Positions 1 through 62,820 of a DNA stretch of 62,820 nucleotides are shown here, piece by piece. The notes beneath the pieces are model-generated. The model saw only the letters and a program-made list of their open reading frames with translations, was not told where the DNA came from and made no database searches. Source of the stretch: Chloroflexota bacterium (lineage in GTDB: Bacteria > Chloroflexota > Dehalococcoidia > Lucifugimonadales > UBA826). Position numbers and translations under genes: made by a program. The stretch is from the NCBI GenBank assembly GCA_003228105.1, contig QGNN01000004.1, positions 1 to 62,820 on the forward strand. The letters are read 5' to 3'. How positions within the stretch are numbered: the stretch's first letter is position 1; each line of letters starts with the position of its first letter.

Positions 1-35
1 CTTGATAATGAGCCGAACCTGAAAGATGATAATAA

Positions 36-950
36 CTAGAAAATTGCTATCGGGTTTGCGGGTGAACCTGTTCCACCTTGAACATAAAGTGGATTCAGAC
101 TTAGCATAAATTCGTACCTTTCCTCTTCAGTACAAACGTTCGAAAGAGACTCTAGATACGCGTTGTCGATAAGTGCTACTCCGTAGGCAAATATCACGCC
201 GTGGACAGTCCAAGGGATTTTGTATTCATTGGGTGAGGCGTCCATCATATCCCAGCCCAAGATAGCTATGTTATTGTTTTTGACAAACGGTAGGCATGAA
301 GCGTGAAGACCGGGTCTTCCATCTGGGGTACCCCATCTACCATTATTGTCGGCAGCATATTTGTCTCGCCCACTATATACGAACACGGCATCCCCAGATT
401 TTATCTCCACATTTTGCTCTGTAGCGATGTCTTCCAATTCCCATCCATGGACCGGTTCTCTTAGTGTTACATATGGTTTGTTTCTATGTTTAGGTACATC
501 TAGTAATATTCCGCGCGTTAAGATTCCATCTTTCCATTCGTCGATGGTACCAAAATTCGCACCGCCAAATTTAATGACATCATCAGGGGTTTTACCTTCC
601 CACATTCCATTCTTATCCCAAACGTGGCATAAAGCATCTATATGAGTCGTAGCAGTGCCATGATAAAAAACACCGTAGTAATCCATTGCCGCCCCACCCT
701 CAAATGGTCTTTCCTCCTTGTACATATAATGTTGGGCAGGTCTGGGATTATCTCCTGCAGGGGTTACCGGTAACGGTCTACTTAAAGATACTGGTCTACC
801 AATTTTAGCTAGCGACACGGCTTCTAAACGTTTCTTATCCGTTATCAAGTTCATGGCCCCAGCGGAACTTTTATCGCCCCATCTACCCCAGTTTGTATCT
901 TTCAGATAAGAATCGACCTCTGATTTAGAAGGTATATTTCTCCCTGTCAT
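36..950 (-). CDS. Cyclase family protein (kynurenine formamidase-like metal hydrolase)
   Basis: A 304-residue protein of the cyclase/kynurenine-formamidase fold, a family of metal-dependent hydrolases that open amide or lactone-like bonds. The sequence shows the family's metal site HGTATTHIDALCH at about residues 97-109, fitting the HxGTxxDxxxH pattern, with downstream segments that look like the rest of a single globular domain. There is no signal peptide, so it is probably cytosolic. The ATG is preceded by AGGGAT about ten bases upstream. It lies 46 bases downstream of a beta-hydroxyacid dehydrogenase on the same strand, so the two may be co-transcribed. The length is longer than minimal kynurenine formamidases (about 210 residues) and suits the larger 'cyclase' subgroup found in aromatic and organic-acid clusters. 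The substrate cannot be read from sequence. Confidence 0.9.
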   Translation of the reverse strand: MTGRNIPSKSEVDSYLKDTNWGRWGDKSSAGAMNLITDKKRLEAVSLAKIGRPVSLSRPLPVTPAGDNPRPAQHYMYKEERPFEGGAAMDYYGVFYHGTATTHIDALCHVWDKNGMWEGKTPDDVIKFGGANFGTIDEWKDGILTRGILLDVPKHRNKPYVTLREPVHGWELEDIATEQNVEIKSGDAVFVYSGRDKYAADNNGRWGTPDGRPGLHASCLPFVKNNNIAILGWDMMDASPNEYKIPWTVHGVIFAYGVALIDNAYLESLSNVCTEEERYEFMLSLNPLYVQGGTGSPANPIAIF

Positions 951-996
951 TGCTGCGGATCCCTTTTTCGATTTGCTTTATGCAACTGAAATGTCA

Positions 997-1890
997 TTAG
1001 TCCGCTATGGTTACACCTGCCATGTCCTCCATAAAATTAGCAATAGCAGAGTGATCAGAATTGCCTTTGCCATCGTTAATAAGGGACCCTAGTATTTGCT
1101 GTACCATGGAGGTCACCATCAAAGGAACGCCGACATCTTTTCCTGTTAGTATGGCATTGTGTAGATCTTTCTGATGGAGAACTACCCTAAAGCCAGGATC
1201 GAAATTTCCTTCTAGCATCATTGGGCCTTTTGTATTCATTACGGTGCTTCCTGCCAACCCTCCCTTGATAGCTTCAAATACAACCTTAGGATCAATGCCA
1301 GATTTTTTCGCTAATACAAGTGCTTCCCCTAAAGCCGCGATATTTCCAGCGACTATAATTTGGTTTGCCAATTTTGTAGTGTTTCCTGCCCCGTACCCTC
1401 CGCAAAGAACTATGCTGCCGGACATTGCAGTTAGCATGTCATAATTCTTTTCAAAGATATCTTTTTCACCGCCTACCATAACCGCGAGTGTTCCTTCAAT
1501 AGCTCCTGTTTCACCACCACTTACTGGAGCATCTAAGAAATTCACACCTGCAATGTCGCAAGCTTGTCCTATCTTTTTTGAGGACGCCGGAGCAATCGAA
1601 CTCATATCGATCACAGTATCGCCCTTTGAGGCCCCTTCTAATACACCACCTGGTCCCAGAATCGCAGCCTCTGATTGAGGAGAGTCAGGGACCATTGTTA
1701 TGATTATGGGAGTTTTAGATGCTACTTCAGCTGCGGAAGACGCAGGGGTAGCACCTTCAGTGGCCATTTCTTCGACTGATTCAGCGACTATGTCATAAAC
1801 AGTCACAGAGTAGTCTGCTTTTATTAAGTTTTTTACCATGGGCTTTCCCATGATTCCTAATCCAACAAAACCTATTTCACCTCGTGTCAT
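997..1890 (-). CDS. NAD(P)-dependent beta-hydroxyacid dehydrogenase (3-hydroxyisobutyrate / tartronate-semialdehyde reductase type)
   Basis: This 297-residue protein belongs to the beta-hydroxyacid dehydrogenase family, which interconverts beta-hydroxyacids and semialdehydes with NAD(P). The N-terminal Rossmann motif GLGIMG sits at residues 10-15, the substrate-binding segment [11 protein letters not shown] lies mid-protein, and the catalytic lysine is in GNTTKLANQ. The ORF track extends to 1986, but the ATG at 1890 is better: it begins just before the nucleotide fold as is normal for the family, and AAGGAG stands nine bases upstream, while the 32-residue extension has no family counterpart. 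It precedes the cyclase gene and is divergent from an RraA-like gene. The exact substrate is undetermined; glyoxylate/succinic-semialdehyde reductase is an equal alternative. Confidence 0.9.
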
Positions 1891-2141
1891 TTTTGACGAC
1901 TCCTTCTGTATAGTTGGTTCCTCTAAAATCAGAGACAAACGCGTGTCTTTAAATTTGCTGTCCTTTGTTTTCACGGACACCCCCAATTATAGACTTAGAT
2001 GGCACTCGGTCAACATTAGGTTGGGGAATGGATACTGTTCACAATATATGCCCTTGCTTTATAACTGCAAATAATGGTTCTCTGTTACTATTCCGAGGTA
2101 ATTTTAATCATTGATTAATTAACAAAAACGAGAGACAAAAA

Positions 2142-2834
2142 ATGTCTAAAGCAACCCAAAATGAAGTTGATGCTGTTGCTGGTATGCAAACCTGCGCCGT
2201 GTCTAATGCTATTGAAAATTTAAATATCAGATCGAGAACCGATGGGTTCATGACTCCTGATATAAAAAGTATGTTTCCAGATATGGGGTCTATGGCGGGT
2301 TTCGCAGTTACCGCGGTTATTAAAGCCTCCACTCCGCCTTCAGACAATATGAATTATTCTCGAGTGGAATGGGTGGATGAGATATTTAAGATTCCAGGCC
2401 CAAGAGTTATTGTAATGAAATATTTAGATCACCCATTTGTAATCGGATCTTTTTGGGGTGAAGTGCAAAGCGCTATACACAGTTCTTTAAATTGTGTGGG
2501 AGTTGTGATTGATGGAGGGGTAAGAGATTTGGATGAAATGCAGGAGATGAGGTTTAATGCCTTTGCAAGTACAGCATTGGCTTCTAGAGCGAATGTACAT
2601 TTGGTTGAAGCTAACATACCGGTTACGGTAGGAGGAGTTACTGTCAATCCTGGTGATTTGTTGCTTGGGGATAAGCATGGAGTGATTAGTATTCCCAAAG
2701 ATATAGTTAAGGATTTGCCGGCCGCAATAGCTAAAGTAGAGGCAGGTGAAAAAGAGATTATAGATGTTTGCAAATTCCAAGATTTTTCCCCTGAAAAGCT
2801 TAAAGATATACTTCGGGAAAGGTATGGTGGTTAG
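2142..2834 (+). CDS. RraA family protein (HMG/CHA aldolase-like, formerly 'demethylmenaquinone methyltransferase' family)
   Basis: A 230-residue RraA-like protein. Members are class II pyruvate aldolases/oxaloacetate decarboxylases (4-hydroxy-4-methyl-2-oxoglutarate aldolase) or, in the case of E. coli RraA, regulators of RNase E. Here the GSFWGEV segment (about 102-108) matches the conserved glycine-rich loop with its glutamate, and DGGVRDLDEM (about 124-133) holds the Arg-Asp pair that binds substrate and metal in the aldolases. The neighbourhood of acid dehydrogenases favours an aldolase or decarboxylase role over RNase regulation. The stop is 24 bases before the next start, so it likely forms an operon with the 2-hydroxyacid dehydrogenase. 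The upstream GAGAGA is a modest ribosome-binding site. Confidence 0.9.
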   Translation: MSKATQNEVDAVAGMQTCAVSNAIENLNIRSRTDGFMTPDIKSMFPDMGSMAGFAVTAVIKASTPPSDNMNYSRVEWVDEIFKIPGPRVIVMKYLDHPFVIGSFWGEVQSAIHSSLNCVGVVIDGGVRDLDEMQEMRFNAFASTALASRANVHLVEANIPVTVGGVTVNPGDLLLGDKHGVISIPKDIVKDLPAAIAKVEAGEKEIIDVCKFQDFSPEKLKDILRERYGG

Positions 2835-2858
2835 TTAAATTAATTGAAGGGAGATTTT

Positions 2859-3839
2859 ATGACTTCAACAAAAGTAGTATTCCTGACTGATATAGGGGAA
2901 AGTTTAATACATGAGGTGGTCTCTTATAGTCCTTCTGATTTTGAAATTGTGATTTTGGATAAGTCCACTACGGAAGAACAACGCATAAATGAGGTTCGTG
3001 ACGCAGATTTCCTGTTATGTTATAGACAAAATCCTTCAGATGCTGTTATCGAGGCTTTGGAAAAATGTCGGCTTGTACAACTTTTGCAAGCTGGATATGA
3101 CAGCATGAACCTTGACCTTCTTTCAGAGTTAGAAATTCCTTGCGCTAATAACGGAGGAGCTAACTCATGGGCAGTTGCTGATCAAGCAGTGCTTTTGATG
3201 TTGGCGATATACAAAAGACTTTTAGAAAGTGATAAATCAACTAAGGCAGGCCGTTGGGCTGCACCAATAACTGGTGAAAACACTTTTGAGATGGCTAACA
3301 AGAAGGTCGGGATTTTGGGTATCGGTAATATAGGCAAACAGGTGGCTAAAAGGGTTCAGGGGTTTGACGCTGAAGTTCAATATTTTGATATTTACCCACT
3401 TGATTACAAAACCGCAACGGAATTAAATCTCACTTATGTAAGCCTGGATGAACTTTTCGAAACTTCAGATATATTTACCTGCCATACCCCTCTTACAAGT
3501 AACACTAGGCATATTGTTAATTCGGATTCCCTTCACACCATGAAATCTACGGCTATTTTGATCAATACTTCTCGGGGGCCTGTGGTGGATGAAAAAGCTT
3601 TGATTAATGCTTTGAAGCAAGGGACTATCGCAGCGGCGGGATTAGACGTTTTTGAAAAAGAGCCGGTGGACCCACAAAATCCCCTACTAAGGATGGGTAA
3701 TGTTGTTGCCACGCCCCACATGGCTGGTACAACCTGGGACACATGGGCAAGAAGAGCTAAATTTGCTTTTGGGAATATGGAGAGGGTAAGACAGGGAGAG
3801 GCTCCACAGGCAGTGGTTAGAAATTTCGATTCCAGCTGA
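2859..3839 (+). CDS. D-isomer-specific 2-hydroxyacid dehydrogenase
   Basis: A 326-residue NAD-dependent D-2-hydroxyacid dehydrogenase. The nucleotide-binding motif GIGNIG is followed by a strand ending in Asp (VQYFD), suggesting NAD rather than NADP. The catalytic set is visible: Arg in NTSRGPV, Glu in FEKEPV and His in ATPHMAGTT. The first ORF-track codon (TTG, 2844) lies inside the ribosome-binding site; the ATG at 2859 has GAAGGGAG about five bases upstream and gives the usual family N-terminus, so I use it. It follows the RraA-like gene closely and precedes dgt by 22 bases. Likely substrates are glyoxylate/hydroxypyruvate or related 2-oxoacids; phosphoglycerate dehydrogenase is possible but the C-terminal ACT domain is absent. 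Confidence 0.92.
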   Translation: MTSTKVVFLTDIGESLIHEVVSYSPSDFEIVILDKSTTEEQRINEVRDADFLLCYRQNPSDAVIEALEKCRLVQLLQAGYDSMNLDLLSELEIPCANNGGANSWAVADQAVLLMLAIYKRLLESDKSTKAGRWAAPITGENTFEMANKKVGILGIGNIGKQVAKRVQGFDAEVQYFDIYPLDYKTATELNLTYVSLDELFETSDIFTCHTPLTSNTRHIVNSDSLHTMKSTAILINTSRGPVVDEKALINALKQGTIAAAGLDVFEKEPVDPQNPLLRMGNVVATPHMAGTTWDTWARRAKFAFGNMERVRQGEAPQAVVRNFDSS

Positions 3840-3861
3840 ACCAATTCGGTTAGAGGATAAA

Positions 3862-4923
3862 ATGATGGGACAGGCTGTGAGACTCCGACTCGAAAAGAAC
3901 GAGGAAAGTTTGAACCTTCATGCCTGCCGCTCAGCCAATTCTCGAGGTAGGAAGAAAAGAGAAAGTGCTAGCCCAATAAGGACCGAATTTCAAAGGGACC
4001 GTGATCGAATACTTCATTCCAAGGCATTTCGAAGAATGAAGCATAAGACTCAAGTTTTTATATCACCCGTAGGCGATCATTTTGTTACTAGACTCACCCA
4101 CACTTTGGAGGTTGCTCAGATCGCTAGAACTATAGCCAGGGCTTTGAATTTAAATGAAGACTTAACAGAGGCAATAGGTTTGGGTCATGATATGGGCCAT
4201 ACTCCCTTTGGCCACATAGGGGAAGATGAATTAGGTAAATTGAGCCCTTTGGGATTTAGGCATAATATCCAGAGTGTCCGACTTGTGGAGAAATTAGAAA
4301 AAAATGGCAAAGGATTAAATCTCACAGAGGAGGTAAAGGAGGGGATACTTCATCATTCGAAACCCAAAGGGGATTTTATGTCCCCAACCCTGGTTGAAGG
4401 TATTGGCCTTGAGGCCCAGGTGATAAGGATTTCTGATGCCATTGCATATCTAAACCATGATTTAGGTGATGCTTTTAGGGCTGGGGTTTTAACGGAAGTT
4501 GACTTGCCTCATGAAACCAAGGAGTTTTTAGGGAGAAGACACTCTGAACGGGTGGATCGCATGGTTATGGACATAGTTTGTACCTCTAGTAGTTTATTGG
4601 AAGATACCTCATTAACTTCCCGTCCAATAATTTCGATGAGCAGATCAATGCGAGATGCTACAAATGATCTTCGTGATTTTATGTTTGAGAGGGTATATAT
4701 GCCCGTAGATTCGGGTCCAGAAGGTAAATCTGCGAGGTTGATCATTAATGTTCTTTACGAGGCATTGAATAATAACCATGATCTAATTCCAAATGAATTT
4801 TTAGAAATAGGGGAGACCATTGATCATGCAATTGTGGATTATATTTCTGGGATGACTGATGGCTTTGCGATTCGGATTGCGGAGTCACTATCCCCTGGAG
4901 TTGGACATGTTTTCGCGAGTTAA
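3862..4923 (+). CDS. dgt: Deoxyguanosinetriphosphate triphosphohydrolase-like protein (HD domain dNTPase)
   Basis: A 353-residue HD-domain dNTP triphosphohydrolase, which removes triphosphate from dNTPs and so limits the dNTP pool. The N-terminus carries the family signature RTEFQRDRDRI and SKAFRRMKHKTQVF; metal ligands are in RLTHTLEV (H80) and GLGHDMGH (H109, D110), with a later Asp in RISDAIAYLNHD. The length fits the short Dgt class rather than the roughly 500-residue E. coli enzyme. AGAGGA lies just upstream of the ATG. It begins a + strand run with two small unknown genes, dnaG and rpoD; the dgt-dnaG-rpoD order is common in several phyla and links dNTP control with priming and transcription. 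Confidence 0.93.
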   Translation: MMGQAVRLRLEKNEESLNLHACRSANSRGRKKRESASPIRTEFQRDRDRILHSKAFRRMKHKTQVFISPVGDHFVTRLTHTLEVAQIARTIARALNLNEDLTEAIGLGHDMGHTPFGHIGEDELGKLSPLGFRHNIQSVRLVEKLEKNGKGLNLTEEVKEGILHHSKPKGDFMSPTLVEGIGLEAQVIRISDAIAYLNHDLGDAFRAGVLTEVDLPHETKEFLGRRHSERVDRMVMDIVCTSSSLLEDTSLTSRPIISMSRSMRDATNDLRDFMFERVYMPVDSGPEGKSARLIINVLYEALNNNHDLIPNEFLEIGETIDHAIVDYISGMTDGFAIRIAESLSPGVGHVFAS

Positions 4924-4935
4924 ATTAATAACTAT

Positions 4936-4944
4936 TGTTATAAT
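4936..4944 (+). promoter_or_regulatory. Extended -10 promoter, probably giving a leaderless transcript
   Basis: TGTTATAAT is a perfect -10 hexamer with the TGN extension. It ends six bases before the ATG of the 88-residue gene, so transcription would begin at or within a base or two of that ATG. The ATG has no Shine-Dalgarno sequence in front of it, which agrees with a leaderless mRNA. No convincing -35 element is seen. Confidence 0.45.
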
Positions 4945-4950
4945 CCCAAA

Positions 4951-5217
4951 ATGACTGAAGCGACTAATTCCATCGATAGATTAAAAACCAGATTGGTTTT
5001 TAGGAATATTGACCATATACAAGAACATTTAGAAGCCATGCAAAGAGACCCGCATGGTTTGGAGTACAGACCCTGGAAACTTGAGGTGGATAACATATGG
5101 AAAAAAATATTTTCGGATATAAACGAGATGTCGGAGGAGGCCCAGAAGATGGTTCTGGATTCAATGAAGGAGATATGGGTTAGTTATATTACTCATTACG
5201 GTGCTGTTGAAAGTTAA
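4951..5217 (+). CDS. Hypothetical protein, 88 residues, helical
   Basis: I do not recognise this protein. It is acidic-to-neutral, apparently all helical (for example RNIDHIQEHLEAMQRDP and EEAQKMVLDSMKEIWVS), with no Cys pairs, signal peptide or membrane segment. It sits between dgt and dnaG with gaps of 27 and 20 bases to its neighbours, which argues that it is a real gene. The next ORF has a good ribosome-binding site, while this one has none and is instead placed right behind an extended -10 element, suggesting leaderless translation. Function is unknown; a small helical partner of the replication or transcription proteins encoded alongside is only a guess from position. Confidence 0.7.
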   Translation: MTEATNSIDRLKTRLVFRNIDHIQEHLEAMQRDPHGLEYRPWKLEVDNIWKKIFSDINEMSEEAQKMVLDSMKEIWVSYITHYGAVES

Positions 5218-5237
5218 ATCAGAAGGAGTGTTTCGGA

Positions 5238-5579
5238 ATGTCATTGAGTTTTAACCCTAACTTGGACCAAGCTAGGAGGCGTTCTGAATTAGCACATAGA
5301 GTCTTGGTTAAACTGAAAACCTTGGGTTTATCTGATGATCAGGATGGTGCACTCGCTACATTGTGCACCGACATAGGAGATTTGTGGAGTTCTCAGTTGG
5401 TTTTTCTTGAAATTCTTAATAGATTTTTGGAAAAATCGGATAATTGGGATTCCATTGGAGATGATTTGGTTGATATGTTGTCCAACGTAGAACATATCTC
5501 GTGGCATATAGATAGCTTAAAAAAACCACTGGAAACACTCGCCCAATATTCATATTCCGAATCAAAAAATACCCAATAG
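5238..5579 (+). CDS. Hypothetical protein, 113 residues, helical
   Basis: I do not recognise this protein. It is acidic and appears mostly alpha-helical, with heptad-like hydrophobic spacing around LWSSQLVFLEILNRFLE and a C-terminal tail of polar residues (YSESKNTQ). No membrane segment, signal or metal motif is seen. The start is supported by AGAAGGAG about nine bases upstream of the ATG. It ends eight bases before dnaG, so it is almost certainly co-transcribed and perhaps translationally linked to primase. Role unknown. Confidence 0.75.
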   Translation: MSLSFNPNLDQARRRSELAHRVLVKLKTLGLSDDQDGALATLCTDIGDLWSSQLVFLEILNRFLEKSDNWDSIGDDLVDMLSNVEHISWHIDSLKKPLETLAQYSYSESKNTQ

Positions 5580-5587
5580 TATTTATT

Positions 5588-7381
5588 ATGAGTGAAATAG
5601 ACGAAATAAAATCAAGACTAGATGTCGTTGATATTGTGTCTGAAAAGGTTCAGTTACAGCGTGCAGGCAGGAATTATAAAGCTAACTGTCCTTTTCATAG
5701 TGAGAAAACCCCATCTTTCATAGTGGACCCAGGGAGGCAATCTTGGAGATGTTTCGGATCATGTGGTGTCGGAGGAGACATTTTTAGCTTTGTTATGAAG
5801 ACTGAAAATATGGAGTTTTCTGATGCTTTAAGAATGCTTGCTCAGCGCACCGGAGTTGAACTACGCGGATATAAAAAGAACGAATCAAAGGACTCTTATT
5901 TTGAGATCAATAAGATAGCCTTGGATTTTTATAAAGATGCTCTTTTGACGGATGAAGCCCACTCTGCACGTATCTATCTTAAGTCAAGAGGTGTAGATCA
6001 AGCCTCGATTGAAAACTTCGGGCTTGGCTACAGTCCTCGAGGTCGAGATTCCCTTAAGTCTCACCTATTGTTCCATGATGTGGATCTGGGAAACGCGGTT
6101 GAATGCGGGTTATTAAATAAATTTGAGGATGGAACCACCAGAGATTTCTTCTGGGGCCGGTTGATGTTCCCAATATTTGATAGGTCAGGAAGGCCGGCTG
6201 GGTTTGGGGCGCGTTCTATGGACGACTCAATGCCGAAGTACATAAATACCGCAGCTACCCCAGTATTTGACAAAAGAAGCACTTTGTATGGGTTCCATAT
6301 GGCTAGAGAGGCGATTAGAGATAGTGATATAGGTGTAATTGTTGAAGGTTATATGGACGTAATTGCGGCCCATGAATATGGCTATAAAAATGTGGTGGCA
6401 AGTATGGGAACAGCTTTGACTGCAGAGCAAGTCAGTCAGCTTAAAAACTTGGCTTCTACCTTTGTATTGGCTCTTGATCAAGATGTGGCGGGTCAAGAAG
6501 CTACCTTACGAAGTTTGGAATCCGCCTGGCAAATCTTTGGAGATTCTAGTAAAAGGTCGCGCGACCCTTTGTTTGCGGGAAACCCGACAAAAATTAATGT
6601 TGTTTCATTGCCGGAGGGGAAAGACCCAGATGAATTTATTCGTTCAGAAGGGTCTGATTGGGAAATGGTTGTAAATGAAGCCTTACCACTTATGGAATAT
6701 CTAATTCCAGTTGTGTCAGGGCGATTTGATTTAGATGGTCCGGGTGGTAAGGGCCGGGTAGTTGAATCTCTTGCTCCGATTCTTAGGTTATTAGATCCCT
6801 TTGATCGTGAAAAATATATTGGTATGTTATCGGAACAATTATCTACATCAGCCGATACTGTAAAAACTGCCTTAAAGCAGGTTCGAAGAGGATTCAATCA
6901 AAGGGATCGCAATGTTAGAGAAAATCAATACGAAAAATTTGAAGACCGAAAGCCAGTACATAACAACTACAAACTTGATGAATATACGTTGTCACTGATA
7001 ATCAACCGACCAGAATTGAAAGAGGTTGCCGTTGAATTAAACGCAGAGTGTTTTGCCAGGACTGAGGATAGAGAAATTTATCTTAGATGGTTAAACCTTG
7101 ACCCAAATGAATCTCTAATTAAATTATTGGACCCAGTTCTTGAGGAAAGGTTTTCCAGCATACAAAGTTATACTATGATTCCTTCAAGTAATGCAGATAC
7201 ATTGATAGATTTTGATACGTGTACCAAAAGACTGGAAAGAAGAAGATTGCAGCTTTATAGAGCGGACCTAATTCAATCGCAAGACACTGATTCTCCTCCT
7301 ACAATCGACCTTCAAAATGAACTAGGTGGTTTGGATAGGCAAATATTGGAGACTTATAAAGGGGATAAAGAGGGGAATTGA
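5588..7381 (+). CDS. dnaG: DNA primase DnaG
   Basis: Primase, 597 residues, makes RNA primers at the replication fork in partnership with the DnaB helicase. Domains in order: an N-terminal CHC2 zinc-binding domain (CPFH at 34-37, CFGSC at 55-59), the catalytic core with the TOPRIM motif VEGYMDVIAA and the acidic ALDQDVAG, and a C-terminal helical region that should contact the helicase. The zinc site is CX2H-X17-CX3C, one residue longer in the last pair than the textbook CX2C. The C-terminal third is weakly conserved, as is usual. It follows the 113-residue gene by eight bases and precedes rpoD, the classic macromolecular-synthesis arrangement. Confidence 0.97.
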   Translation: MSEIDEIKSRLDVVDIVSEKVQLQRAGRNYKANCPFHSEKTPSFIVDPGRQSWRCFGSCGVGGDIFSFVMKTENMEFSDALRMLAQRTGVELRGYKKNESKDSYFEINKIALDFYKDALLTDEAHSARIYLKSRGVDQASIENFGLGYSPRGRDSLKSHLLFHDVDLGNAVECGLLNKFEDGTTRDFFWGRLMFPIFDRSGRPAGFGARSMDDSMPKYINTAATPVFDKRSTLYGFHMAREAIRDSDIGVIVEGYMDVIAAHEYGYKNVVASMGTALTAEQVSQLKNLASTFVLALDQDVAGQEATLRSLESAWQIFGDSSKRSRDPLFAGNPTKINVVSLPEGKDPDEFIRSEGSDWEMVVNEALPLMEYLIPVVSGRFDLDGPGGKGRVVESLAPILRLLDPFDREKYIGMLSEQLSTSADTVKTALKQVRRGFNQRDRNVRENQYEKFEDRKPVHNNYKLDEYTLSLIINRPELKEVAVELNAECFARTEDREIYLRWLNLDPNESLIKLLDPVLEERFSSIQSYTMIPSSNADTLIDFDTCTKRLERRRLQLYRADLIQSQDTDSPPTIDLQNELGGLDRQILETYKGDKEGN

Positions 7382-7471
7382 GCGGTATTTTTGGTAAAAT
7401 GTATCCTGACAATGTATTGGGATAACCTGAAATTTTTTTAACCTGCGGTAACATTTGGAAAGGAGAAGGGA

Positions 7472-9079
7472 ATGACTACTGATGGAATTCAGCATGTGGG
7501 AGGAGAGGCAGATCTTATAGATGGTGCTTTGAGAGGAAGTCGATCAAAAGAGGATGGATATAGGGCTGATGAGGAAGAGCAGGAAGAACAGGATGATTTA
7601 CGAGAAGATGAGGACGATGATGAGGACGATGATGAGGATTCAACAGTTCTTGAACTGGGTATGGATGCACGTTCGGCACGACGAGATGTGGAGGAGGATG
7701 ACGACGCCCCCCCATCCCTTGAAGATTTGAAAGCTAAGGCTGCTCGTGAATGGGAAAAAGAAATTGGAAGTACAGACATAATTGATGATCCTGTCCGTAT
7801 GTACCTTAGGGAAATAGGTCGGGTTGATCTTTTGAAGGCCCCTCAAGAAAGAGATTTGGCTCGAAAATTTGAAGGTAAACGATTTGTAGAAAATAAAGAA
7901 GTGACTTTGTCTTTAGAAGAGAACATCTTACCAAAAGCAAGAGATATCGTCGTAGATATGCTTAAGACTGTTGTTGCTAGTGAAGATATCATAAAGGCAA
8001 TTCTTACCTCAAAAGAGGTTGCGTATGACGGAACATTGCCTGATTTAATGGCGAACCCAGACGTTAGAGAAGCCATTGATGGTATTTTTCAGGATGAGCT
8101 ACTCGAACAAATTTCTGCGATTCTGTCGGAATTGAAAGATCAAGATCCACCTGAGACTGATGTATTGAAGGAGATGATCAAACAGGCTTCGATAAATACT
8201 AGATTGCTACCTGACGATATATTCAAAGTAATTGATGGTAGACCTACAATGGATCAATTAAGGGAAATAGTTGCTGATGATTCCATTGTGGATAAGATGC
8301 AGCCATACGAACTTCTGTTTAGACAGCATATGGAACGTATAAAACAAAGAGGTGATGATGCTCAACAGCACCTTTCAGAAGCCAATCTGAGATTGGTAGT
8401 GAGTGTGGCAAAAAAATATATTGGCCGTGGAATGTCCCTTCTTGATCTGATACAGGAAGGAAATATAGGACTTATTAGAGCTGTAGAGAAATTTGATTAC
8501 AGGAAAGGTTACAAATTCAGCACATATGCTACTTGGTGGATTAGACAAGCCATCACTCGCGCGATTGCGGATCAAGCTCGGACCATACGTATTCCAGTAC
8601 ATATGGTGGAAACTATAAATAAATTACTTCGGGTAACAAGAAGATTAGTTCAAGAGTATGGGAGAGAACCGACCAGTGAAGAAATCGGTCGCGAAATGGA
8701 GATTGCTCCAGATAAGGTTAGGGAGATACTAAAAATATCTCAGGAACCTGTTTCATTAGAAACACCTATTGGAGAAGAAGAGGATAGCCATTTGGGTGAT
8801 TTTATTCCTGATACGGCAGCCTTAGCGCCAGTAGAGGCAGCCTCTTACCAGCTTCTTCGAGAACAGGTTATTGATGTGCTGGACACCCTTAATGACAGAG
8901 AAGCAAGAGTTTTGGAACTTAGATTTGGGTTGGAAGATGGTAGAAGTAGAACTCTTGAAGAAGTTGGTAAGGACTTCGGTGTAACTAGGGAGAGAATTCG
9001 ACAAATAGAAGCAAAAGCCCTTCGTAAACTGCGCCATCCTAATAGATCCAAAAAACTGAGAGATTTTCTAGAAAACTAA
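7472..9079 (+). CDS. rpoD: Primary RNA polymerase sigma factor (sigma-70, RpoD/SigA)
   Basis: Housekeeping sigma factor, 535 residues, directing RNA polymerase to -35/-10 promoters. An unusually acidic N-terminal stretch (about residues 30-85, long runs of Asp and Glu) replaces or forms region 1.1. Region 1.2 begins at [12 protein letters not shown]; region 2 contains [18 protein letters not shown] and the -10 recognition segment [13 protein letters not shown]; region 3 follows; region 4 ends with the helix-turn-helix [17 protein letters not shown] for the -35 element. AGGAGAAGGG stands just before the ATG. The 90-base gap after dnaG could hold a separate promoter (TAAAAT at 7395-7400). A DUF362 gene starts at the base after its stop codon. 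Confidence 0.98.
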
Positions 9080-10210
9080 ATGTCGCTTGGGACAACTAAG
9101 GCTAACACTGACACCCATTCCCACGTGGTAAATAACCGCGATGACGCCCCAACTGTTGCGGTGATAAAGACAAGTCCTGCAACTGTGGCTACTGATATTG
9201 GGTCCGCTATGCGCCTTGCAAAATACAATTCTCAATTGGCGCCCGATGTTGCTACCCTTTTAAAAATAAACATATCATGGCAGCACTATTACCCTGCCTG
9301 CTCTACCTCTCCTTGGCAATTAGATGGAGTTATAAAAACGCTAAAGGAAGATGGATTTAAAGATTTAATTCCCACTCACAATGGAACTGTTGTAGTGGAT
9401 GCCCGGGAGGGTGAAGTTAACAACAAGCATGATGTGGTTGTGAGGCGGCATGGCTTGGAAAGTGTACATCTTGAAGATGTTGAGTGGGTGCCTCTCCATT
9501 TTTCGGACGATTTTCTAGTTTTGGACCAAATTTATCCTGATGGCATAAATATACCTAAATTTCTGATTGATAAGAATGTGATTCATCTTCCAACTATGAA
9601 AACTCATGTTTTTACTACTATTACGGGAGCGATGAAGAATGCATTTGGAGGATTACTAAATTTCCAAAGACACTGGACTCACTCTGTAATACATGAAACC
9701 TTGGTTGATTTATTGAGGATACAAAAAAAAATTCATCCAGGTATTTTTGCTTTAATGGACGGTACTTTTGCGGGTTCGGGGCCAGGACCTCGGGCCATGC
9801 AATGGCATGAAAAAAACGTTTTATTAGCAGGGTCTGACCAAGTTGCTGTGGATGCAGTTGCTGCGAAAATGATGGGATTTGATCCTATGGACATAGATTT
9901 TATTAGGATAGCGGATGAACAAGGACTTGGGTGTGGCCAAATCTCTAAAATAAACATTGTTGGAGAAGATATATCTGGTGTGAATTGGGAATTTCAAAGT
10001 GGAAATACGTTAGCCAGTAAAGGTCAAAAAATGATTTATTGGGGGAATTTGAAACCACTTGAAAACATGTTATTGAGGTCCAAATTAACCCCTTTAGCCT
10101 ATCTCGCTTCCAATATATATCACAATGAATATTGGTTGCGATTCAAGGGAAAAAAACGTATAAACACAGCGATGAAGACCCAATGGGGGCGCCATTTCTT
10201 AGATTTTTAA
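9080..10210 (+). CDS. DUF362 domain-containing protein
   Basis: A 376-residue DUF362 protein. The family hallmark is clear in HLPTMKTHVFTTITGAMKNAFGG near the middle and DGTFAGSGPGPRA later, followed by DQVAVDAVAAKMMGFDP. Many DUF362 proteins carry a [4Fe-4S] ferredoxin tail or a Tat signal; neither is visible here, and only isolated Cys residues occur (for example CSTS and GLGCGQ). The biochemical role of the family is not established. The ATG directly follows the rpoD stop codon with no spacer, so it is probably translated by coupling to rpoD; the first forty residues are poorly conserved in character and a later start cannot be excluded. Transcription converges on rplY. Confidence 0.85.
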   Translation: MSLGTTKANTDTHSHVVNNRDDAPTVAVIKTSPATVATDIGSAMRLAKYNSQLAPDVATLLKINISWQHYYPACSTSPWQLDGVIKTLKEDGFKDLIPTHNGTVVVDAREGEVNNKHDVVVRRHGLESVHLEDVEWVPLHFSDDFLVLDQIYPDGINIPKFLIDKNVIHLPTMKTHVFTTITGAMKNAFGGLLNFQRHWTHSVIHETLVDLLRIQKKIHPGIFALMDGTFAGSGPGPRAMQWHEKNVLLAGSDQVAVDAVAAKMMGFDPMDIDFIRIADEQGLGCGQISKINIVGEDISGVNWEFQSGNTLASKGQKMIYWGNLKPLENMLLRSKLTPLAYLASNIYHNEYWLRFKGKKRINTAMKTQWGRHFLDF

Positions 10211-10252
10211 CCCAGTTAAAACGCCTGGGTATACTATCTATCCTGACCCGTC

Positions 10253-10891
10253 CTAAGATTCTTTAGCTTCTTCACCGGCGACCTTGACTTCAGTCTCATC
10301 ACCTTCCCCGCCTTCAGACTCTATCCTCTCTACTCTCGGAGCTACAACGGTAGCCACCATTTCCGATGCTTCGTTGATCACATTTACTCCTTCATCCACC
10401 TCTATGTCGCTAACATAGAAATTTATTTCAAAGTCCACCAATAATTCGGCTTGCAAAGTAATCGTCTTCGGTATTTCCAGAGGTAGGGCTTCTACCGTTA
10501 GCGCCAGTAGCGGTTGCAGTAGGGTGCCTCCCATCGTTCGTACTGCTGGAGAGGTGCCTACGACAGATATAGGTACTTGCGCCCGCACTGATTTTCCAAC
10601 TTGTACTTTCATAAAATCTACATGTAAAATTTTATTGGTTACAGGATGATACTGTACCTCTCTTATGAAGCAGAGGTTGTCTTGATCTCCTTCATCCACA
10701 TTGACAGTAACCGGTATGTTGGTACCGGCATCAGTTATAACACGGTCTAGAATTTTTGAATCGCATTGAAGGGGACTGGATTCTATTTCTGGACCATACA
10801 TATGAATGGGGGTTACCCCATTGTTTCTGAGTTCAGATACTTTTTTCCCAGTAACTTCTCTTTTATTTACACTTAAATTCAGATTATCCAC
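10253..10891 (-). CDS. rplY: Ribosomal protein bL25 (CTC/TL5 long form)
   Basis: Large-subunit protein that binds 5S rRNA. At 212 residues it is the long TL5/CTC form: an N-terminal L25 beta-barrel domain (about 1-90, with KREVTGKKVSELRNNGVTP and HVDFMKV) and a C-terminal beta domain (about 95-185), then an acidic tail rich in Glu. The start is GTG, supported by GGAG nine bases upstream. The gene is followed on the same strand only by the convergent DUF362 end; a short inverted repeat CCCAG/CTGGG in the 42-base gap may act as a weak terminator. Upstream is 113 bases of spacer to the PLP enzyme. Confidence 0.95.
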   Translation of the reverse strand: MDNLNLSVNKREVTGKKVSELRNNGVTPIHMYGPEIESSPLQCDSKILDRVITDAGTNIPVTVNVDEGDQDNLCFIREVQYHPVTNKILHVDFMKVQVGKSVRAQVPISVVGTSPAVRTMGGTLLQPLLALTVEALPLEIPKTITLQAELLVDFEINFYVSDIEVDEGVNVINEASEMVATVVAPRVERIESEGGEGDETEVKVAGEEAKES

Positions 10892-11004
10892 CTGGAAAAG
10901 CTCCTGTATTAACGTAGTCGCAGTAAAAAGCCTAATGTTTTAAATTATTTGTAACCTATAAATTTTAGCATAGGAAAAGTTTCTCATCATTCCCTGTATG
11001 TTGT

Positions 11005-12150
11005 TTAGCTAAATAACTCTCTGATTCTTTCTGCAACCAGCTCCTCTTCACCAACCTTAAGTCCAAACATGTGGATTGCTATATAGTCGTCACCTTCTCT
11101 TGCCCTAGTCCATACGGGTGGATCCCCTTTCTTTAAAGTGTCTACTATTTCCTGGAGTGTCATTCCTGCTTGTTCTTCATCTATTCTTAATTCAACACCG
11201 AAAGGCTGATGCCCAATGATGTTATTTATCATTCCAGAGGTAATGGCGGGTGTGTCTGAAAGAATATCTATGACCTTCTGACTTCTGGTTTCAATCTCTA
11301 TGAGCCTTTCTTCATGATTTATTGTCATCCAGTTTCTTACCGCAGCAACAACACCCACCATTTCTTGTCTATCTACCTTATGGGGCCTGCCTATCCCTCT
11401 TACACGGCGCCCTTCATATCCCACAAATGATTGTTTAGAGATTTTGCGAATCATATCTTCCGTACCTAGAGCTAGGCCGGTGGATTGTGAAGCGCCCATA
11501 TATTTAGCGGCTATACATTGAAAATCTGCACCCATTTTAACGTATTTGCCAAATAAGTCTAAAGGATATATTTGACCAGCTGCATCAACTAAAACAGGGA
11601 GTTTATTTTGGTGAGCTATTCGTATAGTTTCCTCAAGTGTCAACGCATTTGGGTCATGCTCTTGCTCCACCATATAAAAGTGTACGGCCGCTGTATTTTC
11701 GTTTATAGCCTTTTCCAAATCTTGAGAGGTAGTGCCGTCGTCCGAACCAAATTCCACTAATTTTGCGCCAGAAGCTTCCAAACATCTGTCATACCAATAT
11801 CGCTGTCTTTTTTGGATAAGAATCTGGTTTTTCATTCCGGTGGTATCCGGCAATTGTTCTATTAATTCGTCATTATCGCCAGCCATGACTGCAGCAGCAG
11901 CTAAAGTCAAAGCTGAACCCGCACCTGAGGTTATGTAAGCAGCTGGAATACCTATCATTTCTGCTACCGCCGATCCTGCTTTTTCTTCCAATTCCATTAA
12001 CGGAATATAAGAGTCTCCAGCTAGAGCCATTGCTTCCCTAACTTCAGGAATCGGTGTTGATCCACCCAGCATTGTCACACTACCAATCGCATTTATAATT
12101 GGAGTCGCACCGAGTTCTTTATATATGTCCCCTAAATTTCCTGATGTCAT
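11005..12150 (-). CDS. SelA-like PLP-dependent enzyme (D-glucosaminate-6-phosphate ammonia-lyase / aminotransferase-fold)
   Basis: A 381-residue fold-type I PLP enzyme resembling the SelA/DgaE group. Family features are the N-terminal PIINAIGSVTMLGGS, the glycine/serine-rich SGAGSAL cofactor loop, VDAAGQIYPL containing the PLP-contacting Asp, the probable Schiff-base lysine in AAKYMGAS, and the late GRPHKVDRQEMVGVV characteristic of SelA-like lyases rather than true selenocysteine synthase. No selenocysteine genes are seen nearby, so selenium chemistry is unlikely. The ATG at 12150 has GGAGGT five bases upstream and is preferred over the track's 12165. Likely substrates are amino sugar acids or other amino acids; ammonia-lyase or racemase activity is inferred only from family. 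Confidence 0.85.
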   Translation of the reverse strand: MTSGNLGDIYKELGATPIINAIGSVTMLGGSTPIPEVREAMALAGDSYIPLMELEEKAGSAVAEMIGIPAAYITSGAGSALTLAAAAVMAGDNDELIEQLPDTTGMKNQILIQKRQRYWYDRCLEASGAKLVEFGSDDGTTSQDLEKAINENTAAVHFYMVEQEHDPNALTLEETIRIAHQNKLPVLVDAAGQIYPLDLFGKYVKMGADFQCIAAKYMGASQSTGLALGTEDMIRKISKQSFVGYEGRRVRGIGRPHKVDRQEMVGVVAAVRNWMTINHEERLIEIETRSQKVIDILSDTPAITSGMINNIIGHQPFGVELRIDEEQAGMTLQEIVDTLKKGDPPVWTRAREGDDYIAIHMFGLKVGEEELVAERIRELFS

Positions 12151-12221
12151 TATGGACCTCCGCATATGAGATTTGATTTTCTTCTGTATTTAAGTCGTAT
12201 GTTATGTTGAAATTTATTAGC

Positions 12222-13022
12222 CTAAAAAATTGAAATTCCTAATAGATAGCCGGCACCATAGGTGAAGGTGGCGGCTAATGTGCCCGCCAAAAGCATCCTG
12301 GTTGCACCAAGGAGTATGTTTTTACCACTCGCTACTGAAACAATTCCTCCGACAATGAATAAGGCCGATGAGCTAAATATCGCACTAAGGACAATAGATA
12401 TGTTACCTGAAGAAAAAAGAATTGGGATTATCGGTATCAACGCACCTAGTGCGAAAGCTAACAAACTACTAATTGCAGCTAACCATGGAGACCCTAAGTC
12501 CTGCGGGTTGAGCCCCAATTCCTCTCTAGCCATCGTGTTTAATTCACGGTTTGGATCAGCCATCAGTGCAGACGCTATTACTTTTGCTTGGCTTTCCTCC
12601 ATGCCTTTTGCTCTGTATATCAGTACTAATTCTTCCTCTTCCCCCTTAGGCCACTCTTCCAATTCTGCCCGTTCAATATTTATTTGATGTTCGTATATGT
12701 CTTTCTGCGACCGAACAGAAATATATTCTCCAGTAGCCATTGATAAGCTACCAGCAATGAGGGCCGCTACACCTGCTAAAATAATAAAATCAGCATTTTC
12801 CGATGCTGTTGTCCCACCTGCCACACCCATCATCAAGCAAAAATTAGACACTAACCCATCGTTTATGCCTAAAATAGCCGCTCTTATACCGCCACTGTTC
12901 CCATGAGTGTGCCATATTTCCTGGATTTTTTGGTTGTCAGGGTTTCCCATTGCCATTTTTGACAGTATTCGGGCATGGTCTTTCTCTTCTTCTATAAGTT
13001 CTTGACCTTCGACTTCGTGCAC
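12222..13022 (-). CDS. VIT1/CCC1-family membrane protein, C-terminal part of a ferritin-like/VIT fusion
   Basis: This 266-codon frame encodes the last part of a ferritin-like four-helix domain (IEEEKDHARIL with the ExxH iron ligands) followed by a VIT1/CCC1 transporter domain with the signature GIRAAILGINDGLVSN and about five membrane segments. Such Er-V/VIT proteins move or store iron or manganese at the membrane. The apparent start is a GTG with no real ribosome-binding site, and it is the codon immediately after the amber stop of the upstream frame, in the same frame. The ferritin domain is therefore split, and the natural product is probably one protein covering 12222-13343. Either this is a nonsense mutation or sequence error, or the amber codon is read through. 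Confidence 0.85.
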   Translation of the reverse strand: MHEVEGQELIEEEKDHARILSKMAMGNPDNQKIQEIWHTHGNSGGIRAAILGINDGLVSNFCLMMGVAGGTTASENADFIILAGVAALIAGSLSMATGEYISVRSQKDIYEHQINIERAELEEWPKGEEEELVLIYRAKGMEESQAKVIASALMADPNRELNTMAREELGLNPQDLGSPWLAAISSLLAFALGALIPIIPILFSSGNISIVLSAIFSSSALFIVGGIVSVASGKNILLGATRMLLAGTLAATFTYGAGYLLGISIF

Positions 13023-13025
13023 CTA
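13023..13025 (-). other. In-frame amber codon inside a ferritin-like/VIT gene
   Basis: TAG on the minus strand separates EIEA from VHEVEGQ in one continuous frame, in the third helix of the ferritin-like domain. A tyrosine codon (TAC/TAT) is a single change away and would suit this helix. See findings. Confidence 0.8.
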
Positions 13026-13343
13026 TGCTTCGATCTCTTTGGATTCAATCCTTGCCAGCCAGGGTAATATTTTTTGTGGCCCGAATAAATAGCAAACCAT
13101 TCGTATATAGATAAGTTTTGGAGTGTAGGTATGAAGAGTCACATCACCAATGGGATTACCTAGTTTTTCTGACCAATGCCGAGCATGTTTTACTTCAGAC
13201 TGAGAAAGTTGTTCAAAAATCTCAGATTTCTCAGGATCGACTTCAAATTGAGCAAGCATTTTATACATTGATGCAGCCTCAATTTCTGACCGCAAATACC
13301 CCTTGTAACGATTAGCATTGGATTTGGAAAGGACGGTGGACAT
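13023..13343 (-). CDS. Ferritin-like (rubrerythrin/Er-V) domain, N-terminal part of a ferritin-like/VIT fusion
   Basis: A 106-codon frame holding the first half of a rubrerythrin-like ferritin domain: helix 1 with LRSEIEAASMYKML (Glu ligand), helix 2 with LSQSEVKHARHWSEKLG (ExxH ligands), then helix 3 which is cut at EIEA by TAG. The missing helix 4 and its ligands (EEEKDHARIL) are encoded straight after the TAG in the same frame, so the piece alone could not form a complete di-iron site. It starts four bases after the endonuclease IV stop codon and is probably in an operon with it. The likely intact product is a membrane ferritin of the MbfA type. Confidence 0.8.
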   Translation of the reverse strand: MSTVLSKSNANRYKGYLRSEIEAASMYKMLAQFEVDPEKSEIFEQLSQSEVKHARHWSEKLGNPIGDVTLHTYTPKLIYIRMVCYLFGPQKILPWLARIESKEIEA

Positions 13344-13347
13344 TCCG

Positions 13348-14199
13348 TTATTTTTTTAGTACTTTGTTTCTTATTGATTTCAACCGATTAATATTCTCTT
13401 CATCAGGCCCATCCCCATCGAATCCTGGAACTTCCAGGAAAAATGGGACCTGAGAAAATGCCGGGTTTCCGAGTATGACTTCGAAGCCTTCTTCACCAAT
13501 GTAACCTTCGCCAATATTTTCATGTCTATCTACTCCAGACCCGAATTCTACTTTGGCGTCGTTAGCGTGCACAGCTACCAGTCGCTCCAACCCGATTTTA
13601 GAGTCAAATTCCTCCATAATCGAATTGATAGTGTCATCAGAGGCTATGTTATAGCCTGCTGCATAGCAGTGTTCCGTGTCTAAGCATACTTTAAGATTAG
13701 GATGATTCACTGCTTTTATGATGGTGCCAATTTCCTCAAAAGAGGAGCCAATATGAGATCCCATACCTGCGCTATTTTCTATGCATAACCATGTGTCACT
13801 TGGAGACTTTTCTAGAACCTCAACAAGGCATTTCACGGCTTGATCTAGTATTGTGTTGAAACCTTTTCCCTTATGGCTTCCTCCGTGAAATATAACTCCT
13901 TCTGCACCAATTTTCCCGGCAGTAATCATGTTATTTGTCAGGGATTCGATTGATTTTCCGAGTTGATTTTCATCTCCTCCTATATTTACCAAATAACTAC
14001 CATGTATATAGCATGGTCCTATGCCAGTTTCCGCACCTTTTTTCTTAAAAAGAGCAATTTCCTCTTCCTTAGGAAAATTGAATTTCCAGGCCCTAGGAGA
14101 TGATGCAAATATTTGTATAGCTTCTGCGCCGATTGCTTGAGCCCTATCTATGGATTTACTGAGTCCACCCGAGGTGGATACATGCGCACCTAATTTCAT
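13348..14199 (-). CDS. nfo: Endonuclease IV (AP endonuclease)
   Basis: Zinc-dependent AP endonuclease of the TIM-barrel Nfo family, 283 residues, which cuts DNA 5' to abasic sites in base excision repair. The N-terminus GAHVSTSGGLSKSIDRA and QIFASSPRAWK are typical; metal-binding segments include VIFHGGSHKG, CIENSAGMG (Glu), VCLDTEHCYAAGY (Asp/His), VHANDAK (His/Asp) and RHENIGEGYIG (His), with a final Glu in FFLEVPG. All expected ligands are present. It lies directly upstream of the amber-split ferritin/VIT gene with a four-base gap, which could tie repair of oxidative lesions to iron handling. Confidence 0.96.
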   Translation of the reverse strand: MKLGAHVSTSGGLSKSIDRAQAIGAEAIQIFASSPRAWKFNFPKEEEIALFKKKGAETGIGPCYIHGSYLVNIGGDENQLGKSIESLTNNMITAGKIGAEGVIFHGGSHKGKGFNTILDQAVKCLVEVLEKSPSDTWLCIENSAGMGSHIGSSFEEIGTIIKAVNHPNLKVCLDTEHCYAAGYNIASDDTINSIMEEFDSKIGLERLVAVHANDAKVEFGSGVDRHENIGEGYIGEEGFEVILGNPAFSQVPFFLEVPGFDGDGPDEENINRLKSIRNKVLKK

Positions 14200-14343
14200 G
14201 TTGATTTCCCGTTTGATTCACTCTTTTATTCCAGTTTATCATGGGTAAGCGAGCCTGGTTCAATAGAACTATGATCGACAGTAAGTATTGCCTATAATTA
14301 AGCTTCATTGAATAAAAAAACGCGCGCAATTGGAGAGAAGTCT

Positions 14344-15219
14344 ATGCCAGTCAATACGGTAGCAATTATGAGTCCTGGCGATATGGGCCATGCAGTTGGG
14401 AAAGTTTTGTCCGAAAGTGGCTTGGATGTTATTACCTGCACTGAGGGCCGAAGTCTTAGAACTCGCAAATTGGCCGAAGCCGCTGGATTCAGAAAAGTTG
14501 CTGGTTTGTCAGACTTAGTGAGTCAAGCTGATCTAATTTTGTCCATTATGGTTCCCTCTAGGGCGATGGATTTTGCTAAGGTAATAGCTCCACATATGAA
14601 TTCCACTACCAGCCCCACCTTTTATGCTGATTGCAACGCAGTATCTCCACAAACCTCACAAAGTATCTCAGAGGTAATAAATAATTCTGGGGGCGTATTT
14701 ATTGACGGAGGAATAATTGGGGGGGCCCCGACGAAGGGTGATACTCCAAGGTTTTATGTTTCTGGTCCTGATGCAGCAGTTGTGATGGAATTGGATGGTA
14801 AAGGGATAACTGTCAAAGTAATAGGGGATCAAATTGGACAAGCATCAGGTATAAAAATGTGTTACGCAGCTTTGACTAAAGGGACTCATACCCTCCATGT
14901 AGCTTTGCTTACCGCTGCTAATAAAATGGGGCTAACTGAGGACCTTAGAAATGAGTTTGAATTCAGTCAAAAATCGCACCTCAATGCAATGGAGACAGGA
15001 ATTTCAAGACTACCAGCCAATGCGCATAGGTGGATAGGTGAAATGGAGGAGATCGCATCCACTTTTGAGCATTTAGGCGTTACCCCAAATTTCCATAAGG
15101 GCGCTGCTGAAGTCTATAAAATGCTTAATGCCACTCCCTTTGCTGAGGAAACCCCCGAAACCATCGATAATGACAGAACTACATGGGACACTATAGAGGC
15201 TGTATCTAATTTAGATTAA
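14344..15219 (+). CDS. NAD(P)-binding oxidoreductase with DUF1932 (6-phosphogluconate dehydrogenase-like)
   Basis: A 291-residue protein with an N-terminal NAD-binding domain of the 6PGDH family (SPGDMGHAVG near residue 10) and a C-terminal helical DUF1932-type domain (for example KGTHTLHVALLTAANKMG). It resembles L-threonate/phosphogluconate dehydrogenase-like proteins whose substrates are mostly unknown. The ORF track starts at a TTG (14308), but ATG at 14344 has GGAGAG six bases upstream and starts right at the nucleotide-binding strand, so I prefer it. An alcohol dehydrogenase follows after 24 bases; the pair is likely co-transcribed. The glycine motif is GDMGHAV rather than GxGxxG, as is seen in this subgroup. 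Confidence 0.85.
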   Translation: MPVNTVAIMSPGDMGHAVGKVLSESGLDVITCTEGRSLRTRKLAEAAGFRKVAGLSDLVSQADLILSIMVPSRAMDFAKVIAPHMNSTTSPTFYADCNAVSPQTSQSISEVINNSGGVFIDGGIIGGAPTKGDTPRFYVSGPDAAVVMELDGKGITVKVIGDQIGQASGIKMCYAALTKGTHTLHVALLTAANKMGLTEDLRNEFEFSQKSHLNAMETGISRLPANAHRWIGEMEEIASTFEHLGVTPNFHKGAAEVYKMLNATPFAEETPETIDNDRTTWDTIEAVSNLD

Positions 15220-15243
15220 TAAAGATATTAAAGACATGAATCT

Positions 15244-16272
15244 ATGAAAGGTCTGATATTAAAAGAACCTGGTCAGAGTCCGGATATACGGGTACTTGAT
15301 CTTCCTGAACCAACTTTAATCCCTAACGGAGTCATTATAAAAGTTGCTGCTGCTGGGCTTTGCCATCATGACATATCTGTGATGGATGGCACTTTAAGAA
15401 GAGGCACTAAAGGTGATGTCATATTAGGGCATGAAATATCTGGCACAGTGGTTGATATCGGTAGTGAAATCAAGAGATTTTGTTTAGGAGACCAAGTGGT
15501 CACTACCCTCACAGCGTCATGTGGAGAATGCGAAACCTGTGTTAGTGGAGATGATTATAGATGTGAATTTGGGCTGGGATATGGTCATGGTATTGATGGG
15601 GGATTCGCTGAGTACATCTTAATTCAAGAAAAAAACTTGGTGAACGTGGGCGATTTGGATTTGATTCAAAGCGCGCTCTTATCCTGTCCTATTGGTGTTT
15701 GTATAAAAGCTCTTTTTGATAGAGGTTCTTTGGGAATGGATGACTCATGCGTAGTTTTTGGGTCCGGAGGTGGTTTAGGTATTCATGCCCTTCAGGTGGC
15801 ACAAACTTATACAACTAATGTTATCGGCTTCACATCCTCTCCAAACAAATTGGAAGAGATTAGTAAGTATGAAGTTTCCCCAACATTTTTACTTGATGGA
15901 TCCTTAGATCCCACTGATTTAGTAATGGCTCTCACTGAAGATAAAGGAGCTGATGTCATTTTTAATTCTGTCGGATCAAAATTCCTGGAAAGTTCAGTTA
16001 ATTCTATAAGCCATGGTGGTAGGGTTTTGATGATGGGTGAACTATTAGGAGGAAAGGGCTCATTTAACATATCCGATTTGTTGTTTAAAAACGGAAGTGT
16101 TATTGGTTCTACGGGAGCTGGCAAGCCACATATACAATCTGCGATAAATATGGTCAATGATGGGAATGTAGTTCCGGGGGTCGGTGGGATGTTTCCTTTG
16201 CAGGATATCAAAGAGGCTTTTCATCTCATGAAAAATAAAGCCAGTGTCGGTAGATTGGTTTTAATTCCATAA
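15244..16272 (+). CDS. Zinc-dependent medium-chain alcohol dehydrogenase
   Basis: A 342-residue MDR-family dehydrogenase. The catalytic zinc site is visible as GLCHHDIS and GHEISGTVVDIG (Cys, His-Glu); the structural zinc site as CGECETCVSGDDYRC (four Cys). The nucleotide-binding fold begins at VFGSGGGLGIHALQVA. Cytosolic, NAD(P)-linked oxidation of an alcohol or reduction of an aldehyde is expected; substrate unknown. It follows the DUF1932 oxidoreductase on the same strand and converges on secF with a 13-base gap and no obvious terminator. Confidence 0.93.
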   Translation: MKGLILKEPGQSPDIRVLDLPEPTLIPNGVIIKVAAAGLCHHDISVMDGTLRRGTKGDVILGHEISGTVVDIGSEIKRFCLGDQVVTTLTASCGECETCVSGDDYRCEFGLGYGHGIDGGFAEYILIQEKNLVNVGDLDLIQSALLSCPIGVCIKALFDRGSLGMDDSCVVFGSGGGLGIHALQVAQTYTTNVIGFTSSPNKLEEISKYEVSPTFLLDGSLDPTDLVMALTEDKGADVIFNSVGSKFLESSVNSISHGGRVLMMGELLGGKGSFNISDLLFKNGSVIGSTGAGKPHIQSAINMVNDGNVVPGVGGMFPLQDIKEAFHLMKNKASVGRLVLIP

Positions 16273-16285
16273 AAGACATACCTGA

Positions 16286-17218
16286 TCAAGAGGATATCAA
16301 TTTCCCTATTGTTTTTTGGTCCCAGGAAACTAATACTTGAGTAGCAATTGCTATGGAACTGTAAGTCCCTGCAATTACTCCTATGATTAGAACATACAAA
16401 AATTCCCGTATGGTGGCTCCACCGAATAGCAAAAGGGCTAATAAGGTGACCAACAGAGTGAAACTTGTATTGAGTGATCTGCCCATCGTTTCTGAGATGC
16501 TAAGATTTACCACTTCTGGGAAGGGCCTATTGGTATAGGTCATTACATTTTCTCTGATTTTATCAAACACTACGATGGTGTCATTGACGCTGTATCCTAT
16601 TACTGTCAGGAGAGCTATTAGGAACATAGTGTTTACTTCTGTATCTAGGAAATATCCTAATATTGCAAAAATACCCACCACGATTAATGTGTCGTGTAGC
16701 AAAGCAACAATCGCTGCTAACCCATACCTAATAGGTCGAGGGACTTTCCTGAATGCCCACCAAACATAGAAAAAAATCCCTATTGTTGCAGCCAAAACTG
16801 CCCAGCAGGCATTGATTACCGTTTCCTGTGCAATCACAGCTGAAACTAGATCAAAACTAAGCAACGTATTAGTTTGCTCCGGCGAATATTGATCGTTTAG
16901 GGTAGCTACTAAGACATCTTTTTCTGTTTCATCAAGGGTTTTGGTGCGTAAGAAAAAAAGATCGTATCTTTCGTCGTCAATAGTTGAATTACCCAAATTT
17001 TGTACCGTAGATTCGGGATATCCAATAGCTTGCAATTTTTCCCTAATAGCTTTTTGATTGGCACCGGCACCTTCCGGAAATTGCATTGTAATACTAGACC
17101 CGCCCGTGAAATCAATGCCTGGGTTAAGCCCTGGAGCTAGAATCAAAAAGACTACTCCAGGCAATATGACTAGCAATGATAGTAGAAAGAACCATGGCCT
17201 TCGTTCTGAAAAATTCAA
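16286..17218 (-). CDS. secF: Protein translocase subunit SecF
   Basis: Membrane partner of SecD, 310 residues, using the proton or sodium gradient to pull proteins out of the SecYEG channel. An N-terminal membrane helix is followed by the signature NPGIDFTGGSSI, a periplasmic loop (about 35-125), and then five membrane helices with VNDTIVVFDKIRENV and SLNTSFTLLVTLLALLLFGG. The family motifs are intact. It is the last gene of a minus-strand run and begins 21 bases after secD ends. Confidence 0.96.
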   Translation of the reverse strand: MNFSERRPWFFLLSLLVILPGVVFLILAPGLNPGIDFTGGSSITMQFPEGAGANQKAIREKLQAIGYPESTVQNLGNSTIDDERYDLFFLRTKTLDETEKDVLVATLNDQYSPEQTNTLLSFDLVSAVIAQETVINACWAVLAATIGIFFYVWWAFRKVPRPIRYGLAAIVALLHDTLIVVGIFAILGYFLDTEVNTMFLIALLTVIGYSVNDTIVVFDKIRENVMTYTNRPFPEVVNLSISETMGRSLNTSFTLLVTLLALLLFGGATIREFLYVLIIGVIAGTYSSIAIATQVLVSWDQKTIGKLISS

Positions 17219-17239
17219 TTTTGATCTCCTAACAAATGA

Positions 17240-19072
17240 TCAATTCTGGACATGGTCTTCAATTTCTCCACCGCCAGTAGGGATAAACAAACGCACATTT
17301 CTAGAAACGGGTGTTAGTGCTATCACTCTCATTAGGGTTCTACTTACTGTAATAGCAGTAAACATGCTAACTGCAACCCCAACTGCTAAAGTTACGGCGA
17401 AGCCCTGAACAATGGTCGCACCTAATTGATCCGAAAACCAGTACAAAATCGCACAGGTAATTAATGTTGACACATTTCCGTCTCTTATCGCAGGCCAAGC
17501 CCTGTTAAAGCCTATGTTTATTGAGGACAGCATCGTGCGCCCCGTTCTCAATTCATCTTTCATTCTTTCAAAAATTAGTATGTTCGCGTCAACTGCCATC
17601 CCAATGGACAGGATTGCAGCCGCCACCCCTGACAAAGTTAAGGTGAGAGGCAACATTTTGAATATCGCTAAAACTATCATTGCGTAAATTGTTAGAGATA
17701 AAGACGCTATTAAGCCTGGCACTCTGTAATACAGAATCATGAAAAATAGCACTAGAGATAGACCTGCTATTCCCGCTATGACACTTTTCCTCAAAGAATC
17801 AGCTCCCAGCATGGCATCAACATCTCTTTCCTGAATCAATTGAATGGGTACGGGCAAACGACCTGATTCCAGTAACAGAGCCAAATCTTTAACCCTTTCC
17901 AGCGTGAAATCTCCGCCCTGTATTATTGCTGTACCTGCTGTGATTGGAGAATTCACTACCGGGGCGATCAATTCTTTTCCATCTAGAATTATAGCTATCT
18001 GGTCTCTGACCCCAGAAGATTGCTGTTTGGCGTAGATTTCTGTCGTGAGCTCTCCAAACGCTTTCGTTCCTCTCTCATTAAATTCAATGTTTACTATCGG
18101 AGCGCCAGAGGCTTGATGCTGGCTAGGGTAGGCGTTTTCCAAATCGTCTCCGGAAAGTCCTATATCCTCATCAATAGACCCTTCGCTTATTTCAAAGGAG
18201 ATAGTGGGGTCCGTCCCAATTTTTATATTTGCATCTTCCACACTTAGGGTGCTTTTCGAACCATCAGATGATGACGGCAAAGCAATAATAAACTTATTAA
18301 CAACCAATTCAGATTCGCCCCGTATTTCGGTCCTAACGGGGTACATGTTTAATCCGAGAGTGTTGTACCTAAGTTGTTCTTGGCCTTTGATATTGATGCC
18401 AAGCCTTGCTGGAGGGATTAGCGTACCTGTTTGTGCTAACGACATAGATTTGTTAGCTGATGTAATAAGTGTCTGGAATACCTCGTTAAATTTCACAAAC
18501 CCCTCTGCAGTAAACTCCACTACCAGAGCCTCTGCTGTTTCAATGGGGTCTGAAGAAACCTCGTTATTTCGCTCCTCATCAGTAATGAAGGTTCCGTCAG
18601 ACTGAACTTCCTCTGCCTTGAGGGAAACAATGTCATCGTCTGTGATATTTTCAACAGCCTTCGGTGGAACGTCGGTAGTTCTATGTTTAAATTCTAGCCT
18701 GGCTGTTTCTCCAATTAATGCTTTTGCCCTACCAGGATCTTTTATTCCAGGTAACTGTATAAGTAATCTGTCTTCCCCCAGTATCTGGATAATCGGTTCG
18801 CCGAGACCAGAGGCATTTACTCTGCGTTCAATGGTGCGTGAAAGGGATTTCATTTGATCTTCAGTGATCCCTTCCGGCCCTCCAGTTTCAGGGTTGATAG
18901 CCTGGTATATGAGGTGACTTCCACCTTGTAAATCCAGACCAAGGGTGAGACCTAGTAAATCATCAGAACCTCGTTCTAAATTATTTAATCTCACCTTTTG
19001 GACACCCAAAATTGTTCCGCAAATTGCTGTAATTATCACAATTGTTATAAGTATCCGAGCATTCCTACGCAA
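17240..19072 (-). CDS. secD: Protein translocase subunit SecD
   Basis: SecD, 610 residues. One N-terminal membrane helix, the GLDLQGGSHLIY motif, a large periplasmic domain (about 60-410) and five C-terminal helices beginning around SVIAGIAGLSLVLFFMILYY, with AVDANILIFERMKDELR conserved. Together with SecF it drives late steps of Sec export. Its start overlaps the end of the cca gene by eight bases, indicating translational coupling. The periplasmic loop contains long acidic/serine insertions (for example SSDGSKSTLS) that look like lineage-specific expansion. Confidence 0.97.
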   Translation of the reverse strand: MRRNARILITIVIITAICGTILGVQKVRLNNLERGSDDLLGLTLGLDLQGGSHLIYQAINPETGGPEGITEDQMKSLSRTIERRVNASGLGEPIIQILGEDRLLIQLPGIKDPGRAKALIGETARLEFKHRTTDVPPKAVENITDDDIVSLKAEEVQSDGTFITDEERNNEVSSDPIETAEALVVEFTAEGFVKFNEVFQTLITSANKSMSLAQTGTLIPPARLGINIKGQEQLRYNTLGLNMYPVRTEIRGESELVVNKFIIALPSSSDGSKSTLSVEDANIKIGTDPTISFEISEGSIDEDIGLSGDDLENAYPSQHQASGAPIVNIEFNERGTKAFGELTTEIYAKQQSSGVRDQIAIILDGKELIAPVVNSPITAGTAIIQGGDFTLERVKDLALLLESGRLPVPIQLIQERDVDAMLGADSLRKSVIAGIAGLSLVLFFMILYYRVPGLIASLSLTIYAMIVLAIFKMLPLTLTLSGVAAAILSIGMAVDANILIFERMKDELRTGRTMLSSINIGFNRAWPAIRDGNVSTLITCAILYWFSDQLGATIVQGFAVTLAVGVAVSMFTAITVSRTLMRVIALTPVSRNVRLFIPTGGGEIEDHVQN

Positions 19073-20585
19073 TATATTCTCCAGAATTGATTCGATGCCT
19101 TATTAGTTCTAGTGCTTCGTCCTTATTAGAAACTAACCCCTCCATACGAGCTTCTTCAATCTCTTTTATTAAAGTACCGATTAAAGGCCCAGATTTAAGA
19201 CTCAACCTAACCATTATATCGCGTCCTGACAAAAGCTTATCCTGATTTACAGCCTTTTTATAGGAAGATTCACTTTCTAGGATAATACCTATCTTGCTAC
19301 AGTGATCTATCCATTCTTTTTTGGTGAGGTTAGGACCCTTGGTAGCTATGTAATCAGCCATGTTCAGATAAAGTATGTCTAATGAAGCGCCATCAGTGTC
19401 TTTGTAGTATTTCCTTATGGCTTTAGCGGTTGGTTCCTGGCCTAAGTTTGATATTTGGCTTGGCCTCAAGTGATTTTCTATTTGGCTCTTCACTAGCTCG
19501 ATCCCTGCATTGCTGAATTTCAGGCGTTTCAATATTGTATACGCCATTTCTGCGCCCAACTTATCGTGTTTTAGAAATCGTGTTTTACCATCTGGCTCAA
19601 TTGTTTTCGTATTTGGTTTGGCTATGTCATGCAAAAGACAGGATAGTTTTAGGAATGTAGATCTATTGTGACCATCTGAGAAACTCTGATCGAAATAATC
19701 TCGGTGTAGATAGTCTGCTGGAATAAAGGATTGTACGAATTTAGGGTAAGGGCCAACATTGATTTCTTCACCATTCACTATATTTTCTGCTTGCCCAGCT
19801 GTTTGTACCATATGTTCTAAAACATTCCAGTGGTGGTGAGGGGTTTGTGACGTTTTTCTAGAGGCTTCCAGCTCTGGTACGACATTGGTCAAAATCCCTA
19901 AATCGTCCATTCTTGTTATGTTTTGGGTAGATTTTTTTATGGATAGTATTTTCATAAATTCGTCTCGTATGCGTTCCGGAGAGGCTTTAAGTATCAGAGG
20001 GCTACTTGTTCTAATTTGAGCCTCTGTGACCTCATCAATTCTTAAATGATATTGAGCTGCTATCCTCGCGGCTCGTAAAATTCTCAAAGGGTCCTCTTTG
20101 AAAACTTGATTGGTGGTCATTCTCAGTACACTATCGAAAAGGTCCTTTATACCTCTATGTTCGTCTATGATTTTAGATATTTCATATTGTGGCCCACCAG
20201 AATTAAATTCGATATCATTTATATCTAATGCTAAGGCGTTAATAGTGAAATCGCGTTTGGAAATATCGGGAGAGATTCCATTTTTAGCAGAGGCTATATC
20301 AATCTGTATATCGATTCCCGAGACTGATGCAATTACCCTACTAATATCTCTTGATTTATCCAGCTGGAAACATTTGCCATTCATAATAGTGGCTGCTTTT
20401 TTGGCCACGGCTAAAGCACTCCCAACCACAGCGATATCTATGTCTGGATTGCTTGCACCAAGAATTGAATCCCTCAATACTCCCCCAACTAGATAGGATT
20501 TCACAGGGATTTGGTTCATGACTTCAGCAATGTGATTGACTTGGGATGGTAATCGATAATAACTGGATGCTGAAGAATTCATCAT
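19065..20585 (-). CDS. cca: CCA tRNA nucleotidyltransferase / poly(A) polymerase family protein with HD domain
   Basis: A 506-residue class II nucleotidyltransferase. The head domain has LVGGVLRDSILG and the catalytic NPDIDIAVVG (DxD); the neck has RILRAARIAAQYHLRID, typical of CCA-adding enzymes. An HD phosphohydrolase domain follows (HHHWNVLEHM, LLHDIAKPNTK), then a C-terminal tRNA-binding region. It should add or repair the 3' CCA of tRNAs; A-adding or poly(A) polymerase activity cannot be separated by eye. It overlaps secD by eight bases and starts seven bases after def. Confidence 0.92.
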   Translation of the reverse strand: MMNSSASSYYRLPSQVNHIAEVMNQIPVKSYLVGGVLRDSILGASNPDIDIAVVGSALAVAKKAATIMNGKCFQLDKSRDISRVIASVSGIDIQIDIASAKNGISPDISKRDFTINALALDINDIEFNSGGPQYEISKIIDEHRGIKDLFDSVLRMTTNQVFKEDPLRILRAARIAAQYHLRIDEVTEAQIRTSSPLILKASPERIRDEFMKILSIKKSTQNITRMDDLGILTNVVPELEASRKTSQTPHHHWNVLEHMVQTAGQAENIVNGEEINVGPYPKFVQSFIPADYLHRDYFDQSFSDGHNRSTFLKLSCLLHDIAKPNTKTIEPDGKTRFLKHDKLGAEMAYTILKRLKFSNAGIELVKSQIENHLRPSQISNLGQEPTAKAIRKYYKDTDGASLDILYLNMADYIATKGPNLTKKEWIDHCSKIGIILESESSYKKAVNQDKLLSGRDIMVRLSLKSGPLIGTLIKEIEEARMEGLVSNKDEALELIRHRINSGEYIA

Positions 20586-20592
20586 AAATGGT

Positions 20593-21132
20593 CTAATCTA
20601 TTTTAAGAGAAGTTGGGATTTCGGCAGATTTGACATCCTGTTCCGCTAACCCTTCGTCCTCTTGTGTGACGGTGTATAGGTTACGGTGTTCTGTTAGATG
20701 GTCTGAATATAGGATTCCATTTAAGTGATCTACCTCATGTTCTAGGGCTTGTGAGAGCAGATTTTCTGCTTCAAATTTAACCACGTGGTTTGTATGGTCC
20801 AAACCTTGGAATTTTATCCAGACTGAACGGTTGATAATACCTCTATAGCCAGGAAGGCTTAGGCATCCTTCTTCTACTTCCCTTGAGCCTGATGTTTTTA
20901 TGATCGCGGGATTGAAATATATTCTTGACTCTTCTTCATCAGGCATCTGCAGTACTATGATTCTCCAGAGTTCTCCGACCTGATTTGCTGCGAGCCCTAC
21001 ACCGCCGGCCTCCCTCATGGTGTCGACCATGTCATAGGCGAGGGTAAGTTCTTTCTTCGTATTTGACCTAACCCTTTTTGCTTTTTTTCTTAGTATCGGG
21101 TGAGGAACCTCAAGAATAGGTAATATTGACAA
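20593..21132 (-). CDS. def: Peptide deformylase
   Basis: Removes the formyl group from new N-termini. The three family motifs are present: GVGLAANQVG (residues about 44-53), EEGCLSLPG with the metal-binding Cys, and the HEVDHLNG metal site. Length 179 residues is usual; the C-terminal tail after about residue 155 is polar and variable. The start codon is TTG, with GGAG nine bases upstream. It sits immediately ahead of cca in a minus-strand run of housekeeping genes. Confidence 0.96.
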   Translation of the reverse strand: MSILPILEVPHPILRKKAKRVRSNTKKELTLAYDMVDTMREAGGVGLAANQVGELWRIIVLQMPDEEESRIYFNPAIIKTSGSREVEEGCLSLPGYRGIINRSVWIKFQGLDHTNHVVKFEAENLLSQALEHEVDHLNGILYSDHLTEHRNLYTVTQEDEGLAEQDVKSAEIPTSLKID

Positions 21133-21207
21133 GAATTTTTCTCCAACTCACTGATTCAATTCATCGATGGTGTTTGATCAGTTATAACTCATATATTAAA
21201 TCAAAAC

Positions 21208-22473
21208 TTATTTCCTGTCCCAATAGCCTTCCTCATATTCATCTGATCTCAAATGATCCTCAGAATCGTGGCTATTTGCCTTATATCTCAACCACCCTAT
21301 TCCGGAAAACAAAAGACCTATCAAGAAAGTCATTGATAATATTAACGAAGTTCCAAAACTACCAATATCAACATTCACTCTATTTTCGAACCGGCCCGAG
21401 AGGCTATCTAACCAATCCGATTGAATTTTTTGTAAATTTAACTTGTATGTTGAGAAAATCGCATCTTCGATCGGCTGGCCTGAATCTAGATGGGTTATTA
21501 GATGCCTTATTTTGTTGTCTCCGTACTCAGAAAACAAGTAGGCCACAAAAGATTCAGAAATCAAATAAAACAATCTCACCTCAGAAGGTTTTCCCGGGAC
21601 GGTTTCCATACTGCGAATATCAAAGATTTGGCCAGATGAATATGCTTGCAGCATTTTTCCCGTTGTCTGGTGGTTGCTCTCAAAGTGCATAGCAATACCT
21701 TCATTAAGCCAAGCCGGCAACCTTGTTGTGGGGGATTTCAATGATTGATCCAATAGCAGGTGGGTGCTTTCATGGATTATCCCGGCTCTAGACAAACCAG
21801 TAACAATGAAAGTGTCGTAATTTGAGAAAGCAAACCCGCCGTAAAGTTCTTCCTTACTTGCTGCGGCACTTATTCTTGGAAATGCTTCATCTGATTCCTG
21901 TCGGTTATTTAAAATAACTCCGGTGATTGGCAGGGGATTAGGTATATTTAATAATTCCGTTAAATGTGAATTCGATTCATTCACATCTTCAATCAAAGAG
22001 TTGATATCGTCCTCATTGTTGTCATGCCAAATCAAAGTCATTTTTTTTGATTTAGTGGATTTCCAATTGATTGATGGGTCCAGGTAGTGGAATTTGATTT
22101 TGGGGGACTGGTACTTTTTGCCTTGGATTGAAGTTAACTCAAACAAATATGTGATTTGCGTCCCCGGTGGAATGTAATGGGGCCCACTGGTTTCTAAGGT
22201 AACTTCTAACTGGATTTTGCCCCCTGAGGCAGGGTCAGCATACTTATAAGATAAAATCTTCGAGCTATTATAGAAATATTCTAACCGAACTTCTAAGAGA
22301 TCTTCATCAGAAAAACCAGATAGGTAAAACTGCACTTTATTGGGATACTCTATTTGGTGATATATGTTGGGTTCGTTAAACCATTCATCAGGTGTTGAGG
22401 CAGACAGTGGTGTTTGGCTCAACCAAAAGAAGCAGCACAACCCTGCCAGCAATACACAAGTAATTAATCTCAA
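21208..22473 (-). CDS. Membrane-anchored peptidase MA-like zinc protease (exported)
   Basis: A 421-residue predicted exported metallopeptidase. An N-terminal signal or anchor helix (LITCVLLAGLCCFFWLS) is followed by a beta-rich domain (about 30-150), then the gluzincin site IIHESTHLLLDQ (HExxH) near residue 240, with PAWLNEGIAMHFES providing the downstream glutamate. A membrane helix near residue 380 (LILSMTFLIGLLFSGIGWL) and a charged cytosolic tail close the protein. This fits the peptidase MA family, whose substrates are generally unknown. It lies between npdG and def in the same run. A 188-codon ORF on the opposite strand overlaps it and looks like a shadow. Confidence 0.85.
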   Translation of the reverse strand: MRLITCVLLAGLCCFFWLSQTPLSASTPDEWFNEPNIYHQIEYPNKVQFYLSGFSDEDLLEVRLEYFYNSSKILSYKYADPASGGKIQLEVTLETSGPHYIPPGTQITYLFELTSIQGKKYQSPKIKFHYLDPSINWKSTKSKKMTLIWHDNNEDDINSLIEDVNESNSHLTELLNIPNPLPITGVILNNRQESDEAFPRISAAASKEELYGGFAFSNYDTFIVTGLSRAGIIHESTHLLLDQSLKSPTTRLPAWLNEGIAMHFESNHQTTGKMLQAYSSGQIFDIRSMETVPGKPSEVRLFYLISESFVAYLFSEYGDNKIRHLITHLDSGQPIEDAIFSTYKLNLQKIQSDWLDSLSGRFENRVNVDIGSFGTSLILSMTFLIGLLFSGIGWLRYKANSHDSEDHLRSDEYEEGYWDRK

Positions 22474-22508
22474 AAAATCCCTAATGGTTTTAACGAAATC
22501 TTTTACTC

Positions 22509-23162
22509 CTATATGCCAACAATTTTTATAGAAGAATGTGTATTATAAATTTTATTTATATTTATTAAGAATGCAGTAAGCTGTTCTACGTATTTAGCGT
22601 TTTGTAAGTTACCACCATCTATGCTTCTAACACCCGGAATACGTTCCCCAAGCATCATAACCTGCTCTTTTGCTGACTGATTGTTAGAACATACAATAAC
22701 GTCGCATTCCAGGTCTTGGGAAGGTATTAGAAGATCCTCAGCACTCGCATTTTGGAAAGCCCCTACGACTAAGGACTCAGGCAATAATAGCTGAGCCTGC
22801 TCTGCTGCTGATCCTTCCTCTACCGTTATTGCTGAAATAGATCCTTTTTTAAATGACAATGGTGCCACTACATCGACTACTATTTTTCCCTTCAAGTTAT
22901 GTTTCAAGTTTTCCAAGGTAGCTTTGTGGCCGGCATAGGGAGTACATATAACTGATATATCTGAAGCAACTGCGGCTTCCTCATTGGTACCGCCTGCTAC
23001 CATATTACTTCCAATTTCCGTGAATTGTGAACGGATTTCCTCTGCAGCCTCGGCACCTCTTTGTTTTTGTCTTGATCCTATGAAAACACTGAGTCCACTT
23101 ATGGCGAACCGCAACGCCAGACCTCTGCCTTCTGGTCCCGTTCCTCCTATAAATCCTAGCAT
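22509..23162 (-). CDS. npdG: NADPH-dependent F420 reductase (F420H2:NADP oxidoreductase)
   Basis: A 217-residue enzyme that exchanges hydride between coenzyme F420 and NADP. The N-terminal Rossmann motif is FIGGTGPEGRGLALR, followed by the NADP-phosphate-binding segment GSRQKQRG; VDVVAPLSF and VGAFQNASAE are typical of the family, as is the C-terminal VEQLTAFLININKIY. An AGGTGG sequence five bases upstream supports the ATG. It implies that the organism makes or imports F420. It follows the unknown 148-residue gene and the etf genes on the same strand. Confidence 0.93.
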   Translation of the reverse strand: MLGFIGGTGPEGRGLALRFAISGLSVFIGSRQKQRGAEAAEEIRSQFTEIGSNMVAGGTNEEAAVASDISVICTPYAGHKATLENLKHNLKGKIVVDVVAPLSFKKGSISAITVEEGSAAEQAQLLLPESLVVGAFQNASAEDLLIPSQDLECDVIVCSNNQSAKEQVMMLGERIPGVRSIDGGNLQNAKYVEQLTAFLININKIYNTHSSIKIVGI

Positions 23163-23225
23163 CTAGCCACCTGTCCTTACGAAATTTATCGGAATTGTTA
23201 ACATTATGTGTAGCATTTTCCAGGC

Positions 23226-23672
23226 TTATAGTTGTTCGGGTTTGGACCATATTGTTTTGTAGGATGTTCCATTTACTGCGTCTGCTAGCTCCCTGTGCTC
23301 TAGATTTCGGAGTTTTTCTAAAATCTCATTGGCAGAAACACTTGGATCAATGAAGCTTGCCTTTTCTAATTTCTTAACAATCACACTCCAAATCCCACTA
23401 TCGACCAGTGTTTCTAAATATCTTATCCATGGGATCAGGACCATTTTTTCAGGATCGTTAAATCCTGGCCTTAGTTGTTCCATGCTTCGAATCCTTTCTC
23501 TTGGGCTTCTAACCATTTCCGTTAAGATCAGAGCGGGGCCGTCGGTTTCATTGGAACGTATATCGATTAGGACAGTTTTCCCAAAATATGGAAAAAACAG
23601 TGATACGACATCCGCTTCTAGAAGGGTGTTTTTTATTTCCTCGATATCGTCTTGAAAATTATTTCCATTCAC
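23226..23672 (-). CDS. Hypothetical protein, 148 residues
   Basis: I do not recognise this protein. It is soluble, of mixed composition, with a beta-type segment FPYFGKTVLIDIRSNETDGPALILTEMV and a helical C-terminus. The motif RSPRERIRSMEQLRPGFNDPEKMVLIPW is rich in Arg and Pro and looks like a conserved surface. There are no Cys motifs or membrane segments. It stands between etfA and npdG on the same strand, 57 and 63 bases from each, so a role related to electron-transfer or F420 metabolism is possible but only by position. Confidence 0.75.
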   Translation of the reverse strand: MNGNNFQDDIEEIKNTLLEADVVSLFFPYFGKTVLIDIRSNETDGPALILTEMVRSPRERIRSMEQLRPGFNDPEKMVLIPWIRYLETLVDSGIWSVIVKKLEKASFIDPSVSANEILEKLRNLEHRELADAVNGTSYKTIWSKPEQL

Positions 23673-23729
23673 AAGCTTTTGCCAGATTTAAGATTCCAGT
23701 ATTCAAACAGATCTAAATGTTAATTGTTG

Positions 23730-24719
23730 CTAAGACTCAAGTAATTCTCTTGCTGTTTCAGTGAAGGCCGGCAATACTTTCTCCCAATCGCCTACCACCC
23801 CAAAGCTCGCTTCTTTAAAAATATTGGCATCACCGTCTTTATTTATTGCTACTATATTTTTGGATGAAGAGCAACCAGCCATATGCTGACTAGCGCCAGA
23901 TATGCCGACTGTTATGTAAACGTCAGGTGTGACAGTTTTCCCTGTTAATCCAATTTGGTAAGAGTGGTCTAACCAACCGGCATCGCAGACCGCCCTAGAA
24001 GCTCCGACGGCACCGTTGAAAATCTTAGCTAATTCCTCAAGTTGCGAGAAGGGTGCTGGGCCACCTAGCCCACGTCCCATTCCTACTATCACTGCTGCAT
24101 CTTCAAGGCGAACCCCTTCAGATTCCTCTTTGACTGTTTCAACCAATTTAGATTTAATATCAGAGTCATCCAACGATAATTCGAACTCAATCACCTCTCC
24201 ACTCCTTGAAGAGTCGGGTTCCAGTGCTTCGAATGCTTTCAATCTCATAATGACGACCTGAGGGTCCTTATCTGCAAAAGTAAACTTAGCCATGGCATTT
24301 CCACCATAGACGGGTCTGGTGGCTGTGACTCTTCCAGAATCACCGTCTACAGAAACATCCATGCAGTCCTGAGCGATTCCGGACCCAAGCCTATATGCCA
24401 ACCTTGGCCCTACAGCCCGCCCAATAGGTGTTTTAGAGGTGATAACCACTGTAGGTTCAGCATTAATGCATATTTTGTGTAGAGCTGCCAAGTAGGCATC
24501 TGCCACACCTTTTTGGATAGCATCATCGTTGGCTAGATATACCTTGTCAGCACCCAATGAGATCAATTGAGAAGCTAAATCTTGATTGCCTCCAATTAAA
24601 GCTGCAGAGACGACGTTGCCTGTATCGGCCGCTAATTTCTTTCCGGCTGATATCAGCTCGCCGGCCGTTGAGTGCAGGCCGTCACCGTCTATTTCGGCAA
24701 ATATGATTATTTCTGACAT
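23730..24719 (-). CDS. etfA: Electron transfer flavoprotein subunit alpha
   Basis: ETF alpha, 329 residues, the FAD-binding half of the heterodimer that takes electrons from acyl-CoA or other dehydrogenases. The C-terminal FAD domain is clear: VGMGRGLGG, GASRAVCDAGWLDH, TGKTVTPDVYITVGISGASQH and NKDGDANIFKEASFGVVGDW. The N-terminal half has the normal alpha/beta domain shared with EtfB. It starts 38 bases after etfB ends. No ETF:quinone oxidoreductase or acyl-CoA dehydrogenase is found in the window, so the electron donors are encoded elsewhere. Confidence 0.96.
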   Translation of the reverse strand: MSEIIIFAEIDGDGLHSTAGELISAGKKLAADTGNVVSAALIGGNQDLASQLISLGADKVYLANDDAIQKGVADAYLAALHKICINAEPTVVITSKTPIGRAVGPRLAYRLGSGIAQDCMDVSVDGDSGRVTATRPVYGGNAMAKFTFADKDPQVVIMRLKAFEALEPDSSRSGEVIEFELSLDDSDIKSKLVETVKEESEGVRLEDAAVIVGMGRGLGGPAPFSQLEELAKIFNGAVGASRAVCDAGWLDHSYQIGLTGKTVTPDVYITVGISGASQHMAGCSSSKNIVAINKDGDANIFKEASFGVVGDWEKVLPAFTETARELLES

Positions 24720-24757
24720 AGTAGGAACTCCGTGTTAATTATGAAAAATCCTGATAG

Positions 24758-25558
24758 TTATATTATTTTCTCTTCGCGTAGTTTAAGTGCTAGTAATCTT
24801 CCAGAGTCAGCGTCATCTTCCCCTTCTATAATTTCACATTGCCTATTGCTAGCAGGTATGAAAAGTTCAGATAGGGTCAAAACTGGAGATACATCTGACT
24901 CCGAGAGATCTAGGTCATTCAAAGTCCATGTTTCGGGGCTCTTTCTGCTTGCTTGCATGATTCCCCTTAAGGTGGGGTATCTTGGTTCACCTATTTCATT
25001 ACTGACCGTAATGAGACATGGTAAAGGGGCCTCAAACACGTCATATCCGTCTGAACGGGAGCTAGCTACAGTGACGGTTCCGTCACCCAGGTCTATGCTT
25101 CTAGCCTCTGATAGGCAGGCCATTCCTAGCATTTCTGAAATTCCCAGAGGTACGTGAGCATTGTCCCAATCCGATGCTTGTTGTCCGCAAATGACAATAT
25201 CTACCGTTCCTATTTTCTCAATAGCCTTTGAAAGTACAGTTGCAGTACCTAACGCATCCAGATTTTCAGCAGCTGGGTCTTGAATTAGAATCATCTGGTC
25301 AGCACCCATGGATAGGGGTTTTTTCATAACATCCATCACAAAATTGTTTCCTAAGGATATTATGGTGATAGTGGCATCACCAGCCGCCTCTTTTATTTTC
25401 AAAGCCGCTTCTACCGCGTTTTCACAGAAACCGTTAACTACAGGTGGAATGCCCTGGGCTGGGAGAACTCTCTTAGCTGCCTCATCAACGTGAAAGGCAG
25501 ATAGTGGGGTTTCTGGATCCATTACCTGTTTGGCACAGACAATGATGTTTAAAGACAT
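24758..25558 (-). CDS. etfB: Electron transfer flavoprotein subunit beta
   Basis: ETF beta, 266 residues. The family features are IVCAKQVMDPE at the N-terminus, CENAVEAALKIKE, SMGADQMILIQD and VDIVICGQQASDWDNAHVP with the later LPCLITVSNEIGEPRYPTLRGIM signature. It binds the AMP moiety and contacts partner dehydrogenases. It is the first gene of the minus-strand run, with a 439-base AT-rich divergent region upstream where its promoter should lie. Confidence 0.96.
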   Translation of the reverse strand: MSLNIIVCAKQVMDPETPLSAFHVDEAAKRVLPAQGIPPVVNGFCENAVEAALKIKEAAGDATITIISLGNNFVMDVMKKPLSMGADQMILIQDPAAENLDALGTATVLSKAIEKIGTVDIVICGQQASDWDNAHVPLGISEMLGMACLSEARSIDLGDGTVTVASSRSDGYDVFEAPLPCLITVSNEIGEPRYPTLRGIMQASRKSPETWTLNDLDLSESDVSPVLTLSELFIPASNRQCEIIEGEDDADSGRLLALKLREEKII

Positions 25559-25887
25559 GGCTTACTCCAAATTATCAAGATCAAATTATTTGTCTAATGT
25601 GATTATACGTAGCCCTTACTGAAAGAGCCAAACTGACCCAATATCGCGACACTTAAAAATTAAGGCTCAATTTTAGTTGTATTTCAGATTTCACCCTCAA
25701 AATTTTTGTGCTTGTAAATACAAAAGGGAAGGAACAAAAAAATAGGTTAAGAAAATAGAATCCAATTTTTTCCTATATCACACCACAAATCCATTCAATT
25801 AAAACAAAATTAAACAAAAATTTAGATACAAACACTTGACTTTTTTTATATAAGTATAAGAAAATACCTAACAATAATTTAGAAACA

Positions 25888-25923
25888 TGTTGAAACAGAT
25901 GATTCCCTCTGCCTGTTTTAACA
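25888..25923 (+). promoter_or_regulatory. Leader hairpin 1 upstream of zinc-ribbon gene
   Basis: TGTTGAAACAG pairs with CTGTTTTAACA (11 base pairs with one G-U) around a 14-base loop. It is followed by A-rich rather than T-rich sequence, so it is not a terminator for the + strand. It probably folds in the 5' untranslated region of the zinc-ribbon mRNA. Confidence 0.5.
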
Positions 25924-25951
25924 AAAAATCTGGAGACCCAACTAAATAGCA

Positions 25952-25979
25952 GCATGTATTAGTTTTTAGAAATACATGC
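25952..25979 (+). promoter_or_regulatory. Leader hairpin 2 adjacent to ribosome-binding site
   Basis: GCATGTATT and AATACATGC form a perfect 9-bp inverted repeat with a ten-base loop. The stem ends five bases before the GAGAGGT ribosome-binding site of the zinc-ribbon gene, close enough to affect translation or mRNA stability. As DNA it could also be an operator. Confidence 0.5.
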
Positions 25980-25997
25980 CGATGAGAGGTATTAAAT

Positions 25998-26489
25998 ATG
26001 GTGATACAAACAACTAACCCTTTTGCTCCCGCAAAACCAAGAGTCCCTCTTGTACCGAGAAGATTGCAACCCGTACCTGATCCTGTCGAGATAGCAAAAC
26101 AAAATAAGACTCACTGTCCTAAATGTACCTCCTTGTTGCGTGTAAATTATCAGGATGCAGAATGTCTTAATTGTGGTTTTGTAGACTACGATTACGTTCC
26201 CCCTGAACAAGAGAAAAAAGGGAATACTCTAATAGGCACTGGAACCCGGTACGTGATCCGCTATATGGGTGAGTTTGACGCTCTCGGTGATGTTGTGACC
26301 CATGTTAAAGTTTATCGGGTTAGGAACCGAGTAATGTATGGTGTCAGTTGTCCGTTTTGTGGGTCTGGCATGGCTCAATCTTCACTTTCAGGGAAACGTA
26401 GGGAAGTTAGGGAAGAGAGATACAAATGTAATTCGGGTCACAGAGTGTCTTTATGTCCTAATGGTAAAGGCGACATCGGATGGAAATAG
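25998..26489 (+). CDS. Zinc-ribbon protein of unknown function, 163 residues
   Basis: I do not recognise the family. The first 35 residues are Pro/Arg-rich and probably disordered. A first zinc ribbon is CPKC-X13-CLNC (about 40-60). After an acidic linker comes a basic beta-rich section (TRYVIRYMGEF, VKVYRVRNRVMYGV) and a second Cys cluster, CPFCGSGMA followed by YKCNSGHRVSLCP, giving a second likely metal site. The ATG has a good GAGAGGT site, and a rho-independent terminator follows, so it forms a single-gene unit with its own long leader. The basic residues and ribbons suggest nucleic-acid binding, but that is inference. Confidence 0.8.
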   Translation: MVIQTTNPFAPAKPRVPLVPRRLQPVPDPVEIAKQNKTHCPKCTSLLRVNYQDAECLNCGFVDYDYVPPEQEKKGNTLIGTGTRYVIRYMGEFDALGDVVTHVKVYRVRNRVMYGVSCPFCGSGMAQSSLSGKRREVREERYKCNSGHRVSLCPNGKGDIGWK

Positions 26490-26511
26490 AGTAACTATTT
26501 TTCAATAATCG

Positions 26512-26547
26512 AAAAAGCCCCCCCCGTTTCAAGGGAAGGCTTTTTTT
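26512..26547 (+). terminator. Rho-independent terminator after zinc-ribbon gene
   Basis: AAAAAGCC pairs with GGCTTTTT, with an inner CCC/GGG pairing and a run of seven T. It lies 22 bases after the stop codon of the zinc-ribbon gene. Confidence 0.85.
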
Positions 26548-26599
26548 GTTGATATAGTTGGATAAGATTTTCCAATAATTTAATGCTCCATGTTTGGTT

Positions 26600-27463
26600 A
26601 TGAAATCTGTTTTAGAAGCCATTAATGAAAAAGGGCAAAAACCTTTTTTTATATGTGATTTTTCTCCTCCTAAAGGAGGAAATCCAGATTTACTATTAGA
26701 ATCCTATGACCTTAATCCTGATATGTTTATGGTGGCTTATGCTCCTGGTAAATCAGTCAGGCTGAATCCTATATTTGCCGCGGATTGGATTTACTCAAAA
26801 ACGAAGATTCCATCTATTTTCACCGTCTCCACCCGAGATATGAATAAAAGTGCGATGCAGAGTCTCTTATTAGGAGCTGAATTGATGGGACTACCCAATG
26901 TTTTAATAGTCAAAGGGGATAAACTCACTGCTGAGGATATGTATTTACAAACTGAAGTGAACGACTTCATTCCTACGGAACTGGTATCAGCTGTAAAAAG
27001 AATGAATGAACGCCGCGATTTTCGAGGGAATGAATTAACTTACCCGACGCGATTTTGCATTGGCGCGGCTCTGGATCTTTCGAGAGATTGGGAAAAAGAA
27101 TCTCATTTGACTAAGTTAAAAATAACTAGAGGCTGCAATTTTATTGTTTCACAACCAACTTTCGATCCTGAATTGCCCTCTAAATTCCTTTCTTTTTATG
27201 AAAATACAATTGGAGAGAAATTGAAAATTCCGGTTATCTGGGGTATTCAGATGGTAGAAAAAGATACTATTTCCTTTGCGAATGTTCCGAGATGGGTGCA
27301 CCAAAACCTGGAAGAAGGAGGCTCTTCATATGAAATTACAATCGATTTGGTAAAAAGATACTTAGAGCTTGGTATTGGTACCTTTTATCTTATCCCAACA
27401 ATCTTTAAAGGTGGGAGAAGAGATTATTTGTCAGCACAGGCGGTGATAGAAGATATTGAATAA
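26600..27463 (+). CDS. Methylenetetrahydrofolate reductase-like protein
   Basis: A 287-residue protein of the MTHFR/FAD-linked oxidoreductase TIM-barrel family, which reduces methylene-THF to methyl-THF. Matching segments are FICDFSPPKGG (with the Asp/Glu-like position at the first strand), PSIFTVSTRDMN, LGAELMGLPNVLIVKGDK (equivalent to the GD motif of MetF), FCIGAALDLSRD and ITRGCNFIVSQPTFDP, the last being the family's substrate loop. It is a divergent form; a role with another pterin carrier is possible. ATG at 26600 is chosen over the track's TTG at 26594; neither has a clear ribosome-binding site. Microproteins of the desulforedoxin type follow. Confidence 0.82.
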   Translation: MKSVLEAINEKGQKPFFICDFSPPKGGNPDLLLESYDLNPDMFMVAYAPGKSVRLNPIFAADWIYSKTKIPSIFTVSTRDMNKSAMQSLLLGAELMGLPNVLIVKGDKLTAEDMYLQTEVNDFIPTELVSAVKRMNERRDFRGNELTYPTRFCIGAALDLSRDWEKESHLTKLKITRGCNFIVSQPTFDPELPSKFLSFYENTIGEKLKIPVIWGIQMVEKDTISFANVPRWVHQNLEEGGSSYEITIDLVKRYLELGIGTFYLIPTIFKGGRRDYLSAQAVIEDIE

Positions 27464-27590
27464 TCTATTCTTTTATGAATGTTGCTATACTTATATTAGG
27501 AGCATTAGTTAGACGAAACGTCGTTGACCTTCACCCTACCTCATTTTATAATTCGGCCTTGTTATCTATATTACTAAAGAGGTGAACATT

Positions 27591-27707
27591 TTGGCTAACG
27601 AGACAGGTAAGCGTTATTCTTGTGGAAAATGTGGATCAGAATTTGTTGTCACAAGAGGTGCAGATGGCACTGTTTCTTGTTGTGGCGAGCCGATGTCTCA
27701 AAAGTAG
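27591..27707 (+). CDS. Desulforedoxin-like microprotein (38 residues), first of a tandem pair
   Basis: Below the size limit of the ORF track. The frame starts at TTG with AGAGGTG about seven bases upstream and encodes a Cys4 protein: RYSCGKCGSEF then TVSCCGEPM. The CX2C plus CC-G-x-x-M arrangement is that of desulforedoxin and the N-terminal domain of desulfoferrodoxin, where four Cys hold one iron in a homodimer. Zinc is possible. No superoxide-reductase domain is attached. The related second gene begins 44 bases downstream. Electron carrier or metal-binding regulator are the main options. Confidence 0.75.
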   Translation: MANETGKRYSCGKCGSEFVVTRGADGTVSCCGEPMSQK

Positions 27708-27751
27708 TGAATTATCTGCTTATAAATATATAATTTTGAGGGATTTGATAA

Positions 27752-27895
27752 ATGTCTAATCAACTTGGTAGGCGATACCAATGCGACGGGTGTGGAACCA
27801 CTGTTCTATGTACTAAAGCCGGGGAAGGGATTATTCAATGTTGTGATCTAGATTTGGAGCTTCAACAACCTAGAAAACTGCCTTCATCAGACTGA
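27752..27895 (+). CDS. Desulforedoxin-like microprotein (47 residues), second of a tandem pair
   Basis: Also too short for the track. ATG start, GAGGGA about nine bases upstream. It shares the pattern of its neighbour: GRRYQCDGCGTTVLC followed by GIIQCCDLDLE, so the CX2C and CC pairs are kept, while the GEPM after the CC is replaced by DLDLE and a Lys/Pro-containing tail is added. An extra Cys lies at residue 20. The divergence suggests an old duplication with different partners or metals. It is convergent with lipA, 42 bases away. Confidence 0.7.
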   Translation: MSNQLGRRYQCDGCGTTVLCTKAGEGIIQCCDLDLELQQPRKLPSSD

Positions 27896-27937
27896 TTATT
27901 AGTTTTACGTCCTAGTAGGCGGATCTTAATTCACCTG

Positions 27938-28822
27938 TTACCCGACAGGAAATTTTTTTGAGTAGGCAGCACTGTGTTGTTCGTCTGCATGGTATGAGCT
28001 TCTAACCAGTGGTCCAGACGCCACATGTTTAAATCCCATTTCCATTCCGATTTTCCCCAATTCTGTAAATTCTTCCGGCGTATACCATTTCGAGATAGGA
28101 GCATGCTTTTGGGAAGGTCTTAGGTATTGCCCGATTGTAAGTAGGTCGCATCTATGTTGGAGCAAGTCCTTCATAGTACTTATAATCTCTGTTTTCGTTT
28201 CTCCAAGGCCTACCATCATTCCTGACTTGGTAACCCCACCTGGCATTAAGTCCTTAACTTTGTCCAACAATCGCAAAGACAGTTCATAGTTGCCTTTGGC
28301 GCGTACTCTGGGGAATATTCTTTTTACGGTTTCTATATTGTGATTGAAGGTTTCTGGATTTGCGTCGGTCACAACTTTTAATGATTTCCAATCACCCTGG
28401 AAATCGGGTGTTAAAACCTCAACCTTACATGTGGGGACTTTTTTCTTTATTTGCTTAATGCATTGAGCAAATATGAATGATCCTCCATCTGGTAAATCAT
28501 CTCGGTTCACTGAGGTAATAACTGCATACTTCAGGCCAAGAATTTTTACAGTGTTGGCTAATCTTTTCGGCTCCTCAAGGTCGAGATTGATCGGGCGTCC
28601 TGTGGTTACAGCACAATATGTACACGCTCTGGTACAAATGTCTCCTAATATCATGAAAGTAGCTGTTTCTTTTTCCCAACATTCCCCTATATTGGGACAC
28701 CTAGCTTCTTCGCAAACCGTATGAAGACCTTGAGTTTTAATTAAATTTTGCAAGTTAGAATAGTTTTGTCCACTAGGCATCTTGACTTTAAGCCACGCGG
28801 GTAACCGTCTTTCGGTACTCAT
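27938..28822 (-). CDS. lipA: Lipoyl synthase
   Basis: Radical-SAM enzyme that inserts two sulfurs into octanoyl groups on lipoyl domains. The auxiliary cluster ligands are in CEEARCPNIGECW (CX4CX5C) and the radical-SAM cluster in CTRACTYCAV (CX3CX2C). The conserved VTSVNRDDLPDGG and the C-terminal RSSYHADE with its terminal cluster serine are present. The length of 294 residues is normal. No lipB is adjacent. Confidence 0.97.
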   Translation of the reverse strand: MSTERRLPAWLKVKMPSGQNYSNLQNLIKTQGLHTVCEEARCPNIGECWEKETATFMILGDICTRACTYCAVTTGRPINLDLEEPKRLANTVKILGLKYAVITSVNRDDLPDGGSFIFAQCIKQIKKKVPTCKVEVLTPDFQGDWKSLKVVTDANPETFNHNIETVKRIFPRVRAKGNYELSLRLLDKVKDLMPGGVTKSGMMVGLGETKTEIISTMKDLLQHRCDLLTIGQYLRPSQKHAPISKWYTPEEFTELGKIGMEMGFKHVASGPLVRSSYHADEQHSAAYSKKFPVG

Positions 28823-28966
28823 TGATGGGAGACTCCACTATTTCATTAACCGTCCTACATACATAGATTCATGATAGCAGACGTAACTGAAAATCACTTT
28901 ATGCCCTTTACAGTTTTGGTGTTTCAAGAGACTATCAAATCACAAATATAAATCGTTGAGGGTTGA

Positions 28967-30208
28967 ATGGTTGATTCAGATAGATTAGTAACGTACGACG
29001 GAGATCCTTTGAGAGATCTTGATCTTCAAAAGGAATTTGCAAAATTACGGCTTCTTTCAATGGGAGTCTTTGGGGACACTGTAGCCGATTTTGAAGACGG
29101 ACCCATTCAAGTTTTTGGAGGCATCGTTGGTGAAGTTGTGAAGGCTCGTATTTATAGGTACAAGAGGCGCGGTAAAAACAAGATCCATGCAATGGTCTCT
29201 GAAGTCATAGAAGCCTCTCCTCACCGAGTCAATAATCCTTGTCCTTATTTTGGCCCATGCAGTGGATGCCAGTGGCAGCATGTATCCTATGATCATCAGC
29301 TGGAACTGAAAAGAGATATGGTTAGGCGTTTTTTTGCAGACTATGCCTCTCTTTCCAATATGCATGTGTCTAAAACCCATGCAGCTCCAGATGATTTAAA
29401 TTATCGCAATCATGCCAGATTTACTGTTCGATTTGGAGGCCAGCTTGGATTTTCCAACCGGATAACCAGAAGATTCGTCAGAATTGATGAATGTATGTTG
29501 ATGGATTCGAAAATCAACGGCTTTTTATCCCAGTTGCAAGACAATGCTTCAGAGACGACCAATTTATCTATAAGAGTTGGTACTAATACTGGAGATTATC
29601 TAGTTCAGCCTGAATTATCGGAAGCAGACATAGATTTTCAAACAGGACAAAAATGGTATGTAGAAAATATGTTGAATAGGGAATTTAGGGTTGCATCTCC
29701 ATCCTTTTTCCAAGTAAACACCAAACAAGCGGAGTTCATGATAAATCTTGTTAGAGATAAATTAAGGCTAAACGGGAACGAAACCCTTGTTGATGCATAC
29801 GCCGGGGTTGGTGTTTTTGCCTCATTATTATCGAACAAAGTAAGAAAAGTGATTGCAGTGGAAGAGTCTCAAGCCGCTGTTAAAGATGCATTGTTTGGGT
29901 TAAACGACTTGGATAATGTTCATTATATTCAGGGTAAAACCGAAGAGGTATTGGAAGAATTAAAAGAGGAAATAGATGTAATTATTTTGGACCCACCAAG
30001 AACTGGATGCCATCCACAAGCGGTAGCTTCGGTTATTTCCTCCAAGGCAAATAAAATTGCTTATGTGTCTTGTGATCCAGCTTCTTTAGCCCGAGATTTG
30101 GATATTCTGGTACAAGGAGGGTATCAAATCGACAGCGTAGACCCTATAGATATGTTTCCTCAGACATACCATACTGAGTGTGTTACCACTTTGTCTCTGA
30201 ATAATTAA
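28967..30208 (+). CDS. rlmD: 23S rRNA (uracil-5-)-methyltransferase RlmD/RumA-type (TrmA family)
   Basis: SAM-dependent RNA m5U methyltransferase, 413 residues. An N-terminal TRAM-like beta domain (about 40-90) precedes the iron-sulfur ligands CPYFGPCSGC, then the SAM-binding DAYAGVGVFASLL and VDVIILDPPRTGCHPQA, with the catalytic Cys in YVSCDPASLARDL. It could act on 23S rRNA U1939/U747 or on tRNA U54; sequence alone cannot separate these and the symbol is therefore tentative. It starts a + strand run with maf and the tat genes. Confidence 0.9.
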   Translation: MVDSDRLVTYDGDPLRDLDLQKEFAKLRLLSMGVFGDTVADFEDGPIQVFGGIVGEVVKARIYRYKRRGKNKIHAMVSEVIEASPHRVNNPCPYFGPCSGCQWQHVSYDHQLELKRDMVRRFFADYASLSNMHVSKTHAAPDDLNYRNHARFTVRFGGQLGFSNRITRRFVRIDECMLMDSKINGFLSQLQDNASETTNLSIRVGTNTGDYLVQPELSEADIDFQTGQKWYVENMLNREFRVASPSFFQVNTKQAEFMINLVRDKLRLNGNETLVDAYAGVGVFASLLSNKVRKVIAVEESQAAVKDALFGLNDLDNVHYIQGKTEEVLEELKEEIDVIILDPPRTGCHPQAVASVISSKANKIAYVSCDPASLARDLDILVQGGYQIDSVDPIDMFPQTYHTECVTTLSLNN

Positions 30209-30254
30209 GCCGTAATAAATTCTTGTAATTTGATTTCCTATAGGCCTATATCGA

Positions 30255-30965
30255 ATGGACAGCTTTCACATGGAAAAGAGAAATAATCAGGGAAAGGTAA
30301 TTTTGTTTGCAACTTCGTCTCCAAGAAGAAAGGAGATGTTGCGCCAATTTGGGTTGGATTTTGGGTTTGTCGATCCTATTGGAGATGAAAGAAATAAGCA
30401 TGAAAATGAACCTCCGATCCAATATGTGCAATCTTTGGCAATACAAAAGGCTAGAAGTGTATTCGGAAAGGTGCCAAAAGATTCAATAGTTTTGGCGGCT
30501 GACACGGTTGTGGTGTTTGGGGATCGAGTGATAGGTAAGCCGGTAAATAGAATTGAGGCGTTAGAAACTTTAAAAAATTTATCTGACACCCATCATCATG
30601 TGATAACTGCAATCTGTGTGTACGATGTGGCCAACGATGTATATCTTGAAGAAGCGGTTACGACAAAAGTGTATATGAGGGATTATGGCGATAGCGAAAT
30701 AAAGTCATACGTGGAAACAGGAGACCCAATGGATAAAGCCGGGTCATATGCTATTCAAAGTGACTCTTTCCATCCGGTTGAGGCGATAGAAGGATGTTAT
30801 TTTTCAGTTGTTGGTCTTCCTATCTGTACTTTGTTGAGAATTTTGACTCAATTGAAATTAAAAACAATAATTGATGTTGAAAAACACAAGAAAGATTTCT
30901 CAAAATGTACAGAGTGCTTAATGATGGCACCCCTAAATAGATTTCAAATAATTACGGAGTTGTGA
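30255..30965 (+). CDS. maf: Maf-family nucleotide pyrophosphatase
   Basis: A 236-residue Maf/HAM1-fold protein that hydrolyses dTTP/UTP or modified NTPs and restrains septation. Signature segments are LFATSSPRRKEMLRQFG, LAADTVVVFGDRVIGKP, YVETGDPMDKAGSYAIQ and the late IEGCYFSVVGLPI. A C-terminal extension of about forty residues (EKHKKDFSKCTECLMM) is longer than usual and contains a CX2C pair. It ends four bases before the TatB-like gene. Confidence 0.93.
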   Translation: MDSFHMEKRNNQGKVILFATSSPRRKEMLRQFGLDFGFVDPIGDERNKHENEPPIQYVQSLAIQKARSVFGKVPKDSIVLAADTVVVFGDRVIGKPVNRIEALETLKNLSDTHHHVITAICVYDVANDVYLEEAVTTKVYMRDYGDSEIKSYVETGDPMDKAGSYAIQSDSFHPVEAIEGCYFSVVGLPICTLLRILTQLKLKTIIDVEKHKKDFSKCTECLMMAPLNRFQIITEL

Positions 30966-30969
30966 AGGC

Positions 30970-31344
30970 ATGCTGGGAATGGGAAGCATGGAAATTTTGG
31001 TGATATTGTTAATCTCTTTTCTGTTGCTGGGCCCACAAAAAATGATTTCTGGAGCACGAATGTTGGGGGATTTGATCTCAGAGGCTAAGAGATTTGCGGA
31101 AAAAATTCCTCATATGGATGTGGATAATTCTGCCACCACTAGCTATAGCAATATCCATGAATCCAAACCTGACGGCAATAGCTCAGAAGCCGATCTGGGC
31201 CGAAATGTAGCACCTCCTATAGCTTTTCAATCTAGGAGAAAAAAAATTCTCACATTTGAACCTCCAGAACCGCTGGGTGATAAGGAGACAAACAACAATA
31301 AAACAGGCACTGAGGATGAATCTGATAAAAGCCCAGGTAGGTGA
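30970..31344 (+). CDS. Sec-independent translocase TatA/TatB-like subunit
   Basis: A 124-residue single-pass protein. The N-terminal membrane helix MEILVILLISFLLLGPQKM is followed by an amphipathic helix (GDLISEAKRFAEKI) and a polar, probably disordered tail. The LGPQK hinge and longer tail are TatB-like, and tatC follows at once, so I read it as the TatB-type partner in the receptor complex. A separate short tatA lies on the other strand about 1 kb further on. Annotators may label it simply TatA/E. Confidence 0.85.
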   Translation: MLGMGSMEILVILLISFLLLGPQKMISGARMLGDLISEAKRFAEKIPHMDVDNSATTSYSNIHESKPDGNSSEADLGRNVAPPIAFQSRRKKILTFEPPEPLGDKETNNNKTGTEDESDKSPGR

Positions 31345-31350
31345 TGTCTA

Positions 31351-32103
31351 TTGACTGACGATTCACAGTCTTTAGGGGCTCACCTCGATGAACTTCGAAG
31401 GCGTCTCACATGGTCCGCAGTTGTTGTTGTAACCTGCACAGTGGTTGCTTTTATATTTCATCAGCAAATACTTCGTTTGTTGATGGAACCGGCTAATGGA
31501 TTTCCGGGGGTGCCTAACCAAAAGCCTGTATATACGGACCTGACCGAGTTTATAGGTATAGCCATGAAGGCGTCGCTCCTTGCAGGTATCTTTACCTCAT
31601 TGCCTTTTCTTTTATGGCAGCTAGCAATGTTTGTTTCACCAGGGCTTAATCCCACCGAAAAAAAATATTTATACATATTGATGCCTGTTAGCATCATCGT
31701 TTTTCTGCTTGGTGCTGGATTTGGATATTTTGTGTTGTTTCCACCGGCAGTTAAATTTCTTATTACTTTCGGTAGTGATGTGGCTACTCCGATGATTAGG
31801 ATTGGCAATTATGTGAGTCTGATGCTCTCCCTTTTATTCTGGATGGGGGTGATATTTGAGCTACCTATCGTATTGTTTTTCCTATCTAGGATTGGCGTAG
31901 TTCAACCAGCGTTTCTATCGAGGAACCGGAAATGGGCGATTGTACTCGCATTTGTATTAGGGGCTCTAATCACACCTACCTTGGATCCTATAAACCAGAC
32001 CTTGGTAGCGATTCCGATCCTAGTGTTGTACGAGGTAGGTATAATTTTGTCCAAAATAGGGGTGAAAATAAGAGATAGGGAATCTACAGGTGATTTTGAA
32101 TAA
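31351..32103 (+). CDS. tatC: Sec-independent protein translocase TatC
   Basis: Polytopic Tat receptor, 250 residues, six membrane helices. The N-terminal HLDELRRRL motif that contacts twin-arginine signal peptides is present, as is FVSPGLNPTEKKY in the first cytoplasmic loop and VLGALITPTLDPINQTLVAIP near the end. The start is TTG, with AGGTGA about seven bases upstream; no ATG is better placed. It begins six bases after the TatB-like stop codon. Confidence 0.96.
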   Translation: MTDDSQSLGAHLDELRRRLTWSAVVVVTCTVVAFIFHQQILRLLMEPANGFPGVPNQKPVYTDLTEFIGIAMKASLLAGIFTSLPFLLWQLAMFVSPGLNPTEKKYLYILMPVSIIVFLLGAGFGYFVLFPPAVKFLITFGSDVATPMIRIGNYVSLMLSLLFWMGVIFELPIVLFFLSRIGVVQPAFLSRNRKWAIVLAFVLGALITPTLDPINQTLVAIPILVLYEVGIILSKIGVKIRDRESTGDFE

Positions 32104-32195
32104 AACTGGAGGCAATGGTAACTTGTAATTCAGTTACATTTGATCTTATATTGTCTGAATGCATTAAATTTTTGCATCACAGTGGGAAACTCAGA

Positions 32196-32369
32196 TCAAT
32201 CCGTTTTAGTTGCCGAATCGTCTTCGGCGATATCTTTTTGGGTGGATCTGAATTCCTTGAGGGCTTTTCCCATAGCTCCTCCAATTTCAGGTAACCTACC
32301 TACACCAAATATTATTAGTACAACCACCAAAACGATTATTAGTTCCATGGGGCCAAATCTGAAAGGCAT
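32196..32369 (-). CDS. tatA: Twin-arginine translocase TatA (57 residues)
   Basis: Missed by the ORF track because it is 57 residues long. Reading the minus strand from ATG at 32369 gives MPFRFGPMELIIVLVVV, then IIFGVGRLPEIGGAMG and KALKEFR, which is the canonical TatA pattern: short N-terminus, membrane helix, FG hinge with the conserved GRLPE, amphipathic helix and short acidic tail ending DSATKTD. GAGAGGAA lies just upstream of the ATG. The 84-codon ORF at 32140-32394 on the plus strand is its antisense shadow. It is convergent with tatC, so the tat genes are split between strands while staying adjacent. Confidence 0.9.
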   Translation of the reverse strand: MPFRFGPMELIIVLVVVLIIFGVGRLPEIGGAMGKALKEFRSTQKDIAEDDSATKTD

Positions 32370-32600
32370 TATTTCCTCTCCACATTATGAATGAATTGTG
32401 TCAGTATCAACGCCTTCAATTCTATCAAATACTGTAATAATGGCCACAAGTGATTTGAGGGGGGTAAATACGAGCTAAATACGTATTGAGCCTATTGCCT
32501 TTGTAGCAAACATCAAAGTACAATTTTACTCTTGTGATTTGCCCTTGAACTATTTTATTCTCAGATCAACTAACTTAGAAAACATGTCGAGACACGGAAA

Positions 32601-32945
32601 ATGGATGCTCATAATCTAATACCAGTAGAAAAAAACCCAAAAATCGAAGAGTTTAGTTCTGGAGATACAGTTGTCGTTAACGTGAGGGTGGTTGAGGGGG
32701 AAAGGGTTAGGACTCAGGCCTTTGAAGGTGTTGTTCTGAGGGTCAGAGGAAATGGGAGAGGAGAGACGTTCACAGTCCGTAGGATTACCAATCAAGTCGG
32801 TGTAGAACGAACTTTCCTTAAGTGCTCTCCAAATGTTGAATCTGTCAAGGTCACAAGAAAGGGGAAAGTCAGAAGGGCTAGACTGTATTACTTGAGAGGC
32901 CTATCTGGCAGGGCTGCCAGAATTAAAGAAGATAGAAGGCGTTGA
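32601..32945 (+). CDS. rplS: Ribosomal protein bL19
   Basis: Large-subunit protein at the 30S-50S interface, 114 residues. The conserved [26 protein letters not shown] and [21 protein letters not shown] are clear. The preceding 230-base spacer holds no gene apart from an 11-codon frame (32584-32619) that overlaps the start; the only Shine-Dalgarno-like bases are a weak GGA. Not accompanied by trmD, rimM or rpsP here, with which it is usually grouped. Confidence 0.97.
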
Positions 32946-33024
32946 ATTTATAAATCAAAACCTCAGGTTTCGATCTTTTGTAATTGTATACTTCGGGACA
33001 AATGACCTTAGTTAGGTAACGGGG

Positions 33025-35502
33025 TTGAGTCTTTTGAAATTTGTCGAAGTAGCAGTAGATTCACCAGGTTCTGGAAATAGAACCTTTACTTACTCGATCC
33101 CTGCAGGGCTCAACTTAGAACTAGGCCACTCTGTAATTGTGCCTTTTGGTAAGCAGACCAAACAGGGGATAATTTTCGGGGCTTCAGACACATCTAACTT
33201 GGATTCAGTTCGTGATGTATTAGAACTCACAGACAGTAACTCTTTAATTGACCCAACCCGATTGGAGTTAGCCCGTTGGATCAGCCAACAATATTTTTGC
33301 ACTTTATTTCAAGCCTGTTCCCTAATGCTTCCGCCTGGCGCAAGAAAGCGTAAATATGTCTGGTTGTCTGTTGCTAGCGGAGTAGAGATATCGGAACTGA
33401 AATTCAGTGAATTCCAAATCTTAATTCTCAAATATTTATCGTCCAGAAACTCTGCACAATTAGAGAAGGTCATTGCCCATTTCGGAGAAAGAGCACGGCG
33501 GTCAATTAGCCGGCTTATTGAAAAACAGGTAGTGGTTCCGACTGTAAAAGAATCCTCAGTGAAAGTTCGGGTGAAATATGAAAAGTTAGGTAAGATAACC
33601 AAATCCGGTAAGGCAGCTTTAATGGCGGGGGAACTACAAAAAGCTCCGAAGCAATTGGTCGCCTTAACTTACTTATCTAAAGACGAAAAAATAATATGTA
33701 AAATAGCTACACTGAGGAGCAAATTCGGTTCTTCTTCTATCAATTCATTAATAGCCAAGGGTTATTTACACCAAGAGCAATTCGAAGTTGTGAGGGATCC
33801 TCTCAACGGTAAGCTGTATACACCTGCTCAACCGGTTAATCTTTCGGATTCACAAACTTACGCTTTAAAACAAATATATGAATTGATAGAGAAGCCTTCG
33901 ATTAAAACTAGAGCCGTACTTCTTCATGGTGTTACTGGTAGTGGTAAGACTGAAGTGTATCTGGAAGCCGTGTCCTTTTGTATTTCCCGAGGGAAAAACT
34001 CTTTGGTGCTTGTTCCAGAAATTGCGTTGACTCCCCAAACCATAGAACGATTTTCTTCCAGGTTTCCAGGAAAAATAGCAGTTCTGCATAGCGGACTGTC
34101 AGTAGGGGAACGGTTTGACCAGTGGAGAAAGATCAAAGCCAATGAATATCAGGTTGTGGTTGGATCAAGAAGCTCCATATTTGCCCCTTTGAATAACTTG
34201 GGGTTGATCATAATTGACGAGGAGCATGAATGGACTTATAAACAGAATGAGGGGGTGCCTAGGTATCATGCTAGAGATGTTGCGATGCAATTAGCAGGGT
34301 TAACATCAGCCGCTGTGATTTTAGGGTCAGCCTCCCCAGATATCGAATCCTACCTGCGAGCCAAGCGAGGAAGATATCGGTTGGTAGAGTTAAATCAAAG
34401 ATATAGGCCTACTGTAAATGGCACCTCAGGTAGAGATGGGAGGTTGCTTGCTGAGGTCAATATTGTGGATATGAGGGTTGAGTTAAAGAGTGGTAACGAT
34501 GACATTTTCAGCAGGCAATTAATAGCAGAGTTAGAAAGCACTATCAATAACGGGAATCAAGCTATTCTTTTTATAAACAGAAGAGGATTCTCTTCCTTTG
34601 TCCAATGCAATAGTTGTGGGTACGTGGCCAAGTGTAGAAATTGTGATGTGTCACTCACATTTCATGCCGAGTCCCAATTGTTAATTTGCCACTACTGTGC
34701 CCAAAAGAGAAGGAATATTGAAAACTGTCTAGAGTGCGGCAGCGATTCTATTGGAAGGTATGGTGTGGGTACTCAACTTGTTACTGAAAAACTTAATAAA
34801 TTGTACCCCGATGTAGTTATTGATAGATGGGACAGTGATGCCATAACCAGGCATTCTCACTATGGGGAGCTTTTGGATAGGTTCAGATCAGGACAATCTC
34901 AAATTGTTGTTGGCACGCAGTTAATATCAAAAGGGCATCATTTGCCTAATGTGACGTTAGTAGGCGTTGTATCGGCTGATGTCGGGCTTGGGTTGCCGGA
35001 TTTCAGAGCATCGGAGCGAGTATTTCAAACTTTGTGCCAAGTGGCTGGTAGAGCAGGGAGGGGGGTGGAGGATGGCAAAGTTATTATTCAAACATATCAG
35101 CCAGACCATTACGCCATAAAAACTGCTGCTACGCAGAATTACGAGTCTTTTTTTGATATAGAATCTAAGAATAGGCGCAACCATGTGCAGCCGCCATATA
35201 GCAAAATAATTAGATTGCTTAGGCAAGATGTAGATGACATTTCTGGGCAGAGAGAGGCTAAACAGCTAGCTAAGCTACTGGGAGAACAAAAACAGGTATG
35301 GGGATTGTCTGATACCGAAATTCTTGGTCCCACCCAAGCTTTTCCGAGTCGAGTTAGAGGTCGATACAGATGGCAACTTATATTAAGAGGCCCAAACCCT
35401 CGAACTTTGCTGGAAACAATAAGCCTACCCGGTGTTTCTGACGAACGTAGGTCTATGAAAAGAGGATGGGTATTGGACGTGGATTCTTATCTGTCAATCT
35501 AG
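33025..35502 (+). CDS. priA: Primosomal protein N' (PriA helicase)
   Basis: Replication-restart helicase, 825 residues. It has the N-terminal DNA-binding domain (about 1-110), a winged-helix region, Walker A GVTGSGKTEVYL, the DEEH box IIDEEHEWTYKQ, a zinc-binding region inserted in the helicase core (CNSCG, CRNC, CHYC, CLECG: eight Cys, two zincs) and motif V/VI segments GTQLISKGHHLPN and QVAGRAGRG. The start is TTG with AGGT eight bases upstream. Complete, with no missing motif. Confidence 0.96.
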   Translation: MSLLKFVEVAVDSPGSGNRTFTYSIPAGLNLELGHSVIVPFGKQTKQGIIFGASDTSNLDSVRDVLELTDSNSLIDPTRLELARWISQQYFCTLFQACSLMLPPGARKRKYVWLSVASGVEISELKFSEFQILILKYLSSRNSAQLEKVIAHFGERARRSISRLIEKQVVVPTVKESSVKVRVKYEKLGKITKSGKAALMAGELQKAPKQLVALTYLSKDEKIICKIATLRSKFGSSSINSLIAKGYLHQEQFEVVRDPLNGKLYTPAQPVNLSDSQTYALKQIYELIEKPSIKTRAVLLHGVTGSGKTEVYLEAVSFCISRGKNSLVLVPEIALTPQTIERFSSRFPGKIAVLHSGLSVGERFDQWRKIKANEYQVVVGSRSSIFAPLNNLGLIIIDEEHEWTYKQNEGVPRYHARDVAMQLAGLTSAAVILGSASPDIESYLRAKRGRYRLVELNQRYRPTVNGTSGRDGRLLAEVNIVDMRVELKSGNDDIFSRQLIAELESTINNGNQAILFINRRGFSSFVQCNSCGYVAKCRNCDVSLTFHAESQLLICHYCAQKRRNIENCLECGSDSIGRYGVGTQLVTEKLNKLYPDVVIDRWDSDAITRHSHYGELLDRFRSGQSQIVVGTQLISKGHHLPNVTLVGVVSADVGLGLPDFRASERVFQTLCQVAGRAGRGVEDGKVIIQTYQPDHYAIKTAATQNYESFFDIESKNRRNHVQPPYSKIIRLLRQDVDDISGQREAKQLAKLLGEQKQVWGLSDTEILGPTQAFPSRVRGRYRWQLILRGPNPRTLLETISLPGVSDERRSMKRGWVLDVDSYLSI

Positions 35503-35555
35503 TTACTTTGGATGGTATTGTTGGGGTCTAAATTAAGTAATCTGACTGAACTGCT

Positions 35556-35564
35556 TGTTATAAT
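35556..35564 (+). promoter_or_regulatory. Extended -10 promoter for prfB
   Basis: TGTTATAAT is a perfect extended -10 element 55 bases before the prfB ATG. No -35 hexamer at the right distance is convincing, which is common for extended -10 promoters. The same nonamer is found in front of the 88-residue gene at 4936. Confidence 0.5.
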
Positions 35565-35618
35565 TAGCTTCTAGCGCTCACATATGCTTTTCAAGAACTG
35601 TGTGGAGAGGAACCCCCG

Positions 35619-36720
35619 ATGCAAGAATTGAAAACCGCTTTATTCGATCTGAGAGAAAAGGTTTCTGACCTACTGGTGCGTCTTTGACCTTCCTTCAAAG
35701 GAACGAAAAATAAAAGAATTGGAAGAAGAATCGATAGTTCCAAATTTTTGGGAAGATTCTACTAATGCCCAATCCAAAATGAAAACCTTGGCAACATTAA
35801 ATAATCAGGTTGCTGTGTGGAAAGGGATTCAAAAACAGATAGTGACGAATCTGGAATTGCTGGAACTGGCAAATTTAGAGAACGATTCAAGCTTTTTGGA
35901 TGAGATTCGCCTGGAAACCGGTCAAATAGAAAAAAACGTCGAAGAGGAAGAATTTACACTTACCCTCTCAGGTGAACACGATCAACGCGATGCCATATTA
36001 GCCTTGCATGCGGGGGCAGGAGGTGTTGATTCTCAAGATTGGGCTTCTATGCTAACCCGTATGTATACCAGATGGTGCGATCGGAAAGGGTTTGGTTGTG
36101 AAATTTTAGATGTTTCTCACGGAGAAGAATCTGGTATAAAAAGTGTGGTGGTACAAATAACTGGCGACTATGCATATGGTCATCTCAAAGCGGAAAAAGG
36201 AGTTCATAGACTCGTTCGGATTTCCCCATTTGATAGCGACCATGCTAGGCATACTTCATTCGTTCTCGCTGAAGTTATCCCAAAAATGGATGAAAGCGCA
36301 GGCGTCGAAATTAATACAGATGATTTGAGGGTGGATGTATTTAGAGCTGGAGGCCATGGTGGACAAAATGTTCAGAAAAACTCAACAGCTATACGAATAA
36401 CTCATGACCCCACCGGGATAGTTGTAACATGTCAAAATGAAAGATCCCAACACCAAAACAGAGAAATAGCTATGGGAATATTAGCTTCTCGCTTGGCAGA
36501 GCTAGAAAGAAAGAGAAAAGATAAAGAAATATCGGATTTGAAAGGGGATCATGTTTCTGCCGAGTGGGGTAACCAAATTCGTAGTTATGTATTGCATCCT
36601 TATCAGATGGTTAAGGATCACCGAACCAATGTGGAGACTTCTGCCACAGATGAAGTTTTAGACGGCAATTTGGACGTTTTCATAAAAGCTTATTTAGCCT
36701 TTCAAATGGGTTCTGACTAA
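35619..36720 (+). CDS. prfB: Peptide chain release factor 2 with programmed +1 frameshift
   Basis: RF2, 366 residues after frameshifting, releases peptides at UGA and UAA. The ORF track starts at 35719 only because the first 22 codons (from ATG 35619, with GGAGAGG upstream) lie in another frame and end at CTT TGA C. A +1 shift at that site reads on as L-D-L-P-S-K-E, giving the normal RF2 N-terminus. The codon-recognition tripeptide SPF is in RISPFDSDHARH and the catalytic GGQ in AGGHGGQNVQK. The frameshift is autoregulatory: low RF2 lets the ribosome pause at UGA and slip. The gene precedes an ABC transporter locus. Confidence 0.96.
35682..35688 (+). promoter_or_regulatory. RF2 programmed +1 frameshift site
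   Basis: CTTTGAC: Leu codon, in-frame UGA, then C, the same slippery heptamer used in most bacterial prfB genes. A short SD-like GGTG three bases before it is weaker than the E. coli AGGGGG spacer. Confidence 0.92.
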
Positions 36721-36854
36721 CGCTTTAACTGCTCCGAGGTTCATGTAAGGTGATAATACCTAAGTGGAATTGCCGTTGTTAATATTTAAGAAAGATTACT
36801 ATTATTAAAGAGATCTGTTTTTTTGCTTAAGACTAAATTGCTTTTGGGGTACAT

Positions 36855-38576
36855 ATGATTAACCGTTTTTCACTCGTTTTTTCAATGGTGATACTTTTGA
36901 TTGGATCAGTCGCTTGTGGTCAGACTGTAATCGGAAAGGCTGTTGGTGATTCTGGAAACTCAGAACCAACCACTGAATCCTCTAACGTGGCTGAATCGAT
37001 ACGAGAATCCACCATGGAGAAAAGTGCGTATGCGAAAACCGAAGTCAAAACTTTAGCTGATGTTTCCGAAGCACCAGTTGGTGTATTTAATCGCCTTTGG
37101 TCTGATCCTCCAACATTGGACCCTCACCTCACTTCAGATACTACTTCTGCAGGCGTTGTCGTGGAAATATTTGGTGGTTTAGTCGGATTTGATACCAACT
37201 TACGATTAATTCCCGATCTCGCTGATAGCTGGGATATTTCAATTGACGGTCTTACTTATACTTTCAAAATCCGTGATGATGCTGTGTTTCACGATGGTAC
37301 TAAAGTGACAGCACATGATTTTAAATGGTCTTTGGAGCGTGCAGTAAACCCAGACACCGCTTCCCCTACGGCCAAAACATATCTAGGCGACATAGTAGGA
37401 GTAATTGATGTGTTGGAAGGTAAAAATTCTCAAATAAGTGGTGTCAAAGCGATTGACGACAGGACATTACAAATAGAGATAGATTCTCCAAAGGCATATT
37501 TTTTAGCTAAACTCACCTACCCGACGGCATACGTTGTTGACAGGAATAATGTATCGGCAGGAGGTCTTAACTGGACCGATAGCGCTAATGGGACTGGGCC
37601 ATTTAAATTGTCCGATTACAAAATTGGAGAAAGGATCATATTGGAGCGAAATGACCTGTACCATCTCGATAAAGCCAAACTAGCAAAAATACAGATGAAT
37701 TTGGCTGGTGGGTCCTCAATGGCTATGTATGAAAATGATGAGATTGATATTACCGGAGTTGGGCTTTTTGATCTGGAGAGGATTAAGGATCCAGTTGATC
37801 CACTTAATAGGGATCTGGTTGTTGCCGACCCTGGATATTCAGTTAACTACATAGGATTTAATGTACAAGAACCTCCTTTCGATGACTCTAAATTTCGCCG
37901 TGCGTTAAACCATGCGATAGATAAGGAATTAATTGCAAAGGAAGTATATTCAGATTTGGTGGTTCCTGCGTACGGAATATTACCACCTGGCTTCCCTGGG
38001 TTCAATGAACGCCTGGAGGGTCTTCGCCACGATCCTGTTTTAGCAAAAAAACTTTTGTCCGAATCAAAATATGCTGACCCGGCTAATAGGCCTAGGATTG
38101 TAATAACTATCCCTGGTACAGGGGGTACTCCTGGATTAGATCTAGAGGTAATAATAAATATGTGGCTGGAAACTTTGGGTGTTGAAGTAGAGCTACAGCA
38201 AGTTGAATGGGCTACCTACCTCAAAGATTTAGATGAGGAAAAATTCCAAGCTTTTGGTGGTTTGGGGTGGGAGGCTGATTACCCTGACCCCCAAGATTTC
38301 TTGGACATATTATTTCATTCGAAAAGTGAAAATAACCACGGCTTATATTCTAGTCAGAAGGTCGATATTTTGCTCCAGGATGCTAGGATTGAAACAGACT
38401 TGGTGAAGCGAATAGACCTTTACCAAGAGGCAGAGGAAATTATTGTTAATGATGCTGCTTGGGTTCCTTTGTGGTTTGCAGGAGAACGGCACGTTCTAAT
38501 AAAGCCGTACGTGAAAGGGTATGAGCTGACCCCAATGACAATATCAAAGATGCGATATGTTTATATACAAGATTAA
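36855..38576 (+). CDS. ABC transporter substrate-binding lipoprotein, family 5 (oligopeptide/dipeptide type)
   Basis: A 573-residue periplasmic or surface lipoprotein of the SBP_bac_5 family. The signal peptide ends in a lipobox GSVACG (Cys at about 22), followed by a Ser/Thr/Glu-rich linker. The binding-protein body has RLWSDPPTLDPHLTSD, DLADSWDISIDGLTYTFKIRDDAVFHDG and FRRALNHAIDKELIAKEVY, all standard for Opp/Dpp/Nik-type receptors. The ligand (peptide, nickel chelate or sugar) is not predictable. Two permease genes follow on the same strand after 84 bases; no ATPase gene is found. Confidence 0.93.
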   Translation: MINRFSLVFSMVILLIGSVACGQTVIGKAVGDSGNSEPTTESSNVAESIRESTMEKSAYAKTEVKTLADVSEAPVGVFNRLWSDPPTLDPHLTSDTTSAGVVVEIFGGLVGFDTNLRLIPDLADSWDISIDGLTYTFKIRDDAVFHDGTKVTAHDFKWSLERAVNPDTASPTAKTYLGDIVGVIDVLEGKNSQISGVKAIDDRTLQIEIDSPKAYFLAKLTYPTAYVVDRNNVSAGGLNWTDSANGTGPFKLSDYKIGERIILERNDLYHLDKAKLAKIQMNLAGGSSMAMYENDEIDITGVGLFDLERIKDPVDPLNRDLVVADPGYSVNYIGFNVQEPPFDDSKFRRALNHAIDKELIAKEVYSDLVVPAYGILPPGFPGFNERLEGLRHDPVLAKKLLSESKYADPANRPRIVITIPGTGGTPGLDLEVIINMWLETLGVEVELQQVEWATYLKDLDEEKFQAFGGLGWEADYPDPQDFLDILFHSKSENNHGLYSSQKVDILLQDARIETDLVKRIDLYQEAEEIIVNDAAWVPLWFAGERHVLIKPYVKGYELTPMTISKMRYVYIQD

Positions 38577-38660
38577 GTTTGTCATCAATTGTAGGTAAAT
38601 TATTCGCTATCCTCTGATGTCATTTATGCTATAGCGAATACAGAATAAGTTTAGAGGCAT

Positions 38661-39590
38661 ATGGGGATATATATAACTAGAAGGTTGCTATGGTTGCCTA
38701 CATTATTATTGATGGTATCGGCAGTCACCTTCGTTCTCGGAACCTATGGGCCTGGTGACCCAGTAAGGGTGATGCTGGGGACTAGGTATGACGAGGCGAC
38801 TGCCGAAAGAATAAGATCTTCACTGGGGCTGGATCGACCAGTGATAGTCCAGTACGCTGACTACGTATCGGGGGCAATTAGGGGAGACTTTGGGGAGAGC
38901 CTTAGATATCGAGGTCGATCAGTAGGCTCATTACTGGCTTCAAAAATGTGGGTTTCTTTCCAAGTTAACCTCGCTGCCATGTTTGTTAGTTTGTCCATCG
39001 GGTTACCTTTGGGGTTTTGGATAGCCCATAAACAAGGTACCTGGGTAGATCCTGCTGCTGTTTCACTTACTTTGGTTCTAATGTCCGTACCAATTATGGT
39101 AAGCATTCCTATAGTTTTGTGGGGCTTATGTTTGAAACTGAGTCTGGTGCCATGTTCTGGATGGGGAGGATTTTTTGACCTGAGGATTATAGTTCCTGCT
39201 ATCACAATGGGAATTCCTGGAGTCGCCGGACTTGCTCGTTTGATGCGGACTAGTACCTTGGATGTATTTGGCCAAGATTTCATTAGAACCGCAAGGGCTA
39301 AAGGTTTAAGTGAAAGATATATTGATGTGAGACATGTTTTGAGGAATGCAATCATTCCCGTCGTAACTATACTGTCATTTTCTTTAGCTGGTATGTTGAC
39401 CACCGGGTTCATAACTGAAAGATTACTTGGGATACCAGGGGTAGGAGATTTTGCTATTCAGGCTATTTTTAACAGGGACTATCCGGTAATAATGGCATTC
39501 ACTCTTATACTTTCAACTGCTTTTGTAGTTGCTAATTTGCTAGCTGACATCGCATACTCTCTAATTGATCCACGCATAAGGCTCTCATAG
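38661..39590 (+). CDS. ABC transporter permease, DppB/OppB type
   Basis: Inner-membrane permease, 309 residues, six predicted membrane segments. The N-terminal YITRRLLWLPTLLLMVSAVTFVL and PGDPVRVMLG are typical of the DppB family; the EAA-like loop that contacts the ATPase reads DFIRTARAKGLSERYIDVRHVLRNA. The stop codon overlaps the first base of the next gene. Confidence 0.95.
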   Translation: MGIYITRRLLWLPTLLLMVSAVTFVLGTYGPGDPVRVMLGTRYDEATAERIRSSLGLDRPVIVQYADYVSGAIRGDFGESLRYRGRSVGSLLASKMWVSFQVNLAAMFVSLSIGLPLGFWIAHKQGTWVDPAAVSLTLVLMSVPIMVSIPIVLWGLCLKLSLVPCSGWGGFFDLRIIVPAITMGIPGVAGLARLMRTSTLDVFGQDFIRTARAKGLSERYIDVRHVLRNAIIPVVTILSFSLAGMLTTGFITERLLGIPGVGDFAIQAIFNRDYPVIMAFTLILSTAFVVANLLADIAYSLIDPRIRLS

Positions 39591-40528
39591 TGGATACATC
39601 CATTAGTAATAAAGGTCATTTGTCCCGAGCTTTCACGAGGCTTTGGCATAAAAAACTAGCAGTGGTATGTCTGATTGTTATCATGATCATTTATTTCTTG
39701 GGTATATTTGCGCCCTGGGTAGCACCTTATGGATATAACGAGCAGGATTACGAATCAATCAGAGAAGCTCCCACAATGCAACATATAGCTGGGACTGATC
39801 TGAAAGGTAGAGACGTTTTTTCTAGGGCCCTTTGGGGGATACAAAACACGGTGATAATAACCTTGGTAACGATCCTCACAGGAGGATTGCTGATAGGAGT
39901 ATCCCTTGGATTGATTTCTGGATATTATGGAGGTAAAGTTGACTCATTAATAATGAGAATAGGCGAGCTTTTTGCTTCTTTTCCAGACATCTTGCTAGTT
40001 ATTTTATTAGCTGCTACTTTAAGGCCAAGAATCTTAGGTTTTGTTCGTTGGATCGAAGATAACACAGTGTTAGACGGGATAGTGAAATCTGGAATAGCTG
40101 ACTATTTAGTAATCTCGTTGGCTTTAGTTTCGTTTAGCTGGGTTGGGATGGCCCGCTTAGTCCGGGGGCAAGTTTTGTCTCTAAAGAGTTCACAATATGT
40201 TGAAGCGGCTCAGGCAACGGGAGCCTCAACTTCACGGATTTTATTTATTCATCTCCTACCCAATGCCATAGGCCCCATCGTAGTTATGGTCTCAATGGGC
40301 ATGGGCACCCTGATCGGAACAGAGATTATCTTAAGTTGGCTTGGTTTGGGTATACAGCCACCGAGACCTAGTTTAGGAACGATGCTATTGGAAGCAGGTA
40401 GTATTAGTGCGTTTCGAGTCGTTCCGTGGATGTTAATCGCTCCCGGGGTTGTAGCTTGGTCATTAGTTCTGTGTTGGAATTTGTTTGGCGATGCTATGAG
40501 TGATGTGTTAAATCCCAGCACTAGGTGA
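39590..40528 (+). CDS. ABC transporter permease, DppC/OppC type
   Basis: Second permease, 312 residues, GTG start overlapping the previous stop by one base, so translation is coupled. Markers are the N-terminal LWHKKLAVVCLIVIMIIYFLGIFAPW, HIAGTDLKGRDVFSRALWG and the EAA-like loop SQYVEAAQATGASTSRILFIHLLPN. An insertion of about 25 residues (RPRILGFVRWIEDNTVLDG) lies between membrane segments and is longer than usual. No oppD/oppF is adjacent. Confidence 0.95.
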   Translation: MDTSISNKGHLSRAFTRLWHKKLAVVCLIVIMIIYFLGIFAPWVAPYGYNEQDYESIREAPTMQHIAGTDLKGRDVFSRALWGIQNTVIITLVTILTGGLLIGVSLGLISGYYGGKVDSLIMRIGELFASFPDILLVILLAATLRPRILGFVRWIEDNTVLDGIVKSGIADYLVISLALVSFSWVGMARLVRGQVLSLKSSQYVEAAQATGASTSRILFIHLLPNAIGPIVVMVSMGMGTLIGTEIILSWLGLGIQPPRPSLGTMLLEAGSISAFRVVPWMLIAPGVVAWSLVLCWNLFGDAMSDVLNPSTR

Positions 40529-40557
40529 ATATGATAAATTGTTAAATTAAGTGAGAT

Positions 40558-41430
40558 ATGAAAGTCCATTTAGTAGACGGAACATATGAATTATTTCGAT
40601 CCCATTTTGGGCAACCTGAGAGATTAGCACCTGACGGAATGCATGTTTCAGCCATCAGAGGGTTGATAATGACCTTGATATCTTTACTACATCAACCTGA
40701 AGTTACTCACGTAGCAGTTGCCTTTGACAGTTCAATTAAGTCTTTTAGAAATGAGTTGCTACCAACTTACAAGGATGGGTCGGACACCCCTTTAGAGTTG
40801 AAAATGCAATTTCCATTAGCTGAGAGGGTAGTAAATGCGCTTGGTATAGTGTCATGGCCTATGCATGATTATGAAGCCGACGATGCATTGGCCACAGCGG
40901 CATTACTCTATTCAAAGCAGGACACAGTGCAGCAGGTAATCATTTGTTCACCCGACAAGGATTTATGTCAAATGGTTTCTGGAGATCAAATCGTATGTCT
41001 AGACAGGAAAAATAATTTTGTCCTGGACGAATCCGGTGTTCTTGAAAAATTTGGTATTTTACCGATATCAATACCCGATTATTTGGGACTGGTTGGCGAC
41101 ACTGCAGATAATATTCCTGGTATTCCAAGATGGGGCGCGAAATCTAGTTCTACTCTTCTTAACCGGTATATTCACATAGAGGACATACCAAATACTTATG
41201 AACTTTGGGATGTCTCTGTAAGGGGAGCGGCAGCTCTAAGTTTGAGCCTTGAAGATAATAGGGAGAAAGCTCGCCTATACCGGGAAATCGCTACAGTTCG
41301 TACTGATTTGGAAATTACTGAAACCCTTAAAGAGTTAGAATGGCTAGGGGCTTCAAAGAATCTTTTTCCATCTTTGTGCCGTGAATTGGGTTTGGGTAAT
41401 TTATCAAACCGGCCTCAAAAATGGCAGTAG
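40558..41430 (+). CDS. 5'-3' exonuclease (FEN / PolI N-domain family)
   Basis: A stand-alone flap-endonuclease-like protein, 290 residues. The acidic metal-binding motifs are VHLVDGTYELFR, AFDSS, YEADDALA, SPDKDLCQMV and GDTADNIPGIPRWG, the last two framing the helix-hairpin-helix DNA-binding region. It would remove RNA primers or flaps during lagging-strand processing. A full DNA polymerase I is not in the window, so whether this supplements or replaces its 5' nuclease is unknown. It starts 29 bases after the permease gene. Confidence 0.92.
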   Translation: MKVHLVDGTYELFRSHFGQPERLAPDGMHVSAIRGLIMTLISLLHQPEVTHVAVAFDSSIKSFRNELLPTYKDGSDTPLELKMQFPLAERVVNALGIVSWPMHDYEADDALATAALLYSKQDTVQQVIICSPDKDLCQMVSGDQIVCLDRKNNFVLDESGVLEKFGILPISIPDYLGLVGDTADNIPGIPRWGAKSSSTLLNRYIHIEDIPNTYELWDVSVRGAAALSLSLEDNREKARLYREIATVRTDLEITETLKELEWLGASKNLFPSLCRELGLGNLSNRPQKWQ

Positions 41431-41450
41431 GATCAAGGTTAATTTACTGA

Positions 41451-42650
41451 CTAATTTTTAGACAAATATTTATTGTATAACTGGTAACCAATCAAGACTG
41501 CCGCGATTGATATATACCCGTAGGTGAATAACATGCGTTGATCAGTTTCGGTAAATGGTAGGTGTGCTAGGAACATTACTAATAAGATAACTCCTGATTT
41601 CCACCCAATAACTCGGGGCAAAACCAATATTATTCCCAGTAGAGATACAGCAGCCGTTAATAAGAATTCCACGGATTGCATATTATTCAACGGGAAGCTT
41701 AATAATTCTCCAGCAGATAGACTGAAAATCCCGACCATGCTGCCAACTAACAAAGTGAGTTGATTGACTTCAGCAGATATTAAAGTTGTTAATCCTGCGA
41801 CTGGATTTGCTCTCAGGCTAAATAGGACAGCTATTATTATTTCAGGCGATTCTGAGGCTAATGGGGCAATCCATTGTATCAAGAGGAAGTCGCTAATACC
41901 AAGATTACGGCCCGTATCGATAAGGGAATGAACGAACGGTTCTGCTGCGACGAGTATAACAAAGGCCGAATAAGCGAAGAGCCCTAACACAATCAGTCTC
42001 CTCACCACCTTAGATTGCTCTCCTATCGCTAGAGAGGGGCCCATTAATTCCGGCTCCTCTGACTCTTTGGTTGAACTTAACCAAAGATAAACCACGTACA
42101 GGGCAATCAAGGCAGCAGCAACTATCAGATGTACCTGCTGCATAAAAAATATTAAAAAAGTAACAGCAGTTGCGATGGATAGCATTAATATTTCAAGCCC
42201 CATAGTATTTGCCATGTTTAATGAGGACCTTCTCTTGATCCAGAATATTAGGATCACGGCAGACCAACCAAGCCCAATTAGTAGGCGGTTTGCGCCAGTC
42301 ACATTGGCTGCCACCCTTTCCATTTCTGGCGTTACTATGGCACTAGCAGTGTCATATGATTGGCCAGCGTCCCAAGCTAGCACAGCTTCCACAGCATACT
42401 CGGGAAGAATTGCGATCAAGGCTAGTATTGCAATGGCAAAAGATGCGGATATATCTAACTGTGCAGCCTCTGCAGCCCAAGAAATTAAGAATGCGGCTCC
42501 CACAATACCCATTCCAAAAAGGAATACGTCCAAAATTGGGTGGAAATGCAGACCCCCAAAAACCATCGTAACCGATGGAACCCCCAGGCACGCGAAACCT
42601 GCGAGTAGAATCCAGGATACTGAATGACTATTGTGATCAGTCACAATCAC
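41451..42650 (-). CDS. Sodium/calcium exchanger-family membrane antiporter (CaCA)
   Basis: A 399-residue polytopic protein with two homologous halves. The alpha-repeat motifs are ALIAILPEYAVEAVLAWDAG in the first half and WIAPLASESPEIIIAVLFSLRA in the second, where the Glu residues hold cation; they fit the CaCA family although the first repeat is diverged from the usual GTSLPE. About eleven membrane segments are expected, with a short charged loop (STKESEEPELMGPS) in between. It probably exchanges Ca2+ or another cation for Na+ or H+. Convergent with the exonuclease gene. Confidence 0.88.
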   Translation of the reverse strand: MIVTDHNSHSVSWILLAGFACLGVPSVTMVFGGLHFHPILDVFLFGMGIVGAAFLISWAAEAAQLDISASFAIAILALIAILPEYAVEAVLAWDAGQSYDTASAIVTPEMERVAANVTGANRLLIGLGWSAVILIFWIKRRSSLNMANTMGLEILMLSIATAVTFLIFFMQQVHLIVAAALIALYVVYLWLSSTKESEEPELMGPSLAIGEQSKVVRRLIVLGLFAYSAFVILVAAEPFVHSLIDTGRNLGISDFLLIQWIAPLASESPEIIIAVLFSLRANPVAGLTTLISAEVNQLTLLVGSMVGIFSLSAGELLSFPLNNMQSVEFLLTAAVSLLGIILVLPRVIGWKSGVILLVMFLAHLPFTETDQRMLFTYGYISIAAVLIGYQLYNKYLSKN

Positions 42651-43021
42651 TTTGTTGCCTCCACATTATTTTATAAATCACACCTATTGTCCAAACTATG
42701 CGCCTGCTCAATGATTTCATCGTGCAACAGGGCAAAATCTAAGCATATTATATTTCCTACTGTTGATTATTCATAGTTATTCAACTAGAATTCTACGGTT
42801 GGACGGGGAGTGACTGCGGTTAGGTTCATACCCTCTTGTTTGGAAGGTTATTTTAAAGTGATGAATTAGGCACGGAAATGACTTGACATCCCTTGGGGTG
42901 GTGCATACCATAAAACTGTTCATTCACCGTTGCTAGAGCTTGCTGCTGTTTTGCTGCTTGTTCTTCCAGCGTATAAGTTTGTACTAAAATTCGTTCCTTT
43001 ATCAGATAAGAAGGGGGTCAA
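42651..43021. other. Divergent intergenic region with promoter for collagen-like gene
   Basis: No gene is seen in these 371 bases between the antiporter (-) and the collagen-like lipoprotein (+). The right half carries a good promoter, listed separately, a leader with repeated GCTGCT/GCTTG runs at about 42940-42962, and a strong GAAGGGGGT ribosome-binding site. The left half is AT-rich and should contain the antiporter promoter, but I cannot choose a clear one. Confidence 0.6.
42883..42911 (+). promoter_or_regulatory. Sigma-70 promoter for collagen-like lipoprotein
   Basis: TTGACA, 17-base spacer, TACCAT. The -35 is perfect and the -10 has four of six consensus bases. It would give a leader of about 100 bases before the ATG at 43022. 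Confidence 0.5.
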
Positions 43022-43873
43022 ATGGGAAAGCTAATTAGCCTTCAGGCGTTGTCAACAGCCCTGGTTTTCTCAGTATTGTTATTTGTATTATCCGCATGTG
43101 CACCAGGTGCTGCCGGTCAACCTGGCCTTCCAGGTAACCCTGGTAGTGCTGGAGTGAATGGTTCTCAGGGACCGCAAGGAGAGCCTGGCCTTCCAGGTTT
43201 GCCTGGCAACCCTGGCCAAGGTGGTGCTCCTGGTCTTCAAGGACCAGCAGGCCCGGATGGTTCTGACGCTGCGGCGCCAGGAGGCAACATAACTGTTAGT
43301 AAACAGAAGATGTCAATGTCTGAGAAATTTAGTGTTGCTGGTTCAGGGTTTCAACCAAATGAACCAGTTGTGATACAGCTTAGAATCGACTCAACTTTAT
43401 CACCAATTATTGGTGATGGAAGAGGTTCTCAAGTAACTGCTAATGGTGCAGGAGCCTTTGAAATATCTTTTGACTTTATGTCTGAAGAGGGAGCTATTAT
43501 AAGCAGAGCGGGTGGCCCTTCCTCTGTGTTCGCGCAGGGTGGAAGTGGTAGCAAAGCAAGTGCCCCTATTACAATAGTGTCAGTGTCTTCTCCAGCTGGG
43601 TCCGTATCGGCTAGCTTGGCAGCGACACCTGCAGAGGCTGGCGGTACTTCCGTTGTTTACGGCGCAGGATTTTCAGCTGGTGAAATGATTAGCATCATCG
43701 GTGTTGGTGCAGCCGGCGGAGTTGATAAGATATTGGCAGGAGGAGAAGCAAATGCTTCAGGTGCCTTCCAAATTGACATTAAGGCCACGCTGGACGCTGG
43801 TCTCTATACACTTGTTGCTATAGGTTCCTCTAATTCAGAAGCCACCGCTCCGTTATTAGTAGTTGATAAATAA
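43022..43873 (+). CDS. Collagen-like repeat lipoprotein
   Basis: A 283-residue exported lipoprotein. The signal peptide ends with the lipobox VLSAC (Cys about 26). Directly after the Cys come 18 uninterrupted Gly-X-Y triplets (for example [13 protein letters not shown]), rich in Pro at X and Y, as in bacterial collagen-like stalks that form trimeric helices. Two beta-rich Ig/IPT-like units follow, the second being [16 protein letters not shown] through to TAPLLVVDK. The protein probably stands off the cell surface. Expression is from a dedicated promoter and ends at a very strong hairpin terminator. The 3' part, including the terminator, is duplicated just downstream. Confidence 0.9.
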
Positions 43874-44048
43874 ATAACCTCATTTCCTAACTGAATTTCA
43901 TATTTGGTTGGATAATGTAGGAGTTAGCGGATAAAAGGCTCTCAAACTTAACTGTTTGGGAGCCTTTTAAATTTCACGTATATGAAATCCTTACAATCGG
44001 GGATGAATCAATTCTCTGAATTTGAATGTTAGAAGTACTTAACGAAAA
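43657..44048 (+). repeat. Tandem repeat copy A (3' end of collagen-like gene plus terminator)
   Basis: About 392 bases covering the last beta domain, stop codon, terminator and 80 bases beyond. The following copy B lies at an offset of 397-398 bases and is about nine-tenths identical by eye. Confidence 0.9.
43933..43968 (+). terminator. Strong terminator of collagen-like gene (copy A)
   Basis: AAAAGGCTCTCAAAC pairs with GTTTGGGAGCCTTTT over 15 base pairs with one T-G, loop TTAACT, T-run at the 3' arm. Confidence 0.9.
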
Positions 44049-44053
44049 GTTGG

Positions 44054-44271
44054 TTACGGCGCAGGATGTTTAGCTAGTGAAATGGTTAGCATCATCTGTG
44101 CTGGTGCAGCCGGCGGAGTTGATAATGATATTGGCTGGAGGAGAAGCAAATGCTTCAGGTGCCTTCCAAATTGACGTTAAGGCCACTCTGGACGCTGGGT
44201 CTCTGCACTTGTTGGTAAAGGTTCCTCTAATCCAGAAGCCGCCGCCCCCGTTATTACTAGCTAATAGATAA
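44054..44271 (+). pseudogene. Decayed duplicate of the collagen-like protein's C-terminal domain
   Basis: The coding portion of copy B. An extra T in GATAATGATATT (copy A has GATAAGATATT) shifts the frame, a further extra G lies at GCTGGGTCT, and the 5' domains are missing. The 64-codon ORF-track entry at 44077 starts out of frame and enters the ancestral frame only after the insertion ([13 protein letters not shown]), so it should not be called a gene. Confidence 0.85.
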
Positions 44272-44332
44272 GCAACCTCATTGCCTAACAGAATTTTATA
44301 TTTGGTTGGATAATGTAGGAGTTAGCGGATAT

Positions 44333-44364
44333 AAGGCTTCCAAACTTGACTATTTGGGAGCCTT
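44333..44364 (+). terminator. Terminator in copy B, stem preserved
   Basis: AAGGCTTCCAAA pairs with TTTGGGAGCCTT. Relative to copy A, neighbouring stem bases have changed (CTCTC to CTTCC) yet pairing with the 3' arm is kept by shifting the T-G wobble. The hairpin persists although the gene in front has decayed. Confidence 0.8.
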
Positions 44365-44650
44365 TTAAATTTCATGTATATGAAATCCTTACAATCGGAG
44401 ATGAATCAATTCTTTGAATTTGAATGTTAGAAGTTCCTAACGAAAATAGGCTCAGTAACTATTATTATAGGCTAGACTTATGTTAACAAAGTCTTGGGTG
44501 TGATAGAGAGTATTAGATATTTCAAATTATAGGACAAGTTGAGTCTGTCTTGGACACTAACAGTCGATTTGTAGGATGCTCACGATATCATGGAACAATC
44601 GGCGGTATAGTCACTGTAAAACGTGGTTATGTTTTGTTTTCTTAAGCCTA

Positions 44651-45907
44651 TTAGATTTTAAGGATCTTTATTTCCCTAAGTCTTCTACCTACTGTAGAAA
44701 TCACTTCAATCGATAGATTGTTGTAGGAAAACTTATCTCCAGGACTCGGAATTTTTCCAAGTTCATGTAAAACGAATCCTCCAATAGTGTCAAACCCTTC
44801 ACCTTCAAAAGAAGCTCCGATAGAAAGAGTGATGTCATCGATTGCTATACTAGCGTCCATGTAGAATTCATTTTTTTCTACCTCCCTTATTCCTAGTTCC
44901 CGTGTATCAAATTCGTCATGAAGTTCTCCCACGATTTCCTCGACTAAGTCTTCCACTGTAACGAGACCTGATACCCCACCGTATTCGTCTATCACTATAG
45001 CCATCTGCATTCGTTTGTCTTGAAAGTCGGTTAACAAAAACTCTAGTGTTTTTGATTCAGGTATAAACAACACTGGACGAAGGAATTTTCCCAATTCAAC
45101 ATCAACATTTGATTTCGCAGATCTTATTTGACCTAGGATGTCCATTGAGTGTGCTATACCTTCAATTTGGTCCGTTTCATTTCTGTATATTGGTATTTTG
45201 CTATGGCCTTCCCTGATCATTATGTCCACCACATCATTTATAGAGGTTGATATATCCACAGTGATCATATCTACTCTGGGAATCATAATTTCCCTCACAA
45301 CTGTTTTATCTAATTGGAAGACACCCCGTATCATTCGGACTTCATGTTCTTCGAGAGGCTCACCTTCGTCGTCCATTTGCATCGCAATATTACTGTTTTC
45401 ACTGATAGCTGATGGATTTTCCTCAACAGTACTTATTTCTATTAGACGTTCTTGAGAACGTGTGATTGGTCTCAGAGTTGTACCAATGAAGATAACTAAC
45501 CTATAGATTCGAACCGCGATTCTAGGCCCACTGTGCCGTCCAGCCACCTTTGCTATTGTTTCTAACACCCCTAGAACTATAAGGGTGGATATGGCTATGA
45601 GACTTATTCGTCCGAAATCATAGGATGTAAGTTGATTCTCAGAGGGTTGATAAAAAATGAAATAGCAATTTATCACTGCTGATGCTAGAGATATCGTTTT
45701 TATGATTGAAAATGCTGAATTTGACTGGTCAGTCTTACGGAAAAGGTCCTCTAATTTCTCTAATCCGGACCTTTCTTCACTTCGCCATATGAATATGGAT
45801 TCTCTGGTAACAGTACCAATTACATGTTGTATAAAGCTTATTAATGTGAAAAGTGTGATCGAAACTATAACGGTTAAACTTGATAAATCACTTATATCAG
45901 TGTCCAA
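44651..45907 (-). CDS. CorC/HlyC-type CBS-domain membrane protein
   Basis: A 418-residue protein with an N-terminal DUF21/CNNM-like membrane region (segments near 10-30, 65-85, 95-115 and 135-150), a cytosolic CBS pair (MIPRVDMITVDISTS, EGHSKIPIYRNETDQIEGIAH and QMAIVIDEYGGVSGLVTVEDLVEEIVGE) and a C-terminal CorC_HlyC domain (FDTIGGFVLHELGKIPSPGD). The family is linked to Mg2+/Co2+ efflux or resistance. The membrane part is diverged from standard DUF21, so transport activity is less sure than the CBS assignment. It follows glmU by 12 bases. Confidence 0.88.
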   Translation of the reverse strand: MDTDISDLSSLTVIVSITLFTLISFIQHVIGTVTRESIFIWRSEERSGLEKLEDLFRKTDQSNSAFSIIKTISLASAVINCYFIFYQPSENQLTSYDFGRISLIAISTLIVLGVLETIAKVAGRHSGPRIAVRIYRLVIFIGTTLRPITRSQERLIEISTVEENPSAISENSNIAMQMDDEGEPLEEHEVRMIRGVFQLDKTVVREIMIPRVDMITVDISTSINDVVDIMIREGHSKIPIYRNETDQIEGIAHSMDILGQIRSAKSNVDVELGKFLRPVLFIPESKTLEFLLTDFQDKRMQMAIVIDEYGGVSGLVTVEDLVEEIVGELHDEFDTRELGIREVEKNEFYMDASIAIDDITLSIGASFEGEGFDTIGGFVLHELGKIPSPGDKFSYNNLSIEVISTVGRRLREIKILKI

Positions 45908-45919
45908 TTTGGCTTGGGT

Positions 45920-47266
45920 CTATGAAGACCTATCCTCCTTTAAAATCCGAGCTGGGGAACCGACTCCTTTTGCAAAATCAGGGATATCCTTTGTGACTAT
46001 TGATCCTGCCCCTGTGATAGATTGTTTCCCGATGGTCACTGGGGCGACCAGCTTTGTATCAGATCCAATGAAGGCGTTGTCCTTTATAGTGGTTCTACTT
46101 TTTTGTTCACCATCGTAGTTACAGGTTATAGTCCCTGCCCCTATATTAACATTGGAACCTATATCTGAGTCCCCAAGATAGCAATGGTGACCTGATTTTG
46201 TACCGCGACCTAATGTACTGTTTTTTATTTCCACGTAATTACCTATACTAACATCCTCGTTTAGGATAGACCCCTCTTTAATATGGCTATATGGCCCGAT
46301 TGATACGTTATCATGAATCATGGCGGATGCGATGGTTGAGGACCTGATTACACAAGAGGCCCCAATAGAACTATTGGTAATTTCGCAATTTGGACCTATT
46401 TCGCAATTTGAAGAAATATTGGTACTTCCTCTGATATGAGTGTTCGGAAAAATTACGGTGTCAGGGCCAACCAATACTTCCAGGTCAATGTATGTCGTAT
46501 CAGGATCTATAATTTTTACTCCAGTCTCCATTAGGCTCTCACAAGTTGCGGTTCTCAATATTTTTTCGGCTTTTGCCAAATCTGATTTATTGTTCACTCC
46601 CATTATTTCTTGATAATCCGTACTAATGGATTCAATAGTCAAGTTTATACTTTCAGCAAAAAGTATCAGATCTGTGAGGAAAAACTCCCCAGATTTGGAC
46701 GGCTTTAGAGATTCCAAAGCTGCCCATAGCCATGAAGTTTTGAAACAATAGGCCCCTGCATTGATTTCATTGATAAGTAGTTGCGCTCCATTGGCTTCGG
46801 ATTCTTCTACTACGTTAGTCACTTTCCCTTTAGCATTTCGAACTATACGGCCGAAGTCTCTAGGATCGGGGACTCTTCCGGTTAGTAAGGTAAGGTCGGC
46901 CTTCGATGATTTGTGCTGTTTCATAAGGTCGGAGAGAGTTTCTGTTTTAATCAAAGGCATATCGCCATTTATAACAAGGATATTCTCAATGTTGGACACC
47001 GTCTGCCTACATTGCAATAAAGCGTGTCCGCTTCCTATTGGGTGTTTTTGGACCGCAATAGCTATATTTTCTTCGAAAGTTTCTTTGAATGATTCATGAG
47101 AAGGTGGTACAACAGCAATGATATCGTGTATTCCAGCCTTGGTTATTGAATCCATAACTAGCGTTATCATTGGTTTTCCAGACAGCTTATGAAGCACCTT
47201 CGGTAGACTGGATTTCATCCTAGTCCCCGCCCCGGCTGCTAATATAATCGCTTTGAAGTCAGGCAT
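45920..47266 (-). CDS. glmU: Bifunctional UDP-GlcNAc pyrophosphorylase / glucosamine-1-phosphate acetyltransferase
   Basis: GlmU, 448 residues, makes UDP-GlcNAc for the cell envelope in two steps. The N-terminal uridyltransferase has ILAAGAGTRMKSSLPKVLHK and GDMPLIK; the C-terminal left-handed beta helix has the hexapeptide repeats and the catalytic region NIGAGTITCNYDGEQKSRTTI with DNAFIGSDTKLVAPVTIG. The ATG at 47266 starts exactly at the nucleotide-binding strand; the track's 47308 start adds 14 residues without family support. Neither has a clear ribosome-binding site. Confidence 0.95.
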   Translation of the reverse strand: MPDFKAIILAAGAGTRMKSSLPKVLHKLSGKPMITLVMDSITKAGIHDIIAVVPPSHESFKETFEENIAIAVQKHPIGSGHALLQCRQTVSNIENILVINGDMPLIKTETLSDLMKQHKSSKADLTLLTGRVPDPRDFGRIVRNAKGKVTNVVEESEANGAQLLINEINAGAYCFKTSWLWAALESLKPSKSGEFFLTDLILFAESINLTIESISTDYQEIMGVNNKSDLAKAEKILRTATCESLMETGVKIIDPDTTYIDLEVLVGPDTVIFPNTHIRGSTNISSNCEIGPNCEITNSSIGASCVIRSSTIASAMIHDNVSIGPYSHIKEGSILNEDVSIGNYVEIKNSTLGRGTKSGHHCYLGDSDIGSNVNIGAGTITCNYDGEQKSRTTIKDNAFIGSDTKLVAPVTIGKQSITGAGSIVTKDIPDFAKGVGSPARILKEDRSS

Positions 47267-47335
47267 TATGTTCATTAAAGTCAATTTGATTAACCAGTAT
47301 TTCACCAACTGAAAAAATACATAATTATTACAAGT

Positions 47336-48088
47336 CTACTGAGCTGTAATTCCTCCATCTATGACCAATTCAGAGCCTGTCATATATGAAGATTCATCAG
47401 AGGCTAGGAATAAGACACCCATAGCGACGTCTTCTATAGTTCCTATGCGTCCCAAAGGTATCTTAGATATGGAGTTTTGTCTTCCCTCCGGAGTGGATAT
47501 ATTATCTGCGATCATATCTGTGTCTATGGGGCCAGGGTGAACAGAATTAGCTCTTATGTTATCTGAAGCATGCTGTATTGCGGTGAATTTAGTAAAAAGT
47601 CTAACCCCACCCTTTGATGCACCATAGGCTCCGCCTCCTTGGTTTCCCACTAGTCCAGCGGTAGAAGAGATGTTGATAATTGAACCACCTCCGGAATGGC
47701 GCATTTCCGGAATAGAATATTTAGTGCCCAGAAAAACCCCTTTGAGGTTCACTGCCATTATTAAGTCAAATTCCTCATTTGAGGCTTCTTCAATTGGTAT
47801 CCTACTGTATATCCCAGCATTATTTACCAGTATCGTTAAACTCTGATATTTTTCGATGGTGCTTTTGATACAATCTTTCCAACTGGTGGGAGAGGTCACA
47901 TCTAGATATATTCCGACAGCCTCACCTCCTGATCCCATTATATTTCGGGCATTTGATTGGCATGACTCTAGGTCTATATCTGCCAATACAACTTTGGCAC
48001 CTTCTTTTGCAAAAAGAGCTGCCTCAAAGGCTCCCTGCCCTTTTGCCGCTCCAGAAATTATTGCCACCTTGTTTTCCAGTCTTCCCAT
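47336..48088 (-). CDS. Short-chain dehydrogenase/reductase (SDR)
   Basis: A 250-residue classical SDR with the cofactor motif GAAKGQG (usual TGxxxGxG modified), LVNNAGIY, the active-site Ser in ISSTAGLVG and the catalytic YGASK. DIDLES after the second strand points to NAD. It ends with the family's DGGITAQ. Substrate unknown; secondary alcohols or hydroxysteroid-like compounds are typical. It is divergent from the small gene at 48252. Confidence 0.93.
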
Positions 48089-48189
48089 GATGCTATACCT
48101 CTATGGTAGATTGCTATTAGGTATTCTATCTCAGTAGGGGTCTTTATATCATCTGAATCTTGTAATTCCGGTATACTCAGCGATATCAA

Positions 48190-48218
48190 TTGACAGAACA
48201 AGTGTTCTGTTCTAAAAT
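48190..48218 (+). promoter_or_regulatory. Consensus promoter with LexA-box-like operator in its spacer
   Basis: TTGACA, 17 bases, TAAAAT. The spacer contains GAACAAGTGTTC (48196-48207), the GAAC-N4-GTTC palindrome recognised by LexA in Gram-positive bacteria. Two further GTTCT repeats follow (48209-48213 and 48220-48224). A repressor on this site would block polymerase directly. The downstream gene starts at 48252. Confidence 0.65.
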
Positions 48219-48251
48219 GTTCTAAATTAGCTTATCCTACAAGGTACTTAT

Positions 48252-48503
48252 ATGAATCAATCGTTACAGTTGACTTTATCTCTGACCAATGAAGCCGGCC
48301 GCTATTCTACTTTTCAAAATGGCCTCAATATAGACAGTGGCCAAGAGGTTTTGTATCTTGGCAATGTTAGTGGTGGACCAATTACCGGTAGCAGGGGGAT
48401 AGTGAAAAAACTTTATGCTAATAAGGCTGTTGTAGATATGGGACAGGTAGGGACGTGGAATGTCCCATATTATTTTTTGGCTGATACAACCAAAGTTGCT
48501 TAA
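48252..48503 (+). CDS. Small protein, 83 residues, SH3/KOW-like appearance, unknown function
   Basis: I do not recognise the family. The sequence alternates short hydrophobic strands and Gly turns: GQEVLYLGNVSGGPITGSRGIVKKLYANKAVVDMG then GTWNVPYYFLA, which looks like a small beta barrel with a KOW-type GxxGxVxxL turn. AAGGT lies about seven bases before the ATG. The gene has its own consensus promoter with a GAAC-N4-GTTC palindrome, and the stop codon overlaps that of the convergent hydrolase. A nucleic-acid or ribosome-binding role is suggested by the fold impression only. Confidence 0.75.
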   Translation: MNQSLQLTLSLTNEAGRYSTFQNGLNIDSGQEVLYLGNVSGGPITGSRGIVKKLYANKAVVDMGQVGTWNVPYYFLADTTKVA

Positions 48504-49387
48504 TTAAAAAAACCTTCTTTTAGATGACTAGAAATTGTGGATGCGACCAGCATAGGTTTTTGAAGCGGCACATCATGGATGCTATGTTCTAGCCATACTG
48601 TTTCGAATTTAGCTATGTTTTTTTCTGCCTGAACTATCAAATTTTTCCGAAGTGTTTGTCTGGAAGTTTCATCATCATTCAACCTCGCTGGCATGTTGAG
48701 TACCGGGCATTTTACTGAGGAAAATAAGGAAGAAGGCCGATGATCCCAGAAAGCTTCTACCACTTTCAAGTGATTACTTCTCTTAAATCGAGGTGTTATG
48801 GTCCCGTCCGGAATTTCTTGAAAGTTTGCCATAACAATATTAATTAGATCGTTCTGAAGGGAAAGGCTATCTCGCTCCCCCCAGTCTCTTTTTGCAATTC
48901 GTTGTTTAAAAAATTCTTGCGTTAAGTTGCTGAATAAAGGAGGAGCCATATCCACAAGGGCTTTTTCCAAAGAGTTACCTGGTATGGAAGATATTTCGAT
49001 TAAACCTCCATCGACAAGACAAAGACCGCTTATCATTTCAGGGTGATGTGCTGCAAAATTCAATGCAACACTACCTCCCCATGAATGGCCAACCAACAAT
49101 GGATTATCAATTTGATTGGCTTCTAGGAAGAAATGTAAATCATTCGTGACCGTCTCGAAATCGTATCCCTGATTTGGTTTAGAAGATAATCCATGGCCTC
49201 TTTGATCTATAGCTTTCACTGAATTGGTTTCTGCTAAAAGTGGGCCAACTAGATCCCAGATTCTACAATTTGATGCTAGCCCATGAATTAATACGATATT
49301 TCTGCCTTGACCGCCCCAGTCACGGCAATTAATCGATATTGGTCCGACATTTATTAAATGCTGCTTTGGGCTTTTTTGATTATTTAT
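48500..49387 (-). CDS. Alpha/beta hydrolase with non-canonical or lost start codon
   Basis: The ORF track gives 239 residues from a GTG at 49219, but that start cuts off essential parts of the fold. Reading the same frame upstream gives ISINCRDWGGQGRNIVLIHGLASN, the typical first strands and oxyanion HG motif, with the nucleophile in LVGHSWGGSVAL, an acidic residue region and a late LEHSIHDVPLQKP holding the catalytic His. The frame is open back to a stop at 49409 and contains no ATG, GTG or TTG. The best candidate is ATA at 49387, which overlaps the upstream TAA exactly where TAATG would be expected. The product would be 295 residues. Substrate unknown. Confidence 0.75.
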   Translation of the reverse strand: MNNQKSPKQHLINVGPISINCRDWGGQGRNIVLIHGLASNCRIWDLVGPLLAETNSVKAIDQRGHGLSSKPNQGYDFETVTNDLHFFLEANQIDNPLLVGHSWGGSVALNFAAHHPEMISGLCLVDGGLIEISSIPGNSLEKALVDMAPPLFSNLTQEFFKQRIAKRDWGERDSLSLQNDLINIVMANFQEIPDGTITPRFKRSNHLKVVEAFWDHRPSSLFSSVKCPVLNMPARLNDDETSRQTLRKNLIVQAEKNIAKFETVWLEHSIHDVPLQKPMLVASTISSHLKEGFFN

Positions 49388-49734
49388 TACATAACTCCCG
49401 GTATTGAACTATGCCATTGAGCATGTTCCAAAAACTCTTTGGATGTTTTGTAAATGAATTTAGATTCATTTACAATTCTAACAATAAAACCTTGTTGAAG
49501 AAGGTTAATTCTTATTTGAACATGGTCGACAGAAAACAAGTTTCTGTCTTTTATACCTTCGTGGATCTCATCTTCCGAATATTCCGCACCTTCAGCAAAA
49601 GCCAGCATTATGAAATGAAGTGCAACCAATTTTTCCTTTAGATCGGTTGGAAAATCGGGGAGCATCGCAATGTCATTTGTCCAACGATCGAAAAGCGTTC
49701 GATAGTAGTCCGGGTCTATTGATAAATGCGGCAC
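49387..49734 (-). CDS. DUF2087-like small protein, 115 residues
   Basis: Weak resemblance to DUF2087: FPTDLKEKLVALHFIMLAFAEGAEYSEDEIHEGIKDR followed by VQIRINLLQQGFIVRIVNESKFIYKTS, a winged-helix-like layout in which the second half ends in a beta hairpin. Residues 1-30 (MPHLSIDPDYYRTLFDRW) are aromatic and acidic. Family function is not established; it often occurs with or fused to transcription regulators. Its stop codon overlaps the presumed ATA start of the hydrolase, and PAC2 lies just upstream on the same strand, so the three probably form an operon. Confidence 0.7.
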   Translation of the reverse strand: MPHLSIDPDYYRTLFDRWTNDIAMLPDFPTDLKEKLVALHFIMLAFAEGAEYSEDEIHEGIKDRNLFSVDHVQIRINLLQQGFIVRIVNESKFIYKTSKEFLEHAQWHSSIPGVM

Positions 49735-49769
49735 TTATTGGATATCCGCCATTATGAGTCTTCTTATTC

Positions 49770-50654
49770 TTATTCTTGTTCCTGTCCACTGGACTGACTT
49801 TTTAGGAAATTTTCAATTTCCTTCACCATATCCGTTCCAGTTGGCATCTCAATTTGCGAACTTTTTGCTTCATCATATTGGTGTTCTAGGCGAGATACGT
49901 ATGAGCTGACATCAGGTTGTTTTGCGATCGCATTGGAGATTTCCTCCCTGAATGCTTGCCCAGCTAAATCTAGTTCACTCATATCTAAGTCAATGTCCAC
50001 AAGGCTTTTAAGCCGCTCGAGCAAGGCGAAACTAGTTACAGGGTTTGGAGAAGTTTGAACATAATGAGGGCAGTGGCCCCAAATATTTGCATGAGGGATA
50101 TGATTTCTCGCACATGCTTCAGCGAAAGCAGAATGGATTCCGGTGGGTCCTTGATAACCAGAATTTCTTATTCCCAGCCATCTCGCCTTTTTACTTAGTT
50201 CCTTACTACTGGCCCTGCCGGTTATTTTAACTTCCCTAGTGTGCGGCACCGTGTCTAGCAAGGCGCCTAACGATATAATTAACTCAACTCCAGATAATTT
50301 CGCTACCTCTAGGACTGTATCAGAAAAAGTTCTCCATTTAAGGTTTGGTTCGGTTCCCACATACATTAGGATCCCATTGTCTGGATTTTCTTCAGGAACG
50401 TAGCTGTAGAATTCGTTTGCAGGCCACTTTATGATCCGGTTTTTCTGTCTGTTAATACGAGTTTGGGGTCGGTTGACCGTGAAGTCATAATAATTTTCAG
50501 GATCTATCTCAGCAATCTTTTTACTTGGGAGTTTTCGTACCATGTATCTTATTGCTCTGGTGGCTGCCTCGGCAGCATCTGGCCATCCTGCGAAAGCTAC
50601 CACCATAGTAGAAAGCTTTGTGTTGGGGGTATCGTGAACGATCAAGCCGTCCAT
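49770..50654 (-). CDS. PAC2 family protein
   Basis: A 294-residue PAC2 (proteasome assembly chaperone-like) protein. Recognisable segments are VVAFAGWPDAAEAATRAIRYM near the N-terminus, FYDFTVNRP-like YYDFTVNRPQTR, LMYVGTEPNLKWRTF, LISLGALLDTVPHTREV and the GPTGIHSAFAEACARNHIPHANIWGHCPHYVQTSPNP block, which is very characteristic. PAC2 proteins are common in Actinobacteria and Chloroflexota; some accompany proteasomes but many do not. No proteasome or Pup gene occurs here. Start ATG at 50654, with GGAG-like bases in the upstream sequence only weak. Confidence 0.9.
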   Translation of the reverse strand: MDGLIVHDTPNTKLSTMVVAFAGWPDAAEAATRAIRYMVRKLPSKKIAEIDPENYYDFTVNRPQTRINRQKNRIIKWPANEFYSYVPEENPDNGILMYVGTEPNLKWRTFSDTVLEVAKLSGVELIISLGALLDTVPHTREVKITGRASSKELSKKARWLGIRNSGYQGPTGIHSAFAEACARNHIPHANIWGHCPHYVQTSPNPVTSFALLERLKSLVDIDLDMSELDLAGQAFREEISNAIAKQPDVSSYVSRLEHQYDEAKSSQIEMPTGTDMVKEIENFLKSQSSGQEQE

Positions 50655-50822
50655 ATGCTGCTCCGTTGCTGCTGAATTTATCCGAGTTTAACACTTTACA
50701 CCATATAATCCAACAGGTTTTTTTAAATGCCTTGATATTGTACTTAAGACAAGTGGTCTAATTAATTTAGGGTACAATTGAGACCTAAAAGGCTAAGACT
50801 TTTCAAGAGGTTTCCACACCAT

Positions 50823-51953
50823 ATGACATTATTATTACATTCATGGGAATTTGTAAGATATGACGTAACTAAAAACACCTCCTGGTATTTTGTTTGTATT
50901 AAAGATTCTTCTGGGCGAGATACTCATGTTGAGTTCACTAAAGACATTGAATCTGATGAGGTGGGAAGGTTGATACATGAAATGCTTAATAAATTTAGAT
51001 CAGAAGAGCTGCCAAGAGAAAAATCGCTGGAAAAAAGCCTAGGATTGTCACAGCCAGTAGAAAATGGCTCCGCCATGGCAGCGGCCATAAGTTCGGTTCG
51101 GAGTGCAATTAGTCAATTGCGTTCTATGGAAAGAAGTTTACCTTTATGTGAATACATGAGCGGAAAACCTCCTGGATTTATTGATTTATATGCCAACATT
51201 AATAGGGGACTATTTTCAACCGATCGATTACCCAATGATTTTGCAAAAGCGGCTTATAAAGCTGTGCACAGAGGGTTCAAAGTGATCAAATGCGCCCCGT
51301 TTGATGAGGTCACCCACCCCAATCCTCGAGATATAAATGGTGTTGTCAAGAACGGATTAAGCAGGCTTTCAGCCGTCAGGGAAAGTGTTGGAGCGGACGT
51401 GGAAATTCTCGTTGATTGCCATGGTAGATTTGAAGAATCATCATCTAAGATTGTAGCCGCTCTAGTCCAACCGATAGGGATTGGTTGGTTTGAAGAACCT
51501 TTGGATCCGATCAATTATCCTGAACGTTTAGCTTGTATTTCTAAAGAAATAGCCATCCCATTAGCAGGAGGTGAATCCGGGTACGGAGAAGAATTCTTCG
51601 ATTCCCTTGCCCAACTTGGGTCAGTCCAAACCGTCATGCCAGATATTAAATACTGTGGTGGTGTTCAGGAAGCTGTTCGAATCGCTAATAACGCTCACGA
51701 TAACGGTATAAATTTCTCCCCTCATTGTCCGTCCGGACCAATATCTCTTCTCGCCTCAGCCCATGTTTGCGCGTCATTAAATAAAAAGGTATTACTGGAA
51801 CATGCGATAGAAGAAATTGACTACAGGCATGAATTGTTATCTCCACATGAGATTGTACGGAATGGCCGTATTGAGATGCCGACGGGTATTGGGTTAGGGG
51901 CTTCCCTATCAAAGACGGCTCTCAAAAAATATGGTGAATACTTTTCATTCTAG
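50823..51953 (+). CDS. Enolase-superfamily enzyme (mandelate racemase / muconate lactonizing type)
   Basis: A 376-residue enolase-superfamily protein that abstracts a proton alpha to a carboxylate. Metal ligands are Asp in ILVDCHGRFEE, Glu in WFEEPLDP and Glu in LAGGESGYG; FSPHCPSGPISLLAS provides the C-terminal His-containing loop, and FKVIKCAPFDE supplies the Lys region of the second strand. The N-terminal capping domain (about 1-125) is unusual and poorly conserved. The track begins at TTG 50778; ATG 50823 is preferred because the capping strand starts there, although AAGAGG is rather far upstream. The specific reaction (racemase, dehydratase or cycloisomerase) is unknown. It fits the acid-catabolism theme of the left end. 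Confidence 0.88.
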   Translation: MTLLLHSWEFVRYDVTKNTSWYFVCIKDSSGRDTHVEFTKDIESDEVGRLIHEMLNKFRSEELPREKSLEKSLGLSQPVENGSAMAAAISSVRSAISQLRSMERSLPLCEYMSGKPPGFIDLYANINRGLFSTDRLPNDFAKAAYKAVHRGFKVIKCAPFDEVTHPNPRDINGVVKNGLSRLSAVRESVGADVEILVDCHGRFEESSSKIVAALVQPIGIGWFEEPLDPINYPERLACISKEIAIPLAGGESGYGEEFFDSLAQLGSVQTVMPDIKYCGGVQEAVRIANNAHDNGINFSPHCPSGPISLLASAHVCASLNKKVLLEHAIEEIDYRHELLSPHEIVRNGRIEMPTGIGLGASLSKTALKKYGEYFSF

Positions 51954-51970
51954 CGTCAGTGATAACGGGG

Positions 51971-53329
51971 TTATTTTTCAGCCAGCATGTCATAAGCCAA
52001 ATGTAGCATGACTTTCGCTCCACTGACTAGGCTTTTGATTCCTATAGATTCATCTGTCCCATGGGCTTTACTGAGCATCGGATCGTCGTCTGGGTGAGAC
52101 CCTGTAAATCCGTAAGTAGTTACCCCTAAGGGCCTGGTAAACCTAGAATCCGTGAATCCAGTGCTAATAGCCGGAACAAACTGCACGTCCTCTCGGTCTA
52201 CAGCTTTTTTAGTAGCCTCACGCAAGCTGGTCATGAGCTCGGTTTCAAATGGAGATGAATTAGGAACAGCCATATAATCTATGGAATATTCCACTCCAGG
52301 TATCCCATCTAATATTTTATCCAGCCCATCTCTGAGGTAATCGTCGCTCTGGTGGGGTAACGTTCTCACGTCACAAGTGAGCCTAATTTGTTCCGGTACA
52401 CTATTTGATTTAATTCCTCCATTAATCATAGTTGGAGTTATTGTCATTCTTGATAAAGCACGAAGCATGGATGCGAACCTTGGGTTCTCTTCTTCTTGCT
52501 CTTTAATAATTTCATCTACGTTATCGGATGACGGTTTGTGTTCGATCGCGAATGTGGACAAATGTTCAAACAGGCTGGTGGAAGTATCTCTTTCTGCCTC
52601 GTATTCTTCTAGTCTATTAAGGACTTGAGACAATCTAAAAAGGGCGTTTGTTCCTTGCCATGGAACCGACGCATGTGAACTAACCCCTTTCACATCTATT
52701 TCGATTTGTAATCGGCCTTTTTCGCCGACCCCTAAAACATATGTTAATGACCCTGCAGCCTCAATAGGGGATCCTCCTCCCTCGTTAACAGCGAATGGGG
52801 CCTGTAATTTCTCTGGGTAGTTTTCTGCCAACCATCCAAATCCATATCTTCCTCCATGCTCTTCATCAGCACCTGAAATTAAGGATAACCCGTCTTTTAA
52901 AACCACTCCATTTTGCTTTAACACCTTCATGGCCATCAATTGTGCCGAAAGGAGACCTTTGCAATCTGAGGCCCCCCGGCCGTAGATTCGACCCTGATGT
53001 ATCTCTGCACTGAATGGAGGAAAGGTCCATTTATCCTCGTCTTCCACGGGCACAACATCTGTGTGCGACATGAATAAAAGGCCAAGATCGCCAGAAGTCC
53101 CATCGATGTTGGCAATAATATTCCCTCTGTTCGGTGATGATTCTAAGATTTCAGATTCTATCCCTGCTTTAGATAGCCAGCCTGATATGTATTTGCATAC
53201 TGGAGTTTCGTCGCCTGTAGGCATAAACCCAGTATTAACTGACGGAATTCGAACTAAAGCCTGTTCTAAGGCTATAAGATCTTCTTCTAAATCATCGATT
53301 TGCTTAAGCATTTGATCAAGGTTTGTCAT
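51971..53329 (-). CDS. M20-family metallopeptidase (ArgE/DapE/CPG2 type)
   Basis: A 452-residue di-zinc peptidase or deacylase. Metal ligands and catalytic residues: SHTDVVP (His, catalytic Asp), YGRGASDCKG (bridging Asp), SGADEEHGG (catalytic Glu pair) and a late HGTDESIG. The dimerisation domain is inserted about 195-330. No signal peptide, so it is probably cytosolic and acts on acyl amino acids, carbamates or small peptides; the family does not allow a finer call. A convergent enolase gene ends 17 bases away. Confidence 0.93.
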   Translation of the reverse strand: MTNLDQMLKQIDDLEEDLIALEQALVRIPSVNTGFMPTGDETPVCKYISGWLSKAGIESEILESSPNRGNIIANIDGTSGDLGLLFMSHTDVVPVEDEDKWTFPPFSAEIHQGRIYGRGASDCKGLLSAQLMAMKVLKQNGVVLKDGLSLISGADEEHGGRYGFGWLAENYPEKLQAPFAVNEGGGSPIEAAGSLTYVLGVGEKGRLQIEIDVKGVSSHASVPWQGTNALFRLSQVLNRLEEYEAERDTSTSLFEHLSTFAIEHKPSSDNVDEIIKEQEEENPRFASMLRALSRMTITPTMINGGIKSNSVPEQIRLTCDVRTLPHQSDDYLRDGLDKILDGIPGVEYSIDYMAVPNSSPFETELMTSLREATKKAVDREDVQFVPAISTGFTDSRFTRPLGVTTYGFTGSHPDDDPMLSKAHGTDESIGIKSLVSGAKVMLHLAYDMLAEK

Positions 53330-53352
53330 TTTGTCACCTACACACAGTATTT

Positions 53353-53889
53353 TTATATTGTCGTTTCTAGAGCCAATAAAAGTGCGATGCTCTTGGCGTC
53401 TTGTATTTCTCCCAACCTTATGAGTTTTTGTATTCTTCTAACAGGTATTTTTTCAACTGAAATATCTTCGTCGAAATCTTGGGGCAGCCTTTTCTCTACT
53501 AAATCTTGAGCTAAATAGCCATAAATGTATTCATCCGTAAAACCGGGGCTTGTCCAGAATCCAAATAATAGCCTAAGATTTCGTGAAGTGTATCCTACCT
53601 CTTCTTGGAGCTCACGGATGGCGGCTATTTCCGGTTCTTCTCCGATTTCTATAATTCCAGCCGGCACTTCCAAAAGGTCACTTTTTGCTGGGTGTCTATA
53701 TTGTCGGACAAGAAGTACATTATTCTCCGAATCCACCGGAACAATAGCGACGGCCGGTCTGTGTTCGACGACCTCTCTAGAGGCTTTGACCCCGGTTTTT
53801 AGCAGCACATTATCAAGTTTCACATTTATAATACTACCCTGATAAATTCTCTTACTGTCTATGGTTCGGTCAAGATCAACATTTTCCAT
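53353..53889 (-). CDS. NUDIX hydrolase (ADP-ribose pyrophosphatase type)
   Basis: A 178-residue NUDIX enzyme with a perfect box: GIIEIGEEPEIAAIRELQEEVG, matching GX5EX7REUXEEXGU. The N-terminal beta domain and the position of the box are those of ADP-ribose/GDP-mannose pyrophosphatases. The ATG at 53889 has GGGGGAG ten bases upstream; the track's 53946 start would run back into the NAD kinase gene. Only seven bases separate it from nadK, which fits a joint role in NAD metabolism and clearance of ADP-ribose. Confidence 0.92.
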   Translation of the reverse strand: MENVDLDRTIDSKRIYQGSIINVKLDNVLLKTGVKASREVVEHRPAVAIVPVDSENNVLLVRQYRHPAKSDLLEVPAGIIEIGEEPEIAAIRELQEEVGYTSRNLRLLFGFWTSPGFTDEYIYGYLAQDLVEKRLPQDFDEDISVEKIPVRRIQKLIRLGEIQDAKSIALLLALETTI

Positions 53890-53896
53890 ATTTTGC

Positions 53897-54796
53897 CTAC
53901 TCCCCCGGATCTTCCGGTGGACGTTGTGATCTGTATGCGAGGCCAAGCCGCATATTCAAGGCGGTATAAAAGAAATCTGGTTTTTCTGAACGTAAGAACC
54001 TGGCATTATAGGGACTTTTCTTTACTATAACCTTTTCTCCTGGGTCCACATCTGAATCGACAAATCCATCTGCGCTGATCGATGCCAAATAATTCTTGGA
54101 AGCCTGAAGCTCAACGGTTGATTTTGGGTGGAGTACCAGAGCATCCCGAAGGCCTGTATGTGCTGCAACCGGTTGCAATATCATCATTTGAGCTTCAGGA
54201 AAAACTATGGGCCCTCCAGCCGAAAGGGCATATCCTGTGCTTCCAGTCGCAGTAGATACAATTACAGCATCAGCTCTGTAGTTGGTTAAATGGACATGGT
54301 TTACAGAAGCTTCAAGTTCTACCAGTCTGGAGACTTTTCTGCTTCCAACTGTGATGTCATTTAAGGCATGAACGGATAGTCTGGGGTCCCCACCTTCTGT
54401 AGGAATTACATCAGCTTGCAGCATCATTCGTTTTTCAGTTCTTATACCGTTATCGATGCCTTTTCCCGATTGGTAATTTATGTATTTGGGAAGTGCTGAA
54501 ATGGCCTCTTCTGGTGCTAATTCCGCTATAAACCCCACCTTCCCCATTTTTATGCCAACGACAGGGAGCTCATAAGGACTTATTACTCTTACAGATCTTA
54601 ATATGGTTCCGTCACCGCCTACCACAATAACCAAGCTCGTTTCTTTTAGTTTTTCTGAGTACTCAGAAAAACTTCCTGCTGAACTTAACCATGAAACATT
54701 TGCTATTCCTAATGAATCTATGATTTCTTTAGCCTTGACCTCTGTGGCAGGCATTTGAGAGTTGTATATGAAGGCAATCAATTTATTTTTTGACAT
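53897..54796 (-). CDS. nadK: NAD kinase
   Basis: Makes NADP from NAD, 299 residues. The kinase motif GGDGTILRSVR, the conserved NAD-binding segment RADAVIVSTATGSTGYALSAGGPI and the LVLHP-like VLHPKSTVEL strand are all present. It starts 69 bases after nuoN, behind an AT-rich spacer that contains the inverted repeat TAGTAT/ATACTA. It is probably a separate unit with the NUDIX gene. Confidence 0.96.
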   Translation of the reverse strand: MSKNKLIAFIYNSQMPATEVKAKEIIDSLGIANVSWLSSAGSFSEYSEKLKETSLVIVVGGDGTILRSVRVISPYELPVVGIKMGKVGFIAELAPEEAISALPKYINYQSGKGIDNGIRTEKRMMLQADVIPTEGGDPRLSVHALNDITVGSRKVSRLVELEASVNHVHLTNYRADAVIVSTATGSTGYALSAGGPIVFPEAQMMILQPVAAHTGLRDALVLHPKSTVELQASKNYLASISADGFVDSDVDPGEKVIVKKSPYNARFLRSEKPDFFYTALNMRLGLAYRSQRPPEDPGE

Positions 54797-54865
54797 GAGC
54801 CCAACAGATATATAAGTGTTTATCGGTTTTTAAGTATCTATAGTATAAATACTAACTTATTTGGG

Positions 54866-56335
54866 TTAACCGATTAGGGTGTTTATAGCATCACGAGCTA
54901 ATTCGATAATAGGTTTCGGGAAAAAACCAAAAAAAACAGTACCGGAAATAGCTATGACAGATGCGGAGAGTACTCCCAAACTCGGATGTATTTTATGTGT
55001 TTCATCTGGGCTATCTATGAACATAGTCTTAACTATTCTTAGGTAATAATAGGCCGATACAACGCTATTAACGACCCCAACAATGGCTAGCCAGGTAAGA
55101 TTGGTTTCAACGGCTGCTCCAAATAGATAGATTTTTGCCATAAATCCTATTGTAGGTGGTATTCCGATGAGAGATATCATTGAAACAGTCATTATTACTG
55201 CTAGGGTCGGGGATTTTTTAATAAGACCGGCAAAAGAGTCGATCGAATCATCACCAGAATCTTCTGAGACTGCCGTTATCACCGCAAACGCTGCGAGGTT
55301 AGTAAACGTGTATCCAGCCAGGTATACAAGGATTCCAACGGGTCCTGAGGTGTTCAGCGTTGTGTTGCCTGCCATCGCCGCTAACCCCACCATGATATAG
55401 CCTGCCTGAGCTATGGTACTGTAGGCTAACATTCTCTTGATGTTGTTTTGTTTTATAGCTATTAGGTTTCCAACAGACATTGAAATCGCGCTCAAAACTG
55501 CCATCATGCTGGCCCAGTCGGAAGACAGGGTCTCATTTTCAAAAACTGTATATAGGATTCTAAGAATTATGGCGAATCCTGCTGCCTTGCTGGCTACAGA
55601 AAGAAACCCCGTTATGGGGGTGGGGGCGCCTTCATAAACATCTGGAGCCCACATTTGAAATGGGACTGCAGAAATTTTGAATCCGAACCCGGCTGTTATC
55701 AAAATCACACTGAATAAAAGAATCCCGTTATCTGTTACCTGTCCTGAGGTGGAAAGGTGATTTGCTATTACAGTTCCTATTTCGGATAAATAGGTAGTGC
55801 CAGTGAATCCATAAATTAGCACCATTCCGTAGAGAAGAACCGCAGAGCTAACTGCGCTCAATATGAGGAATTTAACACCGGATTCAGCCGATTTCTTCTC
55901 CCTTATAAATGCTGCTAGTGCTGCTGTAGGAAGAGCAGTCAATTCCAAGGCAATGTATATAGTGATCAATTCTATGGCTGATGTTAGTAGCATCATTCCA
56001 GTGGCTGATAAAAGAATGAGTGAATAGTACTCGCCTTGATGTTTGTCGAATCTTTTCGCATAGGTCGTGGACGAGAGGATTACTAACCCTGTCGCAAGGA
56101 TAATGACATATTTGAAAAATACGCTGAAATCATCTACTTTGACGGTTCCATTGAATCCAATGCTCGGATTATCTCGCACCATAATACAAAAACATAACGG
56201 TGCTAATAAGCCGATTAGAGACAGTGGAGCCAAAAGTTTTTTGTTAGATGAAAACAAATCCACAATTATTATTATGCTAGCTAATAAGGCCATGCTAATT
56301 TCGGGGGCTATCAAAATTATGTCAGCGTAATTCAT
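54866..56335 (-). CDS. nuoN: NADH-quinone oxidoreductase subunit N
   Basis: Antiporter-like proton-pumping subunit of complex I, 489 residues with about 14 membrane helices. The conserved broken-helix region MLAYSTIAQAGYIMVGL and the Lys/Glu residues of the membrane arm (FKISAVPFQMWAPDVYEGAP) are clear. The start ATG overlaps the nuoM stop codon by one base (TAATG). It is the last gene of the nuo run in this window. Confidence 0.97.
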   Translation of the reverse strand: MNYADIILIAPEISMALLASIIIIVDLFSSNKKLLAPLSLIGLLAPLCFCIMVRDNPSIGFNGTVKVDDFSVFFKYVIILATGLVILSSTTYAKRFDKHQGEYYSLILLSATGMMLLTSAIELITIYIALELTALPTAALAAFIREKKSAESGVKFLILSAVSSAVLLYGMVLIYGFTGTTYLSEIGTVIANHLSTSGQVTDNGILLFSVILITAGFGFKISAVPFQMWAPDVYEGAPTPITGFLSVASKAAGFAIILRILYTVFENETLSSDWASMMAVLSAISMSVGNLIAIKQNNIKRMLAYSTIAQAGYIMVGLAAMAGNTTLNTSGPVGILVYLAGYTFTNLAAFAVITAVSEDSGDDSIDSFAGLIKKSPTLAVIMTVSMISLIGIPPTIGFMAKIYLFGAAVETNLTWLAIVGVVNSVVSAYYYLRIVKTMFIDSPDETHKIHPSLGVLSASVIAISGTVFFGFFPKPIIELARDAINTLIG

Positions 56336-57813
56336 TAATTAGTTCCCGTCATATTTAGCATTTGTGTTATGCCTTCGGTGAAAACATCAGACACAAATGC
56401 TGGATATATACCTATACCTATTATTGAAGTGATAAGTAGTGCTATAGGGATGACTTGCACCGCAGTAGCATCACCAATTTGTTCGAACCGTTCTCTTTCA
56501 GGTCCAAACATGGATCTTTGAATCATCCATAGTATGTATGCAGCCGTCAGTACTAATCCGAAGGCAGCTATTATCGTCGCTAATTTAAAGGCTGGGAAAG
56601 CTCCTAGGAAGATAGTTACCTCTGATACAAAGCCGCTTGTTCCTGGTAGTCCCAAAGATGCTAACCCCGCAACTACAAGCGATACTGTGAAAACTGGCAT
56701 TCTACGGGCCAAACCTCCTAGGTCTGGTATGTGTCTAGTGTGAGTCCTCTCATAGATAAATCCTATTGTTAAAAATAAAAGTCCCGTGATAGTTCCATGG
56801 GTAAACATTTGCAAGGCGGCACCTGTCAATGCAAGAGAGGTGATTCCACCGCCAAAAGCTGACAGGCCTAATAAAACGAAACCCATGTGGCTGACACTAC
56901 TATATGCAATGAGCCTCTTGAGATCTGTTTGTCGTATTGTTATTGCTGCACCATAGATAATATTTATTACCCCTAATAGGGCCAATACCCAAGCGTATTT
57001 TTCAAGCTGGTCAGGGAACATGCCCGCAGATACTCGTAAAAGCCCATAGCCACCCATTTTTAAAAGTACTCCTGCCAACATTACGCTTGCAGCAGTCGGG
57101 GCGTCGGTATGAGCATCGGGTAGCCAGGTATGTAAAGGGAATACTGGTAGTTTTACCGCAAAGCCTATGCTCATGAATAAGAAGAGCAATCCAACAGGCA
57201 TTATTAAGTTCGAGGATGGGAGTGATTCAGATATCTTAGTCATATCGAAGGTGCCAGTACCTGCGAATATAACCAAAATTCCAATTAGCATGAAAGCGCT
57301 TCCAAGAATAGTAAAAATTAAAAACTTCATGGCGGAGTATTCTTTTCTTCCGGTACCCCAAATGGATATTAAGAAGAACATTGGAATCAACTCTAGCTCC
57401 CAAAAAAGGAAAAAAAGCAAGAAATCCATTGAGGTAAATACCCCTATTACCGCCCCTTGTAGCAAGAGGAGCCACATGAAATGTTCTTTAGTTCTTTCAG
57501 TTATGTTCCATGATGCGAAGATTGCGACGATTCCTAACAGCCCTGTAAGCAAAATGAGTGGTGCACTTATTCCATCGACAGATAGGAAATATTGAACTGG
57601 AAATGATTCAGGGAACCATGAAGTTATTTTTTCAGAAAAATCGTACCCATTTTGTCTATGGGCAATGAAAATGTAGCCTGTGACTACCAGTTCAAGTGCT
57701 GAGGCTATAACCGCGAATCCACGGGCCGTTTTCCCAGTCAAAAAAACAGCCACAATCACCGCTGAGATAAACGGCAAAAAGATGGCTATGCTTAGTATTC
57801 CAGGTATTTCCAC
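56335..57813 (-). CDS. nuoM: NADH-quinone oxidoreductase subunit M
   Basis: Antiporter-like proton-pumping subunit, 492 residues. Conserved features: FLLFFLFWELELIPMFFLI, KLPVFPLHTWLPDAHTDAPT with the pumping Lys/His region, and RLIAYSSVSHMGFVLLG. Membrane protein of the complex I arm. The start is ATG, 12 bases after nuoL. Confidence 0.97.
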   Translation of the reverse strand: MEIPGILSIAIFLPFISAVIVAVFLTGKTARGFAVIASALELVVTGYIFIAHRQNGYDFSEKITSWFPESFPVQYFLSVDGISAPLILLTGLLGIVAIFASWNITERTKEHFMWLLLLQGAVIGVFTSMDFLLFFLFWELELIPMFFLISIWGTGRKEYSAMKFLIFTILGSAFMLIGILVIFAGTGTFDMTKISESLPSSNLIMPVGLLFLFMSIGFAVKLPVFPLHTWLPDAHTDAPTAASVMLAGVLLKMGGYGLLRVSAGMFPDQLEKYAWVLALLGVINIIYGAAITIRQTDLKRLIAYSSVSHMGFVLLGLSAFGGGITSLALTGAALQMFTHGTITGLLFLTIGFIYERTHTRHIPDLGGLARRMPVFTVSLVVAGLASLGLPGTSGFVSEVTIFLGAFPAFKLATIIAAFGLVLTAAYILWMIQRSMFGPERERFEQIGDATAVQVIPIALLITSIIGIGIYPAFVSDVFTEGITQMLNMTGTN

Positions 57814-57825
57814 AGATTCTCCTAA

Positions 57826-59856
57826 TTACATTCCAAATATATATACAGCGGCTATGATGACTATTCCAACTGATGTGACAGTCGCGTACATTTGGGTTTG
57901 GCCAGTTTGCAATTCTCTTATCAGACTACCGAAATTAATACCAATCCACCCCACAATATTCACGGTACGGTCTACTATGTTTCGATCGATCCAGTCAGAG
58001 GTCTGTGCTATTCCGCGATAATAAATTCTGCCGGTTATGAATTTTTCATATACTTCATCGACATAATATTTGTTTAGAAATAGGGTATATATAGGGTCGG
58101 TAACTCTGCCCATCGTTGCTGGGGACAAATAAGGATTCCGCTTATACATTGCCCATGCTAGAAGTATTCCCAGTAGGGCAATCAACGAGGAAATAATGGC
58201 CAGTAATGGGTCAAAAGCTGGAGGGGGAGGCAAGTGCAGGCTGTGCTCCAATTTATGTGTGAACCAGTGGGCAGGGATACTTCCAAAGTCTTTTATAGGG
58301 TTCACTAGAAACCCTATAATCACAGCTGGGATTGCGAGTATGATCATGGGTAAAACCATAGGGAATGGTGATTCGGCAAGATGGACCGGCCCATGGGCTT
58401 GAGCTTCAGGATCCTTATCTGAGCCTCCCCGAAAATCACCTTCAAATGTCATAAATAGGGCCCTAAACATATAAAAGGCCGTCATGAATACCGCAATAAG
58501 TGCTAATACGAATCCCATCATACTTACGCTTAGCAAATCTCCATGCTTGAAGGCATTCAAAAGGATTTCATCTTTACTCCAGAACCCTGCTAGCGGGAAT
58601 ATGCCTGCAAGACTCAGACTTCCAATGAGGAATGTAATATAGGTTATTGGCATTTTGCTTCGTAATCCACCCATATAACGCATATCAAACGTCCCAGTTG
58701 CGTGATTGACACTACCAGACCCTAAAAATAAAAGCGCCTTGAAGAAAGCATGAGTAAATAGGTGGAAGATAGCCGGTCCGTATGCACCAACCCCGAGGGC
58801 CAGCATCATGTAGCCCAATTGGCTAACAGTCGAATAGGCGAGTACTCTCTTTATGTCGTTGGAAACTAGTCCCATTGTTGCCGCGAATATGGCTGTAACC
58901 CCTCCAATGATGGTTACTACCATCATTGCGTCTGGGGAAGCTTCAAAAATCGGAAAGAACCGAGCTACTAAGAAAACTCCAGCCGTAACCATAGTTGCTG
59001 CGTGAATGAGAGCACTTACTGGAGTAGGTCCTTCCATGGCATCAGGTAGCCATGTGTGAAGGGGGAATTGGCCTGATTTGCCTATAGCACCAACGAACAT
59101 TCCCAACGCTATTAAAGTCAGCGCCCCTGCGGTGATTACTCCTGCGTCGACAAGTCCAGGTAGGTTGGCATTGATGACTGAAATCTCTAAATAATTGACA
59201 CTTTCTGTAAACGTTTTGAAGAATAAATACATTAAAGCAATAAGAAATCCAAAGTCTCCCACTCTGGTGACAATGAATGCTTTTTTCGCCGCCGCCGCTG
59301 CCGCCGGTCTATGAAACCAGAACCCAATTAGGAGGTATGAACATAGCCCGACCAATTCCCAAAACACGAACAGTTGAACCACATTCGCTGCCATAACTAG
59401 GCCAAGCATGGATGCTGTAAACAAAGACATGTAAGCAAAATATCTAGCATATACAGGGTTACCTAATTCCTCGGGACCGTGATGCTCGGCATTTTCTGAT
59501 CCATGGTTTGGAGGTTTCATGTATCCCATGGAATATATTTGGACCATTAGGCTCACGCCTGTAACTACCACAAGCATCACTGCAGTTAAAGGGTCCATTA
59601 GAATTCCGACAGTGAAATGAAAATTCCCAATTTCTAACCAGGAATTAGGTTCTGACACTAGGTTATGATTACTGTTTGTCGCGACCTCAAAGAATGTTAG
59701 TAGAGATAAAATGAATGAAATGCCAATTGAAACAATAGCAATTGGACCTGATATATATGAATAGGAATTAAAAAACGGGCGTACAAGAAGAGCCAAAACA
59801 CAGAACGAGGCTAAAGGAATAAAAAATATTGCCCAGATTAGTTGCTCGTTAATCAT
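57826..59856 (-). CDS. nuoL: NADH-quinone oxidoreductase subunit L
   Basis: The largest antiporter-like subunit, 676 residues. Core motifs LFVFWELVGLCSYLLIGFWFHRPAA, QFPLHTWLPDAMEGPTPVSALIHAATMV and VLAYSTVSQLGYMMLALG are intact, and the long lateral helix with extra C-terminal helices (RYFVDEVYEKFITGR-like YYVDEVYEKFI) is present. It starts four bases after the DUF2007-like gene, showing tight coupling to it. Confidence 0.97.
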   Translation of the reverse strand: MINEQLIWAIFFIPLASFCVLALLVRPFFNSYSYISGPIAIVSIGISFILSLLTFFEVATNSNHNLVSEPNSWLEIGNFHFTVGILMDPLTAVMLVVVTGVSLMVQIYSMGYMKPPNHGSENAEHHGPEELGNPVYARYFAYMSLFTASMLGLVMAANVVQLFVFWELVGLCSYLLIGFWFHRPAAAAAAKKAFIVTRVGDFGFLIALMYLFFKTFTESVNYLEISVINANLPGLVDAGVITAGALTLIALGMFVGAIGKSGQFPLHTWLPDAMEGPTPVSALIHAATMVTAGVFLVARFFPIFEASPDAMMVVTIIGGVTAIFAATMGLVSNDIKRVLAYSTVSQLGYMMLALGVGAYGPAIFHLFTHAFFKALLFLGSGSVNHATGTFDMRYMGGLRSKMPITYITFLIGSLSLAGIFPLAGFWSKDEILLNAFKHGDLLSVSMMGFVLALIAVFMTAFYMFRALFMTFEGDFRGGSDKDPEAQAHGPVHLAESPFPMVLPMIILAIPAVIIGFLVNPIKDFGSIPAHWFTHKLEHSLHLPPPPAFDPLLAIISSLIALLGILLAWAMYKRNPYLSPATMGRVTDPIYTLFLNKYYVDEVYEKFITGRIYYRGIAQTSDWIDRNIVDRTVNIVGWIGINFGSLIRELQTGQTQMYATVTSVGIVIIAAVYIFGM

Positions 59857-59859
59857 AAT

Positions 59860-60054
59860 TTAAAGTTTCCTAAGTATTTCATCAGCTACGTGTTCCCGTC
59901 CTTTAGGCACGTATATTTTGAAACCGATATTTTCCGCCCACGAGGTAATATCCCCGTCAGGAAGTATTTTGGTAGGAAGTCCTTCCGACTCGAAGGTGTC
60001 TTTCCACATTTCTGCGGTCACCAAATTAGGAGCGTATTTGTATTCTATCCACAT
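59860..60054 (-). CDS. DUF2007-like small protein inside the nuo operon
   Basis: A 64-residue acidic protein: YKYAPNLVTAEMWKDTFESEGLPTKI and IGFKIYVPKGREHVADEILRKL. The pattern (strand, amphipathic helix ending in a GIP/GLP turn, strand, then VP and a final helix) resembles DUF2007, a small ferredoxin-like fold labelled as a putative signal-transducing family. It lies between nuoK and nuoL with gaps of only five and three bases, so it is certainly part of the operon. It has no Cys or membrane helix, so it is not an iron-sulfur or core membrane subunit. A peripheral regulator or assembly factor of complex I is a fair inference. Confidence 0.75.
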   Translation of the reverse strand: MWIEYKYAPNLVTAEMWKDTFESEGLPTKILPDGDITSWAENIGFKIYVPKGREHVADEILRKL

Positions 60055-60059
60055 AAAAT

Positions 60060-60401
60060 CTATCTACTCAGTTCCTTTGCATCAGTTATCAAAACTGATT
60101 GTCTGGTTCGATAAATCGCAATGATTATTGCCAGACCAAGGGCTACCTCGGCAGCAGCCACAGTGATGATAAATACCGTAAATACATGTCCTGTAAGTAA
60201 AAATCTAGAGGCAGCTTCAAAAGTGTCAGGCACTGTGTATGGGACTGTGTATCTTGATAAAGCAACTGCAGTGACATTGACCCCGTTGAACATTATTTCT
60301 AAAGACATTAAAACTGCTATCGCATGTTTTTTAGAAAGCACGCCGTATAAGCCAATTCCGAACAATATAGCGCCAAGTATCAAAAATCTTTCAAGTGTCA
60401 T
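60060..60401 (-). CDS. nuoK: NADH-quinone oxidoreductase subunit K
   Basis: A 113-residue three-helix membrane subunit. The conserved second-helix Glu lies in MSLEIMFNGVNVTAVALSR and the third-helix Glu in VAAAEVALGLAIIIAIYR, both needed for proton transfer. Starts right after the nuoJ stop codon. Confidence 0.95.
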   Translation of the reverse strand: MTLERFLILGAILFGIGLYGVLSKKHAIAVLMSLEIMFNGVNVTAVALSRYTVPYTVPDTFEAASRFLLTGHVFTVFIITVAAAEVALGLAIIIAIYRTRQSVLITDAKELSR

Positions 60402-60950
60402 TTATCGATCCCTCACCAAGGCTAGCGCACCCAGTGCCGCAGCAAGTAGTAGAACAGATACCATTTCAAAAGCTAGCACAAAATCGGTTAATAACATTTT
60501 GGCTAAGTAGGGGATTGATTCCTTGAAAAATACTGTCGCGGCCACTTTCTGCTGTTCAGCATCTAAGTTTTCACTTATCAGCCTCCCATTCCAGTCTGTA
60601 TCTTGCGTGATAACGTAATATGCAAACAGGATGAATATTATTGCCACGATAGCAACTGGAACTCTGAAACTGTGGGATGGATTTCCCTCTTCAAGATCTC
60701 GGGTCATTAATATTGCGAATATTATAAGAACCGATATAGCTCCCACATAGACCATAAGTTGAACCCCAGCCAAGAATTCTGCTCCTAGTAGAATAAACAA
60801 CCCTGCCACTCCCAATAATGTAACGATCAGGAAAAGTGCAGATCTGAATAAATCTTGAATTTGGACGACCGCAATTGCCGAGATGAGAGTGCAGACAGAT
60901 AGAATCCAGAATGCCAATTCTATGGCAAATGGTTCTGTAGTCAGAGTCAT
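60402..60950 (-). CDS. nuoJ: NADH-quinone oxidoreductase subunit J
   Basis: A 182-residue membrane subunit with five helices. FLIVTLLGVAGLFILLGAEFLAGVQLMVYVGAISVLIIF is the characteristic TM2-TM3 stretch, with the pi-bulge region of TM3. ATG at 60950 is preferred over the track's GTG at 60962: it overlaps the nuoI stop as ATGA, and AGAGGT lies upstream. Confidence 0.94.
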   Translation of the reverse strand: MTLTTEPFAIELAFWILSVCTLISAIAVVQIQDLFRSALFLIVTLLGVAGLFILLGAEFLAGVQLMVYVGAISVLIIFAILMTRDLEEGNPSHSFRVPVAIVAIIFILFAYYVITQDTDWNGRLISENLDAEQQKVAATVFFKESIPYLAKMLLTDFVLAFEMVSVLLLAAALGALALVRDR

Positions 60951-61618
60951 CTTTTGGCCCACCTCTTACTTTGGTCTTCTAGAGACGGTTTCTCATGTCT
61001 CCCAACCTCCTCCCAGTCAGCTGTAGATCCCTTAATTGGATCATGTCCCCGGTTCGTCAATTGCGGTCTGAACCAGGTGCTTGGCTTCTTTTCAGCCGAT
61101 TTGAGTTGGTCGATATTAATTACTAAATCACTTCTTCGGTATTTTCCCTCTTCAAATCCACTGCCCATATGGAGCGCATCATAGGGGCAAGCTTCAACAC
61201 ATAAACCGCAAAACATGCATCGACCTATGTCTATATAAAACACATCTATATCGTAACTTTGGCCTTCTTGTTGATTTACACCGCTAGTTCCAGTGACAAT
61301 TTTTATTATTCCTAAAGGGCAATACTTGGCACAACTTGCGCATCCTGTACATCTACTATCGTACCAGGCAAATTCTTCTCCCCTGAAATTGGCATGCTGA
61401 GGCATGCGATCGGTTATTGTTTCAAGTCCCAGCAGGGATCTTAAAGTTTTTAATGGATGGGTTGCTATGAAAGATACTGGATTTTGGTTATCCACTTTGG
61501 CAAGGTCAAATGGACTAGCTCTTCTATTGGGGTATTGAACTATATTAAATTGTCGGCTTGGGGACACAAAATTTTTCATAGTCACTCCAAGTCCCTTGAA
61601 CAAACCTAATCCATACAT
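60947..61618 (-). CDS. nuoI: NADH-quinone oxidoreductase subunit I (2x[4Fe-4S])
   Basis: The ferredoxin-like subunit that carries clusters N6a and N6b, 223 residues. The ligand sets are CTGCASCAKYCP and CMFCGLCVEACP, each followed by the far Cys-Pro. An N-terminal amphipathic segment precedes the clusters; a basic, proline-rich C-terminal tail of about fifty residues (RPQLTNRGHDPIKG) is longer than in many homologues. It overlaps nuoJ by four bases. Confidence 0.96.
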   Translation of the reverse strand: MYGLGLFKGLGVTMKNFVSPSRQFNIVQYPNRRASPFDLAKVDNQNPVSFIATHPLKTLRSLLGLETITDRMPQHANFRGEEFAWYDSRCTGCASCAKYCPLGIIKIVTGTSGVNQQEGQSYDIDVFYIDIGRCMFCGLCVEACPYDALHMGSGFEEGKYRRSDLVINIDQLKSAEKKPSTWFRPQLTNRGHDPIKGSTADWEEVGRHEKPSLEDQSKRWAKR

Positions 61619-61619
61619 T

Positions 61620-62820
61620 TTAGCTTTCCTTTATGCCCATATTTGCTAGTGGAGACGGTGTGGGTTCTGGTCTAGTATATTTTTTCCTTCCAACAACATT
61701 CGCCATTATCAAAATAATGGCTATCGTTATAATCCAGTTAATGGCGCCAATAATGAGCATGTACTCTGGGGTGAGCGATACAGAGTCACTGGCTAGTCCT
61801 CCAAATTGGTCGGCAAGGCTGAATTCCAACGCCACCAAAAATATATTAAACAAACCTAGTCCAAATAATGTTTTCCAGGCAAAGCCCATAATTTGATCTA
61901 TTCGTAATCTAGGCCAAGTAGACCTAAACCACAAAAGAACAAATATTATAATGAACATCTTCAGGGCGAACCATACACCGCCAGGTAAAAAGTCGAACCC
62001 CTGAGAGCCACCTAAGAACAGAGTCGTTACTACTGCAGCAGTAACTAGTGGGGCCATAAATTCCGCCAGAAACAAAACAGCGAACTTTATACCGCTGTAT
62101 TCAGTGTTATATCCGGAGCCCAATTCCGATTCGGCTTCAATTTGATCAAAGGGAGTCCGACTCATTTCTGCTGTGGATGCTGCCATGAATACAAAAAAGC
62201 CCATGGGCATTACTAAAATAAACCAGACGGATTGGCTGCTGACTATCTCGGTCATTGCTAAAGATCCTGAAAGTATAAGTACACTGGTAATACCGAGTGC
62301 CATCGGTATCTCGTAACTTATTAGCATCGCTGCGCCCCGCATTGAACCTAAAATGGCATATTTGTTGCGAGACGCCCAGCCAGCCATGAATATAGCGATT
62401 GAGTTAACTGAGGTCACACCAACGATAAAGAGAATTCCAATATTAAGGTTGCTTAAAAAAGCGTCTTCATGGAGGAAGGTTCCAAATGGGATCACGATCA
62501 TGATCATTAATGTGGGGGCCAATAGTGCGATAGGAGCTAAGGTGAAGACGGGTTTGTCCGCTTCATCTGGTATCGTATCTTCTTTCATTATCAATTTGAG
62601 AACATCGGCAAATGGTTGGAGCATTCCGAAAGGCCCATTTCTGTTGGGTCCTCGTCTGACCTGGAATCTAGCTATCATTCTTCGTTCGAACCAAGTGTAA
62701 AAGGCTGTTGCCATCACCATCACGTTAATTATCAGAAACGAGATCGATATTCCGGCTAATAGGGTAGCTAACCATTTGAAAGATTCTCCAAATCCTATCA
62801 ATTCGATTAAGCCAGCGAAA
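61620..62820 (-). CDS. nuoH: NADH-quinone oxidoreductase subunit H (5' end beyond the window)
   Basis: Quinone-chamber membrane subunit of complex I, at least 399 residues in the window. Diagnostic segments are FERRMIARFQVRRGPNRNGPFGMLQPFADVLKL, GWASRNKYAILGSMRGAAMLISYEIP and RTPFDQIEAESELGSGYNTEYSG, containing the conserved loop that faces the quinone tunnel. The track starts it at TTG 62801, but the frame stays open to the window edge (FAGLIE before LIGFGES), so the real start is probably outside. It is the first nuo gene visible; nuoA-G should lie to the right. Confidence 0.95.
   Translation of the reverse strand, partial: FAGLIELIGFGESFKWLATLLAGISISFLIINVMVMATAFYTWFERRMIARFQVRRGPNRNGPFGMLQPFADVLKLIMKEDTIPDEADKPVFTLAPIALLAPTLMIMIVIPFGTFLHEDAFLSNLNIGILFIVGVTSVNSIAIFMAGWASRNKYAILGSMRGAAMLISYEIPMALGITSVLILSGSLAMTEIVSSQSVWFILVMPMGFFVFMAASTAEMSRTPFDQIEAESELGSGYNTEYSGIKFAVLFLAEFMAPLVTAAVVTTLFLGGSQGFDFLPGGVWFALKMFIIIFVLLWFRSTWPRLRIDQIMGFAWKTLFGLGLFNIFLVALEFSLADQFGGLASDSVSLTPEYMLIIGAINWIITIAIILIMANVVGRKKYTRPEPTPSPLANMGIKES

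Follow-up and report, generated by a model that had tools for sequence, protein, structure and literature searches.

A single in-frame TAG in an MbfA-like ferritin–VIT1 fusion gene of a Chloroflexota bacterium, probably a recent nonsense mutation

Introduction

What is to be made of a gene whose reading frame is open from end to end except for one amber codon in its interior? The question is raised by a stretch of 62,820 nucleotides from a Chloroflexota genome (the whole stretch is called the window here), in which the frame of an MbfA-like fusion protein is cut by a single TAG. Judging by its relatives, the host is presumably an uncultured marine bacterium of the SAR202-like Chloroflexota. 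An earlier note, made from the letters alone, had left three explanations in competition, namely a recent nonsense mutation, an assembly error, and programmed amber readthrough that gives a soluble half-ferritin and a fused membrane form.

Organisation of the interrupted gene

Translation of the 374-codon minus-strand frame yields exactly one internal stop, the TAG at codon 107; the terminal stop is also a TAG (Table 1). Codon 108 is a GTG that follows the internal stop directly, and the same frame continues into the segment EEEKDHARIL and a complete VIT1 domain (profile PF01988, E 1.3e-66), as the earlier note had described for a VIT1/CCC1 transporter. Unless the TAG is disregarded, the two parts do not make a single polypeptide. 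The N-terminal 106 residues match the Rubrerythrin profile PF02915 weakly, with 21.0 bits at a cut-off of 22.8. In the orthologues the ferritin-like part and the VIT1 domain are uninterrupted, and the endonuclease, MbfA-like and PLP enzyme genes are neighbours in the congener G007 as well. Since this congener has the same gene order with an uninterrupted orthologue (92% identity, residues 3-372), the domain order is, on sequence comparison, not a chance juxtaposition. Automatic annotation would report two genes where relatives have one, and beyond annotation the matter is of little importance.

Table 1. Features of the MbfA-like locus, in positions of the window.
Feature	Position	Strand	Basis
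MbfA-like gene, ferritin-like/rubrerythrin and VIT1 fusion with one TAG	12222..13343	-	translation; uninterrupted orthologues of 92/90/72/71% identity
Premature TAG, codon 107; TAC in G007 and G002, TAT in G001 and G004	13023..13025	-	codon comparison, alignment
N-terminal fragment of 106 codons with long helices one to three and E20, E50, H53 and E100; without E120/H123	13026..13343	-	translation, domains, alignment, structure model
C-terminal part, open for 266 codons from GTG, with the fourth long helix and complete VIT1	12222..13022	-	translation, domain match
Upstream gene of the AP endonuclease 2 family (Nfo-like), intact; its stop lies 4 bases ahead of the MbfA-like ATG	13348..14199	-	frame, domain match, congener comparison
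Downstream gene, intact and conserved as a neighbour: SelA/aminotransferase-V-like PLP enzyme	11005..12150	-	domain match, congener comparison

A model of the intact orthologue, which has a mean pLDDT of 70.7 (low-to-moderate confidence) and was used for helix boundaries only, predicts four long helices before the membrane part, at residues 7-33, 37-60, 93-108 and 111-132. It places codon 107 at the C-terminal end of the third helix, with the fourth helix and its residues E120 and H123 cut off. The ligands were assigned from the conserved E/ExxH/E/ExxH sequence pattern, which reads E20, E50xxH53, E100 and E120xxH123 in the window frame and varies little or not at all in seven relatives. The TAG thus falls between the first four ligands and the last two, and because E120 and H123 come after the stop, the 106-residue product cannot, on this assignment, form a di-iron site. 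The earlier note had located the stop within helix 3 and had denied a di-iron centre to either half; for the N-terminal fragment the second point holds, and the position is more precisely the end of that helix.

Codon 107 in related genomes

The genus was sampled with eight genomes, the window's own included. Uninterrupted full-length orthologues are present in four congeners (G007, 92% protein identity; G002, 90%; G001, 72%; G004, 71%), with TAC at codon 107 in the two nearest and TAT in the other two. Tyr107 is invariant in the alignment of seven full-length relatives, and among 80 more distant loci (the best 80 in GTDB r220) 69 also have tyrosine here. No relative shares the TAG, and among 131 matches in 130 genomes, found by a class-wide search, the window's copy alone has an internal stop. 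These comparisons bear out the earlier suggestion that tyrosine was the ancestral residue. A scan of the GTDB r220 collection returned no congeneric record, hence no second genome of the species, and its best match reached 54%.

The remaining congeners contain altered or partial copies, or none that we found. G006 has a gene fragment at a contig end and in G005 no copy was found, both assemblies being incomplete. In G003 (locus L019, contig C32, 1-1116) the gene has its own one-base frameshift near codon 79 and a conserved VIT domain, and the fourth-helix ligand segment is changed from EEEKDHAR to KEDGNYAR; the contig is 3,984 bases long and ends in the gene, and the frameshift may be an assembly error. 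As this lesion is independent and the helix-D ligands are changed as well, the genus may be able to tolerate losing the ferritin-like domain. Other genera of this family (G008, G009, G010 and G012) encode VIT-only proteins, with 239-252 codons.

Two observations on the relatives are added here. Among the 80 best fused ferritin–VIT proteins, 42 have lost the di-iron ligands, with A50/Q53 and usually K100 at these positions, and keep Tyr107; many are from Betaproteobacteria, and loci L083, L087, L090 and L093-L097 are among them. From their sequences, they form a large subgroup with an apparently inactive ferroxidase domain, and since the tyrosine is kept where the ligands are lost, Tyr107 looks structural. 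Furthermore, G014 has two nearly identical gene copies on different contigs (L009, L016), and there are ambiguity codes in several draft relatives (L066/L067, noted alongside G014); both are signs of mixed strains in those assemblies.

Age of the stop codon

The frame around the TAG still has the substitution pattern of a selected gene. Pairwise Ka/Ks between the window and G007 is 0.20 in the ferritin part (residues 1-147) and 0.10 in the VIT part, and the intact pair G007-G002 gives 0.12 and 0.14, respectively. Lineage-specific synonymous/nonsynonymous codon changes amount to 30/16 in the window, 14/7 in G007 and 30/10 in G002, with no clear excess in any of them. The MbfA-like frame contains no other stops or frameshifts, and its Ka/Ks is similar to that of the intact congeners. 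When 58 genes over 62.8 kb were compared with G007, the MbfA-like gene alone had a stop or lost coverage and the other 57 were intact. A long-standing pseudogene was rejected, given neither an excess of amino-acid changes nor extra lesions, and so was a generally poor assembly, given 57 of 58 compared genes intact.

Because further decay is absent, Ka/Ks is 0.1-0.2 on both sides of the TAG and the other 57 genes are intact, the stop should be either very recent, possibly still segregating, or a one-base error; the lack of additional decay would be expected only of a very young allele or of an error, and it lends inactivation no support. The relatives have a sense codon where the window alone has a stop, as a young allele would predict. 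An assembly or consensus error, by which the cell has a Tyr codon and an intact gene, would likewise account for a single substitution without further decay at a position where all intact close relatives have tyrosine, and the genome is a draft of 52 contigs and 88.7% completeness. The assembly is, however, clean here, with no stop or frameshift in the 57 other genes over the 62.8 kb and no ambiguous base in the window, and we give the error an appreciable but clearly minor chance.

Decoding of the TAG

A single in-frame stop followed by an intact frame is also what programmed amber readthrough, with a soluble half and a fused form as its products, would leave. Yet the stop is found in no relative, folding of the 100 bases from the stop is no stronger than that of shuffled sequences (z = 0.17), and the context after it, UAG GUG CAC GAA, contains no CARYYA motif; Rfam and tRNA scans of the window found nothing. 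The soluble product would moreover be a half-domain without the fourth-helix ligands. The genome encodes release factor 1 (prfA, 488 bits), and the best match to the PylS profile (TIGR02367) in all eight genus genomes has 24.7 bits at a cut-off of 178, so that only weak matches exist. None of the 36 tRNA genes found in the 88.7%-complete assembly has a CUA anticodon. On its own this absence is weak evidence, because tRNA-Tyr (GUA) and tRNA-Trp (CCA) are likewise not among the 36. Suppression by a dedicated tRNA or by pyrrolysine was rejected, as neither a tRNA nor PylS was found. Reassignment of TAG was rejected as well: 18 other window genes stop at TAG exactly where their G007 orthologues end, and release factor 1 is present. 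A conserved context after the TAG and a CUA suppressor tRNA, both of which the earlier note had proposed as checks, were thus looked for and not found. With a stop that is not conserved and no recoding context, we rejected programmed readthrough as extremely improbable.

The window probably does contain a genuine recoding site, unlike the MbfA-like TAG. The prfB gene for release factor 2 (35619-36720, plus strand) has the classical layout of a programmed +1 frameshift, with an ATG at 35619, 21 codons, CTT TGA C at about 35682-35688 and then the main frame.

Possible re-initiation at the adjacent GTG

A further proposal is compatible with a nonsense mutation and concerns its consequence: the stop may split the gene, with the VIT transporter arising through termination-reinitiation at the GTG that adjoins the TAG, as a first step from a fused MbfA to a VIT-only protein. 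The VIT-only proteins of the same family and the broken ferritin-like domain beside a well-conserved VIT domain in G003 are consistent with it. No ribosome-binding site precedes the GTG, which the earlier note had correctly pointed out and from which it had judged useful re-initiation unlikely. That inference is weak, because no canonical (Shine-Dalgarno) site precedes the ATG of the gene itself either; close behind the stop of the endonuclease gene (Table 1), this ATG is probably translationally coupled to that gene. Against the proposal, the GTG is older than the stop and common to G007, and the window lineage has changes at otherwise conserved VIT positions (E233K, E234G), although not clearly more than other lineages. 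Altogether we consider re-initiation doubtful. A broader version, in which broken ferritin-like domains are reducing the fused iron exporters of the genus to VIT-only proteins, the VIT part being rescued at the adjacent GTG and the window showing a snapshot of gene fission, seems to us improbable and speculative.

Discussion

Of the genomes searched, this one alone has the stop. Since every intact close relative has tyrosine at this position, the stop marks, as far as sequences can tell, an ordinary broken allele, or else a sequence error in one base, and not a programmed device. Of the three explanations in the earlier note, the first fits best, with the stop present here only and tyrosine in the relatives; the error is the minor option and readthrough has fallen away. 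We therefore favour a nonsense mutation at Tyr107 (TAC to TAG) of an MbfA-type iron-exporter gene, recent and perhaps only segregating, with a probability of roughly 0.72.

With such a mutation, translation would end after codon 106 and the chain would be released, presumably by release factor 1. The likely product would be a dead three-helix fragment of 106 residues without a complete di-iron site, and the fused iron exporter would be lost as a consequence; at most a VIT-only protein might arise from the GTG. If the mutation is real, it suggests that this population can do without the fused exporter and that what the genus can lose is the ferritin-like half. No PF00210 ferritin was found in the assembled genome (88.7% complete), so that a real loss of the exporter would leave no recognised ferritin of this family in the assembled part. 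The 'iron-storage loss' that had been linked to the mutation is not accurate, because MbfA-type proteins export iron, carry a ferroxidase domain and form no ferritin cages (PMC7762939). Their iron export requires the cytoplasmic ferritin-like domain for transport (review PMC7762939; also PMC4902296). By analogy with this literature, iron export and ferroxidase activity of the window's gene product are putative.

Three known systems can be compared. VIT1 (PDB 6iu3) matches residues 152-364 of the G007 orthologue in sequence (E 5e-25), a match that covers the VIT part only and leaves the ferritin-like domain unmatched. The VIT-only CCC1/VIT1 transporters of the same family resemble the 266-codon C-terminal frame in the window; they are free-standing genes, whereas the VIT half in the window shares its frame with the broken ferritin-like half that precedes it. 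MbfA (membrane-bound ferritin) of Bradyrhizobium japonicum and Agrobacterium tumefaciens has the same architecture, with an N-terminal ferritin-like E/ExxH/E/ExxH domain and a C-terminal VIT1/CCC1 membrane domain. In contrast to MbfA, the gene described here comes from a SAR202-like member of the Chloroflexota, is known from its sequence, and is cut by a stop before the fourth helix.
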